IMG/VR virus record: IMGVR_UViG_3300028733_000005
Coordinates: 1 to 44,265 of that record
Source of the DNA: a virus
Strand: one strand, 5' to 3'
DNA length: 44,265 bases
In this document: piece after piece, positions 1-44,265 of the stretch
Layout of the letters: every line of letters starts with the position of its first letter
How positions within the stretch are numbered: the stretch's first letter is position 1
The notes under the pieces: generated by a model
Told to the model about the DNA's origin: nothing
Seen by the model: the letters and a program-made list of their open reading frames with translations, nothing else
Database searches by the model: none
Translations under genes and position numbers: made by a program

Positions 1-400
1 GCTAGGAAAATGTCGTTGCCTAGGCTAACCCCTCTGTCTCGGTATGTCTCTCTCGAAGCATATATCGAACCGTAGGTGAGATAGGTATGAGCTCTCTTCC
101 CGTGAGGAACGAACTAATCTTCTTTTGACTCTAAGACGGCATAGATAGCTATTTTGGGGGCGAAGCCCCCTGTAGTAGTAGTAGTAGTATTCATAGTATT
201 TATTATAAGAATAAAAAAGAGAGAATATACGCAGTAATCAGAAAGTCAGATACCTCCTCTTCCTAATCCAAGGAAGAGAGTAGGAATATCTTGAAACTCA
301 CCCTGGAACAAAAGAAAAAAGAATGATGAGAAGAAACAGACACTCCCACTACCTCTCCCTAGAAATGGGAGTGAGGTAATGGGGTATATGCCGCTATGGG
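1..400. other. Gene-free left end with three hairpins and a GTA repeat
   Basis: No convincing gene is visible on either strand. The stretch is rich in short A/G and T/C runs and holds three inverted repeats: GGGGGC-GAA-GCCCCC at 156-170, CTCTTCCT/AGGAAGAG at 257-278, and CACTCCC/GGGAGTG at 341-373. A (GTA)6 microsatellite lies at 172-189. The last hairpin fits as the end signal of the leftward genes that follow. The other two have no gene to serve inside the window, so they may belong to something outside it or to a small RNA. A 21-codon ORF from the ATG at 10 has no proper ribosome site. Confidence 0.6.
341..373 (-). terminator. Hairpin after leftward gene 401-862
   Basis: CACTCCC (341-347) pairs with GGGAGTG (367-373). 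Read on the minus strand it follows the stop at 401 by 28 nt and is followed by a T-rich tract (about 310-340), so it could work as an intrinsic terminator. An alternative pairing of TACCTC (350-355) with GAGGTA (373-378) exists. Confidence 0.5.
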
Positions 401-862
401 TTAGCCGAAGATCTGTCTGTGGGTGCCATTGTAGCTTTGCCAGATATCAGGATCAGCAAAGAAGTTGAATACCTCCTTGGGAGCATCAAACTCAGGCTTG
501 AAGATTTGATTGGAGAGATAGGCTTGGAATAGATCAGCAGTTTGCTTGAAACGTGCAGCCACCCTTTCGAAATCATCGACACTATATTCAATCCTCTCAT
601 AGCCATCATCATCGGCTTTGGTGAGGTAGATGGATGTGATGGAGTACATGCCAATGTACGCTTTACTGATCTGAAGATTGGCGGTCAGACAGTAGTCGGT
701 GTGACTGATGTTGAATTGAATACCCGCGATAGCCTGACGAAATTCACTGAAGTCATGATTGCAGCCGCGCAATTCGATATTGAAGCCGAGTTCAGAGGGG
801 ATGCTCAGCGCTTCTTCAAGCGCAGCCTTGAGCTCAGTCGCATTCTTAAAGATTCTTTCCAT
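401..862 (-). CDS. Unknown phage protein, tandem paralog family member 1
   Basis: 153 aa, no function recognised. The ATG at 862 has AAGGA upstream. The protein has a strand-rich core (about residues 40-95) followed by a helical stretch. Its segment SITSIYLTKADDD...IEYSVDDFERVAARF lines up with segments in the next four leftward genes (VESI or AI, then a D/N-rich turn, then an I-x-Y-S/T strand and an amphipathic helix). This suggests duplication followed by strong divergence. It is the last gene of the leftward run and is followed by a hairpin. No membrane segment, signal peptide or catalytic motif is visible. Confidence 0.75.
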   Translation of the reverse strand: MERIFKNATELKAALEEALSIPSELGFNIELRGCNHDFSEFRQAIAGIQFNISHTDYCLTANLQISKAYIGMYSITSIYLTKADDDGYERIEYSVDDFERVAARFKQTADLFQAYLSNQIFKPEFDAPKEVFNFFADPDIWQSYNGTHRQIFG

Positions 863-878
863 CTTTGATTATTCCTTG

Positions 879-1424
879 TTAAACAGCCATGATGGTGACT
901 CGGGCTTTACTAGCATGAGCCTGATTGACATCATTCAAAAACATAAGAAAGCCACGTCGGAGAGACTGAGTCTTCTCTGCTGTGAAGGGTATGTCCATTA
1001 GGATAAATGAACCCCTGATATTTGAACAGTGGAGAGCATATCTGTTACTGGCTGCGAGGAGTGCTTCGTACGGGTAGGAGATCAGGATGTTCTCATTGAG
1101 GTCATCAGGGATTATGAATTCAATGGACTCCACCGAAAGAGTCTCTTCCCCTCTGATAGACCATGCTCTGGTAGTGTGAAGGGTGAAGGGAAAATTGATT
1201 TTATGGGTGTGGATATCCCCGGTGATTTGAAAGTGCTGAATGCGCCGATCACTGACCATCCGCTTCCAAGCTATGTCGTACGAGTCCTTTGTGAGATCGA
1301 ACTTTACGACATAGTCGGGGTTATTCTGGTAATCGGGATTGGAAAACTCAAAGAAGCGAGTGAACGCATCAGTGAGCCTTTGAGGAGCAAGCTCATCAAA
1401 GAGTACTTCAATATGTTCAGTCAT
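879..1424 (-). CDS. Unknown phage protein, tandem paralog family member 2
   Basis: 181 aa, not recognised. The ATG at 1424 is preceded by GAGG, rather far upstream (about 12 nt). The middle has alternating strand-like stretches, then LSVESIEFIIPDDLNEN and ISYPYEALLAASNRY. These match the pattern VESI-x-(acidic turn)-Y-(helix) in the neighbouring genes, most clearly the protein at 2705-3271. It lies 16 bp upstream of the next leftward gene and 24 bp downstream of the previous one, so it is probably co-transcribed with both. Confidence 0.75.
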   Translation of the reverse strand: MTEHIEVLFDELAPQRLTDAFTRFFEFSNPDYQNNPDYVVKFDLTKDSYDIAWKRMVSDRRIQHFQITGDIHTHKINFPFTLHTTRAWSIRGEETLSVESIEFIIPDDLNENILISYPYEALLAASNRYALHCSNIRGSFILMDIPFTAEKTQSLRRGFLMFLNDVNQAHASKARVTIMAV

Positions 1425-1448
1425 GATTGTTTATATCCTCTATTCTTT

Positions 1449-2000
1449 TTAAGGCTGAAGGTTGACGGCGGTATCAGAGCCGTACTGAAGAACTACGTCA
1501 TCGCGCAGCAGATACCGAACGAATTCCTGAGAAGCATTGATGTAACAGTTCATACCGGTGCGAGTATCCAGGATAGCCTGCACAACACTACTGAATTGAT
1601 TGGCAAAATTATTGACGGCTTTACAGAACATGTCGATCTTGTATTCGACCTGCATCTTGGCTTTAACGGCACCGTTATTGTAGCTGATATCGGTCGATAT
1701 GCTAATCGCCTCAATATCAAATGATGCTTTACCTTCAGAGATGCTTTCACCGTGCTCTTTGAGCACAATCAGGATGGGCACACTCGTAAGGCCGTTGATT
1801 GCCGCCGACATAGTCAGAGTGCGTGAATTAAAGACGCCCAGATGAGTATCCATATGCAGGCCACGAATGCGAGGAATAAAAGTAATCTGTTGATCCACGA
1901 GTGCGGCTTCGAGATGAACAGCCGCATTAAGTTTGCTCAGGACATTCTGAACTGTGGTGAGTTGCGTGAAGTCTTCGGGGGAGTTGAGCTTGGTAGGCAT
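1449..2000 (-). CDS. Unknown phage protein, tandem paralog family member 3
   Basis: 183 aa, not recognised. The start at 2000 has a good AGGAGA site 8 nt upstream. The segment FDIEAISISTDISYNNG followed by MQVEYKIDMFCKAVNNF is the counterpart of the shared segment in its neighbours (strand, turn, I/V-x-Y strand, helix with aromatic residues). The N-terminal 60 residues look helical and the C-terminus is mixed. A 12-bp-stem hairpin at 2053-2078 lies just upstream and separates it from gene 2122-2622. It probably opens its own transcript or is reached by read-through. Confidence 0.75.
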   Translation of the reverse strand: MPTKLNSPEDFTQLTTVQNVLSKLNAAVHLEAALVDQQITFIPRIRGLHMDTHLGVFNSRTLTMSAAINGLTSVPILIVLKEHGESISEGKASFDIEAISISTDISYNNGAVKAKMQVEYKIDMFCKAVNNFANQFSSVVQAILDTRTGMNCYINASQEFVRYLLRDDVVLQYGSDTAVNLQP

Positions 2001-2052
2001 GAGTCTTTCTCCTGTTCATGTATGTGTGAATGGCTGATATAGCCATACCCCC

Positions 2053-2078
2053 TCACATCCCTTACATAAGGGATGTGA
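2053..2078 (-). terminator. Perfect hairpin, 12-bp stem, between leftward genes
   Basis: TCACATCCCTTA (2053-2064), loop CA, TAAGGGATGTGA (2067-2078). It sits 44 nt past the stop of the leftward gene 2122-2622. No T-run follows on either strand, so it is not a textbook intrinsic terminator. It is grouped with the other long intergenic palindromes of this window. Confidence 0.5.
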
Positions 2079-2121
2079 AAGTGTGCTGTTAGTTCAGATG
2101 TTAGTCTAACACTTCTTTATG

Positions 2122-2622
2122 TTAGCGATAGCGCAGGATAGTGGATCTCCTGACTCCGTATTCGCGAATGGTTTTCTCACAGGTCAAGAACGACATCAGT
2201 TCATCAGTGCCGTTGATCGTGAAATGGATGCCCTGTCTGACTTCATCCATCTTCTGCTTCATGGCATTGACCACATTTTGGAATCCCTTCAGCGCTGCTT
2301 CAAAGCTCTCAGGGGTGTAGCTGAAGACGGTGGATGTTTTGGCAAGATCTGTCGGATCATTGGCCATCATGACCTCGATAGCAAGAACATCGAATCCTTC
2401 ATAATCCTCAGCATTACGGATCAGGTAGATGCCGGCGTTGAGTCCATTGACGAACTCACAATTGATCGTAATTCTGTCACTATCGAGGTCAAGGAGAACC
2501 ATATCTCCAGACCCGACACGCGAGCACAACCCAATGGGTTGCTGGCTGATCCCAGGATCAATCTGTAGCATCTCATTGAATGCGCAAAACACATCACCGA
2601 GGGTATTGTAGCATTGCTTCAT
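2122..2622 (-). CDS. Unknown phage protein, tandem paralog family member 4
   Basis: 166 aa, not recognised. The ATG at 2622 has AAGGAA 7 nt upstream. Strand-rich residues 35-90 are followed by FDVLAIEVMMANDPTD, then TVFSYTPESFEAALKGF and a helix. This is the same order of elements seen in the proteins at 401-862, 879-1424, 1449-2000 and 2705-3271. It is flanked by hairpins at 2053-2078 and 2651-2686, so it may be a single-gene transcript. No catalytic motif is seen. Confidence 0.75.
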   Translation of the reverse strand: MKQCYNTLGDVFCAFNEMLQIDPGISQQPIGLCSRVGSGDMVLLDLDSDRITINCEFVNGLNAGIYLIRNAEDYEGFDVLAIEVMMANDPTDLAKTSTVFSYTPESFEAALKGFQNVVNAMKQKMDEVRQGIHFTINGTDELMSFLTCEKTIREYGVRRSTILRYR

Positions 2623-2650
2623 TTGTCGTTCCTTTTTTATGGTGAGGGTA

Positions 2651-2686
2651 TGAATCCACTACTCCTATTGTGGAGTAGTGGATTCA
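2651..2686 (-). terminator. Perfect hairpin, 15-bp stem
   Basis: TGAATCCACTACTCC (2651-2665), 6-nt loop, GGAGTAGTGGATTCA (2672-2686). It lies 19 nt past the stop of leftward gene 2705-3271. The minus strand continues with TACCCTCACC, so there is no U-tract. Confidence 0.6.
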
Positions 2687-2704
2687 GTGATCTAGAAATT
2701 CAGA

Positions 2705-3271
2705 TCAGAACACACCGGTCATGGTTGCACCATGCACTTCGGCTTTTGCCTGACTGGTGAGGTACGGAATGTAGCTGTTGAAGATGTCCGGCATCTGAAC
2801 CTCGGACTCAGATTCAGCAATGTAGAAGTTGACGTTCTCGGCCAGTTCAGAGAAGTGGTAGTTGGCGTTGAGCCATTGCGCATAGGTGTACTTGACATCG
2901 ATGCTGGTCATGGGTTCATCTTCGTCCACGGTGCACAGAGTGATGCTCTCCACCTTCATGAACTTGCGGGTCTTATCCGTGAAGACCAGGTGGATCTTGG
3001 CATCAGGTCCATCCCAATCAGGACAGAAGGACACATCGATTGAGACAGCCCACGCTGACATCGACTTGATCGGAAGAATGCCGGTATTGAAATCGTTGTC
3101 GCCGGAATCGCAGAAGTGGCACGGAATGCTATTCATCTCGCCGAAGAGAAAGTTGGTAGCCAGGTTCAGCTGCTGACACACCAGTTCGATCGTGAGCTTC
3201 TCGGTTTCGATGAGAACCTCAGCCACAGCCTGGGGGTAGTTGGTCATGTAGACAATCATTTCGTTACTCAT
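2705..3271 (-). CDS. Unknown phage protein, tandem paralog family member 5
   Basis: 188 aa, not recognised. The start at 3271 has a strong AAAGGAGA site 8 nt upstream. The core carries MKVESITLCTVDEDEP, then IDVKYTYAQWLNANYHF, the clearest example of the segment shared with the four genes downstream of it. A Cys pair (CHFC, about residues 51-54) sits in the first half, but no matching second pair is seen, so zinc binding is only a possibility. Hairpins on both sides (2651-2686 and 3311-3347) isolate it as its own unit. Confidence 0.78.
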   Translation of the reverse strand: MSNEMIVYMTNYPQAVAEVLIETEKLTIELVCQQLNLATNFLFGEMNSIPCHFCDSGDNDFNTGILPIKSMSAWAVSIDVSFCPDWDGPDAKIHLVFTDKTRKFMKVESITLCTVDEDEPMTSIDVKYTYAQWLNANYHFSELAENVNFYIAESESEVQMPDIFNSYIPYLTSQAKAEVHGATMTGVF

Positions 3272-3310
3272 GAGTGTTTCTCCTTTTCATGCATATTTAA
3301 AAGCACCATA

Positions 3311-3347
3311 CAGCCTCTACAGTCTATTTAATTGACAATAGAGGCTG
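3311..3347 (-). terminator. Hairpin, 9-bp stem
   Basis: CAGCCTCTA (3311-3319) pairs with TAGAGGCTG (3339-3347), with AGTC/GACA-type inner pairing. It follows the stop of leftward gene 3384-3776 by 37 nt. No U-tract follows. Confidence 0.5.
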
Positions 3348-3383
3348 GTAGTGTGTGTTCAAGATTTGAATTCGTTGTAGAGC

Positions 3384-3776
3384 TTATTTGCGCACCATCC
3401 TAGTGATGTCGTCGAGCCATTCTTCATAGCTCAATTCAAAACCCGCAAACCAGGTCTCGTGGTTGTCATGCAGGTAGTGCGCCAGTTGTTCAGGTGTTTC
3501 ACAGGCCGGACTGATCGGGGTGCCTTCAGAGGTGACCTCATACATCATGTAATGAGTCTTCTCATCACCAGTCCATTCAGGCATATAGTAGTCCTGGCGA
3601 GGACGCCTGCCCATGTCCGCGATAGCAGCCTTTTCACCGTGGTTCATTGCGAAGTTATTGAATTCTTTAAGATCCCCAGCAAACTGATTGAAATTCAACA
3701 ACGGCTTATACTTACCATACGCGTTCTTGGGGTGCTCCCAATTAGCAGGAACCATCCGTACTTCACGAGTTGGCAT
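3384..3776 (-). CDS. Unknown phage protein, 130 aa
   Basis: Start chosen at the ATG at 3776, 6 nt after an AAAGGA site. A GTG one codon earlier is less well placed. The protein is hydrophilic and rich in aromatic residues and His (motifs YKPLLNFNQFAGD, MPEWTGDEKTHYMMYEV). The C-terminal half reads like a small folded domain (ETPEQLAHYLHDNHETW). It does not show the segment shared by the five genes to its left. It heads a group of small overlapping genes (3793-4593). Function not recognised. Confidence 0.75.
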   Translation of the reverse strand: MPTREVRMVPANWEHPKNAYGKYKPLLNFNQFAGDLKEFNNFAMNHGEKAAIADMGRRPRQDYYMPEWTGDEKTHYMMYEVTSEGTPISPACETPEQLAHYLHDNHETWFAGFELSYEEWLDDITRMVRK

Positions 3777-3792
3777 CACTTATCCTTTCACA

Positions 3793-3993
3793 TCAATTCT
3801 TGTCAATAATAACAAGCATGCTTTGACAGCACATCTTGATTTTCTTGAAGTACTCATTATCACTGGCAATTTCTGCTTCCAAGGCAGATTGTCCAGGAGG
3901 AGGAGCTGGGGTTTCCGAAGGGCGGATGTCGCGTGTGATGCCATTCTTTTTGAAATAGCCTTCAAGCGAGTAGCCAGTTTTCTCAACCGACAT
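3793..3993 (-). CDS. Small unknown protein, 66 aa
   Basis: Start taken at the ATG at 3993, which overlaps the end of the upstream gene by 11 nt. This is typical translational coupling, since no strong ribosome site precedes it. A TTG 12 codons upstream is possible but unlikely. Residues 24-36 form a Pro-rich linker (ETPAPPPG) between a short Lys-rich N-terminal part and a helical C-terminal part with adjacent cysteines (MCCQS). Not recognised. Confidence 0.55.
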   Translation of the reverse strand: MSVEKTGYSLEGYFKKNGITRDIRPSETPAPPPGQSALEAEIASDNEYFKKIKMCCQSMLVIIDKN

Positions 3994-4171
3994 CGGTGTT
4001 GTCCGCAGGATTCTTCTTACCAGCAGCAAGATCTTTCAAAATCTTCTCCTTAGCAAGATGGCGCTTAGTGATCTGCTCTTTAATAAATGCTGGCGTGATA
4101 GTCTGCTCACCACACTCAGATAAGGGCAGTCCATTAAACGTAAGGCTATTGGAATATTTATCAAAATTCAC
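3983..4171 (-). CDS. Small basic unknown protein, 62 aa
   Basis: GTG start at 4171, preceded by GAGG with 8-nt spacing that lies inside the end of the upstream gene. Hydrophilic with a Lys-rich helix (residues 30-52: KEQITKRHLAKEKILKDL). It overlaps the start of the downstream gene by 11 nt. It is likely translated as part of the 3793-4593 group. Function not recognised. Confidence 0.55.
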   Translation of the reverse strand: MNFDKYSNSLTFNGLPLSECGEQTITPAFIKEQITKRHLAKEKILKDLAAGKKNPADNTDVG

Positions 4172-4176
4172 TAGAG

Positions 4177-4593
4177 TTACCTCATGAAGTTTAGTGAGAT
4201 TTCAGCATTTGTTTGTACTTCAAGGCTGCCGATGAAGAGTTTACACCGGACATCGAGCACAATGCAGGCAATGGTCTCCTTTGCAGATGGGTAGAAGGTG
4301 AGATTGATTCCCCTGACGGTCTTAGCCTTCAAGTTAGAAACCAGGGAGTATTCCGTACTGCTTTCATCCATTGGAATGAACTCAGGCAATGCCCGGACAA
4401 TCTCAGCCAGATAGTTTCTCAGACTCTGAAAGTGGGAGCCGCAGTACGACTCGTTAGGAATCCTCAAGGGATTAAACTCGAACCGCATCCTCTCACGCAT
4501 CATTGCTTTGTATCGCGTGAGGATACTGGGGAACATCTCATCATCCAAAGGGATGTCGAAATCGACTTTGACTTCAAGATCGGTCTTGCGCAT
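4177..4593 (-). CDS. Unknown phage protein, 138 aa
   Basis: The start at 4593 has GAGGAC about 6 nt upstream. The N-terminal half is charged and helical (KAMMRERMRFEF). The C-terminal half alternates strands (INLTFYPSAKETIACIVLDV). It ends 5 bp before the GTG of the next leftward gene and lends it the ribosome site. A 10-bp-stem hairpin at 4612-4637 lies immediately upstream. Function not recognised. Confidence 0.72.
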   Translation of the reverse strand: MRKTDLEVKVDFDIPLDDEMFPSILTRYKAMMRERMRFEFNPLRIPNESYCGSHFQSLRNYLAEIVRALPEFIPMDESSTEYSLVSNLKAKTVRGINLTFYPSAKETIACIVLDVRCKLFIGSLEVQTNAEISLNFMR

Positions 4594-4611
4594 ACTTGTC
4601 CTCTAATACCA

Positions 4612-4637
4612 ACTGGAGAGCATGAAAGCTCTCCAGT
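4612..4637 (-). terminator. Perfect hairpin, 10-bp stem
   Basis: ACTGGAGAGC (4612-4621), loop ATGAAA, GCTCTCCAGT (4628-4637). It lies 12 nt past the stop of leftward gene 4650-5231. No U-tract follows on the minus strand. Confidence 0.55.
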
Positions 4638-4649
4638 GTTATGCCGTCA

Positions 4650-5231
4650 TTAACCGAGGACTTGTCCAGCATCCCATTCAATGGTTTGAATGTCGGCGTC
4701 CGTGAGATCGCTCTTGGTCATGAAGGCCTTGCTCACAATGCCGGAATAGATGTTCTCTTCCATCGATTCATCAGCCTTGATTTCAGACTTGATATGAAAC
4801 ACCTGCTCCCAATTACCATCCTTGATAGTGGTAATAAGAGCAGTCTTCCACTCAAGTGCTGCCACCACACAGAAACCGGCAGTGCAGCCCATGGTGTTGA
4901 TGGTGATATCGAAGGAGACGACTGCTTTTGTTTCAGCGTGACTGGCAAGGTGGCTGGCCATGGCCATGATCTTCAGGAAGTCTTCGCCCTTGGCAATCCG
5001 ACTGATCACGTTTTCGTACAGGCAGCCGAGCTGACCATCAATGTAATCGAGGACAGGCTTGGTATTGCCGACAAAGTCAGCAATGGATTGCTTGGTGAGG
5101 AACTCGCTGTGCCACTTGTCAGCAAAAGAGCCGACGGGTAGTGAGAAGGCATCGGTCGGTGCTTTGTAACTGGGATCGATCTTTCGGACTTCATCACTGA
5201 ATCCCGCAGTAACCTGGTAATTGTAGCGCAC
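4650..5231 (-). CDS. Unknown phage protein, 193 aa
   Basis: GTG start at 5231 with AAAGGA and 6-nt spacing. Helical residues 40-95 are followed by a strand-rich stretch (AVVSFDITINTMGCTAGFCVVAALEW) and an acidic C-terminus. The layout, helices first and then paired strands, recalls the proteins at 4177-4593 and 6074-6733, but the sequence match is too weak to claim homology. A close downstream gap and a hairpin at its 3' end mark it as the end of the 4650-5963 unit. Confidence 0.72.
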   Translation of the reverse strand: MRYNYQVTAGFSDEVRKIDPSYKAPTDAFSLPVGSFADKWHSEFLTKQSIADFVGNTKPVLDYIDGQLGCLYENVISRIAKGEDFLKIMAMASHLASHAETKAVVSFDITINTMGCTAGFCVVAALEWKTALITTIKDGNWEQVFHIKSEIKADESMEENIYSGIVSKAFMTKSDLTDADIQTIEWDAGQVLG

Positions 5232-5242
5232 AGTTATCCTTT

Positions 5243-5668
5243 CTAGTTGAGAGTGGATCTGAAGCTATCTGCACCATCAATGATGATGCGTTTGCTATAC
5301 GTCATGCTTAGCACCAGCAGACGTGTGTTCTTTTCAGACAGGCAGTCTCTGATTGCGCTCGAAGGCTCGCCCTCACCCACTTTCTTGATGAACTTCCACT
5401 TGTGACTGAAACCCCCAGTTTGACCATAGACGTAGAAAACATCCGGGTCAACAATCTCCACATCGAGATCGAGTGTCAGGCAATCATGCAAGTATTCTGC
5501 AAACCGGTCTTTGGCATCACTGACGGCATTGCTGCCATCAAGAGTGCTTTTACCGGTCCTCAGAAGCCAGTCCGAGTAAAGCATCTCGAACTCTTCACCA
5601 GAGAGACTGACATCAAAGCCTTCGGTAGCCTTGATGTCAGTTAGAACATCTTCGAGATTATACCGCAT
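5243..5668 (-). CDS. Unknown phage protein, 141 aa
   Basis: ATG at 5668, overlapping the upstream gene's end by 11 nt. The ribosome site is weak, so it is probably coupled to translation of 5658-5963. Acidic N-terminal half with a helix (DAKDRFAEYLHDCLTL), then a strand-rich C-terminal half (RLLVLSMTYSKRIII). It shares the first four residues (MRYN) with the downstream gene product but nothing more. Not recognised. Confidence 0.7.
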   Translation of the reverse strand: MRYNLEDVLTDIKATEGFDVSLSGEEFEMLYSDWLLRTGKSTLDGSNAVSDAKDRFAEYLHDCLTLDLDVEIVDPDVFYVYGQTGGFSHKWKFIKKVGEGEPSSAIRDCLSEKNTRLLVLSMTYSKRIIIDGADSFRSTLN

Positions 5669-5963
5669 TGAAAATGCCGAAGAAGTTACGGATGGAAGCG
5701 GTCACGTCTTCAGAAGTAGCAAGGTGATATTCTTCCTTGGGTTTGGGTTCGGGCTTGGGATCTTCCTTGTGAGGAAGGGGGTTGACGATCTTGAAGAAGT
5801 TGCTGATCATCTCAGCCGGGGTCTTGGATTGGACTTCTTCAACTTCAGGTGTTTCGACCTGCTCAGCCTGCGTGGTCTGTTCCAGATGTTCGACCGGTGC
5901 ATCACTGGTAGGTTTGGGTGTGGTAGTATTCGCCGGCATCGGCTGAACGATAAGATGTTTCAT
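5658..5963 (-). CDS. Disordered linker protein with a repeated NFF motif
   Basis: 101 aa with a good AGGAGA site 7 nt before the ATG at 5963. Most of the chain is Pro/Glu/Thr/Lys-rich and probably unfolded. Two short hydrophobic segments stand out: MISNFFKIVN at residues 52-61 and SIRNFFGIFN at residues 90-99, which share I-x-NFF-x-I-x-N. This looks like two copies of a short binding peptide in a flexible tether, suited to docking a partner twice. Function unknown. Adaptor or inhibitor is inference only. Confidence 0.65.
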   Translation of the reverse strand: MKHLIVQPMPANTTTPKPTSDAPVEHLEQTTQAEQVETPEVEEVQSKTPAEMISNFFKIVNPLPHKEDPKPEPKPKEEYHLATSEDVTASIRNFFGIFNAV

Positions 5964-6029
5964 GATGATTCTCCTGTATACTTGATGCAGTTGTGGGTTT
6001 CATACAGCTTACCTGACACGTACAACAAA

Positions 6030-6062
6030 CGCTACTATTCGCCTATCAGGCGAATAGTAGCG
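6030..6062 (-). terminator. Perfect hairpin, 14-bp stem
   Basis: CGCTACTATTCGCC (6030-6043), loop TATCA, GGCGAATAGTAGCG (6049-6062). It lies 11 nt past the stop of leftward gene 6074-6733. No U-tract follows. Confidence 0.6.
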
Positions 6063-6073
6063 AATGCTTGGTA

Positions 6074-6733
6074 TTAGGCTTTCAGATTACGCTGATACGT
6101 CATTTCCCAATCAGGACCAAAGTCAATCTCGCCGACATACTCTCCCTCGGTGTTGTAACCGCGAACAACAGAAGAGAGCCTAGCACGGATCTTGATGCAG
6201 ATGCCTGTATTGGAACCAGGAACCTTGGTAACTGGGATCACCACGAGGTTGAAGTCGTACTTGTGTCCTACATACATATCGATGGCATCGTAGACTTCAG
6301 CAGTGTGCACCAACTTAGCCGAATCTACCAGCGTCATCAGTACTTCATTGAAGCCGCCATGAGTGCGTTCGAACTTGACAATACCGAAAGCAGCCTCCCT
6401 GAAAGGCAGCTCAACAAAATCAGTAACTTGTCTCAGAGCAGACTTGAAGGACTGGATGGTGTCGGATGTGTATGCAACACCTGCGATTTTCTGCCAGTCA
6501 AAATGCAGTCCTTGTTCACCGAAGTATCCTGCAGACTTCTCGATGAAGCTTGTGAGGAAACCAGGCAATTGCTCCACGTGTTTACGCAGATGCATGACCA
6601 TCTCATCAGCATCGTCCGTGGGATCAGTAGCCAGAGTGAAACCGATGGCAGGTACATCCATGGTCTCATCCATTGACCTGCACTTGTCAAACTTCTCCAA
6701 TGCTTCTCGGTAAATCGGAAAGGTGTCTTCCAT
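6074..6733 (-). CDS. Unknown phage protein, 219 aa
   Basis: The start at 6733 has AAAGGA 6-8 nt upstream. Mostly helical first two thirds (for example EMVMHLRKHVEQLPGFLTSFI), then strands (YDFNLVVIPVTKV, GICIKIRARLSSVV). No signal peptide, membrane segment or catalytic motif is evident. It follows gene 6766-7125 closely and ends at a strong hairpin, so the two may share a transcript starting in the 7126-7329 leader. Function not recognised. Confidence 0.72.
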   Translation of the reverse strand: MEDTFPIYREALEKFDKCRSMDETMDVPAIGFTLATDPTDDADEMVMHLRKHVEQLPGFLTSFIEKSAGYFGEQGLHFDWQKIAGVAYTSDTIQSFKSALRQVTDFVELPFREAAFGIVKFERTHGGFNEVLMTLVDSAKLVHTAEVYDAIDMYVGHKYDFNLVVIPVTKVPGSNTGICIKIRARLSSVVRGYNTEGEYVGEIDFGPDWEMTYQRNLKA

Positions 6734-6765
6734 TCTAAATCCTTTTGTTTGTTATTGGGAGTAGG

Positions 6766-7125
6766 CTACAGAGCCCAACGTTTACCTACATTACAATTTT
6801 TGTTAAAGCGTCCTGTTTTATGCAAAAGCTTATCTCTAACTGCTCGTGCAATAACAAGCTTCTTGTCTTTATTAGCTTGATACGTATTGGCTGTGCCAAT
6901 ATAAACCTCTTTATGCTCACCTCCAACTTTTATTCTGTAAAGATAGATCGTACTACCATCGTCGAGGTTCTTTATGGTGATGTATATATTGCTCTCACCA
7001 GTGGCAGAGTACCGATTCTTGATAGTCGATACGTCTGAGGTAAAAGGGTCGTCAGGAGATTCAGTACTACCAAACATATCTCCTAACAGGTCATCGAAGA
7101 TATCAAAAATGATTTGTGGAAACAT
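6766..7125 (-). CDS. Small protein with possible AP2-like DNA-binding domain
   Basis: 119 aa. After an acidic, hydrophobic N-terminus (residues 1-35), residues 45-110 show the order of an AP2/ERF-like fold: strands ending in YLYRIKVGG, then VYIGTANTYQAN, then a helix with Ala and Arg residues, ending in GRFNKN. AP2-like domains occur in phage HNH homing endonucleases. Here there is no HNH part, so it could be a stand-alone DNA-binding protein or a remnant. The ribosome site is weak (AAAGG about 14 nt upstream). The assignment is by eye and tentative. Confidence 0.5.
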   Translation of the reverse strand: MFPQIIFDIFDDLLGDMFGSTESPDDPFTSDVSTIKNRYSATGESNIYITIKNLDDGSTIYLYRIKVGGEHKEVYIGTANTYQANKDKKLVIARAVRDKLLHKTGRFNKNCNVGKRWAL

Positions 7126-7329
7126 GGTAACACATTGAGCCTTTCTTCATACTTACAACAAGTCTTTTACGTAATGTGTGTCTGAAATGTTTTAGAGCAT
7201 AGTTTACTTAGCCATATAAGCTCCCTGTGAAGTTTAAATGTACTGGGTGATAAAGTACACCCAAATGATAACTGACGGCACATACCCTCTGTATTCCAGG
7301 GAATACAGAGGGTATGGTTTATGTCGGTG
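7126..7329 (-). promoter_or_regulatory. Leader region of leftward unit, with hairpins
   Basis: A 204-bp gap, the longest after the left end, ahead of gene 6766-7125. It holds several CATA sites (TATG on the minus strand; for example 7198-7201 and 7212-7215), the core described for late promoters of phiKZ. It also holds a TGTACT/AGTACA hairpin (7239-7259) with an alternative GGGTG/CACCC pairing, and the terminator-like palindrome of the protease gene at 7281-7316. A promoter is expected here, but none can be proven by eye. Confidence 0.35.
7281..7316 (-). terminator. Perfect hairpin, 17-bp stem, 2-nt loop
   Basis: CATACCCTCTGTATTCC (7281-7297), AG, then its complement at 7300-7316. It is 13 nt past the stop of the prohead protease gene on the minus strand. 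No U-tract follows. Confidence 0.65.
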
Positions 7330-8100
7330 TTACCAGTTGAGGTACGCGGGTTTCTGAATCGATGACTTTGCCCAGCCCATGGTATTCATGAGCTCCACGA
7401 TGCTATAGGAGGCCGATTCCTGAGCTACCATAGCCGGTTGCTTCAGAGCAGCCTCGATATCACTGCGAAGAATCATCTTCTCTTCCAGAGAGACGATACC
7501 CATACTTTCACAGGCAGGCGAGAAGTACTTCTCAGCCAAAGCGATGCCGCAATCATTCACCCAGTCCCAGGTGATGATGTTCTTGAGTTGCCGGTGATTG
7601 ACGCCATTGATCACTTCATCATCGGTGAAAGCACGGATCGAGAAACAGACGTTCTCATTGGGGTTGTCCAGCTGCTTCTTCAGAGCATCACCCTGAGGAC
7701 CGGACGGAGCCACCTTACCCATGATAGCGATCACGGTGCGACCACTTTCGTCCTTCATCTCTTCGAGCCAGACTTCCTTGATGTGGTGAGAGACGTTTCT
7801 CTCATTGATCAGAAAGAGCCGATTCGTGAAGTCGCGCATCTTTTCCCCAGGCATGGGCTTGGGGTGACCGCACTCACCACGGAGCTTGGAGCGTTGGACG
7901 CGCTTGATGAAGAGCGAGGAACTATCAAAGAGTTGCTTGACACCGATGGCAGTGTAGTACTCACCGATGGAGTTGAAGACATTCAGACCACCGAGGATCA
8001 CTGTGTAGTAACCCTCCTCGTCAGGTTTGAGTGTCCCTTTCTTGTTTTTGGATGCGAGTGCAGTGCAGGTAAAACGGATGGAGTTGAGATTGGTTGCCAT
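7330..8100 (-). CDS. Prohead protease
   Basis: 256 aa, GAGG 5 nt before the ATG. The protein has the signature of herpesvirus/T4 gp21-type capsid maturation serine proteases: a His motif (RNVSHHIKEVWLE, H105/H106), a middle P-x-G-x-x-L stretch (residues 132-140), the nucleophile in VCFSIRAF (S154), and an acidic residue after ITW (D179). These enzymes cleave scaffold and head proteins inside the prohead before DNA packaging. An A-Q-E/S site at 226-229 fits the A-x-E cleavage rule I recall for the SPN3US protease and would remove a C-terminal tail. The counterpart is phiKZ gp175 (from memory). The neighbouring virion genes agree. Confidence 0.85.
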   Translation of the reverse strand: MATNLNSIRFTCTALASKNKKGTLKPDEEGYYTVILGGLNVFNSIGEYYTAIGVKQLFDSSSLFIKRVQRSKLRGECGHPKPMPGEKMRDFTNRLFLINERNVSHHIKEVWLEEMKDESGRTVIAIMGKVAPSGPQGDALKKQLDNPNENVCFSIRAFTDDEVINGVNHRQLKNIITWDWVNDCGIALAEKYFSPACESMGIVSLEEKMILRSDIEAALKQPAMVAQESASYSIVELMNTMGWAKSSIQKPAYLNW

Positions 8101-8107
8101 GACTTCC

Positions 8108-8830
8108 TCAGGTTCTTAGGATGCGTTCAATATTCTCGACACGGGTAGAAGGATTGACAAGAGCGCTGATCAGACCGTCGTTCATATAGCTACCCGCTAT
8201 CTTGTTCAGAGTATTGGTTGCCGCATAGATCACTGATTTCAGAGGCACATATGCGGGAGGCTTCGTATACACATCCCTCAAGTCCGCTACCACTGTCCGA
8301 TAGTACTTCGACCTATCTCGTCTGTCACGAGAGATCAAAGAGACAATGAGTTCAGTCACTTCTCGCTGAGCACCCACGTTTGCATTTGCATACTTACGAG
8401 CCGTGTCGAACAACCTAGCCAGATCCAGATAGTTCATGTACCAAGGTACTCGACCTTTCGAAATGACTTCGTTGTAGATCTGATAAACCAAAGTGTCACG
8501 ACGAACTAAGTTGGTATTGACAACCACCTTAGCACCAGGCTCGAAAAAGAATTCGTAATAGTCAGAATCATCAACCGTCACAATCTTGAAGCTCGTGGGT
8601 TCAATCTGAATCATCGAGTTGACGATATTTGTAGCCATCAAGGTATCGTCAATCACGATAGCGAAGATACCGACGATGTATGTCTCCACACCTACGAAAG
8701 CCATGTTGCGTTCACGGAACCGCGCCGGAATGTAGATCTTTGTGGGTTTCGTGGCAAAGAGACTATTGCCCACCTTCTTCAAAGAACTCTTAACGGCTTC
8801 CGGACTACGAACAAAACGAGTGATATCCAT
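8108..8830 (-). CDS. Virion protein next to protease (phiKZ gp176-like position)
   Basis: 240 aa, only 7 bp from the protease gene, so co-transcribed and probably linked to head assembly. The N-terminal half is strand-rich and hydrophobic (MAFVGVETYIVGIFAIVIDDTLMATNIVNSM). The C-terminal half is helical and Arg-rich (RDRRDRSKYYRTVVADLRDVY). No signal peptide, and the hydrophobic stretch is interrupted by acidic residues, so it is not a clear membrane segment. The position matches gp176 of phiKZ as I remember it. The molecular role is unknown. The ribosome site is weak (A-rich). Confidence 0.72.
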   Translation of the reverse strand: MDITRFVRSPEAVKSSLKKVGNSLFATKPTKIYIPARFRERNMAFVGVETYIVGIFAIVIDDTLMATNIVNSMIQIEPTSFKIVTVDDSDYYEFFFEPGAKVVVNTNLVRRDTLVYQIYNEVISKGRVPWYMNYLDLARLFDTARKYANANVGAQREVTELIVSLISRDRRDRSKYYRTVVADLRDVYTKPPAYVPLKSVIYAATNTLNKIAGSYMNDGLISALVNPSTRVENIERILRT

Positions 8831-8850
8831 TTTCTTTTTTCCGTGAATAA

Positions 8851-8884
8851 AGACACTCTGGTAGCTAGAGCTACCAGAGTGTCT
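8851..8884 (-). terminator. Perfect hairpin, 16-bp stem, 2-nt loop
   Basis: AGACACTCTGGTAGCT (8851-8866), AG, AGCTACCAGAGTGTCT (8869-8884). It is 6 nt past the stop of leftward gene 8891-10321. No U-tract follows. Confidence 0.65.
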
Positions 8885-8890
8885 GTGAAG

Positions 8891-10321
8891 TTATGCGAGT
8901 CGCATCTGATCGAAACACCAGTCACTGATGTATTCGATTTCAGCAATGGTCGAGACTTCACGAGGATCGAGTTTCGGGTTCTCTTTCGAGAGCGCGTCGA
9001 TTCGGCTCAGCAGCTTTTCGGCATCGGTCCGATAGTACCTGGACCGTCCCAGAAGACGCAGTGCCACACCATAAGGATCAACCAGCTCTCGCTCATTGAT
9101 CCGATCGAGCTCATCCGAGAACTTCTCGAAGATCAGAGCACGAGGGATTTCCAGATCGAGTTGGTCGGCAGCAATCATCCGACCAAACACCGAGTGCATT
9201 GCAGCCTTGGTCTTTGCGAACTTGTACTTGTTGTCCGACACACTGGCCATGGCCACATGCTTGTTCCAGAGACCAGACAGCTCGCCTTTCTTGCTCAGGA
9301 ATTCTTCGAGCGTAAAGACAGGCATCTTGGCCAGCAGTGAGCCGAGTACTGCATCAGCATCACCGCCTTGTTCCAGGAACTGATCGTAGACATCCTTGTT
9401 GACAACAATCTCACGAGCTGTGCGGTCGATGAAACGAACCACGATCGGCTTGGTGGTGGCATTCGCTTCAATGATTTTGAGTTCATTGAAGAGCATTGCC
9501 CCAGCCAGTTCGTTGAGCGTGCGCATTTCCATGTTGTAGTTGGAAAGCGTCAGAGGCGTACCATCCGGAGGATTGTCGATGAAACCATTGGAGAGCAGGA
9601 AGATCGCCAACAGTTCATCGAGCTTCGACGTCACACTGCCGGAAAAAGATGCTCGCTGACCGATGAAGTTCTGGATGCGATCGGTGTATTCGTTTCCGAA
9701 CACGCTATAGTAGACCGTATCAAGAAACTTTTCACCTTTGCCAGCCAGCCAGACCGAGATCGAGATATCGAGATCGGAGTTACCGGTCTTCACTCGAGCT
9801 GCCAGAGTCTCAGGCTCCACAGCGCCCATGACGAACGGCAGGCGATAAGCCGGATTGATGGCGACCGACTGGAACTTCTCGAGCAGTGTTTCGAACGTGG
9901 GGTGCAGCAGCGGTTGCGGAGGATTCCAGCTCACGACGGAGAAACTCATGGTCTCATCGCGAGGAATGGTTCTCATCACTTCATCGACCTGAGTGACGAA
10001 TTGTTCCACGGCAGGAGCCACCACATTCTTCGCATACGAGATGTGGTTGGAGACAGCCTTGGCCAGTTCCGGAACGAGTTCATCGACGATCATGTCGTGG
10101 GACTTGACGATCATCCCGCTGGCGGAACTGTGGACTTGTTCAGTGCCTTCACTGAACGACATGGCGAACTGACCGCCGACATCCTTGCTGACAAACAGAC
10201 CGGTCGTGTGATTGACCAGCTGATTCATAGGCGAGGGATCGACTGCCGTCAGAGACAGATTCTTTGCAACCACTGCCTGGGCGAGGGGGAATGCCGCTGT
10301 TACGGCTTCATTGGTAAGCAC
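8891..10321 (-). CDS. Virion structural protein (phiKZ gp177-like position)
   Basis: 476 aa, GTG start at 10321 with AAGGAG about 8 nt upstream. Helical throughout with an Asn/Ala-rich N-terminus. No enzyme motif is seen. It lies between the protease/gp176-like genes and the RNA polymerase beta gene, the position of gp177 in phiKZ and, as I recall, of a head protein in SPN3US. A head role is therefore inferred from place, not sequence. It has its own 3' hairpin (8851-8884) and is separated from the small upstream gene by 13 bp. Confidence 0.78.
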   Translation of the reverse strand: MLTNEAVTAAFPLAQAVVAKNLSLTAVDPSPMNQLVNHTTGLFVSKDVGGQFAMSFSEGTEQVHSSASGMIVKSHDMIVDELVPELAKAVSNHISYAKNVVAPAVEQFVTQVDEVMRTIPRDETMSFSVVSWNPPQPLLHPTFETLLEKFQSVAINPAYRLPFVMGAVEPETLAARVKTGNSDLDISISVWLAGKGEKFLDTVYYSVFGNEYTDRIQNFIGQRASFSGSVTSKLDELLAIFLLSNGFIDNPPDGTPLTLSNYNMEMRTLNELAGAMLFNELKIIEANATTKPIVVRFIDRTAREIVVNKDVYDQFLEQGGDADAVLGSLLAKMPVFTLEEFLSKKGELSGLWNKHVAMASVSDNKYKFAKTKAAMHSVFGRMIAADQLDLEIPRALIFEKFSDELDRINERELVDPYGVALRLLGRSRYYRTDAEKLLSRIDALSKENPKLDPREVSTIAEIEYISDWCFDQMRLA

Positions 10322-10334
10322 TTTGCAGCTCCTT

Positions 10335-10532
10335 TCATGCCTTGAGCGAATTGGCCAGTCGAGCAGTGAAGTTCGAAACAGCCAGATTGTAGATCGATTG
10401 ACGAGTCAGTGCCTCGCCACCCAGAGAGTCAGCCACATCGTTACCCACAGTGGCCAACGTCACCTGCGCAGTCAGCTCGGCAGCATTTGCCACTGTCGAG
10501 AGAGTGTTTTTAAGCTTTTCTTCAGTGTTCAT
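10335..10532 (-). CDS. Small unknown protein, 65 aa
   Basis: An Ala/Leu/Thr-rich helical protein (NTLSTVANAAELTAQVTLATV; SIYNLAVSNFTARLANSL). No charge cluster or motif stands out. The ATG at 10532 lacks a clear ribosome site. It fills the gap between the beta-subunit gene's 3' hairpin and the gp177-like gene on the same strand, and its stop overlaps the region holding the next gene's ribosome site. It may be a minor virion protein. Moderately likely to be real, because the reading frame fills the gap exactly. Confidence 0.55.
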   Translation of the reverse strand: MNTEEKLKNTLSTVANAAELTAQVTLATVGNDVADSLGGEALTRQSIYNLAVSNFTARLANSLKA

Positions 10533-10540
10533 ACAGCAAT

Positions 10541-10565
10541 GCGGGCCAGCTATTTACTGGCCCGC
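10541..10565 (-). terminator. Perfect hairpin, 9-bp GC-rich stem
   Basis: GCGGGCCAG (10541-10549), 7-nt loop, CTGGCCCGC (10557-10565). It is 5 nt past the stop of the RNA polymerase beta gene on the minus strand. No U-tract follows, and the ATG of the next gene is at 10532. Confidence 0.6.
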
Positions 10566-10570
10566 CTCCT

Positions 10571-13500
10571 TTACTTGACGTTGTTATAGGCTGCGACTGC
10601 CTTCTTTGCGATTTCTTTCAAAAGGGTAGCAGTAGTTCCGATGATGTACGGGCTTGTCACGATGCGGTTATAGATACTCTTACCGCTGAACAAGGCGTCA
10701 ACCTTCACACCTGTTTCACTGACAATTTCGTTTTCGAACACATCAGAGATCACGGACTTGTTCTGGTTAGCGAAGACTACTTTGTCGCCAATACCAGCAG
10801 GCTGTTCGTGTGTCATGTAGATCCGAATACAAGCAGCATCTGCAGGCAACGGATCTCCTTCTACTCTGAAGCTATCGTCAACGCCCCCATCCAAGGCGGC
10901 CCCATCCACAGACTTGTTACGCTGTGTCAGCATCTTGTCCGAGGCATTCGTAATGGTTCGCAAGGAAGCAGACATATCCTCCTTCTCGCCATTGTAATAC
11001 ACCTCGACTCTCTCCACGTGACCGGTGTGTTTAGCGCGAGGCACCTGAGCACTCAGATACTGCAGCGACGTCATTGCTTCATCGGAGAATCCACCATTTC
11101 TGGCACTGACCTCATCCTCAATGACACATAGGATAGAGTCAGACTCGAGCTCATCTCCTACTTTAACCAGCTTGTGAATGCTGTCCTTGAATCCAACAAT
11201 GATGTCTCGTGTGTACGCAACAGTCGTCTTCAACTTCTCAGCCACTCTTGATGAGACGGCAGAGGAGTCTTCAAGAGTACGCACATCTTCAAGTAGCGCT
11301 ACCTTGGAGTAGAAACCAATCTTGAAGACTGCTTGATCCTTGTTAAACGTATCGCGTTCAAAGAAACCCTTGTTGTAGGAGATGATTGCTCCCTCTTTGA
11401 ACTTCTGACCAACTCGCATGTCGGTCGTCAATTCATGAGGGACAGTCAAGCCCTGTGCTTTACCAAATCTACGACCGAGTTCGATACCGACTTTCTTACC
11501 GTCATCATATTCAATTATGATGCCAGTGTCAGATACCGAAACCACCTTACCGGCCTTTTTCGCAGTAGTGGCGAACATAGGACCAGTGCGGTGTGCCATC
11601 ACATACTCATAACCAGTTCTGACCATCGGAGCTCTTGCACCCACACATGCCATGGAGTGAGAGTTCTGGATTGAGATAAACCCTACGCGCTTGGGATCAT
11701 CATTCAAAGCCCCTGGGGCTAACAATGCGCTGGTAGACAATAGAGCCGTAGCTCCGGTCTTACCGATTTCGTATCCTCTTGACAGTCCTCGCTGAGATGA
11801 GAACTGAGGGTCAGCACTGGTGAATACGTTGATACCCACATCACCCGAGTCGACCGTAGCTTCAGAGATCACACCCATGTCATTCTTGTGGTAGGCACGA
11901 GTGTGCTTGGTCATGCTCCTTGAAGTACGACCACCTACTCCACCGAAGGTAACAGCTTCTATTTCCTTCAGGTTCTGAATAGGATTGATCTCAGAGAGCA
12001 AGATCTTGCTAGGGTCTTGAGTGATGTTCATCAAGACAGCCATCGGATTGAGTTCAATAGGCGGCTTGGTATTGTCCAGACGAGAACGCTGCATGCGAAC
12101 AGCCTTCACAATCTCCGAATAGACAGCACCAGCGAACCGTTCATACCCTTTCTTACGCATGTATGCAGGATCGATCTCCTCAGGGTGATAATCCGTTTGC
12201 AGCAGCTCAACAGCCCGCATCAAGATCCCACGGAACGTGGTAGGTTCGTTGAGCTCCATGAGCAGCTCACGAGTGATTGGGTCGATGAACAGTTCATTGA
12301 TGAGCTGGATCTCCTTGAGATGGCGATTGCTCAACTTGTAAGCTTCCAGCACGTTAAGATACACGTGAGGTTGGTTGAATTCATAGACGCTGTAGAGCCT
12401 GATAGCGTCTTTGTACTCCCTGAATCCACCCAGGATCAAACTCGCAATCTTGTCATCACGGTCGAATACCAGAGTCTCATCTTCGAAGGTAATGCCGTAT
12501 TCAGAAGGCAGCAGTTTGACTTGCTTACCAGCTTCCACACGACGCACTTCAATCTTCAAAGACGCGATCAGCTTTTCAAGACCGAGCTGATAAGCCAGGA
12601 TGATGCCCACCGGAATATCGCGACCCAACACTTTCATGGTAGCGCAGTCGACAGGAGCCTTGGCAGACTCCACACCCAGCATTTCTTCAAACGACTTGAA
12701 AGGAGACAAGACTCCCTTCTCACCGAGGAGGATGTTGCTGAACTTATCGAGCACGATCACCTTGGGCTGAGCACCTGCTTTCTTGCCAACCTCTACCGCA
12801 GCAACAATGGAACCATCAGCCTCGTACATATCCCGCAAGCTCTTATCGATCATCTGTTCGCGTTTGACGTGGTCAAAGACGAACTGAAAGCCTGCGAGTT
12901 GGAAGCTGATGTACCCCATCGACAAAGTCGTGTAAAGCTTGGGTGCTTCGAAGAGATGGTCGAAAACGTTACCGGCATTGAATTCACTGATAGGCGAATC
13001 TTCCATCAATGCAGTCTCAGCCACACGGTTTCTCAACCAAGCCCCATAATCGTTGACTCGTTTCTCACTGCGACAAACAAACACTTTTCCATAGTAGCTT
13101 GTGAGAGCCACACGGTTAGGACCTACCTTGTGAATAGGCAGATCTCCGATTTGCTTACGCATACGGTACTTCGAACCATTGACTTCAAAGACCCCGTTCT
13201 CATCCACACTCGGCAAGGTGAAGCAGACCGTCGAAGGCTTTCCATTGACTGGCACAAACTGAACGCTGTAATTATCGTGCTTACCCATGATCGTCTCAAC
13301 GTGCTCGACTTCATAGTTGGTCACGGCAATGCCGGCATTCTGGAAGTTCAGGACAGATGCAGCGATGTCCCGACCCATCGTGTTTTCAATGTACTTGCTA
13401 TCGAACTCAAGCAGACTGCTCTTGAGCATGGTCTTATCAGCGACCTGAGGAATGTCCGGCACCTGTTTGGATTCAGGCATTGCCAACTCTTCAGTGCTGA

Positions 13501-14863
13501 CTTGAACATACTTGTCCAGAGTGGTCTTACCGTCAGGAGACTTGAGTGTCTTGTACGTCCTCGACAGAGCGATGTATCGTTTGTACTCGGCAGCAGAGAC
13601 ACGTCCTATCTCAGCGAGGCTGTCGCAATAGCTTCTGACCCCTTGCTCCAGATCTTGTTTGAAAGCACGATCATAGAGGTCAATAGCTTCAGCTTCTTGC
13701 GACTTGGCCAGTTCAATTCGCTGACTGATCTTCTCGAGTTGAGCCAGATCCTTGTCCACTTCAGCCATGGAGGGCAATTGCAACTCATCCACGACTGATT
13801 CAGGATTGTTGACACTACCAGGGCGAGCTTGAGCAGGTAGCGGGCCTTCCTTGGTCGTCTTACCACCAAAGGCTGAAGGCGTAGCACCAATGACCAGCAA
13901 CTTGGAATGGTCGTCGGAGATCTGCTCTTCGTCGTCTCCAGGAGTTTCAGGCACCCCTTCTTCATTGAGGATGTCGGCGCTATTACCACCCCCTGATCTG
14001 AAAGACATCGCCACAGCCATCATCCGCAGATAGTACTTTTGCAGCTGAATAGGCGACGTACCTTTCTCAGAGAGCTCTGCGTCTTTCTCGATCTCTTCCT
14101 TGGTGTGACACCGCCATCCGTTCATGACCCCCAAGTTGACGACAAACCACTTACCCGTATCCACATAAACCAGGTTGACACGGTTCAGTTTATCCTCAGG
14201 AATCTTCGAGAGCATGGATGCTGAGCGATTCTCACCCAACCACTTCCAGAGTTCGAGCAAGAACCTCGAAGAATCATTCGGGAAGAGCTTAATGAGTTTG
14301 GTGGTCAGAGACAGACTCTCACCCATTTTCAGGATAGAGGCAGAAGGCAACACTGTCGGTATGTCGATAAAGACATACTGATCACGATCGGTAAGCTCAG
14401 CTGCTCTGGCTACATTCTCCCACACCAAGGATTCCAGGTTCTGCCACCGATAGTAATCGGTGTACTGGGTACGCTGGTATCGGTAGATGTTGTCGATCAG
14501 GGCATAGTTGAGCACAGCCAGTGAGAGCTGATCCTTAACAGCCTCCACTTCCTTGAGCAGTTTGAAACGACGATTCGTCATGTGGAACTTACGAATCATT
14601 GCATCCACAGATACACCCAGCCTTCTGGGCTTTCCTTCAAGCGAGTGCAGCTCGACGACGTGCTTCACCCAAATAGGCTTGGTGATGTTGGCAAAAAGAG
14701 AATCATTGGGACTCGGACCAGTTTGATCCACAGTTCCTTGCCTGAAATGCAACAATGCATTGCGAGGCAATTCCAATTCGGTAATCGGGGCCATGACAGG
14801 CTTGTTCAGCATGCCTGGCACTCGAATACCATACTTCTTGAAGAAGTACGGGTAGTAAAGCAT
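10571..14863 (-). CDS. Virion RNA polymerase beta subunit, N-terminal part (phiKZ gp178-like)
   Basis: 1430 aa. Two stretches identify it. Around residues 975-1015, GGVGGRTSRSMTKHTRAYH followed by KNDMGVISEATVDSGDVGIN parallels the RpoB region around [21 protein letters not shown]. Near 1355-1375, GIGDKVVFANQNKSVISDVF parallels GDKMAGRHGNKGVISKI, with both conserved lysines of the beta active site kept. The chain stops where bacterial beta has about 200 residues left; the missing end is a separate gene at 30100-30774. Large phage-specific segments fill residues 250-480. It would form the injected polymerase for early genes together with beta' parts. It is coupled to the beta' gene upstream (2-bp gap) and ends at a hairpin. 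Confidence 0.85.
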   Translation of the reverse strand: MLYYPYFFKKYGIRVPGMLNKPVMAPITELELPRNALLHFRQGTVDQTGPSPNDSLFANITKPIWVKHVVELHSLEGKPRRLGVSVDAMIRKFHMTNRRFKLLKEVEAVKDQLSLAVLNYALIDNIYRYQRTQYTDYYRWQNLESLVWENVARAAELTDRDQYVFIDIPTVLPSASILKMGESLSLTTKLIKLFPNDSSRFLLELWKWLGENRSASMLSKIPEDKLNRVNLVYVDTGKWFVVNLGVMNGWRCHTKEEIEKDAELSEKGTSPIQLQKYYLRMMAVAMSFRSGGGNSADILNEEGVPETPGDDEEQISDDHSKLLVIGATPSAFGGKTTKEGPLPAQARPGSVNNPESVVDELQLPSMAEVDKDLAQLEKISQRIELAKSQEAEAIDLYDRAFKQDLEQGVRSYCDSLAEIGRVSAAEYKRYIALSRTYKTLKSPDGKTTLDKYVQVSTEELAMPESKQVPDIPQVADKTMLKSSLLEFDSKYIENTMGRDIAASVLNFQNAGIAVTNYEVEHVETIMGKHDNYSVQFVPVNGKPSTVCFTLPSVDENGVFEVNGSKYRMRKQIGDLPIHKVGPNRVALTSYYGKVFVCRSEKRVNDYGAWLRNRVAETALMEDSPISEFNAGNVFDHLFEAPKLYTTLSMGYISFQLAGFQFVFDHVKREQMIDKSLRDMYEADGSIVAAVEVGKKAGAQPKVIVLDKFSNILLGEKGVLSPFKSFEEMLGVESAKAPVDCATMKVLGRDIPVGIILAYQLGLEKLIASLKIEVRRVEAGKQVKLLPSEYGITFEDETLVFDRDDKIASLILGGFREYKDAIRLYSVYEFNQPHVYLNVLEAYKLSNRHLKEIQLINELFIDPITRELLMELNEPTTFRGILMRAVELLQTDYHPEEIDPAYMRKKGYERFAGAVYSEIVKAVRMQRSRLDNTKPPIELNPMAVLMNITQDPSKILLSEINPIQNLKEIEAVTFGGVGGRTSRSMTKHTRAYHKNDMGVISEATVDSGDVGINVFTSADPQFSSQRGLSRGYEIGKTGATALLSTSALLAPGALNDDPKRVGFISIQNSHSMACVGARAPMVRTGYEYVMAHRTGPMFATTAKKAGKVVSVSDTGIIIEYDDGKKVGIELGRRFGKAQGLTVPHELTTDMRVGQKFKEGAIISYNKGFFERDTFNKDQAVFKIGFYSKVALLEDVRTLEDSSAVSSRVAEKLKTTVAYTRDIIVGFKDSIHKLVKVGDELESDSILCVIEDEVSARNGGFSDEAMTSLQYLSAQVPRAKHTGHVERVEVYYNGEKEDMSASLRTITNASDKMLTQRNKSVDGAALDGGVDDSFRVEGDPLPADAACIRIYMTHEQPAGIGDKVVFANQNKSVISDVFENEIVSETGVKVDALFSGKSIYNRIVTSPYIIGTTATLLKEIAKKAVAAYNNVK

Positions 14864-14865
14864 TT

Positions 14866-16488
14866 TTAACCCCGAGTCATATTACGGAATACGAAGTTGG
14901 TGGTGTCATTGCTCACAGATGCGATAAAGTGACCGTCGGTTCCGATGTACGCTTTGCGCTTATGAAGAAACTCGTGAGCTTCTTCAATAGTGTCGTCAGC
15001 ATAGCCGCCAGAACCAGACAGGGTGTCTCCATCGAAGTCAGCACCCAGGCCAGTGAGCTTACTGGAGTGCGGAATCTGTGTATTCACAAAGGAAGACTTC
15101 GTAGGAAATGCCAGGGCTGTAAATTCTTCACCCATAGGCTCCCACGAATCACTGAGCTCTTGCCTGACCTCAGAGCGGTTTGTCGGCTTGAGATAGACCA
15201 AAGACGGATAGATACTACCAATACCCGTAATCGGATACCGAGTCACATAGAACGGGAACTTGTTCGTCTGCTGATAAATAGAGCAGTAGAAGAGTTCCGT
15301 ATACGTAATAGGCTCAACCAGTGTTTTGTCCAGCTCAGGAGGAACATCGTCGATGTCGTTGATGACCTTGAAAGTTCCATCCTTACCTTTATAGATCAGC
15401 GCCAGGTAATGGCTGTTGATCATCACGGGTCTGTGACGGATGTCTTCATTCTCGTAGATGTTGAAGAGCTGTTCCATGCCGGTGTTACTTGTCCAGGCAT
15501 CGAAGACTTCGACACGTACCTTAACTGGCTCAGACTTGAGAGTCTTTGTGTTGACCAGATTGACAGGTTGGTCTTTTGTTACGAAGATCTTGGAGACGTA
15601 CTTATTTCGCACCATGTAAACCGTCTTCGGTAGGAAGGCCCTCAGGGCTTGGTACAGACCAATGACGGTATTGTTAAAGCGCACATTCTCAGGAGCACCC
15701 AGTTCTCGAGCAGTGGTATCCATACTGGAAGCCACGTTACGCGTTGTATTGAAGATACGTCTCGTAGCCCACTTACCCAGGATCAACTTGTGCTTACCGT
15801 TGACCATGTTTTCGAGCATCTCGTAGATCTGATTGAATGTCAATTGCAGAGTCAGACGTGATCTATCGATGATCTCAGGGTTGTTCCGAATAGCGGCTTC
15901 TGTGATGATGGATGAGACATTGATCAGCTTTCTGTAGAGCGGATTGATCTCATGCTCTTCAGTACGACCTCCACGAGTGATCTCCACATCTCGAATACCA
16001 GCTGGGATCACAATGATCTTATCGATCATCGCGTCATCAGCATACTTTTCAAGTAGCGAAATCATCTGGTTGCGGATATCGCTTTTGTTTCTTTGGAATT
16101 TGATCTCACGCCAGTGCTCAACAAAGAAGTTGAATCCAGTCATGCCATTGAGAGCTGTTGCTCTTTCGAAATCGGTAATGGCAGGATTCCAGATTGCAAA
16201 CTCTTTGCCGGTGATAATGTCCGCATAAAAGCCGCGCAGACGCTCAAAGCACTTGTAGATGATCGGGTGAAAGATCTTGACTTTGATGTCGATGTAGGAG
16301 AAGCGCCTGTTACGGACCTTGTCTCCCACACGACCAAAAATGGAAGTAGAAAACAATCCATCTTCATGGAAGTTAGTTCCACTACCACCTTGGTAGATAT
16401 CGGAAACACGAATAGGTTTTAGTCCCCTCAAGTCGTCTGGTGTAGGATCAAGCAGCTCGACATTGAACGGAATATTCAGATTTGACAT
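14866..16488 (-). CDS. Virion RNA polymerase beta' subunit, N-terminal part (phiKZ gp180-like)
   Basis: 540 aa. The catalytic loop is GLGADFDGDT (residues 480-489), whose Asp484, 486 and 488 would bind the active-site Mg2+. Bacterial enzymes have Asn where this has Gly482. The N-terminus (EDGLFSTSIFGRVGD, about residues 42-56) parallels the beta' start RDGLFCARIFGPVKD, but the four zinc-ribbon cysteines are absent. The end, FVFRNMTRG, aligns with the bacterial LGLYYMTRD just past the catalytic loop. The trigger loop and bridge helix must therefore be in another gene outside the window. The start has GGAG 7 nt upstream, within an 11-bp divergent spacer. Confidence 0.9.
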   Translation of the reverse strand: MSNLNIPFNVELLDPTPDDLRGLKPIRVSDIYQGGSGTNFHEDGLFSTSIFGRVGDKVRNRRFSYIDIKVKIFHPIIYKCFERLRGFYADIITGKEFAIWNPAITDFERATALNGMTGFNFFVEHWREIKFQRNKSDIRNQMISLLEKYADDAMIDKIIVIPAGIRDVEITRGGRTEEHEINPLYRKLINVSSIITEAAIRNNPEIIDRSRLTLQLTFNQIYEMLENMVNGKHKLILGKWATRRIFNTTRNVASSMDTTARELGAPENVRFNNTVIGLYQALRAFLPKTVYMVRNKYVSKIFVTKDQPVNLVNTKTLKSEPVKVRVEVFDAWTSNTGMEQLFNIYENEDIRHRPVMINSHYLALIYKGKDGTFKVINDIDDVPPELDKTLVEPITYTELFYCSIYQQTNKFPFYVTRYPITGIGSIYPSLVYLKPTNRSEVRQELSDSWEPMGEEFTALAFPTKSSFVNTQIPHSSKLTGLGADFDGDTLSGSGGYADDTIEEAHEFLHKRKAYIGTDGHFIASVSNDTTNFVFRNMTRG

Positions 16489-16499
16489 AGGGGTGCTCC
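16489..16499. promoter_or_regulatory. 11-bp divergent spacer holding both ribosome sites
   Basis: Between the start codons of the leftward beta' gene and the rightward 2335-aa gene lie only AGGGGTGCTCC. Read rightward, AGGGG is the ribosome site. Read leftward, GGAG is the other. Any promoter for either gene must lie inside the other's coding sequence, so the two mRNAs overlap in antisense at their 5' ends. Confidence 0.7.
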
Positions 16500-19400
16500 A
16501 TGTCCAAAAGTAAATCGAAGGGCGGAGATTTTGATTTTGATGATAAGGATCTTGACTTCGGCAATGATTTTGATTTTGATTTTGATAAGATCAGTGCCGA
16601 TAAAGCTCCTAAGGTAAAAGGTGGTCGTGCCGCTATCCAAGATGTAGGTCGCGGCATGATTGAAGGCATGAAGGATGAAGCGCTGTCAGCGAACTTCTTC
16701 AAACGGGTCGTCAAGAAGGCGCTACCCAAAGAATATGGCAAGGCGATGGATTTCGCAGAAGACTCTGTGGGAACCATAAAGGATACCTTTGCCGATGCTG
16801 CAAAGATTGCCAAACCCGCTATCAATCAGACCAAGCGCACCATCCAAAAGCTGGTGCCGAGTATGCGCGGCAAGATTCCTAAGGGAATGGCTGACAAACT
16901 CGAAGCCTGGTCCAAGCCTGAGTCTACTGGTGTAGGTGCTCAGGGTGATCAGCGAGAGTCTGGTCTACAAATGATGATGGCTAGCCTGTTCCAACAGCAG
17001 GCTGAAGATCAACAGGAGAAGGATGCTCAGACCGGGGCTAAATCCATGTTGCAGGACGCGTTGACAACGACGCGTCACAATGACAACATGAGCCAGCTCG
17101 ATGCTATCCGGATGAACACCCTTCGTCTGGCTACGTATCAGGATAGAGTTACTGCCCGATACCAGCGTCAGATGCTGGAGATCCAGTATCGTCACTACTT
17201 CGTGGCTCAGGACACTCTTGAAGAACTCAAGAAGGTTTCTGTCACAGCTACAACGAACCTGGAAGCCATCACACACAACACGGCACTGCCTGAAATCCAG
17301 AAGATGAAGAAGTCTGAGTCCTTCAAGGAACAGATTCGGAATCGTTTTGTGGGCGGTGCACTCGATAGTGTGTTGGGAAAGCGTGGTGAGTTTGCTTCGA
17401 ACTTCAAGAAGAACCTGGCAGGTACTGTTCAGTCCAAGATGAGGGACTTCACTGATTCCTTCACCACCGCACTTGAAGCTGCTGAATCCATGAACGACAT
17501 GATGGAGTCGTCCAAGGAAATGGGCATGGATATGTCCTATAACCAGATCGGCGGTAGTATTGTCGGTGGCAGTATGGTTCAGAAGCTCGGTAACTGGCTG
17601 GGAGATAAGGCATCCAAGGCAATCGGGAAGAATAAGAAACTCGATACTGCTGTTCGTAAGGGTGCCCAGAATCTCGGTTATGGAATGGAGAATAAAGAGC
17701 AACTTCTTAAAGACTTTGCTAACTCTGATAAATGGGACAACATCCCGATCATCGGAGGCTTTGTTCGAGGCATCAAGGATCTGGTTCCTTCTCTCAGAAA
17801 CAGCATGTCGGTGACATCTGACAACATGCGAGGACTGAGAGAACCGGTAGCCTTCAACAATGGTGCCAACAAGTCCATCACCGAGATCATCCCTGGTTTT
17901 CTCTCTCGTATCCATCAAGAGCTGAAGATCATTCGTACAGGGGATGCTTCCACTGAAGCTCTGGTATATGACCACAGCGCTAATAAGTTCTCTGAACACA
18001 CGACATTCAAGGCTAAGGTATTCGGTGACCTAATCCGTAAGGATGACCGTGAGCGCACTGATCGTGATTCTGATGCACTGATCGACATGATCGACCCAAA
18101 GAAGAAGCTCAAGAGACATGAGCGTGCTGCTTTGAGTAAGCATCTGATCACGAACAACATCAATGGAGTCACAGCCGATCCTACCCAGTTGGCCAGGACT
18201 AGTCACTATACTGGTGATGCTGCAAAGCACGCCAAGAAGTTCTCACGTCTGTTCAAAGATGCTTTCAAGATCGATGATGAAGGCAAGATGGCGGGCACAG
18301 TTGAGTCCGCTACTCTTCGTAGACAGTTCGCGAGCAAGTACAACGAGCTGGGGTCTGCATTCAGTGGGATCAATGGCAGGATGCAGGACTATGTGAATGC
18401 TGGTAACTATCAGCAGCTGCAAGAACTAGGGATCATCGATGACCAAGGGTATGTGAACAACAAACTCATGGAAGAGTACATGGGTGGCAAGATGCCTAAC
18501 CTGGGTCAAAAGCCCAATGGTCCTGTCAAGCCTACCACTACCCAACAGTCTTTGATGAACCAAATCCATACTGATCACACTACCCAGACCAATGCCAAGA
18601 ACATCAACAGGCGTCGTCGTGGTAAGCGCGGTATGTTTGGAGATCCGGACGGTGAGGATATCAGCACACCGAAGGGCTGGAATAAGGATGTCATTAACAA
18701 CCAAGAGCGCATGATTGAAGCGATCAAGGAAGCGAACACATCTGAGACAACTGACAAGATACTCGAAGCAGTAGTGTCTATCGGTTCTATCCTGCCGGAG
18801 CTCTCCTTCACGGGCGGTAATGGAGATCCGAAGCAAGCTGAGAAACTCGGCTTCTTCCAGCGCAGCATTGGCGGGTTGCTCTCCAGTGGTATTAAGGGAG
18901 CATTCTCTGGTGCGCGTAAGCTCGTCACTGGATCTTTGAAACTCGGGATGAAACTCACCCGCGGTGTGTTTAAAGGTACAGGTTGGGGAGCAGGTAAGGT
19001 ATTGGGTGGTCTTGGTTGGGCAAAGAACTATCTCACCAGCAAGTATGAGGCTGCCGACATTTGGGTTAAGGGCGATCTCAAACCTCGTCTTCTTGCCTGG
19101 AAGTTGGAAGCCGGTGAGTACCTCGATGCCAAAACTGGTGAAGTGATCACGAAGCTCGAGGACATCAAAGGCGATATCAAAGATAAAGCCGGCAACATCG
19201 TGATGACTCTTGAGGACTTCAAGAAAGCTTATGTACCTAAAGCCAAGATGCGCATCACTCGAGCTATCCAAAGCATCGCCAGTCTTGCTAAGGGTGCTCT
19301 GGACATGGGTCTCAATGGAACCAGATCCTTGTACTCTGCCATGTGGAAGTACGGCAAGATGGGACATGCCTTCCTTCAGGATAAACTCAGTCGTGGTGAG

Positions 19401-22400
19401 GATGTCTATGTGAAGGGGGAGAAGCTGCCTCGCTTGACTGCTATCGTCATGCGTGGTAAAGGCTACTTCTCAGTCAACACAGGTAAAGTCATTCGCCGAG
19501 GACACGACATCGATGGAGCAGTTCGTAATGCTCAGAATGAAATTGTTCTGACAGAAGCCGACATTGCCCAAGGCATCCACGATGTTGACGGAAAACCTTT
19601 CAAGTCCCGTCTGATGAAAGCCAAGGATTTTGTTGTTGGCAAAGTCAAGAAAGCCTGGGATATCACGACTGGCCTAGTTGGTAGAGGCTGGGAGATGACC
19701 AAGGGTCTTTTCGGTGGTATCAAGAAAGGTATCTTTGGCGCTGACGGTCTTGAGATTGCAGGCGGTAAGAAGATCCGCACTACCCTAGAAGCTATTCTTG
19801 ATCTCTTGAGAGAGCGTCTGCCTAAGCCCAAGCGTATTCGTAAGGGATCTTGGGAAGAGCGTGAGAAAGAGGACGCAGCTCGTTCTGAAGAAAAGAAGTC
19901 CGCTCTTGAGAAGATCAAGGAGGGTGTCTCTGGTAATCCGCTGGCTAAGCTACTAAAGGCTGGTGGTGCTGGAATCCTGGGTGCTCTGGGTGGTCTCTTT
20001 GGTAAGAAGGGTGGTAAGGGTAAGGATGGCGAAGAAGAAGGCAAGGGCGGTAGCAGTTGGCTGGATAGGAGTCTGGATGCTCTGAATGCCTACTCTGATT
20101 ACAAAATGATCAAGGGTATGGGCGGAGCAGGCAAAGCTGCTGAAGCAGGTGCGGCTATTGCTGGAAAGACTCGTCTGGGTAGGTGGCTCGGTGCTGGTCG
20201 TGGTTTGATTGGCAAGGGTGCTGCTCTGGGTGGTCAAGTTCTTGAAGGCTTTTCACCATCTGCCATGAAGGGTCTTCGTGCAGTTGGTGGTAAGGGTGCA
20301 GGACTTCTTGCTGCGGGTAAGGGCAAGATCGGTACTGGGCTCGAAGCAGTCAAGGGCTGGGGTGGTAAAGCAGCTGAAGCAGTTAAGGGTAAGATGCCAG
20401 GCAAAGGTCTTTGGGAAGGTGCCAAAGACATGACCAAGAGTGGCTGGGGCAAGATGGCTGGTTGGTTCGGTAAAGGTGGCGCAGCCGCTGCTGGTGCTGG
20501 TGCCGCTGAAGCCGGAGAAGCTGCTGCTGTTGGGTCTAAGGCTTTGAGGTTTGGCAAAACGCTCAAGGCTGTCACCCCTGGCGCTATTGCCGGCCTGGGT
20601 CTCGACTATGCAGGGGATAAGGTCGGGCATGAGAACCGCACAGGGGCAGGATTGGATATTGCTGGTGATATTGCTACAGGTGCTAGTACAGGTGCTGTAG
20701 TTGCATCGTTTATTCCTGTACCTATTCTCAGTACCATGATCGGTGGTTTGGTGGGCGGGGCAGCAGGTGGTGCCTACGGTCTCTACAAGAATTGGGATAC
20801 CATGAAGTTCAAAGCATCGGACTTCTTCGGTGAGAAAGCTTCCTTGTCTAACTTCTTCTTTGGTCAGCGTCTGCCTGGTAAGATCGGTATGGTGCGCATG
20901 GCTCAGTACGGTGTTCTGCCTACTGAAGAAGACAAGGTCAAGAAGCTCCTGACTCTTGAAAAGATCGTTCGAGACAATGCAAAGATGGTTAATGGGAGGC
21001 TTTCCTATTCCACCAAGGATATCCCAGCCAAGGATATCTTGAAGGCATTTAGCATTGACCCGACAAAGCCTGCTGATGTGCAAAGGTTCCATGAGTGGTT
21101 TGCTGTCAGGTTCAAACCTGTCTTTGCTCAGCATATGGAATCCCTCTACGCAGTCAATCCCAAAGCCAATCTCGACACACTCGACGACGACCTCGATCCT
21201 GACCAGAAGACCAAGTACCTCAATGCAGTGAAGTCTATTCCTGGCATATTCGGTTGGACTAAGTCTCCCTTTGCTGATGGAGAGAATCTGAGCTCCAATG
21301 CAGCAGAAGTGGATAACGCCATCGCTATTGCTACGAAGAGCATCGGGGATACTGGTAAGAATGGTAAGCCTGCTGTTGTGGCTGCTGTTGCCGCAGGAGC
21401 GGCTGTGAATGCTGCGCAGGGCGGCGGCAAGACCGACGGTCAGAACTTAGTCAACGGTGTTAACAATCTCACTGACGTACCTGGTAACAGTCTTAAAGAT
21501 GTTGCTAAGAGCGCTGGTAAGGTTGGTATCAGTGGAGCAGGTGTTGGGTTTGAAAATGGTAAGGTCAGCCTGACATCGCTCGATTCTGTGCGTATGAAGA
21601 CCTACGGCCTCGTAAACCTGGATCTTGCTAAGGTCAGGGCAATCATGAAGCTCGAAGAGGCAGCAGAAGACGGACTGACTTTTACGAGCGACAAGACTGC
21701 TAACTGGTCTGGTGATGTTCCGGCTCTTGTGGCTAAGTGTGGTGGGGCTTTTGGTGTTCCTTCGCTTAACACAGAAGAGGGCACTAACTTCATGACGTGG
21801 TTGACTCACCGGTTTATCCCGGTATTCACCACTCTTGCAAGTGGTATCAAAGTGATCACTGGTAAGAACACACCAGTGAAAACGATGCGGGCTCTGACAG
21901 ATGAGCAAGCACTGAATGTTGCAACTGCTTTGCAAACTGCGAAGGATAGCAATGGAGTCAGTGTTTGGACAATCACGACTTCACCATGGCCGGATTACAC
22001 GCTCAACACATCGTCTCAAAGTGTGCAGCGTACTCTGATCATGATGAGAAGTACTGTCAAGCCAACCACTGCAAGCGAGAAGACCACCATGGTCGATCGC
22101 CGTACTGACGAGAACATCCGTCAGGCACAGAAGAATGGTTCACTGGTGAAGGGTCCTTGGACTGTGGCTCAAGGTGCCGCTGATGCTGCAGCTATGGCAA
22201 ACAACACGCCAAGTCGTGGTTTCATGGGAGCTATCGAGCATACAGCTGGGCAACTCTGGCATGATGTCAAGAACGTCTTTGGTTTTGGAGATCGTTCTCA
22301 GGTGGGTGAAGGTGCTGCCACAGCTAACGTCGGGATGACGGGCACTGGTGGTAAGGTTGACGGCATCGCTAGTCCTAAGGGTGCTGCTGGGTATGCGGCA

Positions 22401-23507
22401 ATGAAGCCCATGCTCGATGAAGTTGCGAAGATGGTCGGGGTTGATCCTAACCTGCTGGCTACATTTGCAGCTATTGAGTCTGGCTTTAATCCGAGTGCTC
22501 ATGCAAAGGGTGGTTCCGCATCAGGTCTGTTCCAGTTCATCGACAGCACCTGGAACATGATGATCAAAAAGTATGGTCCTAAGTACGGTATCGCACCTGG
22601 GACTAATCAATTCGATCCTCGTGCTAATGCGCTCATGGGTGCTGAGTATCTGAAGAACAATGCTCAGATCATCAGCAAAGCCGTGGGTAGAGCTCCGACA
22701 CAAACGGACCTTTATCTGGCTCACTTCATGGGTACAGGCGGTGCTACCAAGCTACTCAAGGCCGATCCCGATACCATAGCCGCAAATCTGTTCCCGAAGG
22801 AAGCAAGTGCTAACCCGAATATCTTCTATCCGGGTAAGCAACCGATTACCATTAAGGGGATGTACAACAATATCACTCAGCTGATGGCTAACCGCACGAA
22901 GCAGTTTGGTATTGGTGGAAAGATGGCGGCTCCTGCCACAATGCCTGTGGCAGCCGGTGCAAAGCCTAAGGACGCAGTTACAGCGGCAAAGGGAGTAGCA
23001 AGTACGGCTCCTGGAGTTCCTGCTCCTACAAAACCCGTCACTCCCGCCGTAGCACCTGTCGCTGCCAAAACATCGGTAACGGCTGCTGTTACCGGTAATG
23101 GTGGCAGTAGTGGTGAAGTGGCCAAGATTACTGTTATTGGCAAACGCAAGTCTGTCGATAGCACGTCGTCTGTGGCATCTGCGATGTCGAGTAATGCGGT
23201 GGCAATGCAAACTGCTGCTCGCACATCATCCTACACCAATAGCGGGCTTGACAATGGTAGCAACAGCGATGTTGTCAAGGTTCTTCAAGCGCAAACGGAT
23301 ATCCTCAAAGACATCCGGGATGCACTCTCGAAGAATGGTATTAGGGTGGCATCTGTTGATTCAATGCCTAACTCCTCACAGGGTAGTGTTGCATCATCTG
23401 ACACATCTACACCGACTACTTCGGCTGACATCAGTGGGGACAATCCACAGGCGTCGACGAATCGTTCTCGTAGAGCAATACCCGTTTCAATGAAGAAGAC
23501 GGCATAA
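16500..23507 (+). CDS. Giant tail protein with lytic transglycosylase domain (phiKZ gp181-like)
   Basis: 2335 aa. The C-terminal part holds a transglycosylase domain (about residues 1970-2110): VDPNLLATFAAIESGFNPSA with catalytic Glu1993, then GSASGLFQFIDSTWN and a closing motif DLYLAHFMG. Such enzymes cut peptidoglycan during DNA entry. The rest is long and low in complexity: an Asp/Phe-repeat N-terminus (residues 9-32), helices, Gly/Ala/Lys-rich stretches around 1150-1390 and a hydrophobic patch near 1400-1425. Two internal duplications are visible: 852-913 with 967-1030, and about 1463-1594 with 1696-1832. The position beside beta and beta' and the length match gp181 of phiKZ (2237 aa, from memory). 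It ends at a hairpin. Confidence 0.88.
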   Translation: MSKSKSKGGDFDFDDKDLDFGNDFDFDFDKISADKAPKVKGGRAAIQDVGRGMIEGMKDEALSANFFKRVVKKALPKEYGKAMDFAEDSVGTIKDTFADAAKIAKPAINQTKRTIQKLVPSMRGKIPKGMADKLEAWSKPESTGVGAQGDQRESGLQMMMASLFQQQAEDQQEKDAQTGAKSMLQDALTTTRHNDNMSQLDAIRMNTLRLATYQDRVTARYQRQMLEIQYRHYFVAQDTLEELKKVSVTATTNLEAITHNTALPEIQKMKKSESFKEQIRNRFVGGALDSVLGKRGEFASNFKKNLAGTVQSKMRDFTDSFTTALEAAESMNDMMESSKEMGMDMSYNQIGGSIVGGSMVQKLGNWLGDKASKAIGKNKKLDTAVRKGAQNLGYGMENKEQLLKDFANSDKWDNIPIIGGFVRGIKDLVPSLRNSMSVTSDNMRGLREPVAFNNGANKSITEIIPGFLSRIHQELKIIRTGDASTEALVYDHSANKFSEHTTFKAKVFGDLIRKDDRERTDRDSDALIDMIDPKKKLKRHERAALSKHLITNNINGVTADPTQLARTSHYTGDAAKHAKKFSRLFKDAFKIDDEGKMAGTVESATLRRQFASKYNELGSAFSGINGRMQDYVNAGNYQQLQELGIIDDQGYVNNKLMEEYMGGKMPNLGQKPNGPVKPTTTQQSLMNQIHTDHTTQTNAKNINRRRRGKRGMFGDPDGEDISTPKGWNKDVINNQERMIEAIKEANTSETTDKILEAVVSIGSILPELSFTGGNGDPKQAEKLGFFQRSIGGLLSSGIKGAFSGARKLVTGSLKLGMKLTRGVFKGTGWGAGKVLGGLGWAKNYLTSKYEAADIWVKGDLKPRLLAWKLEAGEYLDAKTGEVITKLEDIKGDIKDKAGNIVMTLEDFKKAYVPKAKMRITRAIQSIASLAKGALDMGLNGTRSLYSAMWKYGKMGHAFLQDKLSRGEDVYVKGEKLPRLTAIVMRGKGYFSVNTGKVIRRGHDIDGAVRNAQNEIVLTEADIAQGIHDVDGKPFKSRLMKAKDFVVGKVKKAWDITTGLVGRGWEMTKGLFGGIKKGIFGADGLEIAGGKKIRTTLEAILDLLRERLPKPKRIRKGSWEEREKEDAARSEEKKSALEKIKEGVSGNPLAKLLKAGGAGILGALGGLFGKKGGKGKDGEEEGKGGSSWLDRSLDALNAYSDYKMIKGMGGAGKAAEAGAAIAGKTRLGRWLGAGRGLIGKGAALGGQVLEGFSPSAMKGLRAVGGKGAGLLAAGKGKIGTGLEAVKGWGGKAAEAVKGKMPGKGLWEGAKDMTKSGWGKMAGWFGKGGAAAAGAGAAEAGEAAAVGSKALRFGKTLKAVTPGAIAGLGLDYAGDKVGHENRTGAGLDIAGDIATGASTGAVVASFIPVPILSTMIGGLVGGAAGGAYGLYKNWDTMKFKASDFFGEKASLSNFFFGQRLPGKIGMVRMAQYGVLPTEEDKVKKLLTLEKIVRDNAKMVNGRLSYSTKDIPAKDILKAFSIDPTKPADVQRFHEWFAVRFKPVFAQHMESLYAVNPKANLDTLDDDLDPDQKTKYLNAVKSIPGIFGWTKSPFADGENLSSNAAEVDNAIAIATKSIGDTGKNGKPAVVAAVAAGAAVNAAQGGGKTDGQNLVNGVNNLTDVPGNSLKDVAKSAGKVGISGAGVGFENGKVSLTSLDSVRMKTYGLVNLDLAKVRAIMKLEEAAEDGLTFTSDKTANWSGDVPALVAKCGGAFGVPSLNTEEGTNFMTWLTHRFIPVFTTLASGIKVITGKNTPVKTMRALTDEQALNVATALQTAKDSNGVSVWTITTSPWPDYTLNTSSQSVQRTLIMMRSTVKPTTASEKTTMVDRRTDENIRQAQKNGSLVKGPWTVAQGAADAAAMANNTPSRGFMGAIEHTAGQLWHDVKNVFGFGDRSQVGEGAATANVGMTGTGGKVDGIASPKGAAGYAAMKPMLDEVAKMVGVDPNLLATFAAIESGFNPSAHAKGGSASGLFQFIDSTWNMMIKKYGPKYGIAPGTNQFDPRANALMGAEYLKNNAQIISKAVGRAPTQTDLYLAHFMGTGGATKLLKADPDTIAANLFPKEASANPNIFYPGKQPITIKGMYNNITQLMANRTKQFGIGGKMAAPATMPVAAGAKPKDAVTAAKGVASTAPGVPAPTKPVTPAVAPVAAKTSVTAAVTGNGGSSGEVAKITVIGKRKSVDSTSSVASAMSSNAVAMQTAARTSSYTNSGLDNGSNSDVVKVLQAQTDILKDIRDALSKNGIRVASVDSMPNSSQGSVASSDTSTPTTSADISGDNPQASTNRSRRAIPVSMKKTA

Positions 23508-23518
23508 CCTACTGTAAA

Positions 23519-23553
23519 CCATACTCCTTCGGATAATATCTGAGGGAGTATGG
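23519..23553 (+). terminator. Hairpin after tail lytic gene
   Basis: CCATACTCC (23519-23527) pairs with GGAGTATGG (23545-23553). With G-U pairs the stem extends to about 16 bp around an AAT loop (23535-23537). It is 11 nt past the stop at 23507. A short GTTTTC run follows, so this one has a weak U-tract. Confidence 0.6.
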
Positions 23554-23612
23554 AGCAGTTTTCTATGATTCTCCACACATCTAAAGACTTTAACTAACAA
23601 GGGACTATCGAA

Positions 23613-25523
23613 ATGGCCGGTCCTCTACTTGCCGACAGAGAGTGGATTCAGAAAGCATTTTTCCTGAATAAGAATGCTTACGACAATGCTACCACAAAAG
23701 CACGTCGCACCTTCTCTACTGTCCTCTTCAAATTTACCGATACCACCCCTGGTGGTAACTTTGCAATCAACCCCCTCCCCCAGTTCACAAGAACGGCTGA
23801 CATCCCTGTTAAGGGTCGCTATACTTCTTCAACTGGCATGGGAAGATGCTACAGTGAAGCGATTGATGACAATCAGCAGCTGGTCAACATGCGCTATGGT
23901 GTTCCTCAGTTCAATTCACTGACGACCTTCTTTACTGGATTCTATAAAGCCAGTGCAGGTAGGCTGGCTCGTACAGGTCGTGGTTTCAGCGTCATGGGTC
24001 TATTGGGTAAAGTAGCGGGTTATGTGGTTAACCTGATTACTCTGCCTCTGACCATCATCATGACCACGTTCTACATCATTCGGTTTCTGGCTGGTAAACC
24101 GAGTAGTAAGTACTACTACTTGAAACCCACCATGCCACTGTACTGGAACGCCGTGACCACCATGGTTAACATCATGGCGGTGAACCGAGGTATCTTGCCT
24201 CGTGTGTTTGGTGACAATACAGTTCAACAGGCAATGGGGCGCTCCGACTTGAACTTCTCACCCGACCAATACAAACTCTACAAGAAAATGCTCAAGGGCG
24301 ATGTTTTCTTGGAGTCTGGCGGTATCGACGTCTATGCCATTGCAAACAGGGCTCAGAGACTCGCTAGGCGTCAGCAAAAGGCCATGCAGGCAGCAGCTGA
24401 GTCTTCCGACACTATCACGCTCGATAAGCTGGTGGATTCTGTTAGCAAGCAAGGATTGGATGGTGCTGGTCCACACAAAAACCTGCCTGACTATGTGAGC
24501 GCATGGTGGTCAAGTGGTCCGGGTGAAATGCCTACTTCTCCGGATGGTACTGCCAGCAAGACTACCTCGGATGAGCAAGTTCCCAAACAAGGAGATGAGT
24601 CAGTTTGGGAAAGACTGGCTAGCTTCTATACTGCCGAACTCGATGACGGTTCGGCTTTTGCAACGTTCCGAGTCGATGCGTCAGGTCCTGCCAGTGAGAG
24701 TTTCAGCAATACCCACACACCATCCGAGATTGCTCAGTCAATCAACGGTATGTCTGCATCATCCAGAAGCACAAATTTCTCACTGGCTGGCGGCAATATT
24801 GCATCAGCTATTACTTCTGCAATTGGCGGGATCAAAGACTTCACAGCTGAACTGGCTGATAGTGTCGGCTTGCAAGGATTGGTGGTACTGGGCGGTGGTG
24901 CTTTTGCTGATATTCCCGAACACTGGGATCAGTCGTCTGCATCATTCAACAGAACGAGTTATTCCTTCAAGCTTATCTGTCCGTACAACAATCCACTGTG
25001 TCAGCTGATCTATATCGACTTGCCGATGGCTATGCTCTTGGCTGCGGCATTGCCGATGTCAACTGGTCCTCAGTCGTACACGAGTCCATTCCTGCTTGAA
25101 CTCTACGACAAGGGACACTGCCAGACACGACTGGGAATGATTGATAGTCTGTCATTCACTCGCGGTACGGCTAACCTACCATTCAGCTCAGAATGGAAAG
25201 CAATGGCTGTGGATGTCAGCTTTACTATTGCCGATCTTTCCAGCGTGATTGCGATGCCTATCACTGAAGGCTTTACCATGAACCTGGTTGATACCACTTT
25301 TAGTGACGACAATACCTTCACGGACTATATGGCTGTTCTGGCAGGCATGGGTCTAGCAGATCAGATCTATGCTCTGCGTAAATTGAAACTCAACCTGACT
25401 CGCCAGATGGCTCAATGGAACACATTCTTTAGCGTGTCTCACTTTGCTAACTGGATGGGTGACAACTCTTTCATTCCTCCTTCGAAGTTGATGTCCGCTT
25501 GGTATCGCGGCACAGGCAGATAA
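23613..25523 (+). CDS. Virion structural protein with hydrophobic segment, 636 aa
   Basis: The start at 23613 has AAGGGA about 8 nt upstream. Residues 127-159 form a long hydrophobic stretch (VMGLLGKVAGYVVNLITLPL and onward), possibly membrane-inserting. The middle (about 250-390) is Ser/Asp-rich and probably flexible. The C-terminal 200 residues look folded (FKLICPYNNPLCQLIYIDL; FLLELYDKGHCQTRLGMIDS). It lies downstream of the giant tail gene on the same strand, so a tail or baseplate role in envelope penetration is inferred. No enzyme motif is seen. A bidirectional hairpin follows. Confidence 0.78.
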   Translation: MAGPLLADREWIQKAFFLNKNAYDNATTKARRTFSTVLFKFTDTTPGGNFAINPLPQFTRTADIPVKGRYTSSTGMGRCYSEAIDDNQQLVNMRYGVPQFNSLTTFFTGFYKASAGRLARTGRGFSVMGLLGKVAGYVVNLITLPLTIIMTTFYIIRFLAGKPSSKYYYLKPTMPLYWNAVTTMVNIMAVNRGILPRVFGDNTVQQAMGRSDLNFSPDQYKLYKKMLKGDVFLESGGIDVYAIANRAQRLARRQQKAMQAAAESSDTITLDKLVDSVSKQGLDGAGPHKNLPDYVSAWWSSGPGEMPTSPDGTASKTTSDEQVPKQGDESVWERLASFYTAELDDGSAFATFRVDASGPASESFSNTHTPSEIAQSINGMSASSRSTNFSLAGGNIASAITSAIGGIKDFTAELADSVGLQGLVVLGGGAFADIPEHWDQSSASFNRTSYSFKLICPYNNPLCQLIYIDLPMAMLLAAALPMSTGPQSYTSPFLLELYDKGHCQTRLGMIDSLSFTRGTANLPFSSEWKAMAVDVSFTIADLSSVIAMPITEGFTMNLVDTTFSDDNTFTDYMAVLAGMGLADQIYALRKLKLNLTRQMAQWNTFFSVSHFANWMGDNSFIPPSKLMSAWYRGTGR

Positions 25524-25530
25524 CTGCATA

Positions 25531-25569
25531 CTCTCTATCCTACTCCTTTCACGGGAGTAGGATAGAGAG
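25531..25569. terminator. Bidirectional hairpin, 16-bp stem, between convergent genes
   Basis: CTCTCTATCCTACTCC (25531-25546), loop TTTCACG, complement at 25554-25569. It sits 7 nt past the rightward stop (25523) and 8 nt past the leftward stop (25578), so it can end both units. Confidence 0.7.
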
Positions 25570-25577
25570 AGCAGCAA

Positions 25578-25985
25578 TCACATCACTTTGTCAAGTGATT
25601 GATAAACAGAAACCAGCCAGTCATTGATGTTGCCATATGGGGAGAAGAAGCGATTCATAACTTCATGCGTCACAGTCATGTCAGGAAAAGACATGATCAT
25701 GTCCAGCTCTTTTGAGCACTTGTAGGTTAACTGCCCACCAAACTCATCAGGAGCCTTGACAATGTAGACGGGTCCCAAGACCGTTCCGATGATCAGGATC
25801 TTGTAAGAACAGGTGCCAAACCGACTCTCGGCATAGTACTCGTACTTACAAACACGACTGGCTGCAATCTCAGGATGTTCATCGCTCATCAATCCATCGA
25901 GCTGGTCAGGGTGATAAATACGGCCCGTATAGACATCCGTGCAAGCATCAAAATAGTGTTCAAACAAAGCCCTGGCTGACATCAT
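25578..25985 (-). CDS. Unknown phage protein, 135 aa
   Basis: Start taken at the double ATG at 25985/25982 right after AAGGAAGGA. A longer reading from 26060 would overlap the upstream gene by 68 nt without a better ribosome site. The protein has a helical N-terminus (ARALFEHYFDACTDVY), then strands (SYKILIIGTVLGPVYIVKA) and a helical end. Four to five Cys residues are scattered without a zinc pattern. It lies just downstream of the Ser/Thr-rich virion gene and may be co-expressed with it. Function not recognised. Confidence 0.7.
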   Translation of the reverse strand: MMSARALFEHYFDACTDVYTGRIYHPDQLDGLMSDEHPEIAASRVCKYEYYAESRFGTCSYKILIIGTVLGPVYIVKAPDEFGGQLTYKCSKELDMIMSFPDMTVTHEVMNRFFSPYGNINDWLVSVYQSLDKVM

Positions 25986-25992
25986 TCCTTCC

Positions 25993-27081
25993 TTAAAAGA
26001 AGGTCGTGATCTGACTCGACACACTGCTCGACAGATTAAGACCATTTTTACTGGATGCATCCGAAATACTCGATGTTACATCATCGGTTGTCAATTGCGT
26101 TGCAAGCAAGTAATCGACAGACTTATCATCTTTCGATCCTGTTGCACCTGCCGCTATCACAGACTTAAAACCAGATGTGGGGTCCGAGCTACTCGTGAGC
26201 AGAGATGAAATATCCGTGCACACTTCAGGAGTAGTACTCAGAGGGTTACGTGTTGCCACATTCCACGTAGGATCGACCGCTGTGAACGTGGAGAATGAAC
26301 TCGTATAGGACGACACCTTATCAGAGATAGAGGCAGCATCCGTGGTCTGGAAACTGGTGGCGTACGTACTCACTAGTGAAGGACTGGCACACTCAGCAGC
26401 ACCCTTGGTACTCAAACCCACCATGGACTTGAGATCAATGCTGTTAGCGTACTTAGCAGCTGAGTTAGCAGCCATCTTCGTGATAGAGTCGATGACGCCC
26501 TTCTCACTGGATGCATTGAGCACTGTTCCAGACAAACCCTGAACACCGAGCTTGCTAGCAGTGTTGAGCAAAGCTGCCCCTGCCGTAATTGCTGCGCTGG
26601 TGTCCGTGATCTTCAATGTATTGACGCCAGTGATATTTTTCGCCATTGACTGCAATGACGTTACACTCGTCAGATTACCTACATTGATATTGGATACCAC
26701 ACCACCGATGTTAGTGCTGAGCTTGTCTGACATGCCCAGTGCAGCACACGCTGATGCTACAGATGTGCTCGCTGACTTGGTAAGACCAGTGAGCAAGTTC
26801 GAAGTGGTGGAATTGCTTGCCAGCCTTTGCAATACTTGAGAGACTGATTTTGTTGACGCTGCCGTCTTAGCCAGTGCAATTACATCAGTCAGATTGGAAC
26901 CAGTGATCTTGGTGTTGCTGCTCTTAATGGTGTCCAAGACATCCGCGGATGGCTTGGTGGTAACTGACTCAACGGATGAAACAACAGCATTATTACCGCT
27001 GGCGTTATAAACGTCAACAGTGGCAGTGCTGTCATCTGCACCTGTTGAGAATACGGTAGTTGCAAGGCGAGGGATTGCCAT
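25993..27081 (-). CDS. Ser/Thr/Ala-rich probable virion protein, 362 aa
   Basis: Start taken at the ATG at 27081 after GAGAGG. An in-frame ATG 11 codons upstream has no site. About half the residues are Ser, Thr, Ala or Asn, with short hydrophobic repeats (for example NIGGVVSNINVGNLTSVTSL; GLSGTVLNASSEKGVIDSI), and there are hardly any aromatic residues outside the region 240-290. Such composition is common in phage tail and adsorption proteins. It lies opposite the tail genes, from which it is separated by one small gene. Tail association is inferred. Confidence 0.72.
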   Translation of the reverse strand: MAIPRLATTVFSTGADDSTATVDVYNASGNNAVVSSVESVTTKPSADVLDTIKSSNTKITGSNLTDVIALAKTAASTKSVSQVLQRLASNSTTSNLLTGLTKSASTSVASACAALGMSDKLSTNIGGVVSNINVGNLTSVTSLQSMAKNITGVNTLKITDTSAAITAGAALLNTASKLGVQGLSGTVLNASSEKGVIDSITKMAANSAAKYANSIDLKSMVGLSTKGAAECASPSLVSTYATSFQTTDAASISDKVSSYTSSFSTFTAVDPTWNVATRNPLSTTPEVCTDISSLLTSSSDPTSGFKSVIAAGATGSKDDKSVDYLLATQLTTDDVTSSISDASSKNGLNLSSSVSSQITTFF

Positions 27082-27154
27082 TATGAACCTCTCTGGGATC
27101 AATGATTTAGTCAAATGATTGACCCAAAGGGCAAAAAAAGAAATAAGCTCATAC

Positions 27155-27192
27155 CCATACCACCTAGAGACACATGTCTCTAGGTGGTATGG
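27155..27192 (-). terminator. Perfect hairpin, 18-bp stem, 2-nt loop
   Basis: The stem arms are 27155-27172 (CCATACCACCTAGAGACA) and 27175-27192, with loop CA. TACC/GGTA outside the stem can extend it after a bulge. It is 9 nt past the stop of leftward gene 27202-27771. It is the longest perfect stem in the window. No U-tract follows. Confidence 0.65.
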
Positions 27193-27201
27193 AATGGGTA
27201 C

Positions 27202-27771
27202 TTACTTCTTCGGATCAAACTCTTTCTTGCGATCACCTTGCAGGTATTCGCGGATGTGAGTCAGGCCTTCGATCAACCAATTGCAGTGAGTGCTGTGAAC
27301 CAGAATCCTGTTGGGGCCATGCAGGTAGTACGACTTGAAAGGCAGAGACGACGATACCAGCAGGTATTCGAGATTGGGGTTTTGGGTGATTTTGTAGTAG
27401 CTGGCCAGAATGATTTCACGACGGAAGTTTGCAATCTTGACTTGCTTGGTCTTTTGCTTACCATACTGGTGAGCTGACAGACCGGAGATGCTGCGAAGTT
27501 GGTCATGCTGTTGGCGATTCTCCGCACATACCCAACGCCAGAATCCTTCAAGCGTCCGGAAAGGTCCGTAGATAGGGTGTGTGAAAGGAGTTTCAGCCAG
27601 AGTGCCAAGCAACTGTCCGAGTTCCGTACGGGAAGCATCATCGATGTTGATGTGGGTCACTCCGTCATTTTCAACTTCGCTCAAACTGAAGTTTGCCATG
27701 TCTTCGACGAGCGAGATCTCTTCGACAGGTGCTGATGGATTTCTTGGTTTTGCAAGTTGTTTTCCGGACAT
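27202..27771 (-). CDS. NADAR-like protein, copy 1
   Basis: 189 aa, paralog of the protein at 31222-31695. Shared elements in order: DGVTHINI (37-44), TELG (49-52), HPIYGPFRTLEGFW (65-78), NPNLEYLL (131-138), SLPFKSYY (142-149), NWL (164-166) and HIREYL (172-177). The order (Y-G or Y-P, then an LE-h-F/Y motif, an LG-like turn, then K/Q-NP-x-L and a final strand) resembles the NADAR family, whose members act on or sense NAD/ADP-ribose derivatives, some removing ADP-ribose from DNA or nucleotides. The match is distant and by eye. A 34-residue N-terminal extension precedes the shared part. It has a hairpin at its 3' end. Confidence 0.6.
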   Translation of the reverse strand: MSGKQLAKPRNPSAPVEEISLVEDMANFSLSEVENDGVTHINIDDASRTELGQLLGTLAETPFTHPIYGPFRTLEGFWRWVCAENRQQHDQLRSISGLSAHQYGKQKTKQVKIANFRREIILASYYKITQNPNLEYLLVSSSLPFKSYYLHGPNRILVHSTHCNWLIEGLTHIREYLQGDRKKEFDPKK

Positions 27772-27780
27772 AATTTTCTC

Positions 27781-28188
27781 TTATTGTTCATCATCAGGCA
27801 TGTCTTCGAGGATCACAGGAATACTCAGATGTTCCCACTCCGGGCAATCCCTACGCTTCCACCTGACGCTAAATTCCACATCAGTGATCTGGAGAATTCG
27901 GAACCCTTTACAGAGTACCTTCCAGGTCATCTTTCTACGTCCAAACTCCTTATTGAGATTCCCTTTATTGGAACCTCTGTCCTTACGGTTATCCGGAATA
28001 CCGTGACTGGGGTTTACCAAATACTGGTAAACCAAAGAAGTCCAGATGCTAGTTTTCGGAACAATCCGTCCAATCATCATTCGGAATAACCGACTGAGTA
28101 TTCCTCCAATACCCAAACAGTTCCCGACTAGATTGTCGCCATCTGAGATGATCTTCTCTATTGGATCAATCTCGTCATTTATACTCAT
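27781..28188 (-). CDS. Unknown basic phage protein, 135 aa
   Basis: Start chosen at the ATG at 28188, 5 nt after AGGAG. A reading from 28236 would overlap the upstream gene by 40 nt. N-terminal acidic stretch (NDEIDPIEKIISDGDN), then a Gly/Ile/Leu segment (LGIGGILSRLFRMMIG) that could be amphipathic, then a Lys/Arg-rich middle (NRKDRGSNKGNLNKEFGRRK) and a strand-rich end. Nine bp separate it from the NADAR-like gene. Function not recognised. Confidence 0.68.
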   Translation of the reverse strand: MSINDEIDPIEKIISDGDNLVGNCLGIGGILSRLFRMMIGRIVPKTSIWTSLVYQYLVNPSHGIPDNRKDRGSNKGNLNKEFGRRKMTWKVLCKGFRILQITDVEFSVRWKRRDCPEWEHLSIPVILEDMPDDEQ

Positions 28189-28196
28189 GCTTACTC

Positions 28197-28727
28197 CTAT
28201 ACGAGGAAATAGGCAATCCTTGTCAACGTCTGGCAAAGATGGTCTACCAAACGCAAGCCTTGTCTGTGATAATAGCTCTCAAGTGCTTTATCACTGAGTT
28301 TTTGGTATTCTTCAATGAATTGAAAAATAGCTTTTTGTAGGGCTGTCCACTGAACTGTAACATCCAGGTAAGCACCTTTATGTGACACAAAGAACTTTAT
28401 CAGGTCGGTATGCTGTGTCTCGCGATACCGATCAGTATTTACAGCATCTCCTTTCCTCATCAAGTGCCTGAAGTCATTCAGATGATTGATCACAGAATCT
28501 ATGGATGATGCGACTGCTTCAAATTCGTATTGAGATTTGAGAAAGTCCTCCTTTTCAATTATGTATTGTGGATCTATCGCACGACAGATTTCCAGAGCAG
28601 AATCCATCAGGATTTCGAAATCTCTCTGGGATGTGAGCGATATATCATGTGAGCTGACGCGTCTCAGTATCGAGCGCAAGTTTGCGCGATAAAGAAACCG
28701 TCTAACAGCATAGAAAAATCCTTTCAC
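28197..28727 (-). CDS. Unknown helical phage protein, 176 aa
   Basis: GTG start at 28727 with a strong GGAGG site. The N-terminus is very basic (KGFFYAVRRFLYRANLRSILRR). The remainder is predicted helical with heptad-like spacing (for example ALQKAIFQFIEEYQKLSDKA). No motif is recognised. It is divergent from gene 28793-29320 across a 65-bp gap that must hold both promoters, and the minus strand there has a TATG at 28777-28774. It overlaps the ribosome site of the next leftward gene. Confidence 0.7.
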   Translation of the reverse strand: MKGFFYAVRRFLYRANLRSILRRVSSHDISLTSQRDFEILMDSALEICRAIDPQYIIEKEDFLKSQYEFEAVASSIDSVINHLNDFRHLMRKGDAVNTDRYRETQHTDLIKFFVSHKGAYLDVTVQWTALQKAIFQFIEEYQKLSDKALESYYHRQGLRLVDHLCQTLTRIAYFLV

Positions 28728-28792
28728 TCTTTACCTCCACTGTAAAGTAATGAGTGTTTGAAAAAACTTAGAGCATACAATTGGAGTCAATC

Positions 28793-29320
28793 ATGACAGT
28801 CGAAGTTTTCCCGGCAGATGAGCCTCAAGAGCTCCCAACTGCTGAAGTTCTGGATGCAGAAGTCAAACCTGAAGAATCTCAGAATGTTCAGGATGAGGAT
28901 CAAGAAGTTCTGAAATATACCCAAGGCCTGCGTCGTCAATTTGTCAATAGTCTCATCAATAAAGACGGTAAGGTCAGTGATGACAAGGTTGACAGATCAT
29001 TCTTTCTGCAAGCCCTGGGTGATATGGATAGAGCGGCTCTGGGCAACATGCGTATCAAGGCCGACAAGAAAGCCGGGGATGCTGGCGTTCAAGCTGCTGC
29101 CATGATTGCCAAGCTTCTTAAAGACCCGGTTCTCGCAGCAGCTCGCAGAGCCATTGCTCCTATAGAGCGAGAAATTCCGGTTCTTCCGGAGGAATTTCCT
29201 GATCCTGATGTGGTTCCTGGGGAAGCTCAGTTTCACGCGGATGTTCTTGATTCTCAGGACTTCTTTCCGACGGAGAAGGAGGCTTCGGAGACTCGTCCTG
29301 CGATTGCGGATGAGGATTAG
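28793..29320 (+). CDS. Acidic unknown protein with antisense-overlapped C-terminus
   Basis: 175 aa, ATG at 28793 with GGAG 6 nt upstream. A TTG start 4 codons earlier is less likely. Acidic, Pro/Glu-rich N-terminal 45 residues, then a helical core (LKYTQGLRRQFVNSLINKDG ... SFFLQALGDMDRAALGNMRI, KAGDAGVQAAAMIAKLLKD) and a Pro/Asp/Glu-rich tail. The last 161 bp are also the 3' end of the leftward gene 29160-30083, read antisense. This is a lone rightward gene between leftward units. The core has a flavour of small DNA-packaging or head-binding proteins, but this is not a safe call. Confidence 0.7.
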   Translation: MTVEVFPADEPQELPTAEVLDAEVKPEESQNVQDEDQEVLKYTQGLRRQFVNSLINKDGKVSDDKVDRSFFLQALGDMDRAALGNMRIKADKKAGDAGVQAAAMIAKLLKDPVLAAARRAIAPIEREIPVLPEEFPDPDVVPGEAQFHADVLDSQDFFPTEKEASETRPAIADED

Positions 29321-30083
29321 TCATCTCCCCATTCAGAGCAGCTCTCACCTTCTGCGCAGCTCCATCGTCCAACCAGGTCAGATCTTCAGGCCTGATGATG
29401 GAGTAGAACTTGGTATCGACCACGTTGAGCTGAATCAAAAGCATCAGTTGCTGTTGCAGTGCTTCGAATGGATTGAAGGATTTCTTGGATTCTTCTTTCC
29501 ATTCCTCTACAGAGAGCTTTTTCTCGAAGAAGATCGAAGGCACTATCAAAATGGTGTTGCGACAGGGCTTGGTGATCAAGTCAGGAATGACATTGTTGAG
29601 CCACTCACCGTACTCGTACTTGACCACTGCGACGTACTCAATCAGCTTGTCGTGATCGAACTCCTCAGGAGAATGACTCACAAACTGAATATCGACCTCG
29701 TCGCCGAGCCAGTAGTTCATGGCTCCAGCATAAGCGATCTGAACCTCCTCATCGAACTCGACAGGGTAGGTATTGATCGTAAGCTTTGCTCGCACTCCCA
29801 TCCCGTTGATACTCTCATTGGCTATCTCAGCAATGAAAGACTTCAGGATAAACACCATCGAAGTCATTCTCGATTGACCGACAGTCTCAATACCACGCCT
29901 TTTATAGAGGTCGTGGTATTGAGACTCGTCTATGCCGTCGAACACATCCGTGATACGTTCGTGGTATCCATTCTTGAGGATACGAACAGCGGCTTCTTCG
30001 GAAATGCTGGCGATGGTGGCAATGCGAAAGTCAAGTAGTGCATCGATGTCAACATAGATGCTCAGAGCTTTTGGTTCTTTCAT
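29160..30083 (-). CDS. Unknown phage protein with disordered Pro/Glu tail, 307 aa
   Basis: ATG at 30083 with GAGG about 8 nt upstream. Residues 1-255 look folded (SIYVDIDALLDFRIATIASI; KLIEYVAVVKYEYGEWL; TILIVPSIFFEKKLSVEEW). The opening, a strand with spaced acidic residues followed by a helix, and the closing FYSIIRPEDLTWLDDG are distinctive, but I do not recognise the family. The last 50 residues are Pro/Glu/Gln/Ser-rich, and this part overlaps gene 28793-29320 in antisense. It follows the beta C-terminal gene by 16 bp on the same strand. Confidence 0.72.
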   Translation of the reverse strand: MKEPKALSIYVDIDALLDFRIATIASISEEAAVRILKNGYHERITDVFDGIDESQYHDLYKRRGIETVGQSRMTSMVFILKSFIAEIANESINGMGVRAKLTINTYPVEFDEEVQIAYAGAMNYWLGDEVDIQFVSHSPEEFDHDKLIEYVAVVKYEYGEWLNNVIPDLITKPCRNTILIVPSIFFEKKLSVEEWKEESKKSFNPFEALQQQLMLLIQLNVVDTKFYSIIRPEDLTWLDDGAAQKVRAALNGEMTNPHPQSQDESPKPPSPSERSPENQEHPRETELPQEPHQDQEIPPEEPEFLAL

Positions 30084-30099
30084 TGCCTAATCCTCGCTA

Positions 30100-30774
30100 T
30101 TACAGGGTACTCTTCAGATGCATACCCGTGAGCACAGTTTTCAAAGTAACCGTGCTTGTGGTTTCAGTACCCAATTGATCAAGTGCATCCAGACGAACAC
30201 CACCAGTATTGCTGATGGAGTTGTTCATGGCGTTGAATCCTTCCAGATCCCCACCCCGATACTTCATGAACTCCACCAGTGCTTTGGAAAGACCCAAAGC
30301 TTGCATCACCTGGACTTCAGGGTACGAGATCTTCGCTCCCTTGGAATTGCCCGTAGGCTGACCAGAGAGATTGTCGATGGATTTGTTGTCCGAAGGGATT
30401 GAGATCTTCTTGACAAGAAGCTGAGCCTGGCGTCTGATCGGCAGATCCAGAATCATGTATTTCTCAGGTGTCTTGTACCGCACACCTGATGCAGGGTTGA
30501 CAATCCACAGATGTTCGAAGAAGTCATGCCCCATCTCTTTTGCAAGAGCGAGGTTGCGTTCCACTGAAAGAGCTTTCTCTCCCATGTTGGGCATCTGGTA
30601 GGATAAACCTTCTCCATCATTGGCTTCCAACTCACGAATCCAGACTTCAAACTCCTTGTCAGACATGCTAGCAAACATTTGCTTATACATGTCGACATTG
30701 AATTTGTCACCTGGAACGATCTTGGCTATCCATGTCAACACTACGGCCTCTGCAGCTTTTCGATTCCCTGGCAT
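30100..30774 (-). CDS. Virion RNA polymerase beta subunit, C-terminal part (phiKZ gp149-like)
   Basis: 224 aa from the ATG at 30774 (GGGAG, 6-nt spacing). A GTG at 30840 overlapping the upstream stop is the alternative but has poor spacing. Residues 105-185 follow the C-terminal clamp of bacterial RpoB step by step: KYMILDL for the YMLKL strand, then an S-x-D-N-K-S stretch, [20 protein letters not shown] for [32 protein letters not shown] for the ALEAYGAAYTLQEML helix, then [10 protein letters not shown] for DDVNGRTKM. This completes the beta subunit whose larger part is at 10571-14863. phiKZ gp149 has this role as I recall. Confidence 0.8.
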   Translation of the reverse strand: [224 protein letters not shown]

Positions 30775-30836
30775 TTGTATCTCCCGTGTAATTGCCAGAT
30801 ACAAAAATCCGGCTAACCATTCATAGAATGATCGCT

Positions 30837-31229
30837 TCACGCCTCAGGACGTCTGTGGTGCAGGCGCTTTAATCCGTGGTCAACCGCCAAGGAACAAGGA
30901 TTGCGTTCCAAGATAGCTACCAGACCGATGAGTTCTTTTCGAACGAAGTCACCAAAGTAACCATCGTCTCGATCCTTGGCAGATGCTTCAGCTCGATCCC
31001 TGAAGAGGATATCGTGCACTATGTACAGTGCCAAATACCTTTTATGCGATCCGTACTCTGCTAGATTCATCACACCATTGTAAACGAGCTGGATATCTAG
31101 AGGCATGCTCTTGAAACATCTTGACAGAGCAGATAGCTTGGCATCGATATCGACACACTCAGCAAAACCATCCCTGCACAGATCGTAAAAACGCACCTGA
31201 GTATCAAGCACCTCTTTCATTTTAGACAT
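30837..31229 (-). CDS. Unknown helical phage protein, 130 aa
   Basis: Start chosen at the ATG at 31229, overlapping the end of the NADAR-like gene by 8 nt and preceded by GGAAG. A longer reading to 31343 would sit inside that gene. Helical with several Cys (LCRDGFAECVDIDAKLSALS; RCFKSMPLDIQLVY) and a very basic end (GLKRLHHRRPEA). It sits between the NADAR-like gene and the beta C-terminal gene on the same strand. Function not recognised. Confidence 0.65.
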   Translation of the reverse strand: MSKMKEVLDTQVRFYDLCRDGFAECVDIDAKLSALSRCFKSMPLDIQLVYNGVMNLAEYGSHKRYLALYIVHDILFRDRAEASAKDRDDGYFGDFVRKELIGLVAILERNPCSLAVDHGLKRLHHRRPEA

Positions 31230-31695
31230 AGTCAATGCTTCCGTATTTTTCTTTAAGTTCTTCTCTGATCTGCACATACATCGGAGAGAGCCAATCAATG
31301 CCTTTCGGATGAAAGGGTTTCGGTGTGGGACCTTGTCTGTCAACGTAGTAGTGCTCGAAAGGCAGATGGGATTTGATGGTCAGTTTCAGAAGACGAGGGT
31401 TTTGTTCAATCTTCATCTTAGCTGCATCGTGGATCAGACGCAGAAAGTCTGAACGTTCCACTCGAGCGAAGGTGCGGCCAACGCGCTTCGCTGTGAGTCC
31501 CACAAGGTCTTTGAGTTCCTCATGCTTACAACCACTGCGAACGTAATACCAAAATGCTTCCAGGCTCGCAAAATGACCATAGTGAGGATGATTGAAGCCA
31601 TAGTGAGAGAAGTGGGATAATGCTCGACCCAATTCAGTCTTACCATGGCTATAGATGTTGATATGTGATACCCCATCATCCGAAACGTGTGACAT
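31222..31695 (-). CDS. NADAR-like protein, copy 2
   Basis: 157 aa, ATG at 31695 with AAGGAT upstream. It shares with the protein at 27202-27771: DGVSHINI (7-14), TELG (20-23), HPHYGHFASLEAFW (36-49), QNPRLLKL (98-105), SHLPFEHYY (109-117), DWL (134-136) and QIREEL (142-147). Its RVGR (71-74) fits the K-x-LGR turn of NADAR proteins better than copy 1. NADAR proteins process or bind ADP-ribose-type compounds. The assignment is distant. The neighbouring SLOG-DUF488 gene, two genes upstream on the same strand, supports a nucleotide/NAD theme. The end overlaps the next gene by 8 nt. Confidence 0.6.
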   Translation of the reverse strand: MSHVSDDGVSHINIYSHGKTELGRALSHFSHYGFNHPHYGHFASLEAFWYYVRSGCKHEELKDLVGLTAKRVGRTFARVERSDFLRLIHDAAKMKIEQNPRLLKLTIKSHLPFEHYYVDRQGPTPKPFHPKGIDWLSPMYVQIREELKEKYGSIDYV

Positions 31696-31697
31696 GA

Positions 31698-31937
31698 CTA
31701 AATCCTTTTAGGCCTTGTCCAGGCACGGGCGGTTCTATAAAAGACCCATCTGGATGCAGAACAAGTCGGGCCATAGAGTGGTCTGTTCAGGTCTCCGAAG
31801 TACCTGCGCATCTGTCTGGGAGACATGTGGAAGAGCCTTACTACACCGAGCTCAGACATCCTATCGCAGTGACCTTGTCCTCGGATGGTGTGATGATGTC
31901 CCTTTTTATTCCTGAATTCTTTTGTTCTGGGCTTCAC
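31698..31937 (-). CDS. Small very basic protein, 79 aa
   Basis: GTG start at 31937 that overlaps the stop of the SLOG-DUF488 gene by 3-4 nt, with AAAGGA about 8-9 nt upstream. Rich in Arg/Lys/His, with an HHH run and a Cys (HHHTIRGQGHC, residues 14-24). The C-terminus reads SRWVFYRTARAWTRPKRI. The size, coupling on both sides (2-bp gap to the NADAR-like gene) and lack of another gene here suggest it is real. It could bind nucleic acid through its charge. Not recognised. Confidence 0.5.
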   Translation of the reverse strand: MKPRTKEFRNKKGHHHTIRGQGHCDRMSELGVVRLFHMSPRQMRRYFGDLNRPLYGPTCSASRWVFYRTARAWTRPKRI

Positions 31938-32761
31938 TTTTTCATCCTTTCACGCTCGTTGAGCACCTTGACAGACTTGCCATGGTCTTCCAGATACTGA
32001 ACAACAATACCGAGCAGTATGTGACGATGACAAAAGTCAGCAGTAGGACAGTAACACCCAAGAGTAAACTTAGGCAAAGACAAAAGGTGATCCCAGTACT
32101 TAGCAAACTGGATCTTCTTTTCATCGACGACCTTTCGATAGGCTGCCTCATATTCACCCTCAGTGAGTTCTCCTCGCTTCCATGCACCCACCAACTCATA
32201 AGGTGGAGAGAAGGCTTCTATGCCGCTTTTAGCAGTGGTATCGACTACCTTGAAGCCTTCTTTCTTCCAATCTCTCCAACTAGCGAGCTGCATGGTTCCG
32301 ACAACATGATCGAAGTGCTCGGGCTGGTTAGTGTGAACGACACTGAATGTCTTACCCAGCTTTTGCATGCAGTCGATCATGTGCTTGGTGCCACGGGAGA
32401 TATCGTCCCAGAATGCGATCAGGTGCGTGGCTGTGTCTGCCATCTGTTCATTTCGAATGAACCCAGCACCCTTACCATACGTATCCCAATCAGCAGGATG
32501 CGGCAGGTATCTGAGCTCAGGTCGTTCTTGACAATACTGCACCACCATGGCGTCGGCACCGCGCTTTGCCATACCTGAGTAGAAGAGAATGCGCTGGCCT
32601 TCGAATTGCTTGATGAACTCTTCGAGCACCTGCACAAACTCTTCATAATTGTCGTATGTTCTTGACCCGGCCACAATTAAGCGAACCGGGAAGATCTCAT
32701 ACAAATCTTCGACGATGTCGGTGTTCAGCTGATCTTGATCTGGGTATTTTTCAGCAACCAC
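31934..32761 (-). CDS. SLOG (DUF2493/YspA-like) and DUF488 fusion protein
   Basis: 275 aa, GTG start with AAGGGG 7 nt upstream, overlapping the upstream gene by 37 nt. Residues 26-140 form a YspA-type SLOG domain: VAGSRTYDN (30-38), FYSGMAKRGADAMV (60-73), PADWDTYGKGAGFIRNEQM (89-107), AFWDDISRGTKHMI (116-129). SLOG domains bind nucleotide-derived ligands and are often sensors or hydrolases. Residues 150-265 show the DUF488 pattern, with aromatic and basic residues, then GCYCPTADFCHRHIL (235-249) carrying the conserved C-x(n)-CHR. The fusion and the NADAR-like neighbour point to handling of NAD- or nucleotide-derived compounds. The reaction is unknown. Confidence 0.82.
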   Translation of the reverse strand: MVAEKYPDQDQLNTDIVEDLYEIFPVRLIVAGSRTYDNYEEFVQVLEEFIKQFEGQRILFYSGMAKRGADAMVVQYCQERPELRYLPHPADWDTYGKGAGFIRNEQMADTATHLIAFWDDISRGTKHMIDCMQKLGKTFSVVHTNQPEHFDHVVGTMQLASWRDWKKEGFKVVDTTAKSGIEAFSPPYELVGAWKRGELTEGEYEAAYRKVVDEKKIQFAKYWDHLLSLPKFTLGCYCPTADFCHRHILLGIVVQYLEDHGKSVKVLNERERMKK

Positions 32762-33051
32762 GGCACAACCCCTTGTTCAAAGTGACGAAGCCAGTCGATG
32801 AGACGACCATCATCAATCAGGTGCGTGCGCGCATCCGAGCTATCCACGGATGACTCGCACATGTACATCCGGAATGTCCGGTTGATATAGAAGCGCTGTT
32901 CGGGGTGCGAGAGCGATTCATCGATCGCTTGGGGAACGAAGTTCTCGGCGTACTCTTCCCAGTCGGCAGGTTCAACATGACCAGCTTCCTTGAGAATGTT
33001 GGTGAGCTGCGTGTGCAGGGGGACATCGGGGTTGTAGGTGGTCAGCGGCAT
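32725..33051 (-). CDS. Unknown acidic phage protein, 108 aa
   Basis: ATG at 33051, overlapping the upstream gene's end by 10 nt; AAGGG lies about 10 nt upstream. Acidic helix in the first half (LTNILKEAGHVEPADWEEYAE), then RFYINRTFRMYMCE and a C-terminal helix (LIDWLRHFEQGVVPWLL). No known motif. It overlaps the SLOG-DUF488 gene by 37 nt, so the pair is likely translated together. Confidence 0.68.
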   Translation of the reverse strand: MPLTTYNPDVPLHTQLTNILKEAGHVEPADWEEYAENFVPQAIDESLSHPEQRFYINRTFRMYMCESSVDSSDARTHLIDDGRLIDWLRHFEQGVVPWLLKNTQIKIS

Positions 33052-33431
33052 TTCTTTTGGTTCCCTTCTTTATCAAAATCATAAATGGTGCAGTTTTTCA
33101 TGACATTGATGTCATGTTCAGGATGTTGCTTGAGCCAGTCGGTCCGTATTCTTCGCTGGATAGCTCTTTCATGAATTGCTTCATAAAAGTCTTTACCAGT
33201 GTCCGTAATGGTGAAAGGTACAGCACCATCCTTGATAGGGATGCTCCTCTGCACGAGTTTCTGGATCAGAACACGAGAAACAAGCTCTTCATCGGGGACA
33301 TACTTGTGCGTCACCAGGCCAGGATGCATCAGTGAAATGATGAACACCTGGTTCTCTTGAGGAACGTAATACGTCGATCCATCAAAGAGCGTGACAATGC
33401 AGTCTCGAACAATAGGTATTGAATCGAGCAT
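33042..33431 (-). CDS. Unknown phage protein, 129 aa
   Basis: The start at 33431 has GGAG 7-8 nt upstream. The N-terminal third has strand-rich, hydrophobic segments (CIVTLFDGSTYYVPQENQVF). The middle is a charged helical stretch with a winged-helix feel (ELVSRVLIQKLVQRSIPI ... PFTITDTGKDFYEAI), including an LT/IT-x-x-G motif typical of small DNA-binding wings. That is suggestive only. It opens a leftward chain of overlapping genes that runs through the NAD-related genes. Separated from the RecA-like gene by the hairpin 33448-33476. Confidence 0.65.
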   Translation of the reverse strand: MLDSIPIVRDCIVTLFDGSTYYVPQENQVFIISLMHPGLVTHKYVPDEELVSRVLIQKLVQRSIPIKDGAVPFTITDTGKDFYEAIHERAIQRRIRTDWLKQHPEHDINVMKNCTIYDFDKEGNQKKCR

Positions 33432-33447
33432 GTGGATTCTCCATTAT

Positions 33448-33476
33448 ACCCATACAGGGGACTCCCCTGTATGGGT
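33448..33476 (-). terminator. Perfect hairpin, 13-bp stem, right after a stop
   Basis: ACCCATACAGGGG (33448-33460), loop ACT, CCCCTGTATGGGT (33464-33476). It begins 2 nt past the stop of the leftward RecA-like gene (33479). The minus strand continues with ATAATGGAG, which holds the next ribosome site. No U-tract. Confidence 0.65.
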
Positions 33477-33478
33477 GC

Positions 33479-35017
33479 TTATGCCTCAGCCATCTCTTCC
33501 TCAGCAACAGGAGTAGCATCAGCGACGATGGCTCTCACCTTGTCGAGATCCTTGCTGAACGCAGGCAGCTTGACGGCATATTCCTTCTTGATGGTCTTCT
33601 TGTCATCTTCCAACCAGTACGGATGGTAGAGACCAGCACGCATCTTGAGCAGATCCATCGTGGACAGGAAAAGACTATCCTCGAACAGGCCAAGCGGACA
33701 CCACCAGCCACGAGTATGGGTGAGGATCATGTTCCAGTCGTAACCAGCTTTCTTGATGTCCTCGTAGAGTTCTTCTGCTGTACAGATGAAGTTCTGCTTC
33801 CCGTACCTCGAGTCATATTGCTGATACGGCCAGAAGTACCTCATCTGGCACAGTTCACTTGTGATGTTCAGACCTCGTGCGAGAAGAGGGTCTTCATCAA
33901 TTAGATCGCGAATAGTGGTACGGGTGATCTGTCGATCAGGATAGATGGCCAGAGCATATCGCTGATCATTCCCGACCAGACCGAAACGATCGCAGGACTT
34001 GATGTTGTGGAACTCCGTCAATTCCGGCAAAACGCCTTCAGATTGGGATATCAGGATCTCCATCGCCTGACCTGTACGCCCCGTCTTACTTCGCAGATTG
34101 CGAATCAGAACGCTACACAGATCATTGTCACCTTCATTCTCGATGCCACGGTGCGGATACTCCGGTGCCTTTTTCTTGGAGAGCAAAGGTGCTGCGTTGT
34201 ACATGTGGTAGAGATCGGTTGTGAGGAAGGTGAACTTATCCGTCACTCCCTTCATCTTGTCACCGTTCTTCAGGTACTGAAGCTTCTTCTCAGCAGGAGC
34301 CCTTGCATCCATTGCAATGACCTTGCCAAGCTGCGCTGTGATGAACATGTAGCAGGACGCACCATGAGCCAATGCAGGCAGTTCCATGATGAATTCAGAC
34401 TTGGACTTGCCTTGACGCATGAAGAGCGTATTGCGACCACTGTCACCCAGGTCATTCTCATCCATCTGAGTGCTCACATCCTCAGTCTGGAATTCAGTCA
34501 GAGAATCCACACTCTGCATGGAGGGCTGGATGTATTCGAATGGAGCATTCTTGCGACGATCAAAGAACGGAGTCTTGATCATCAGTTTCTTGGCATCCTT
34601 GCGCTGAGCCCTGCAATAGTTCTTGAACTCATCGAACCATTCATTGGCGTAGTACTGACGCTTGTCATTGATAAGCAGGATGGGGTTATCGACATCATCG
34701 ATGTCGGTCGTGCCGAACTCAGGAATGCGGTGTGCCATATCGAGCACGCGTTCGAGATCAAGGTTGATCTCAGTGTCGTAATTACCGACATAAGGCGCTT
34801 TGACACGCGCAGCAGCTTTGAGCTTCATAAACCACATCACTGTGGATTTGAAGTTGTTACCAATGCCGGTGAAGCCATTGAACATCCCCACACCGCCATT
34901 GAGAACAGATTCTCCATGGATGCCGGTGAGATACTTGCCGTTAGGAATGTCTAGGCAGGAGCCCACATTGATATAGATCTTCACCTCAGGTGCTGGTTGA
35001 AGAGCAGGTCTGTTCAT
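33479..35017 (-). CDS. RecA/UvsX-like P-loop ATPase (phiKZ gp152-like position)
   Basis: 512 aa, GAGG 5 nt before the ATG. Residues 46-59 (FNGFTGIGNNFKST) make a P-loop with Phe56 in place of the usual Gly before Lys57. A strand with Gln (SCYMFITAQLGK, about 228-239) may be the Walker B/motif-3 region. LIRNLRSKTGRTGQAMEIL (about 310) resembles the K-R-N/G-x-T-G loop of RecA/DnaB-type ATPases. A role in recombination or strand exchange is inferred; DnaB-like helicase is the alternative. It lies on the opposite strand from, and next to, the head-type gene and near RNase H, as gp152 does in phiKZ (from memory). Confidence 0.65.
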   Translation of the reverse strand: MNRPALQPAPEVKIYINVGSCLDIPNGKYLTGIHGESVLNGGVGMFNGFTGIGNNFKSTVMWFMKLKAAARVKAPYVGNYDTEINLDLERVLDMAHRIPEFGTTDIDDVDNPILLINDKRQYYANEWFDEFKNYCRAQRKDAKKLMIKTPFFDRRKNAPFEYIQPSMQSVDSLTEFQTEDVSTQMDENDLGDSGRNTLFMRQGKSKSEFIMELPALAHGASCYMFITAQLGKVIAMDARAPAEKKLQYLKNGDKMKGVTDKFTFLTTDLYHMYNAAPLLSKKKAPEYPHRGIENEGDNDLCSVLIRNLRSKTGRTGQAMEILISQSEGVLPELTEFHNIKSCDRFGLVGNDQRYALAIYPDRQITRTTIRDLIDEDPLLARGLNITSELCQMRYFWPYQQYDSRYGKQNFICTAEELYEDIKKAGYDWNMILTHTRGWWCPLGLFEDSLFLSTMDLLKMRAGLYHPYWLEDDKKTIKKEYAVKLPAFSKDLDKVRAIVADATPVAEEEMAEA

Positions 35018-35129
35018 GATTACCTCGATGGTGTAATGTATCTATGCATAGAATCCACCTGAATAGTAAAAATTGACCATTGAAATAGTCTGGTTAATAA
35101 TACCCACTTTCCACATGTAAGAGGATTCT
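35018..35129. promoter_or_regulatory. Divergent intergenic region with palindrome TCTATGCATAGA
   Basis: 112 bp between divergent starts at 35017 and 35130. It holds a perfect 12-bp palindrome TCTATGCATAGA (35041-35052), giving TATG on both strands (35043-35046 and the complement of 35047-35050). TATG is the core of phiKZ late promoters as I recall, so a two-way late promoter is plausible. AT-rich sequence follows on the right side. The ribosome sites are GAGG for the leftward gene and AGAGG for the rightward one. Confidence 0.4.
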
Positions 35130-35999
35130 ATGGTTATCGATGAACTGGAGGCTCCGACCTCCACCACGGCTTCCCTTGAACGAGTTAACAAGCTAGTCGC
35201 CATGGAATCTTTTTCCATCGGTAACATGGCCGACTTGGTTCATCGGACATTCCCCAAACTCATTTCTGAAGCACAACGCATCATCGGCTCGGTCTTCTCC
35301 GGCTCAGCCAGCTTCACCGATGGTCACAGCAATGTCAAGCTCTCTGGCAAGCAAGAGAAGTTCCTGGCTCTGACTCGCTCGCATAACTATCTCGATCTGA
35401 AGATCATGAAGGTTTATGCGCCGATCGGAGTCAAGCCGAACTACCTGGCATATCTGGAAGTCTTCCTGCACGAAGCTCAGTTCTGTGAGGACCTGCTCGA
35501 GTATCTGCAAGAGTACACAGTGCTGCTCTCCAGGATCGTGACCGATGAGAACTTCGTGTCCTCTGGTGCATACGTGACCGAAAAGCCTCGGATGATTGAG
35601 GTCCAGCTCGACGAGATCTCCAAGGTTCGTGCTCAGGTTGAAGATCTTGGTCAGAAGTCTCCCACTGTCGAATACAAAGATGTGGTGAGCAACAACAGCG
35701 AATGGGCTGGTGTTTTCGATCGCCTCAACAAGGTCACTCCTCGTTACAGAGGTATGGCAAACAGCAAGGTCAAAGCCAAACTTGATGAGGCTTCCAAGCT
35801 GCTCACCATCCTACTCAAGAAGCAATCGAGTAAGAAGCTCGACAACATCAGTCCTGAAGTCTACAACGGCCTGACCCATTACACCTTCGTAATGGCCAAA
35901 GCCCTCGAGCGCTACTCGCTGGTGCAGTTCTCTTTTGAAGTGTTCACCAACTGTCTGGATAAGACAGTCGATCGCGTGACTGACATCCTCAACCGGTAA
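35130..35999 (+). CDS. Head-type virion protein (phiKZ gp153-like position), 289 aa
   Basis: ATG at 35130 with AGAGG about 5 nt upstream. Helical protein with long amphipathic stretches (NYLAYLEVFLHEAQFCEDLLEYLQ; KLLTILLKKQSSKKLDNI). The first 20 residues are flexible and could be a cleavable leader: SLE near residues 16-18 fits the S/A/G-x-E cleavage pattern of phiKZ-type proteases. Its place between the RecA-like gene and RNase H matches gp153 of phiKZ, a member of the inner-head paralog group as I recall. It is a lone rightward gene in a leftward block and ends at a strong two-way hairpin. Function is inferred from place. Confidence 0.72.
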   Translation: MVIDELEAPTSTTASLERVNKLVAMESFSIGNMADLVHRTFPKLISEAQRIIGSVFSGSASFTDGHSNVKLSGKQEKFLALTRSHNYLDLKIMKVYAPIGVKPNYLAYLEVFLHEAQFCEDLLEYLQEYTVLLSRIVTDENFVSSGAYVTEKPRMIEVQLDEISKVRAQVEDLGQKSPTVEYKDVVSNNSEWAGVFDRLNKVTPRYRGMANSKVKAKLDEASKLLTILLKKQSSKKLDNISPEVYNGLTHYTFVMAKALERYSLVQFSFEVFTNCLDKTVDRVTDILNR

Positions 36000-36006
36000 T
36001 CCGGCA

Positions 36007-36048
36007 TATATCAGCGTAGAGAGCCTTATGGGCCTCTACGCTGATATA
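36007..36048. terminator. Bidirectional hairpin, 15-bp stem plus inner stem, convergent genes
   Basis: TATATCAGCGTAGAG (36007-36021) pairs with CTCTACGCTGATATA (36034-36048). An inner GCC/GGC stem follows a one-base bulge, with loop TTATG. It is 7 nt past the rightward stop (35999) and 9 nt past the leftward stop (36058). Confidence 0.7.
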
Positions 36049-36057
36049 CATTCGGAG

Positions 36058-36462
36058 TTATGCTCCATGCGCACTACTGTACTGCACGAACTCGATGGTT
36101 TCACTGACATCATTGACCATGTCATTGTTGTCAGCATACTTGAGCCAGTCCGGTAACACATCCACGATACGCTGAGCAAAAGTCCTGCGTCGCTCAGGTT
36201 CGGCGGGGATATCACCCATCTCAGCGCGAATCTTCTTCAGATCACTTTCCGGCAAGAAGTATTGGCGCAGTGCAATGGGTAATTCAACAGCTTCAGGTCG
36301 ATAGGCCAAAGAGAGCTGTGCATTGAGTGCTGATAACAGCACCTTGTCGACCTGCTCCTTATTTTCGAAGAATCCGAAAAGGGAGCCAATCAACATCAGC
36401 TTCTTGATCCTGTTCGACATCAGTCGTTTCCCCACCTGTCTCACACATGCATAAATGAACAT
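36058..36462 (-). CDS. Unknown phage protein, 134 aa
   Basis: ATG at 36462 with GGAG about 8 nt upstream. Basic, hydrophobic N-terminus (residues 1-32: IKKLMLIGSLFGFFE), possibly membrane-touching but too short and charged for a sure helix. The rest is helical with acidic and Arg-rich parts (SDLKKIRAEMGDIPAEPERR; RIVDVLPDWLKYA). It follows RNase H by 18 bp on the same strand and ends at the two-way hairpin. Position corresponds to phiKZ gp154. Function not recognised. Confidence 0.7.
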   Translation of the reverse strand: MFIYACVRQVGKRLMSNRIKKLMLIGSLFGFFENKEQVDKVLLSALNAQLSLAYRPEAVELPIALRQYFLPESDLKKIRAEMGDIPAEPERRRTFAQRIVDVLPDWLKYADNNDMVNDVSETIEFVQYSSAHGA

Positions 36463-36480
36463 GATGAGTTCTCCAGAGGG

Positions 36481-38004
36481 TTATTTGATCAGCCTCAGAT
36501 TCGAGTAAGAACCGGCCCAGATGCCAATATCCTCACCAGCGACAACTACAGTCGCAAATCTGAAAGCCGTGTCCGACTCCTTCCACGTGATTACGAAGAT
36601 AGAAGGATTGAGGGACTCGAGTTTCTTCAACGGGTTTCGTGCAAGCAGATCCATCCCCAGCGTCAAAGTCACTGACGCTTCTTTCACTTCCCCGGTCACG
36701 TTGTACTTCACAGGCAATTCCAACGCTGTAAATCCAACGATGAACTTGTCCTTGATCTTGTTGCTGATCACGGGCTGCTTCTTTTTCACCGACTCAACAG
36801 ACTCGTAGATTTCTCCAGTGATATCCGTGATGGTAAGAAGCGGATCTTTGTCCTTGAACTGCTGAAGACGATCCTCCAGACCTGCCAGCTCTTCCAGTGC
36901 ACGGTATGCCAGAAGAGCAGGCCGGTACTGACGAGTCACAGGCTGATCATCCAGGCCGTACATATCGAAGCTGTACAGGTTCTTACGAACCAGTGCATAC
37001 TGACCAAAGGTGATGAAGTCCTCGTAGTTCATGGGGGAGTAGATGTAATCCAACCTCGCCATGATCACAGAGTCAATTCCCTCAGCTGCCTTGGACTGAG
37101 CATCACGAACAGATTCCAGAACAGAGTCAGGATTCTTGAGTTCGATATATGCAAATGCACCATCAGCGATACGAGTGCCAAGAGAGTCATCGTCCTTGCC
37201 AGTCGAACCCAGATAGTACTTGCCAGCATCGAACGTGGTAGGGTCGCTATTGAAATACAGACGACGACTGCCAATGAACGGATGCTTATCGATATCCTGC
37301 TTCCAGTAACCTTGAGCCTTGGAGACTTCAATGGTGTTCTCGGTCTTGTTATCCCGAGCCATCATCACACCAGCAGTAGCGTGCTTATCTGCAATGGTGT
37401 TACCCAGATGGCCGACGTGAGCTTCGATGTAGTTGAAGGTTACGACCACACCCCTATTTTGCAAGGCGGTGGTGACGTGATCGAGCTCTTTCCACAGATC
37501 AGCATTCGGGATAGGGCCAGACATGTCAGGACGAATGAAGTTGTTCTCACGCATCCTGCCAATATACTTGGTCATCCCATTGACCACATACATGCTATCG
37601 GTGAGCAGATAGACTATCTTGACATCGTACTGCTCGAGATGTGTGATGCCTGAGATAGCAGCCATGAGCTCAGCTGCATTGTTGGTAGCCGGGATACCAA
37701 ACGATCCCCACCCATCGATGTAGCTGATAGGGAAAACCTTTTGATTCTCGACAGCGCTCAGATCTTCCTTGTTCAACAAATTGATAGGCTCACCTCCATC
37801 AATTCCCGATTCACCATTTGCAAACATGGTCTTTTGCACATACCCACTGGACGTGGTCACGTGCGTGTCCAGACCCGTGCCCTGTTTCTGAGCCTCGGTC
37901 GTGTAGATGTATCCGTGCAATCCCCATCCCGCATTGCCGGGATTACCATCCCGACAACCGCCATCGGTGTAGATCACTGCACCTTGTATGAATTCTTCCG
38001 ACAT
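36481..38004 (-). CDS. rnh: Ribonuclease H with large C-terminal extension
   Basis: 507 aa, AAGGA 6 nt before the ATG. Residues 8-215 are an RNase HI fold: YTDGGCRDGNPGNAGWG (12-28, Asp14), TNNAAELMAAI (108-118, Glu112), LLTDSMYVVNGM (133-144, Asp136) and the closing EAHVGHLGNTIADKHA (194-209, His and Asp206). All four catalytic positions are present. A long insert (about 35-105) separates the first strand from the Glu motif, longer than in bacterial enzymes. Residues 220-507 are a separate domain I do not recognise. It probably removes RNA from RNA-DNA hybrids in replication. phiKZ gp155 is the match from memory. Confidence 0.87.
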   Translation of the reverse strand: MSEEFIQGAVIYTDGGCRDGNPGNAGWGLHGYIYTTEAQKQGTGLDTHVTTSSGYVQKTMFANGESGIDGGEPINLLNKEDLSAVENQKVFPISYIDGWGSFGIPATNNAAELMAAISGITHLEQYDVKIVYLLTDSMYVVNGMTKYIGRMRENNFIRPDMSGPIPNADLWKELDHVTTALQNRGVVVTFNYIEAHVGHLGNTIADKHATAGVMMARDNKTENTIEVSKAQGYWKQDIDKHPFIGSRRLYFNSDPTTFDAGKYYLGSTGKDDDSLGTRIADGAFAYIELKNPDSVLESVRDAQSKAAEGIDSVIMARLDYIYSPMNYEDFITFGQYALVRKNLYSFDMYGLDDQPVTRQYRPALLAYRALEELAGLEDRLQQFKDKDPLLTITDITGEIYESVESVKKKQPVISNKIKDKFIVGFTALELPVKYNVTGEVKEASVTLTLGMDLLARNPLKKLESLNPSIFVITWKESDTAFRFATVVVAGEDIGIWAGSYSNLRLIK

Positions 38005-38039
38005 CGCATTCCTTTAGGTTGCACCAGTACATGAGATTG

Positions 38040-38062
38040 CTGTAAAGAGTAACTATTTACAG
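38040..38062 (-). terminator. Hairpin overlapping the stop codon of the lipoprotein gene
   Basis: CTGTAAA (38040-38046) pairs with TTTACAG (38056-38062). The stop codon (38053-38055) lies in the 9-nt loop. Weaker than the other palindromes of the window. Confidence 0.4.
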
Positions 38063-38451
38063 CTTTTCTGTTGCACCTTAACTCCCACAGAAATCTTTGC
38101 CTTCATGTCAGCAATGTAGGTAGATTGATCATGTATGTGTGCTGCCAGTATCTCCAATCCGCGACTCGGGTTCTTAACCATGACTTCCTTTATGTTGATA
38201 GGAAGATGTGGTTCGGGACCAAAGACTGGAGTATGAAATGAATCACATCCTTTTTTTACAATTACCCTCTTTACTTCTGAGGAATGTGCAGGCTCAGGAG
38301 TGATGATGCTGGGTTTGGTGGGAGGCTCAACTGTTTCATGAGTTGAACCAGTGAGAATAAAGCGTTCTGCGCTAATGGAGTTCGACGTCACGATCGTGGT
38401 AGTCGTACATCCAAAAGCACAGAACACGCTACAGAAAAACAATCGTTTCAT
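38053..38451 (-). CDS. Probable outer-membrane spanin (Rz1-type lipoprotein)
   Basis: 132 aa from the ATG at 38451; an ATG four codons upstream is equally possible. The N-terminus MKRLFFCSVFCAFGCTTTT is a short lipoprotein signal with Cys15 as the lipidation site. The box AFGC deviates from the usual [LVI][AST][GA]C. A Pro/Thr-rich periplasmic part follows (residues 35-60), then a C-terminal part with a helix. It lies 16 bp downstream of the membrane/coiled-coil protein 38468-38878, as o-spanins follow i-spanins. Together they would fuse inner and outer membrane at lysis. Confidence 0.6.
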   Translation of the reverse strand: MKRLFFCSVFCAFGCTTTTIVTSNSISAERFILTGSTHETVEPPTKPSIITPEPAHSSEVKRVIVKKGCDSFHTPVFGPEPHLPINIKEVMVKNPSRGLEILAAHIHDQSTYIADMKAKISVGVKVQQKSCK

Positions 38452-38467
38452 GGTTAGGACCATCGCG

Positions 38468-38878
38468 TTATGGAGTTTTACGCCTGGCTTCATTATCCAG
38501 GGCATTGAGTGCTCCGTTGTTGAACGGTGGTAGGGGTGTGTTCGGATTCGTTGGTACGGACTGCTCTGGAGTCGGATTATGGCTCTGAGAGGCATCTTCG
38601 AAGTGCTTCTTCAATTCTTTGTTCTCTCTCTCAAGGCGATCTACGTCTGCTTTCGTCTTGGTGTACTCTTGAATGAGTTTCTGATTGTGCAACTGCAGAA
38701 GAGACAGGGAAATGATTTTCGGGACGCTAAACAGATTGATGGTGAGTGAGGCCATTACCAAGCCAAGGACAATGACTTTCTTTTTGTTATTAGCCAGTGC
38801 CGACTTCAGACTCCTCTTTCCGATGATTGCTTCCTTCAGAAAAGGATAGATCAAGCGGAGCAAAAAGGGCTGATACAT
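38468..38878 (-). CDS. Probable inner-membrane spanin (Rz-type)
   Basis: 136 aa, GGGAG about 8 nt before the ATG at 38878. A basic N-terminus (residues 1-34) is followed by one membrane segment (VIVLGLVMASLTINLFSVPK, about 35-54 and on to 60), then a coiled coil (LHNQKLIQEYTKTKADVDRL, 63-95) and a Pro/Asn-rich, disordered end. This is the layout of class II i-spanins: anchor inside, coiled coil in the periplasm. The adjacent lipoprotein gene supports the call. No endolysin or holin is seen next to it. Confidence 0.65.
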   Translation of the reverse strand: MYQPFLLRLIYPFLKEAIIGKRSLKSALANNKKKVIVLGLVMASLTINLFSVPKIISLSLLQLHNQKLIQEYTKTKADVDRLERENKELKKHFEDASQSHNPTPEQSVPTNPNTPLPPFNNGALNALDNEARRKTP

Positions 38879-38965
38879 CTGGTTCTCTCCCGTGTGAATG
38901 ATAAATCGTATGTCTAATCCAGCATTATCTCCTCAATCAGACAAATTGCAATAGGGACATCTACC

Positions 38966-40270
38966 ATGTACTCTCTCAAGGGGTTTATAGTGGTGTCGGG
39001 TCTGGTGGACAATACCGTAGGCGTGAAGTCCGCCATCGGAGAGCTGTCTACCTTTTCTGCCACTTTCACAAAAGAACAAGGCGCATACATCTCAGCCTCG
39101 TACCCGAACATCCAGCTGCTCACCTTCTCGAGTTTGTCGGATGGATCGATGGTCCCGGTCTCTGATGCCAATCAAAAGAGCACCTTTGCTGTAGCAGGTG
39201 CAGTATACACCGGAATAAACGACCTCTCCAATACATCAGATAGGGCGCTTTTCCTCAATACACTTGTTGCACTTGTCGGCAGCTCCTACGAAAATGTAGA
39301 TTGCGGCGAGATGGTGCAACAAGGCGAGCACTGGGCTCCCGAGTGGGTTTCGTGGAATCCTGCAGGCTCAGATGATTTCTTCAAAATCTGGTTCTCGGAC
39401 GATAGCTTCCAGGCCCAGTACGATGAATACAGCATCATCGTTGTGCCTCCATTCACACCTGTCGACAATTTCTTCCTGGCCGGTGACAAGGTCGATGCGG
39501 CTCTTGAAGCCGTGACACCGACCTGGATGGTGAACCAGATGCAGTCCGTCAAGAACGGTCATCCAGAAACCTACCTGCAAGTGGAGTCTTATGACTACCA
39601 CAACCCCAACAAAACCAGCGACTACATAGCCGCGCAATTCGGAGTGGTGATCTATGGAACATATGGTAACAATGATGACTCGATTCGCGATGCCATCGTT
39701 GACTACATTCTGGCTAACTCTAGCCATACAAGGGATGAGTGGGTCAAGATTCTCCCGGACCTCTTCAAAAGAACTGAGTTCGTCATCGTCCCGTTCTATG
39801 ACACAATGGCCATCCCTGACAAAACGCTGCAATCGGGAATCTATTCCCCGGTCGTGCAAGTTAAGAAAGTTTTCAGTGCTGTAGAAGCTGTGTGTTCGGA
39901 CTATGGCGATACCCACATTTCCTCCTACCTGGAAATGATGTCGCATAACTACAAGTCGTTGATCCTGGCGATTTGTGGTGGTCCGGATAACCGCAACAGC
40001 AAGTTCTACGTCACGGATTACTATCCTGACTACATCGCTGTGCCGACATCCAGCACTGACTTCAACCGGATGAGTGCCACCACCCAGGAATGGGCTGTTG
40101 CACTGGCTACACTTTTGCAGAGAGCTGAAGACCTGACGGCAGTCTCTCAAGTTCCGGCTGGCTTCACGCGGGTGGTCAGAAACAAGATGGTGTTCCTTGC
40201 CATGAACATCAACAAGATCCAATACCTGGCTCTGGCCAAGTTCAACTTTGGCAACACGCTGAAGATCTAA
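38966..40270 (+). CDS. Probable virion protein, 434 aa
   Basis: ATG at 38966 with AGGGA about 9 nt upstream. Strand-rich and balanced in charge, few Cys. Segments include FIVVSGLVDNTVGVKSAIGE, FAVAGAVYTGINDL and FGVVIYGTYGNNDDSI. No enzyme motif. It is followed at 20 bp by 40291-40947 and faces the leftward spike gene, so a tail or baseplate role is likely from context. A TATG at 38909-38912 in the 87-bp divergent gap upstream is a candidate late promoter core. Confidence 0.7.
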   Translation: MYSLKGFIVVSGLVDNTVGVKSAIGELSTFSATFTKEQGAYISASYPNIQLLTFSSLSDGSMVPVSDANQKSTFAVAGAVYTGINDLSNTSDRALFLNTLVALVGSSYENVDCGEMVQQGEHWAPEWVSWNPAGSDDFFKIWFSDDSFQAQYDEYSIIVVPPFTPVDNFFLAGDKVDAALEAVTPTWMVNQMQSVKNGHPETYLQVESYDYHNPNKTSDYIAAQFGVVIYGTYGNNDDSIRDAIVDYILANSSHTRDEWVKILPDLFKRTEFVIVPFYDTMAIPDKTLQSGIYSPVVQVKKVFSAVEAVCSDYGDTHISSYLEMMSHNYKSLILAICGGPDNRNSKFYVTDYYPDYIAVPTSSTDFNRMSATTQEWAVALATLLQRAEDLTAVSQVPAGFTRVVRNKMVFLAMNINKIQYLALAKFNFGNTLKI

Positions 40271-40290
40271 ACTACAGGGAGGGATAAGTC

Positions 40291-40947
40291 ATGGGAACAG
40301 GCGTGAGCATGATCCCTCCCATCAACGCTTCTGGTGTTTACGCACTTGTTACTCCATTCGACACTAAAGTCGTATCGGGTCTCAGGTACACGTGCAATGC
40401 CGTGCGTACGTTCAAGGAGCTTTTGGCTTCTGGCGTTGATGTGGTGGCGGATTACTACACAGCGAATGGTTTGCAAGAGAGCGACTACAATACAGACTAC
40501 GACAATGGCGTCTGTATCATCACATTGCAATCTTCCAAGGGAGATCTGCTTTATGTTCCGAGCAGCTACATCTCCAGTTATCCGGACACCTCGGGTGTTC
40601 CTTATAACGCCGTCGCTCTTTCAGTGTTGCTGGGTCAGGTGCCCCAGAACATGGATCTGACATACCTCAAGGGTGAATTGGTTGCTGCGGTTATGGATGC
40701 TGCTGGTATCTCGGCAAGTGTTCGGACTGTGACCTATTCGGAAACTACTTGTGTGGCATACGAGACTCATAAGTCTTTGCAAGCACAAAGAGACCTGGCT
40801 CGCACTCAGAGCCAGACCGAGTATAGCAAGCGTATTGCCGCTGAAGCAGAGCGCGATAGGTTGGCTGAGCGACTGGCTGCCTTGGAGAAGTTCATCACCA
40901 GCAATGCTAGCTTGGTGTTGCAAGATGGAACCATCAAAGTGAAGTAA
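40291..40947 (+). CDS. Probable virion protein with C-terminal coiled coil, 218 aa
   Basis: ATG at 40291 with GGGAGGGA about 6 nt upstream. The first 150 residues look folded (VYALVTPFDTKVVSGLRYTC; DLLYVPSSYISSYPD). Residues 155-200 form a charged coiled coil (LQAQRDLARTQSQTEYSKRI, AAEAERDRLAERLAALEKFI), then a short strand-like end. This resembles trimeric or dimeric tail proteins that carry a coiled-coil stalk. It ends 4 nt before a two-way hairpin that it shares with the leftward spike gene. A baseplate role is inferred. Confidence 0.7.
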   Translation: MGTGVSMIPPINASGVYALVTPFDTKVVSGLRYTCNAVRTFKELLASGVDVVADYYTANGLQESDYNTDYDNGVCIITLQSSKGDLLYVPSSYISSYPDTSGVPYNAVALSVLLGQVPQNMDLTYLKGELVAAVMDAAGISASVRTVTYSETTCVAYETHKSLQAQRDLARTQSQTEYSKRIAAEAERDRLAERLAALEKFITSNASLVLQDGTIKVK

Positions 40948-40951
40948 TGGC

Positions 40952-40988
40952 ATATCCCACACACTGGACAAACCAGTGTGTGGGATAT
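40952..40988. terminator. Bidirectional hairpin, 16-bp stem, convergent genes
   Basis: ATATCCCACACACTGG (40952-40967), loop ACAAA, CCAGTGTGTGGGATAT (40973-40988). It is 4 nt past the rightward stop (40947) and 7 nt past the leftward stop (40996). Confidence 0.7.
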
Positions 40989-40995
40989 ATGTCGC

Positions 40996-41979
40996 TTAGT
41001 TGATATTCGTACCAGAGACTGTACCAGTAGCCACAATGTTACCCGTCGTGATAATGTTGCCATTACCAGTAAGAGTACCAGTGAATTTACCACCACCGCC
41101 CATGTTGGACATACCTGTCACAGACAGCCCAGCCATCATTGCAGCAGCTCCACTAACTGTAGCAGTCCCATTAATGGTTGTAGGACCATTGATGGTGTTA
41201 CTACTTCCAGTAACGGTATTGCTGCTACCAGAGACTATGCTGGTAGAACCACCGGCCTTAGAATCAAAGTTGCTACCTGCTTCAAAACTGATGTTACCTC
41301 CTGCTGTGAACTTCATATCTTGCACAGCATGAACATGAACATTCTCAGCCTTGATATTGGCAAACGATCCATCCATGTTCTGCAATGTGAACTCGTGTGT
41401 TTGAGAGTTCATATTGATGAAGTTACCGATATCATCCTGGATCTGAAGAAAGCCTTGATCCGTATTGAGCTGGATATCGTAGCCAAATGGTTCACCATTC
41501 GCTACTGTGGTATGGATGTGGATGTGCTTTTTGTGGGTTGACACTTCTATGTAGTAGAAGTTATCATCATCCACATTAGCGCTCTCATCCTTAGTACCAC
41601 TGAAACCCCAGATAACTGTCTCCAGCTTACGAAGCTTAGAACCTATTCCTCTGGTAGTCCAGTAGTACTTATCGGTATCAGCAAACTGATAGACGTCTAC
41701 TTTCTCACCACGGCGTACGTCAGGGGCTGTGAGACGTTGAGAGTCGCCGATAGGTAACCACTTAGCTTTGACGCTCAAAGACGTCGTGGTGCTCGTTTGA
41801 TAGGCCTTGCCATCGGCATCCTGCGATGAATTGATCTTGGTTTCTGCATTGTCGGTGATTTCGCCATCCATCATGGGGAACTGTTCCGTCAATGTTACCT
41901 CGATCTCCATGGAATCAAGAGGCTTGTTGGCAGCCACGATACCGATGGAGACCGGCGTCAACTGACTCATTTTAGGCAT
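40996..41979 (-). CDS. Baseplate central spike (gp5/VgrG-like)
   Basis: 327 aa. ATG at 41979 with AGGTGG about 9 nt upstream. The N-terminal 120 residues are strand-rich and end in an OB-fold-like part (PDVRRGEKVDVYQFADTDKY). From about residue 145 come short alternating strands of a triple-stranded beta prism: YIEVSTHKKHIHIHTT, GFLQIQDDIGNFINMNS, DMKFTAGGNISFEAGSNF, then Gly/Thr/Asn-rich repeats (GSSNTVTGSSNTINGPTTIN) to the end. This is the layout of the gp5 C-terminal spike and T6SS VgrG proteins that pierce the outer membrane. HIHIH could bind metal. No separate PAAR tip or lysozyme domain is seen. Confidence 0.72.
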   Translation of the reverse strand: MPKMSQLTPVSIGIVAANKPLDSMEIEVTLTEQFPMMDGEITDNAETKINSSQDADGKAYQTSTTTSLSVKAKWLPIGDSQRLTAPDVRRGEKVDVYQFADTDKYYWTTRGIGSKLRKLETVIWGFSGTKDESANVDDDNFYYIEVSTHKKHIHIHTTVANGEPFGYDIQLNTDQGFLQIQDDIGNFINMNSQTHEFTLQNMDGSFANIKAENVHVHAVQDMKFTAGGNISFEAGSNFDSKAGGSTSIVSGSSNTVTGSSNTINGPTTINGTATVSGAAAMMAGLSVTGMSNMGGGGKFTGTLTGNGNIITTGNIVATGTVSGTNIN

Positions 41980-42033
41980 TTTATATATCCACCTATTCTT
42001 TATGATAGGACATTAGAGGTATTGGGGAGCATC
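41980..42033. promoter_or_regulatory. Divergent 54-bp gap, spike gene and SbcC-like gene
   Basis: Holds both ribosome sites: AGGTGG for the leftward gene and GGGGAG for the rightward one. TATATATCC (about 41982-41990) is AT-rich. A TATG at 42001-42004 reading rightward is a candidate late promoter core, 33 nt before the start at 42034. No promoter of bacterial type is evident. Confidence 0.35.
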
Positions 42034-44265
42034 ATGAAATTATTGAGTATCGAACTCTCAGGATACGAGAGAATGGCAATCAGTGGTTCGACTAAGATCA
42101 AGATTGATTTCAGTCAACCCTACCAACTCATCCTGGGTAAAAATGGTTCTGGTAAGTCGTCTCTTCTGGAAGAGCTCTCACCGCTTCCTGCTCACCAGTC
42201 AAACTATTCGAAAGGCGGATACAAAATTGTTGTGATTGAACATCGCGGCAAGACGTATCGACTGGAGAGCAGGTTTGGTAAAGATATCAAGCACTTCTTT
42301 ATTACTGAGGATGAAGAGAACCTCAATGAAGGCGGCACTGTCACGGTTCAGCGTGAGTTGGTGAAGCAGCACTTTGGTATCACGCCTGAGATCCACAAAC
42401 TGCTATCAGGCCTTGATCCGTTCACGGAGATGGATACGGGTAAGCGTCGTGAGTGGTTTACCAAGCTATCTGTGGCTGACTACACATACGCAGTCACTCT
42501 TTACAATCGCATTAAGGATTCTCACAGGGACACACTGGGTGCATTGAAGATTGCAAAGAACAGGCTGGTGGCTGAAACCAACAAGACTGCTAAGCCGGAG
42601 GATATCGAAAAGCTCGAAGCTGAAGTCGTCAGCATCAACAACGAGCTTCGACTGCTCTATGAGAACAAGAGTATCGACCACGGCGATTACAATGAGTTGC
42701 TTGGTGCAGAAGCTACTCTCAGTGAGAAGATCGAAAAGATCATCGCATACATTGCAGACACTGCTGCGAGCTTTGCTAAAACCAGGTTGTTTACTAACAT
42801 TGGTGAAGCTGAGCAAATGTACGCCAGGCTTGAAGAAGCGCAGGTTATTCTCAAGACGAAGATCAAGGAAGCAGTTGAGCGTATTGAAGAGATGCGTTCT
42901 GAACACCGTAGGGCAATGAGTGCATCGGCTACAAATGTGGGGGATTTGCAAACCCGCAGTGAAGCACTTAAGAAGTTGATCGCTTCCACTCTGAGCTCAC
43001 GGGTAATCAGTATCCCATTTGATTCCGGTATTGCTGATGCCAAGCAAAGACTGGATGCATTTGACCAGATGCACGATGGCTTCTTGGAATACTCTTCTCG
43101 ATTGATTGCTGACCCTGACCGGACAGCTACATCCGAGGTTGAGCGTGCTCTTGTCGAGAAGATGGCTGCTCGAGACCTCACGAGCAAGATGATCCTTGAC
43201 GATGAACGAAAAGTCAAAGATCAGATCCTGCATATGGAACATCAAAAAGATGGTGGTGAGACTGAATGCCCGAAATGTGCACACAGATGGATTCCTGGCT
43301 ATTCTGCCAAGACATACGAGGATGCCAAGATCAAGCTCTCTTCAATCCTTGCTGCAAAAGAGAAGATTGGAACTGAGATCAACTCTATCCGCACTGAGCA
43401 TAATCGCGTTACAGCCATCCTGTTCGCTCAAAGTGAGATCAATAGGTACATGCAGGCATGGCCTAACTTCGGGCCGTTCTGGAAGTATCTGTCGGCCAAG
43501 AATGTGTATCGCAACGATCCTCAATCTATCGGATCTGAACTGCAGCATTTGAGGCATGACCTCTGGCTCGAATGTGAAGCAAGAGAGCATGAGATTCATC
43601 TTGAGAAAATCAGCGCTGAGCTGGCTATCATTGCTAACTCCGACCTGCAAAACACGACGCAGGTTATCAAGAAGCATGATGAACTTGAAGACCGCATCTC
43701 CAACCTCACTCAGGATTTGGTTGCTGTTCAGGATAAGCTCAAGCGTTACAAGTTCTATATCGAAAGTTGGTATGGAACTCAAAAGGCTTTGGAGGAAGCT
43801 GTAGCGATCTGTACTGAACGTGAGAAGAATGTGGATGAAACTATCCACTCGATACGTCAGACGATCATTGAGGGCTGTATTAAGCGTCACCAGATCACTC
43901 TGGGTATGAAAGAGAAAGAGCTCAACGATATCAGAATGCAAGCTGGTATTGTCAGAGATCTTCAGAGACAGATTGAAGGTCTCACCAGCAAAGTCGAAGA
44001 GTTCAAAGCCGTGCTGGCGGCTCTTTCTCCCACAGAAGGTTTGATCGCTGAAGGGATGTTGGGGTTCATAAAAGTTTTTGTAGCAAAGATGAACCATCTT
44101 ATAGGAAAGACATGGAGTTATCCGCTTGAGGTAGTACCATGTGGATTGAACAGTGAAGGTAGTGTGGATCTTGATTACAAGTTTCCGCTTATTTCAGAAG
44201 CCAGCAATAGACCCGTTCCTGACGTAGTTGTCGGTAGTCGCGGAATGAAAGAGATCGTCAATCTC
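42034..44265 (+). CDS. SbcC/Rad50/gp46-like exonuclease subunit, truncated by window end
   Basis: Open to the window end (744 codons). ATG at 42034, GGGGAG 4-6 nt upstream. Residues 1-60 hold the Walker A loop (LGKNGSGKSSLLEEL, G35-S42). Long coiled-coil arms follow. A zinc-hook CPKC (Cys412, Cys415) sits at their tip. A second set of arms runs to about residue 670, followed by the start of the C-terminal ATPase half with SRGMKEIVNL, the region of the ABC signature. Such proteins work with an SbcD/gp47 nuclease to process DNA ends in recombination and replication. The partner is not in the window. The distal Walker B and D-loop lie beyond the end. Confidence 0.87.
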   Translation, partial: MKLLSIELSGYERMAISGSTKIKIDFSQPYQLILGKNGSGKSSLLEELSPLPAHQSNYSKGGYKIVVIEHRGKTYRLESRFGKDIKHFFITEDEENLNEGGTVTVQRELVKQHFGITPEIHKLLSGLDPFTEMDTGKRREWFTKLSVADYTYAVTLYNRIKDSHRDTLGALKIAKNRLVAETNKTAKPEDIEKLEAEVVSINNELRLLYENKSIDHGDYNELLGAEATLSEKIEKIIAYIADTAASFAKTRLFTNIGEAEQMYARLEEAQVILKTKIKEAVERIEEMRSEHRRAMSASATNVGDLQTRSEALKKLIASTLSSRVISIPFDSGIADAKQRLDAFDQMHDGFLEYSSRLIADPDRTATSEVERALVEKMAARDLTSKMILDDERKVKDQILHMEHQKDGGETECPKCAHRWIPGYSAKTYEDAKIKLSSILAAKEKIGTEINSIRTEHNRVTAILFAQSEINRYMQAWPNFGPFWKYLSAKNVYRNDPQSIGSELQHLRHDLWLECEAREHEIHLEKISAELAIIANSDLQNTTQVIKKHDELEDRISNLTQDLVAVQDKLKRYKFYIESWYGTQKALEEAVAICTEREKNVDETIHSIRQTIIEGCIKRHQITLGMKEKELNDIRMQAGIVRDLQRQIEGLTSKVEEFKAVLAALSPTEGLIAEGMLGFIKVFVAKMNHLIGKTWSYPLEVVPCGLNSEGSVDLDYKFPLISEASNRPVPDVVVGSRGMKEIVNL

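Follow-up and report, generated by a model that had tools for sequence, protein, structure and literature searches.

Two NADAR-fold paralogs and a SLOG-DUF488 fusion in a phage locus suggest an ADP-ribose-handling module with one probably impaired copy

A stretch of phage DNA of 44,265 nucleotides (the window; IMG/VR record IMGVR_UViG_3300028733_000005) encodes two NADAR-like proteins, here called NADAR1 and NADAR2, and a SLOG domain fused to DUF488. The locus raises the question of whether the two NADAR-like proteins do the same thing, and of which ADP-ribose-type group the set may handle and where.

Gene order at the locus

The features on which the argument draws are as follows.

23613..25523, plus strand (opposite to the other genes): conserved protein, far marker of 'position B'
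27202..27771, minus strand: NADAR1, ORF of 189 aa, NADAR-fold paralog
27781..28236, minus strand: conserved gene directly upstream of NADAR1, marker of 'position B'
30100..30840, minus strand: virion-RNAP beta fragment, right anchor of the slot (phrog_3233, 3.2e-82)
30837..31229, minus strand: gene after NADAR2 (ORF listed from a TTG at 31343)
31222..31695, minus strand: NADAR2, ORF of 157 aa, gp30.3-type NADAR protein (phrog_652)
31698..31937, minus strand: 79-aa ORF between the SLOG-DUF488 fusion and NADAR2
31934..32761, minus strand: SLOG-DUF488 fusion, 275 aa (Pfam, PHROGs)
32725..33051, minus strand: small conserved gene directly upstream of the SLOG gene
33479..35017, minus strand: UvsX-like recombinase, left anchor of the slot (phrog_97, 2.7e-29)

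The fusion, the 79-aa ORF, NADAR2 and the gene after it abut or overlap by a few bases and therefore look like one operon. The 79-aa ORF, for which Pfam and PHROGs gave no family match, overlaps the fusion gene by 4 bases and stops 2 bases short of NADAR2; the likely start of the gene after NADAR2, whose Pfam and PHROGs matches were all sub-threshold, is the ATG at 31229, which overlaps the NADAR2 stop. An earlier note on this DNA had correctly placed the fusion two genes upstream of the second NADAR copy, with this single ORF between, but it had also called the two copies distant, which they are not, as some 3.5 kb separates them on the same strand.

The fusion and NADAR2 sit between the UvsX-like and virion-RNAP-beta genes, which are 35.5% identical to gp150 and 41.5% identical to gp154 ('vRNAP beta subunit 2') of Erwinia phage RAY, respectively. 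Relatives of the small gene at 32725..33051 occupy the same place in L026, L056, L059-L062, FLC9 and LucasX (tblastn), and relatives of the gene at 27781..28236 precede a NADAR gene in L030, L039, L052 and L059-L062. An assembly artefact is unlikely, because positions 895-44265 of the window match a section of a 92,987-bp IMG/VR contig (the 93-kb contig) at 99.975% identity, and because this contig and another of 54,457 bp both encode the three proteins with 100% identity. Megablast of window positions 25000-36000 against 50,697 phage records gave no match.

Two proteins of predicted NADAR fold

NADAR1 and NADAR2 are 38% identical over 151 columns (E 1e-30), and the shared blocks from which their paralogy had been proposed are visible in the alignment. 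Neither paralog matched Pfam NADAR (PF08719) or Phage_30_3 (PF08010) at E<=1, and Pfam NADAR had no match in the two longer contigs at E<=10. Some relatives of the paralogs do match Pfam NADAR below threshold, and a score under its gathering cut-off speaks to how far the model reaches rather than to whether a protein has the NADAR fold. We found that the AlphaFold2 model of NADAR2 (pLDDT 96.3) matched the solved NADAR/YbiA structures 2b3w, 8bau and 8bat with VIA Z scores of 12.3, 11.8 and 9.5, the next structure scoring 2.4. The NADAR1 model (pLDDT 88.4, with residues 1-30 of low confidence) gave 12.5, 11.8 and 10.6 with the same three and 2.4 with the next. Both proteins have the NADAR/YbiA fold in these models, which agrees with the NADAR-like assignment made beforehand.

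A 14-sequence profile comprising both window proteins, 11 relatives and T4 gp30.3, searched against 177,635 PDB sequences, returned YbiA 2b3w first (E 0.0057) and NADAR 8bau second (E 0.073). T4 gp30.3 also matches phrog_652, the NADAR2 family. Scans of viral_contigs with the single window proteins hit the same phage two times and gave one further, short match for NADAR1; the scan with alignment A1 returned 72 loci.

Active-site residues differ between the copies

NADAR2 has Glu46, Lys70-Gly73-Arg74 and His115. By profile, Glu46 aligns with the Glu of SSEQYF in 8bau, and we matched it to the E43/E88 numbering by our own count. In an alignment of 69 rows, which omits identical rows, L089 (interrupted), and L093 and L094 (46 aa), Glu stands at the catalytic column in 66 rows and His at the His115 column in 63, the His of T4 gp30.3 being one column off; both residues are kept in 64 rows of a set of 72. 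Phage NADARs carry His at the catalytic place (PMC11125620), and His115 would, from its sequence position and this published rule, be the equivalent of E125. Lys70 matches, by our own count, K75/K115 of the studied NADARs, which are dispensable for catalysis in vitro and required for rescue (PMC11543638). Seven residues past the Glu, at the K50/K95 place, NADAR2 has a basic residue, Arg53; this position is variable in the NADAR2 branch, Leu being commonest among the 69 rows. In E. coli C7 NADAR the Lys seven after the Glu is essential. Its K95R variant hydrolyses in vitro and does not rescue cells (PMC11543638).

NADAR1 also keeps the conserved Glu, which is thus present in both paralogs, and, of 20 further strongly conserved residues, retains 19; it has, however, Ser at the His115 column and His in place of Lys70. 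The two copies had been treated as equivalents, and their active sites prove to differ. As NADAR1 lacks the combination of Glu with a last-strand Glu, Asp or His that marks NADAR hydrolases, we file it, on its residues, as a putative NADAR-fold paralog and not as an active NADAR.

Intact and lossy copies in other phages

Seven of the eight two-copy records contain exactly one copy without Glu or His; a lossy copy was found in 2 of 60 single-copy records, compared with 7 of 8 two-copy records, in a count that ignores kinship among the phages. The 60 are 52 records minus G048 plus 9 new ones, G048 being omitted for its interrupted frame (its Glu and His are present by eye). The two single lossy copies, in FLC8 and PA-SR01, entered through searches with lossy copies, and because the entry pattern of the 72-locus scan favours intact copies, lossy-only phages are under-sampled. 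The LucasX pair was revealed by a search of the collected records with profile A3. L062 and L067, which lie outside the searched records, share the second copy of G028, so these related phages are not independent. 'Second' is a label given post hoc to the copy with lost residues, and a test that finds the loss in 7 of 7 such rows is therefore circular.

A single clade of all seven lossy rows was not firmly rejected (p-AU 0.077), a single clade of a five-row lossy subset was rejected (p-AU 0.023), and L077 and L077b group together with support of 100/97. From the clade tests and this grouping, there were at least two separate losses of active-site residues. Parsimony gives five losses, on long branches. 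LUCX_333 is absent from both clade tests, and its alignment and that of L102b are uncertain because both are strongly diverged; the tree further omits L031, L033, L041 and T4 gp30.3.

One explanation for NADAR1 is an enzyme of shifted specificity, in which Ser or another residue replaces the His to suit a different ADP-ribose linkage. The retained Glu fits this idea, as does the published variation of the last-strand residue among NADAR subfamilies, which have Glu, Asp or His there (PMC11125620). However, the near-invariant Lys70 is missing from NADAR1 as well, and other second copies have neither Glu nor His, with Asn/Cys, Tyr/Asp and Ala/Ile at the two columns, so loss is the common thread of second copies and we consider shifted specificity rather unlikely. 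A decaying, functionless duplicate would account for a copy that arose by duplication and then lost active-site residues, and for the long tree branches, but we regard decay as highly improbable: the NADAR1 frame is open and identical in two contigs, the other conserved residues are nearly all retained, and dN/dS in the comparable lossy pair L059b/L064b is 0.183, the same as the 0.183 of their intact neighbours, NADAR1 itself having no close relative. We favour a maintained, probably catalytically impaired NADAR1 that would bind rather than hydrolyse, either as a subunit partner of NADAR2 or as an ADP-ribose reader. Function may persist in some lossy copies, most of all in L077b, as K75/K115 are dispensable in vitro and E88A alone has a minor effect in vitro (PMC11543638).

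A literature search on NADAR pseudoenzymes or gp30.3 pairs found nothing relevant among the papers listed, and the recurrent intact-plus-defective pair looks new. If the proposal is correct, such a pair would give phages a new means of adjusting or directing how ADP-ribose marks are removed.

The SLOG-DUF488 fusion and its link to NADAR

The fusion that had been read from the sequence stands, with both domains over their Pfam cut-offs: a YAcAr SLOG at residues ~25-150 (PF10686, 29.8 against 28.2 bits, 5.3e-7) and a DUF488-N3a at ~176-253 (PF22751, 40.4 against 27 bits, 4.2e-10; profile positions 34-114 of 118). The protein also matches phrog_289, 2450 and 11222 and, weakly, PF14216 DUF4326 (0.018); DUF488-N3a and DUF4326 are related rhodanese-type domains. 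Near its end the DUF488-N3a part has GCYCPTADFCHR, in which the active Cys presumably lies. A phmmer search of the protein against PDB sequences gave nothing at E<=1.

The proposed association of SLOG with NADAR was borne out in two ways. NADAR and SLOG are fused in RAY gp153, SA002, SNUABM_37 and contig L076, and among 12 records with an above-cutoff SLOG, the window phage included, NADAR is fused to it or lies within 5 kb in 6, against 1.2 expected with kinship ignored. Of 17 loci flanked by UvsX-like and vRNAP-beta genes, 10 carry SLOG in the intervening slot and 3 carry NADAR there.

Proposed function

We propose that the window genes are an ADP-ribose-handling module of the phage. NADAR2 probably acts as a hydrolase of the gp30.3 type, cutting ADP-ribose off guanine, by analogy with T4 gp30.3, which hydrolyses guanosine-ADP-ribose (PMC11125620). 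It may work with the co-operonic fusion protein, whose SLOG domain would sense or bind an ADP-ribose- or NAD-derived ligand and whose DUF488 domain would process a linked group. As a target, phage DNA ADP-ribosylated by DarT1-like toxins of the host is the most likely candidate; rescue from DarT1 has been reported for the E. coli C7 and EPEC NADARs only, not for T4 NADAR (PMC11125620). No DarT or ADP-ribosyltransferase family was detected in 68 ORFs scanned with Pfam, a subset from an incomplete genome and a scan of limited sensitivity.

We prefer a DNA target over a free signal because RAY gp153, a NADAR::SLOG protein in the same slot that was published as DprA-like, co-localises with phage DNA (PMC10299810), although RAY is a different phage and its protein is a fusion. 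Alternatively, the module might clear soluble NAD-derived alarm signals or toxins such as cADPR isomers and ADPR-1''P, with SLOG sensing or cleaving and NADAR2 cutting an N-glycosidic bond. This has been proposed for phage NADAR, SLOG, Macro and DUF4326 proteins (PMC9503650, PMC7824862), phage NADARs have been argued to act mostly on soluble ADP-ribose derivatives (PMC9503650), and Macro and DUF4326 partners occur in fusions or in the same slot. Since RAY gp153 is found with phage DNA and is not diffuse in the cytoplasm, and since the published tested NADARs act on guanine-linked ADP-ribose in DNA, we think this alternative possible but doubtful. That the genes instead serve nucleotide or NAD housekeeping or RNA repair during infection, and not counter-defence, is suggested by the action of E. 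coli YbiA on riboflavin intermediates and by links of NADARs to RNA repair; as the Pfam scan of 68 ORFs, part of an incomplete genome, showed no family of riboflavin metabolism, NAD synthesis or RNA repair, we judge it very unlikely.

The reading we favour is thus that the module strips ADP-ribose from phage DNA and that NADAR1 serves as a non-catalytic partner or reader; we give it about an even chance of being right. Activity, substrate, the NADAR1-NADAR2 partnership and the role in counter-defence are what we infer from these comparisons. A broader generalization, that large phages repeatedly pair an intact NADAR with a maintained pseudo-NADAR that binds ADP-ribose or its partner, and that such a two-part machine is run by a SLOG sensor protein and removes ADP-ribose from phage DNA in the phage nucleus, is a speculation that we consider unlikely. 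By tblastn, RAY chimallin was unmatched in the 93-kb contig, a genome fragment that encodes relatives of RAY UvsX and vRNAP beta 2. That a NADAR::SLOG relative is located with the DNA looks new, and as this syntenic 'DprA-like' relative is a NADAR::SLOG protein seen with phage DNA, there is a concrete reason to think that one phage NADAR/SLOG group may repair ADP-ribosylated phage DNA and not clear soluble signals.

Comparison with known systems

RAY and SA002 resemble the window in the slot, which UvsX-like and vRNAP-beta genes flank, in the NADAR branch and in the YAcAr SLOG. In RAY, this slot holds Macro (gp152) and then NADAR::SLOG (gp153). In RAY, SA002 and SNUABM_37, NADAR is fused to SLOG with Macro as a third domain, whereas the window has a free-standing NADAR and a SLOG joined to DUF488; no Macro domain was found in the 93-kb contig. 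The T4 gp30.3/phage NADAR branch (PF08010; phrog_652) shares with NADAR2 its PHROG family, the Glu, the phage-type His and the fold of solved NADARs, at a remote ~21% identity (alignment A1; 30 bits), and NADAR1 departs from it in lacking the His.

The earlier note had called the arrangement new. It is a variant, not new in kind, because jumbo phages have been described with NADAR, SLOG and DUF4326 fused or encoded near one another (PMC7824862, PMC9503650). The window is like these systems of Iyer et al. 2021 and 2022 in the domain types that it combines and in how they are fused and clustered; it has DUF488-N3a where they have DUF4326, and the excerpts of those papers do not mention a defective NADAR partner. 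In the DarT1-NADAR toxin-antitoxin operon, NADAR is a hydrolase that reverses guanine ADP-ribosylation, as we propose here, but that operon carries its own toxin, whereas the window NADAR would act against an enzyme of the host.

Predicted fold of the two paralogs

The window encodes one NADAR-like protein in a minus-strand run that begins with a YAcAr-SLOG::DUF488 fusion gene (SLOG-DUF488), and a second paralog apart from these genes.

31934-32761, minus strand: SLOG-DUF488 gene, first in the run
31698-31937, minus strand: 79-aa basic ORF, without a match in Pfam or PHROGs
31222-31695, minus strand: NADAR2
27202-27771, minus strand: NADAR1, the second paralog

From the SLOG-DUF488 gene through the RNAP beta fragment of this 44-kb virus record, neighbouring genes abut or overlap by a few bases each, and a scan of IMG/VR contigs found identical proteins in two of them. 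Directly after NADAR1 lies a 373-aa Ser/Thr/Asn-rich protein (25993-27114, phrog_5028). The window contains RNAP-beta-type families, known from phiKZ-like phages, which identify its virus as a relative of jumbo phages.

The likeness between the two proteins described in the earlier note is real: NADAR1 and NADAR2 are 38% identical over 151 columns (E 1e-30). A Pfam search of both gave nothing useful. In PHROGs, both matched phrog_652, as does T4 gp30.3 (9e-51), and phrog_11222, the first half of which is matched by the NADAR-like proteins and the second half by the SLOG domain, a split that gave the first hint of a fusion. A 14-sequence profile searched against the PDB matched YbiA first (E 0.0057) and a NADAR second (0.073). 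The AF2 models of NADAR2 (pLDDT 96.3) and NADAR1 (88.4) both matched 2b3w, 8bau and 8bat, with all other structures far behind. On the basis of these profile and structure matches, both proteins are, by predicted fold, NADARs, as the note had proposed.

Active-site residues of NADAR1 and NADAR2

Glu46 and His115 (NADAR2 numbering) were both present in 64 of 72 rows, and Lys70 was kept in 97% of the rows with both. NADAR2 has Glu46, Lys70, Gly73, Arg74 and His115, whereas NADAR1 keeps the Glu and Gly, replaces Lys70 with His, Arg74 with Lys and His115 with Ser, and retains 19 of 20 other columns conserved at ≥90%. The excerpted text of PMC11543638 describes coordination of the distal ribose by the Glu and a last-strand residue, both needed for cell rescue; in vitro, the last-strand residue is required for efficient hydrolysis, Glu to Ala has only a minor effect and the Lys that we match to Lys70 is dispensable. 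Phage NADARs have His at the last-strand position, according to excerpts of PMC11125620.

Intact-plus-defective pairs in other phages

Searching 60 records with a NADAR profile (A3), we found two gp30.3-type genes in eight: the window's phage, phage records G013, G025, G028, G037 and G038, Xanthomonas phage LucasX and Salmonella phage SA002. G031 and G032, whose second match was weak (in G031, a YbiA-type NADAR), do not count among the eight, and 14 further records, several from the same phages, yielded no second copy. In seven of the eight, one copy had both Glu and His and the other lacked one or both; the exception was SA002, with Glu and His in both copies. The lossy copies had, at the Glu and His sites, Glu/Ser in the window's phage (NADAR1), Glu/Ala in G025 and its relative G028, and Asn/Cys, Tyr/Asp, Ala/His and Ala/Ile in the remaining pair records. 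Single-copy records without a residue numbered 2 of 60 (FLC8, Gln/His; PA-SR01, Gly/Tyr). The contrast between two-copy and single-copy records gave a Fisher P of 2.9e-7, uncorrected for kinship, with pair counts subject to sampling bias and post-hoc labelling. Residue loss occurred at least twice. The dN/dS of the lossy second copies L059b/L064b (0.183) was the same as that of their intact neighbours, so these copies are maintained rather than decaying.

LucasX LUCX_333 (L109:7115-7861), annotated 'assimilatory nitrate reductase large subunit', adjoins the intact NADAR and is, by profile A3, a degraded NADAR-like protein (E 1.5e-11). Two large phages (the L068 and L038 records) encode a YbiA-type NADAR, at loci L111 (G031:95600-96700) and L112 (G011:95900-96900), in addition to their gp30.3-type one.

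Fusions and the UvsX/RNAP-beta slot

Many such phages share the order UvsX-like, (SLOG), RNAP beta, further genes, NADAR; NADAR1 occupies this last position and NADAR2 the slot between the UvsX-like and RNAP beta genes. In a non-random set of 17 loci that carry both anchors and from which near-duplicates had been removed, the slot contained a SLOG in 10, a NADAR in three (window, Erwinia phage RAY, SA002) and neither in six. The 339-aa slot ORF of locus L040 (L040:1008-2027) had no Pfam match; by eye, its CIVGSPSFNDFDMF stretch resembles a SLOG strand, possibly of a diverged SLOG.

In the RAY slot (KU886224), gp152, annotated as a phosphatase, is a Macro domain (Pfam 1e-9), and the next gene encodes gp153, annotated and published as DprA-like but consisting of a fused gp30.3-type NADAR and YAcAr SLOG (both genes at L104:2040-3397). 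The SA002 slot encodes Macro::NADAR, then NADAR::SLOG; a near-identical Macro-end/NADAR segment, present in two adjacent genes (L105:2452-4328), resembles the outcome of a recent duplication or an unequal exchange. This slot may hold a second, diverged SLOG, MGA_141 (L105:2026-2442; weak match, E 3.5e-4). RAY gp151 (L104:1606-2025), without a Pfam match, resembles MGA_141 by eye.

Other fusions were a single Macro-NADAR-SLOG protein in SNUABM_37, DUF4326-NADAR-SLOG at L076 and SLOG-DUF4326 in Vp_R1. DUF488-N3a was matched at E ≤ 0.01 in 16 of 50 records, with 14 above the cut-off, and shared a frame with SLOG, among these 50, only in the window's phage. In G050 (C1:63605-64623), a weak DUF488-N3a match precedes a similarly weak SLOG match by ~0.7 kb, and the two are not fused.

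Relation to known systems

Modules of this kind have been proposed to clear soluble signals, the view in the excerpted text of PMC9503650 and PMC7824862. However, gp153 co-localises with phage DNA (PMC10299810) and, read as NADAR::SLOG, places such modules there, a location that speaks for repair of ADP-ribosylated DNA rather than signal clearing. Excerpts of PMC8541153 also record YspA gp213, Macro gp212 and NADAR gp088 in a phage of P. aeruginosa. Excerpts of the literature searched contained neither an intact-plus-defective NADAR pair nor gp153 as NADAR::SLOG, and these two points are the ones that merit follow-up. The 'new counter-defence arrangement' of the earlier note had already been published in outline.
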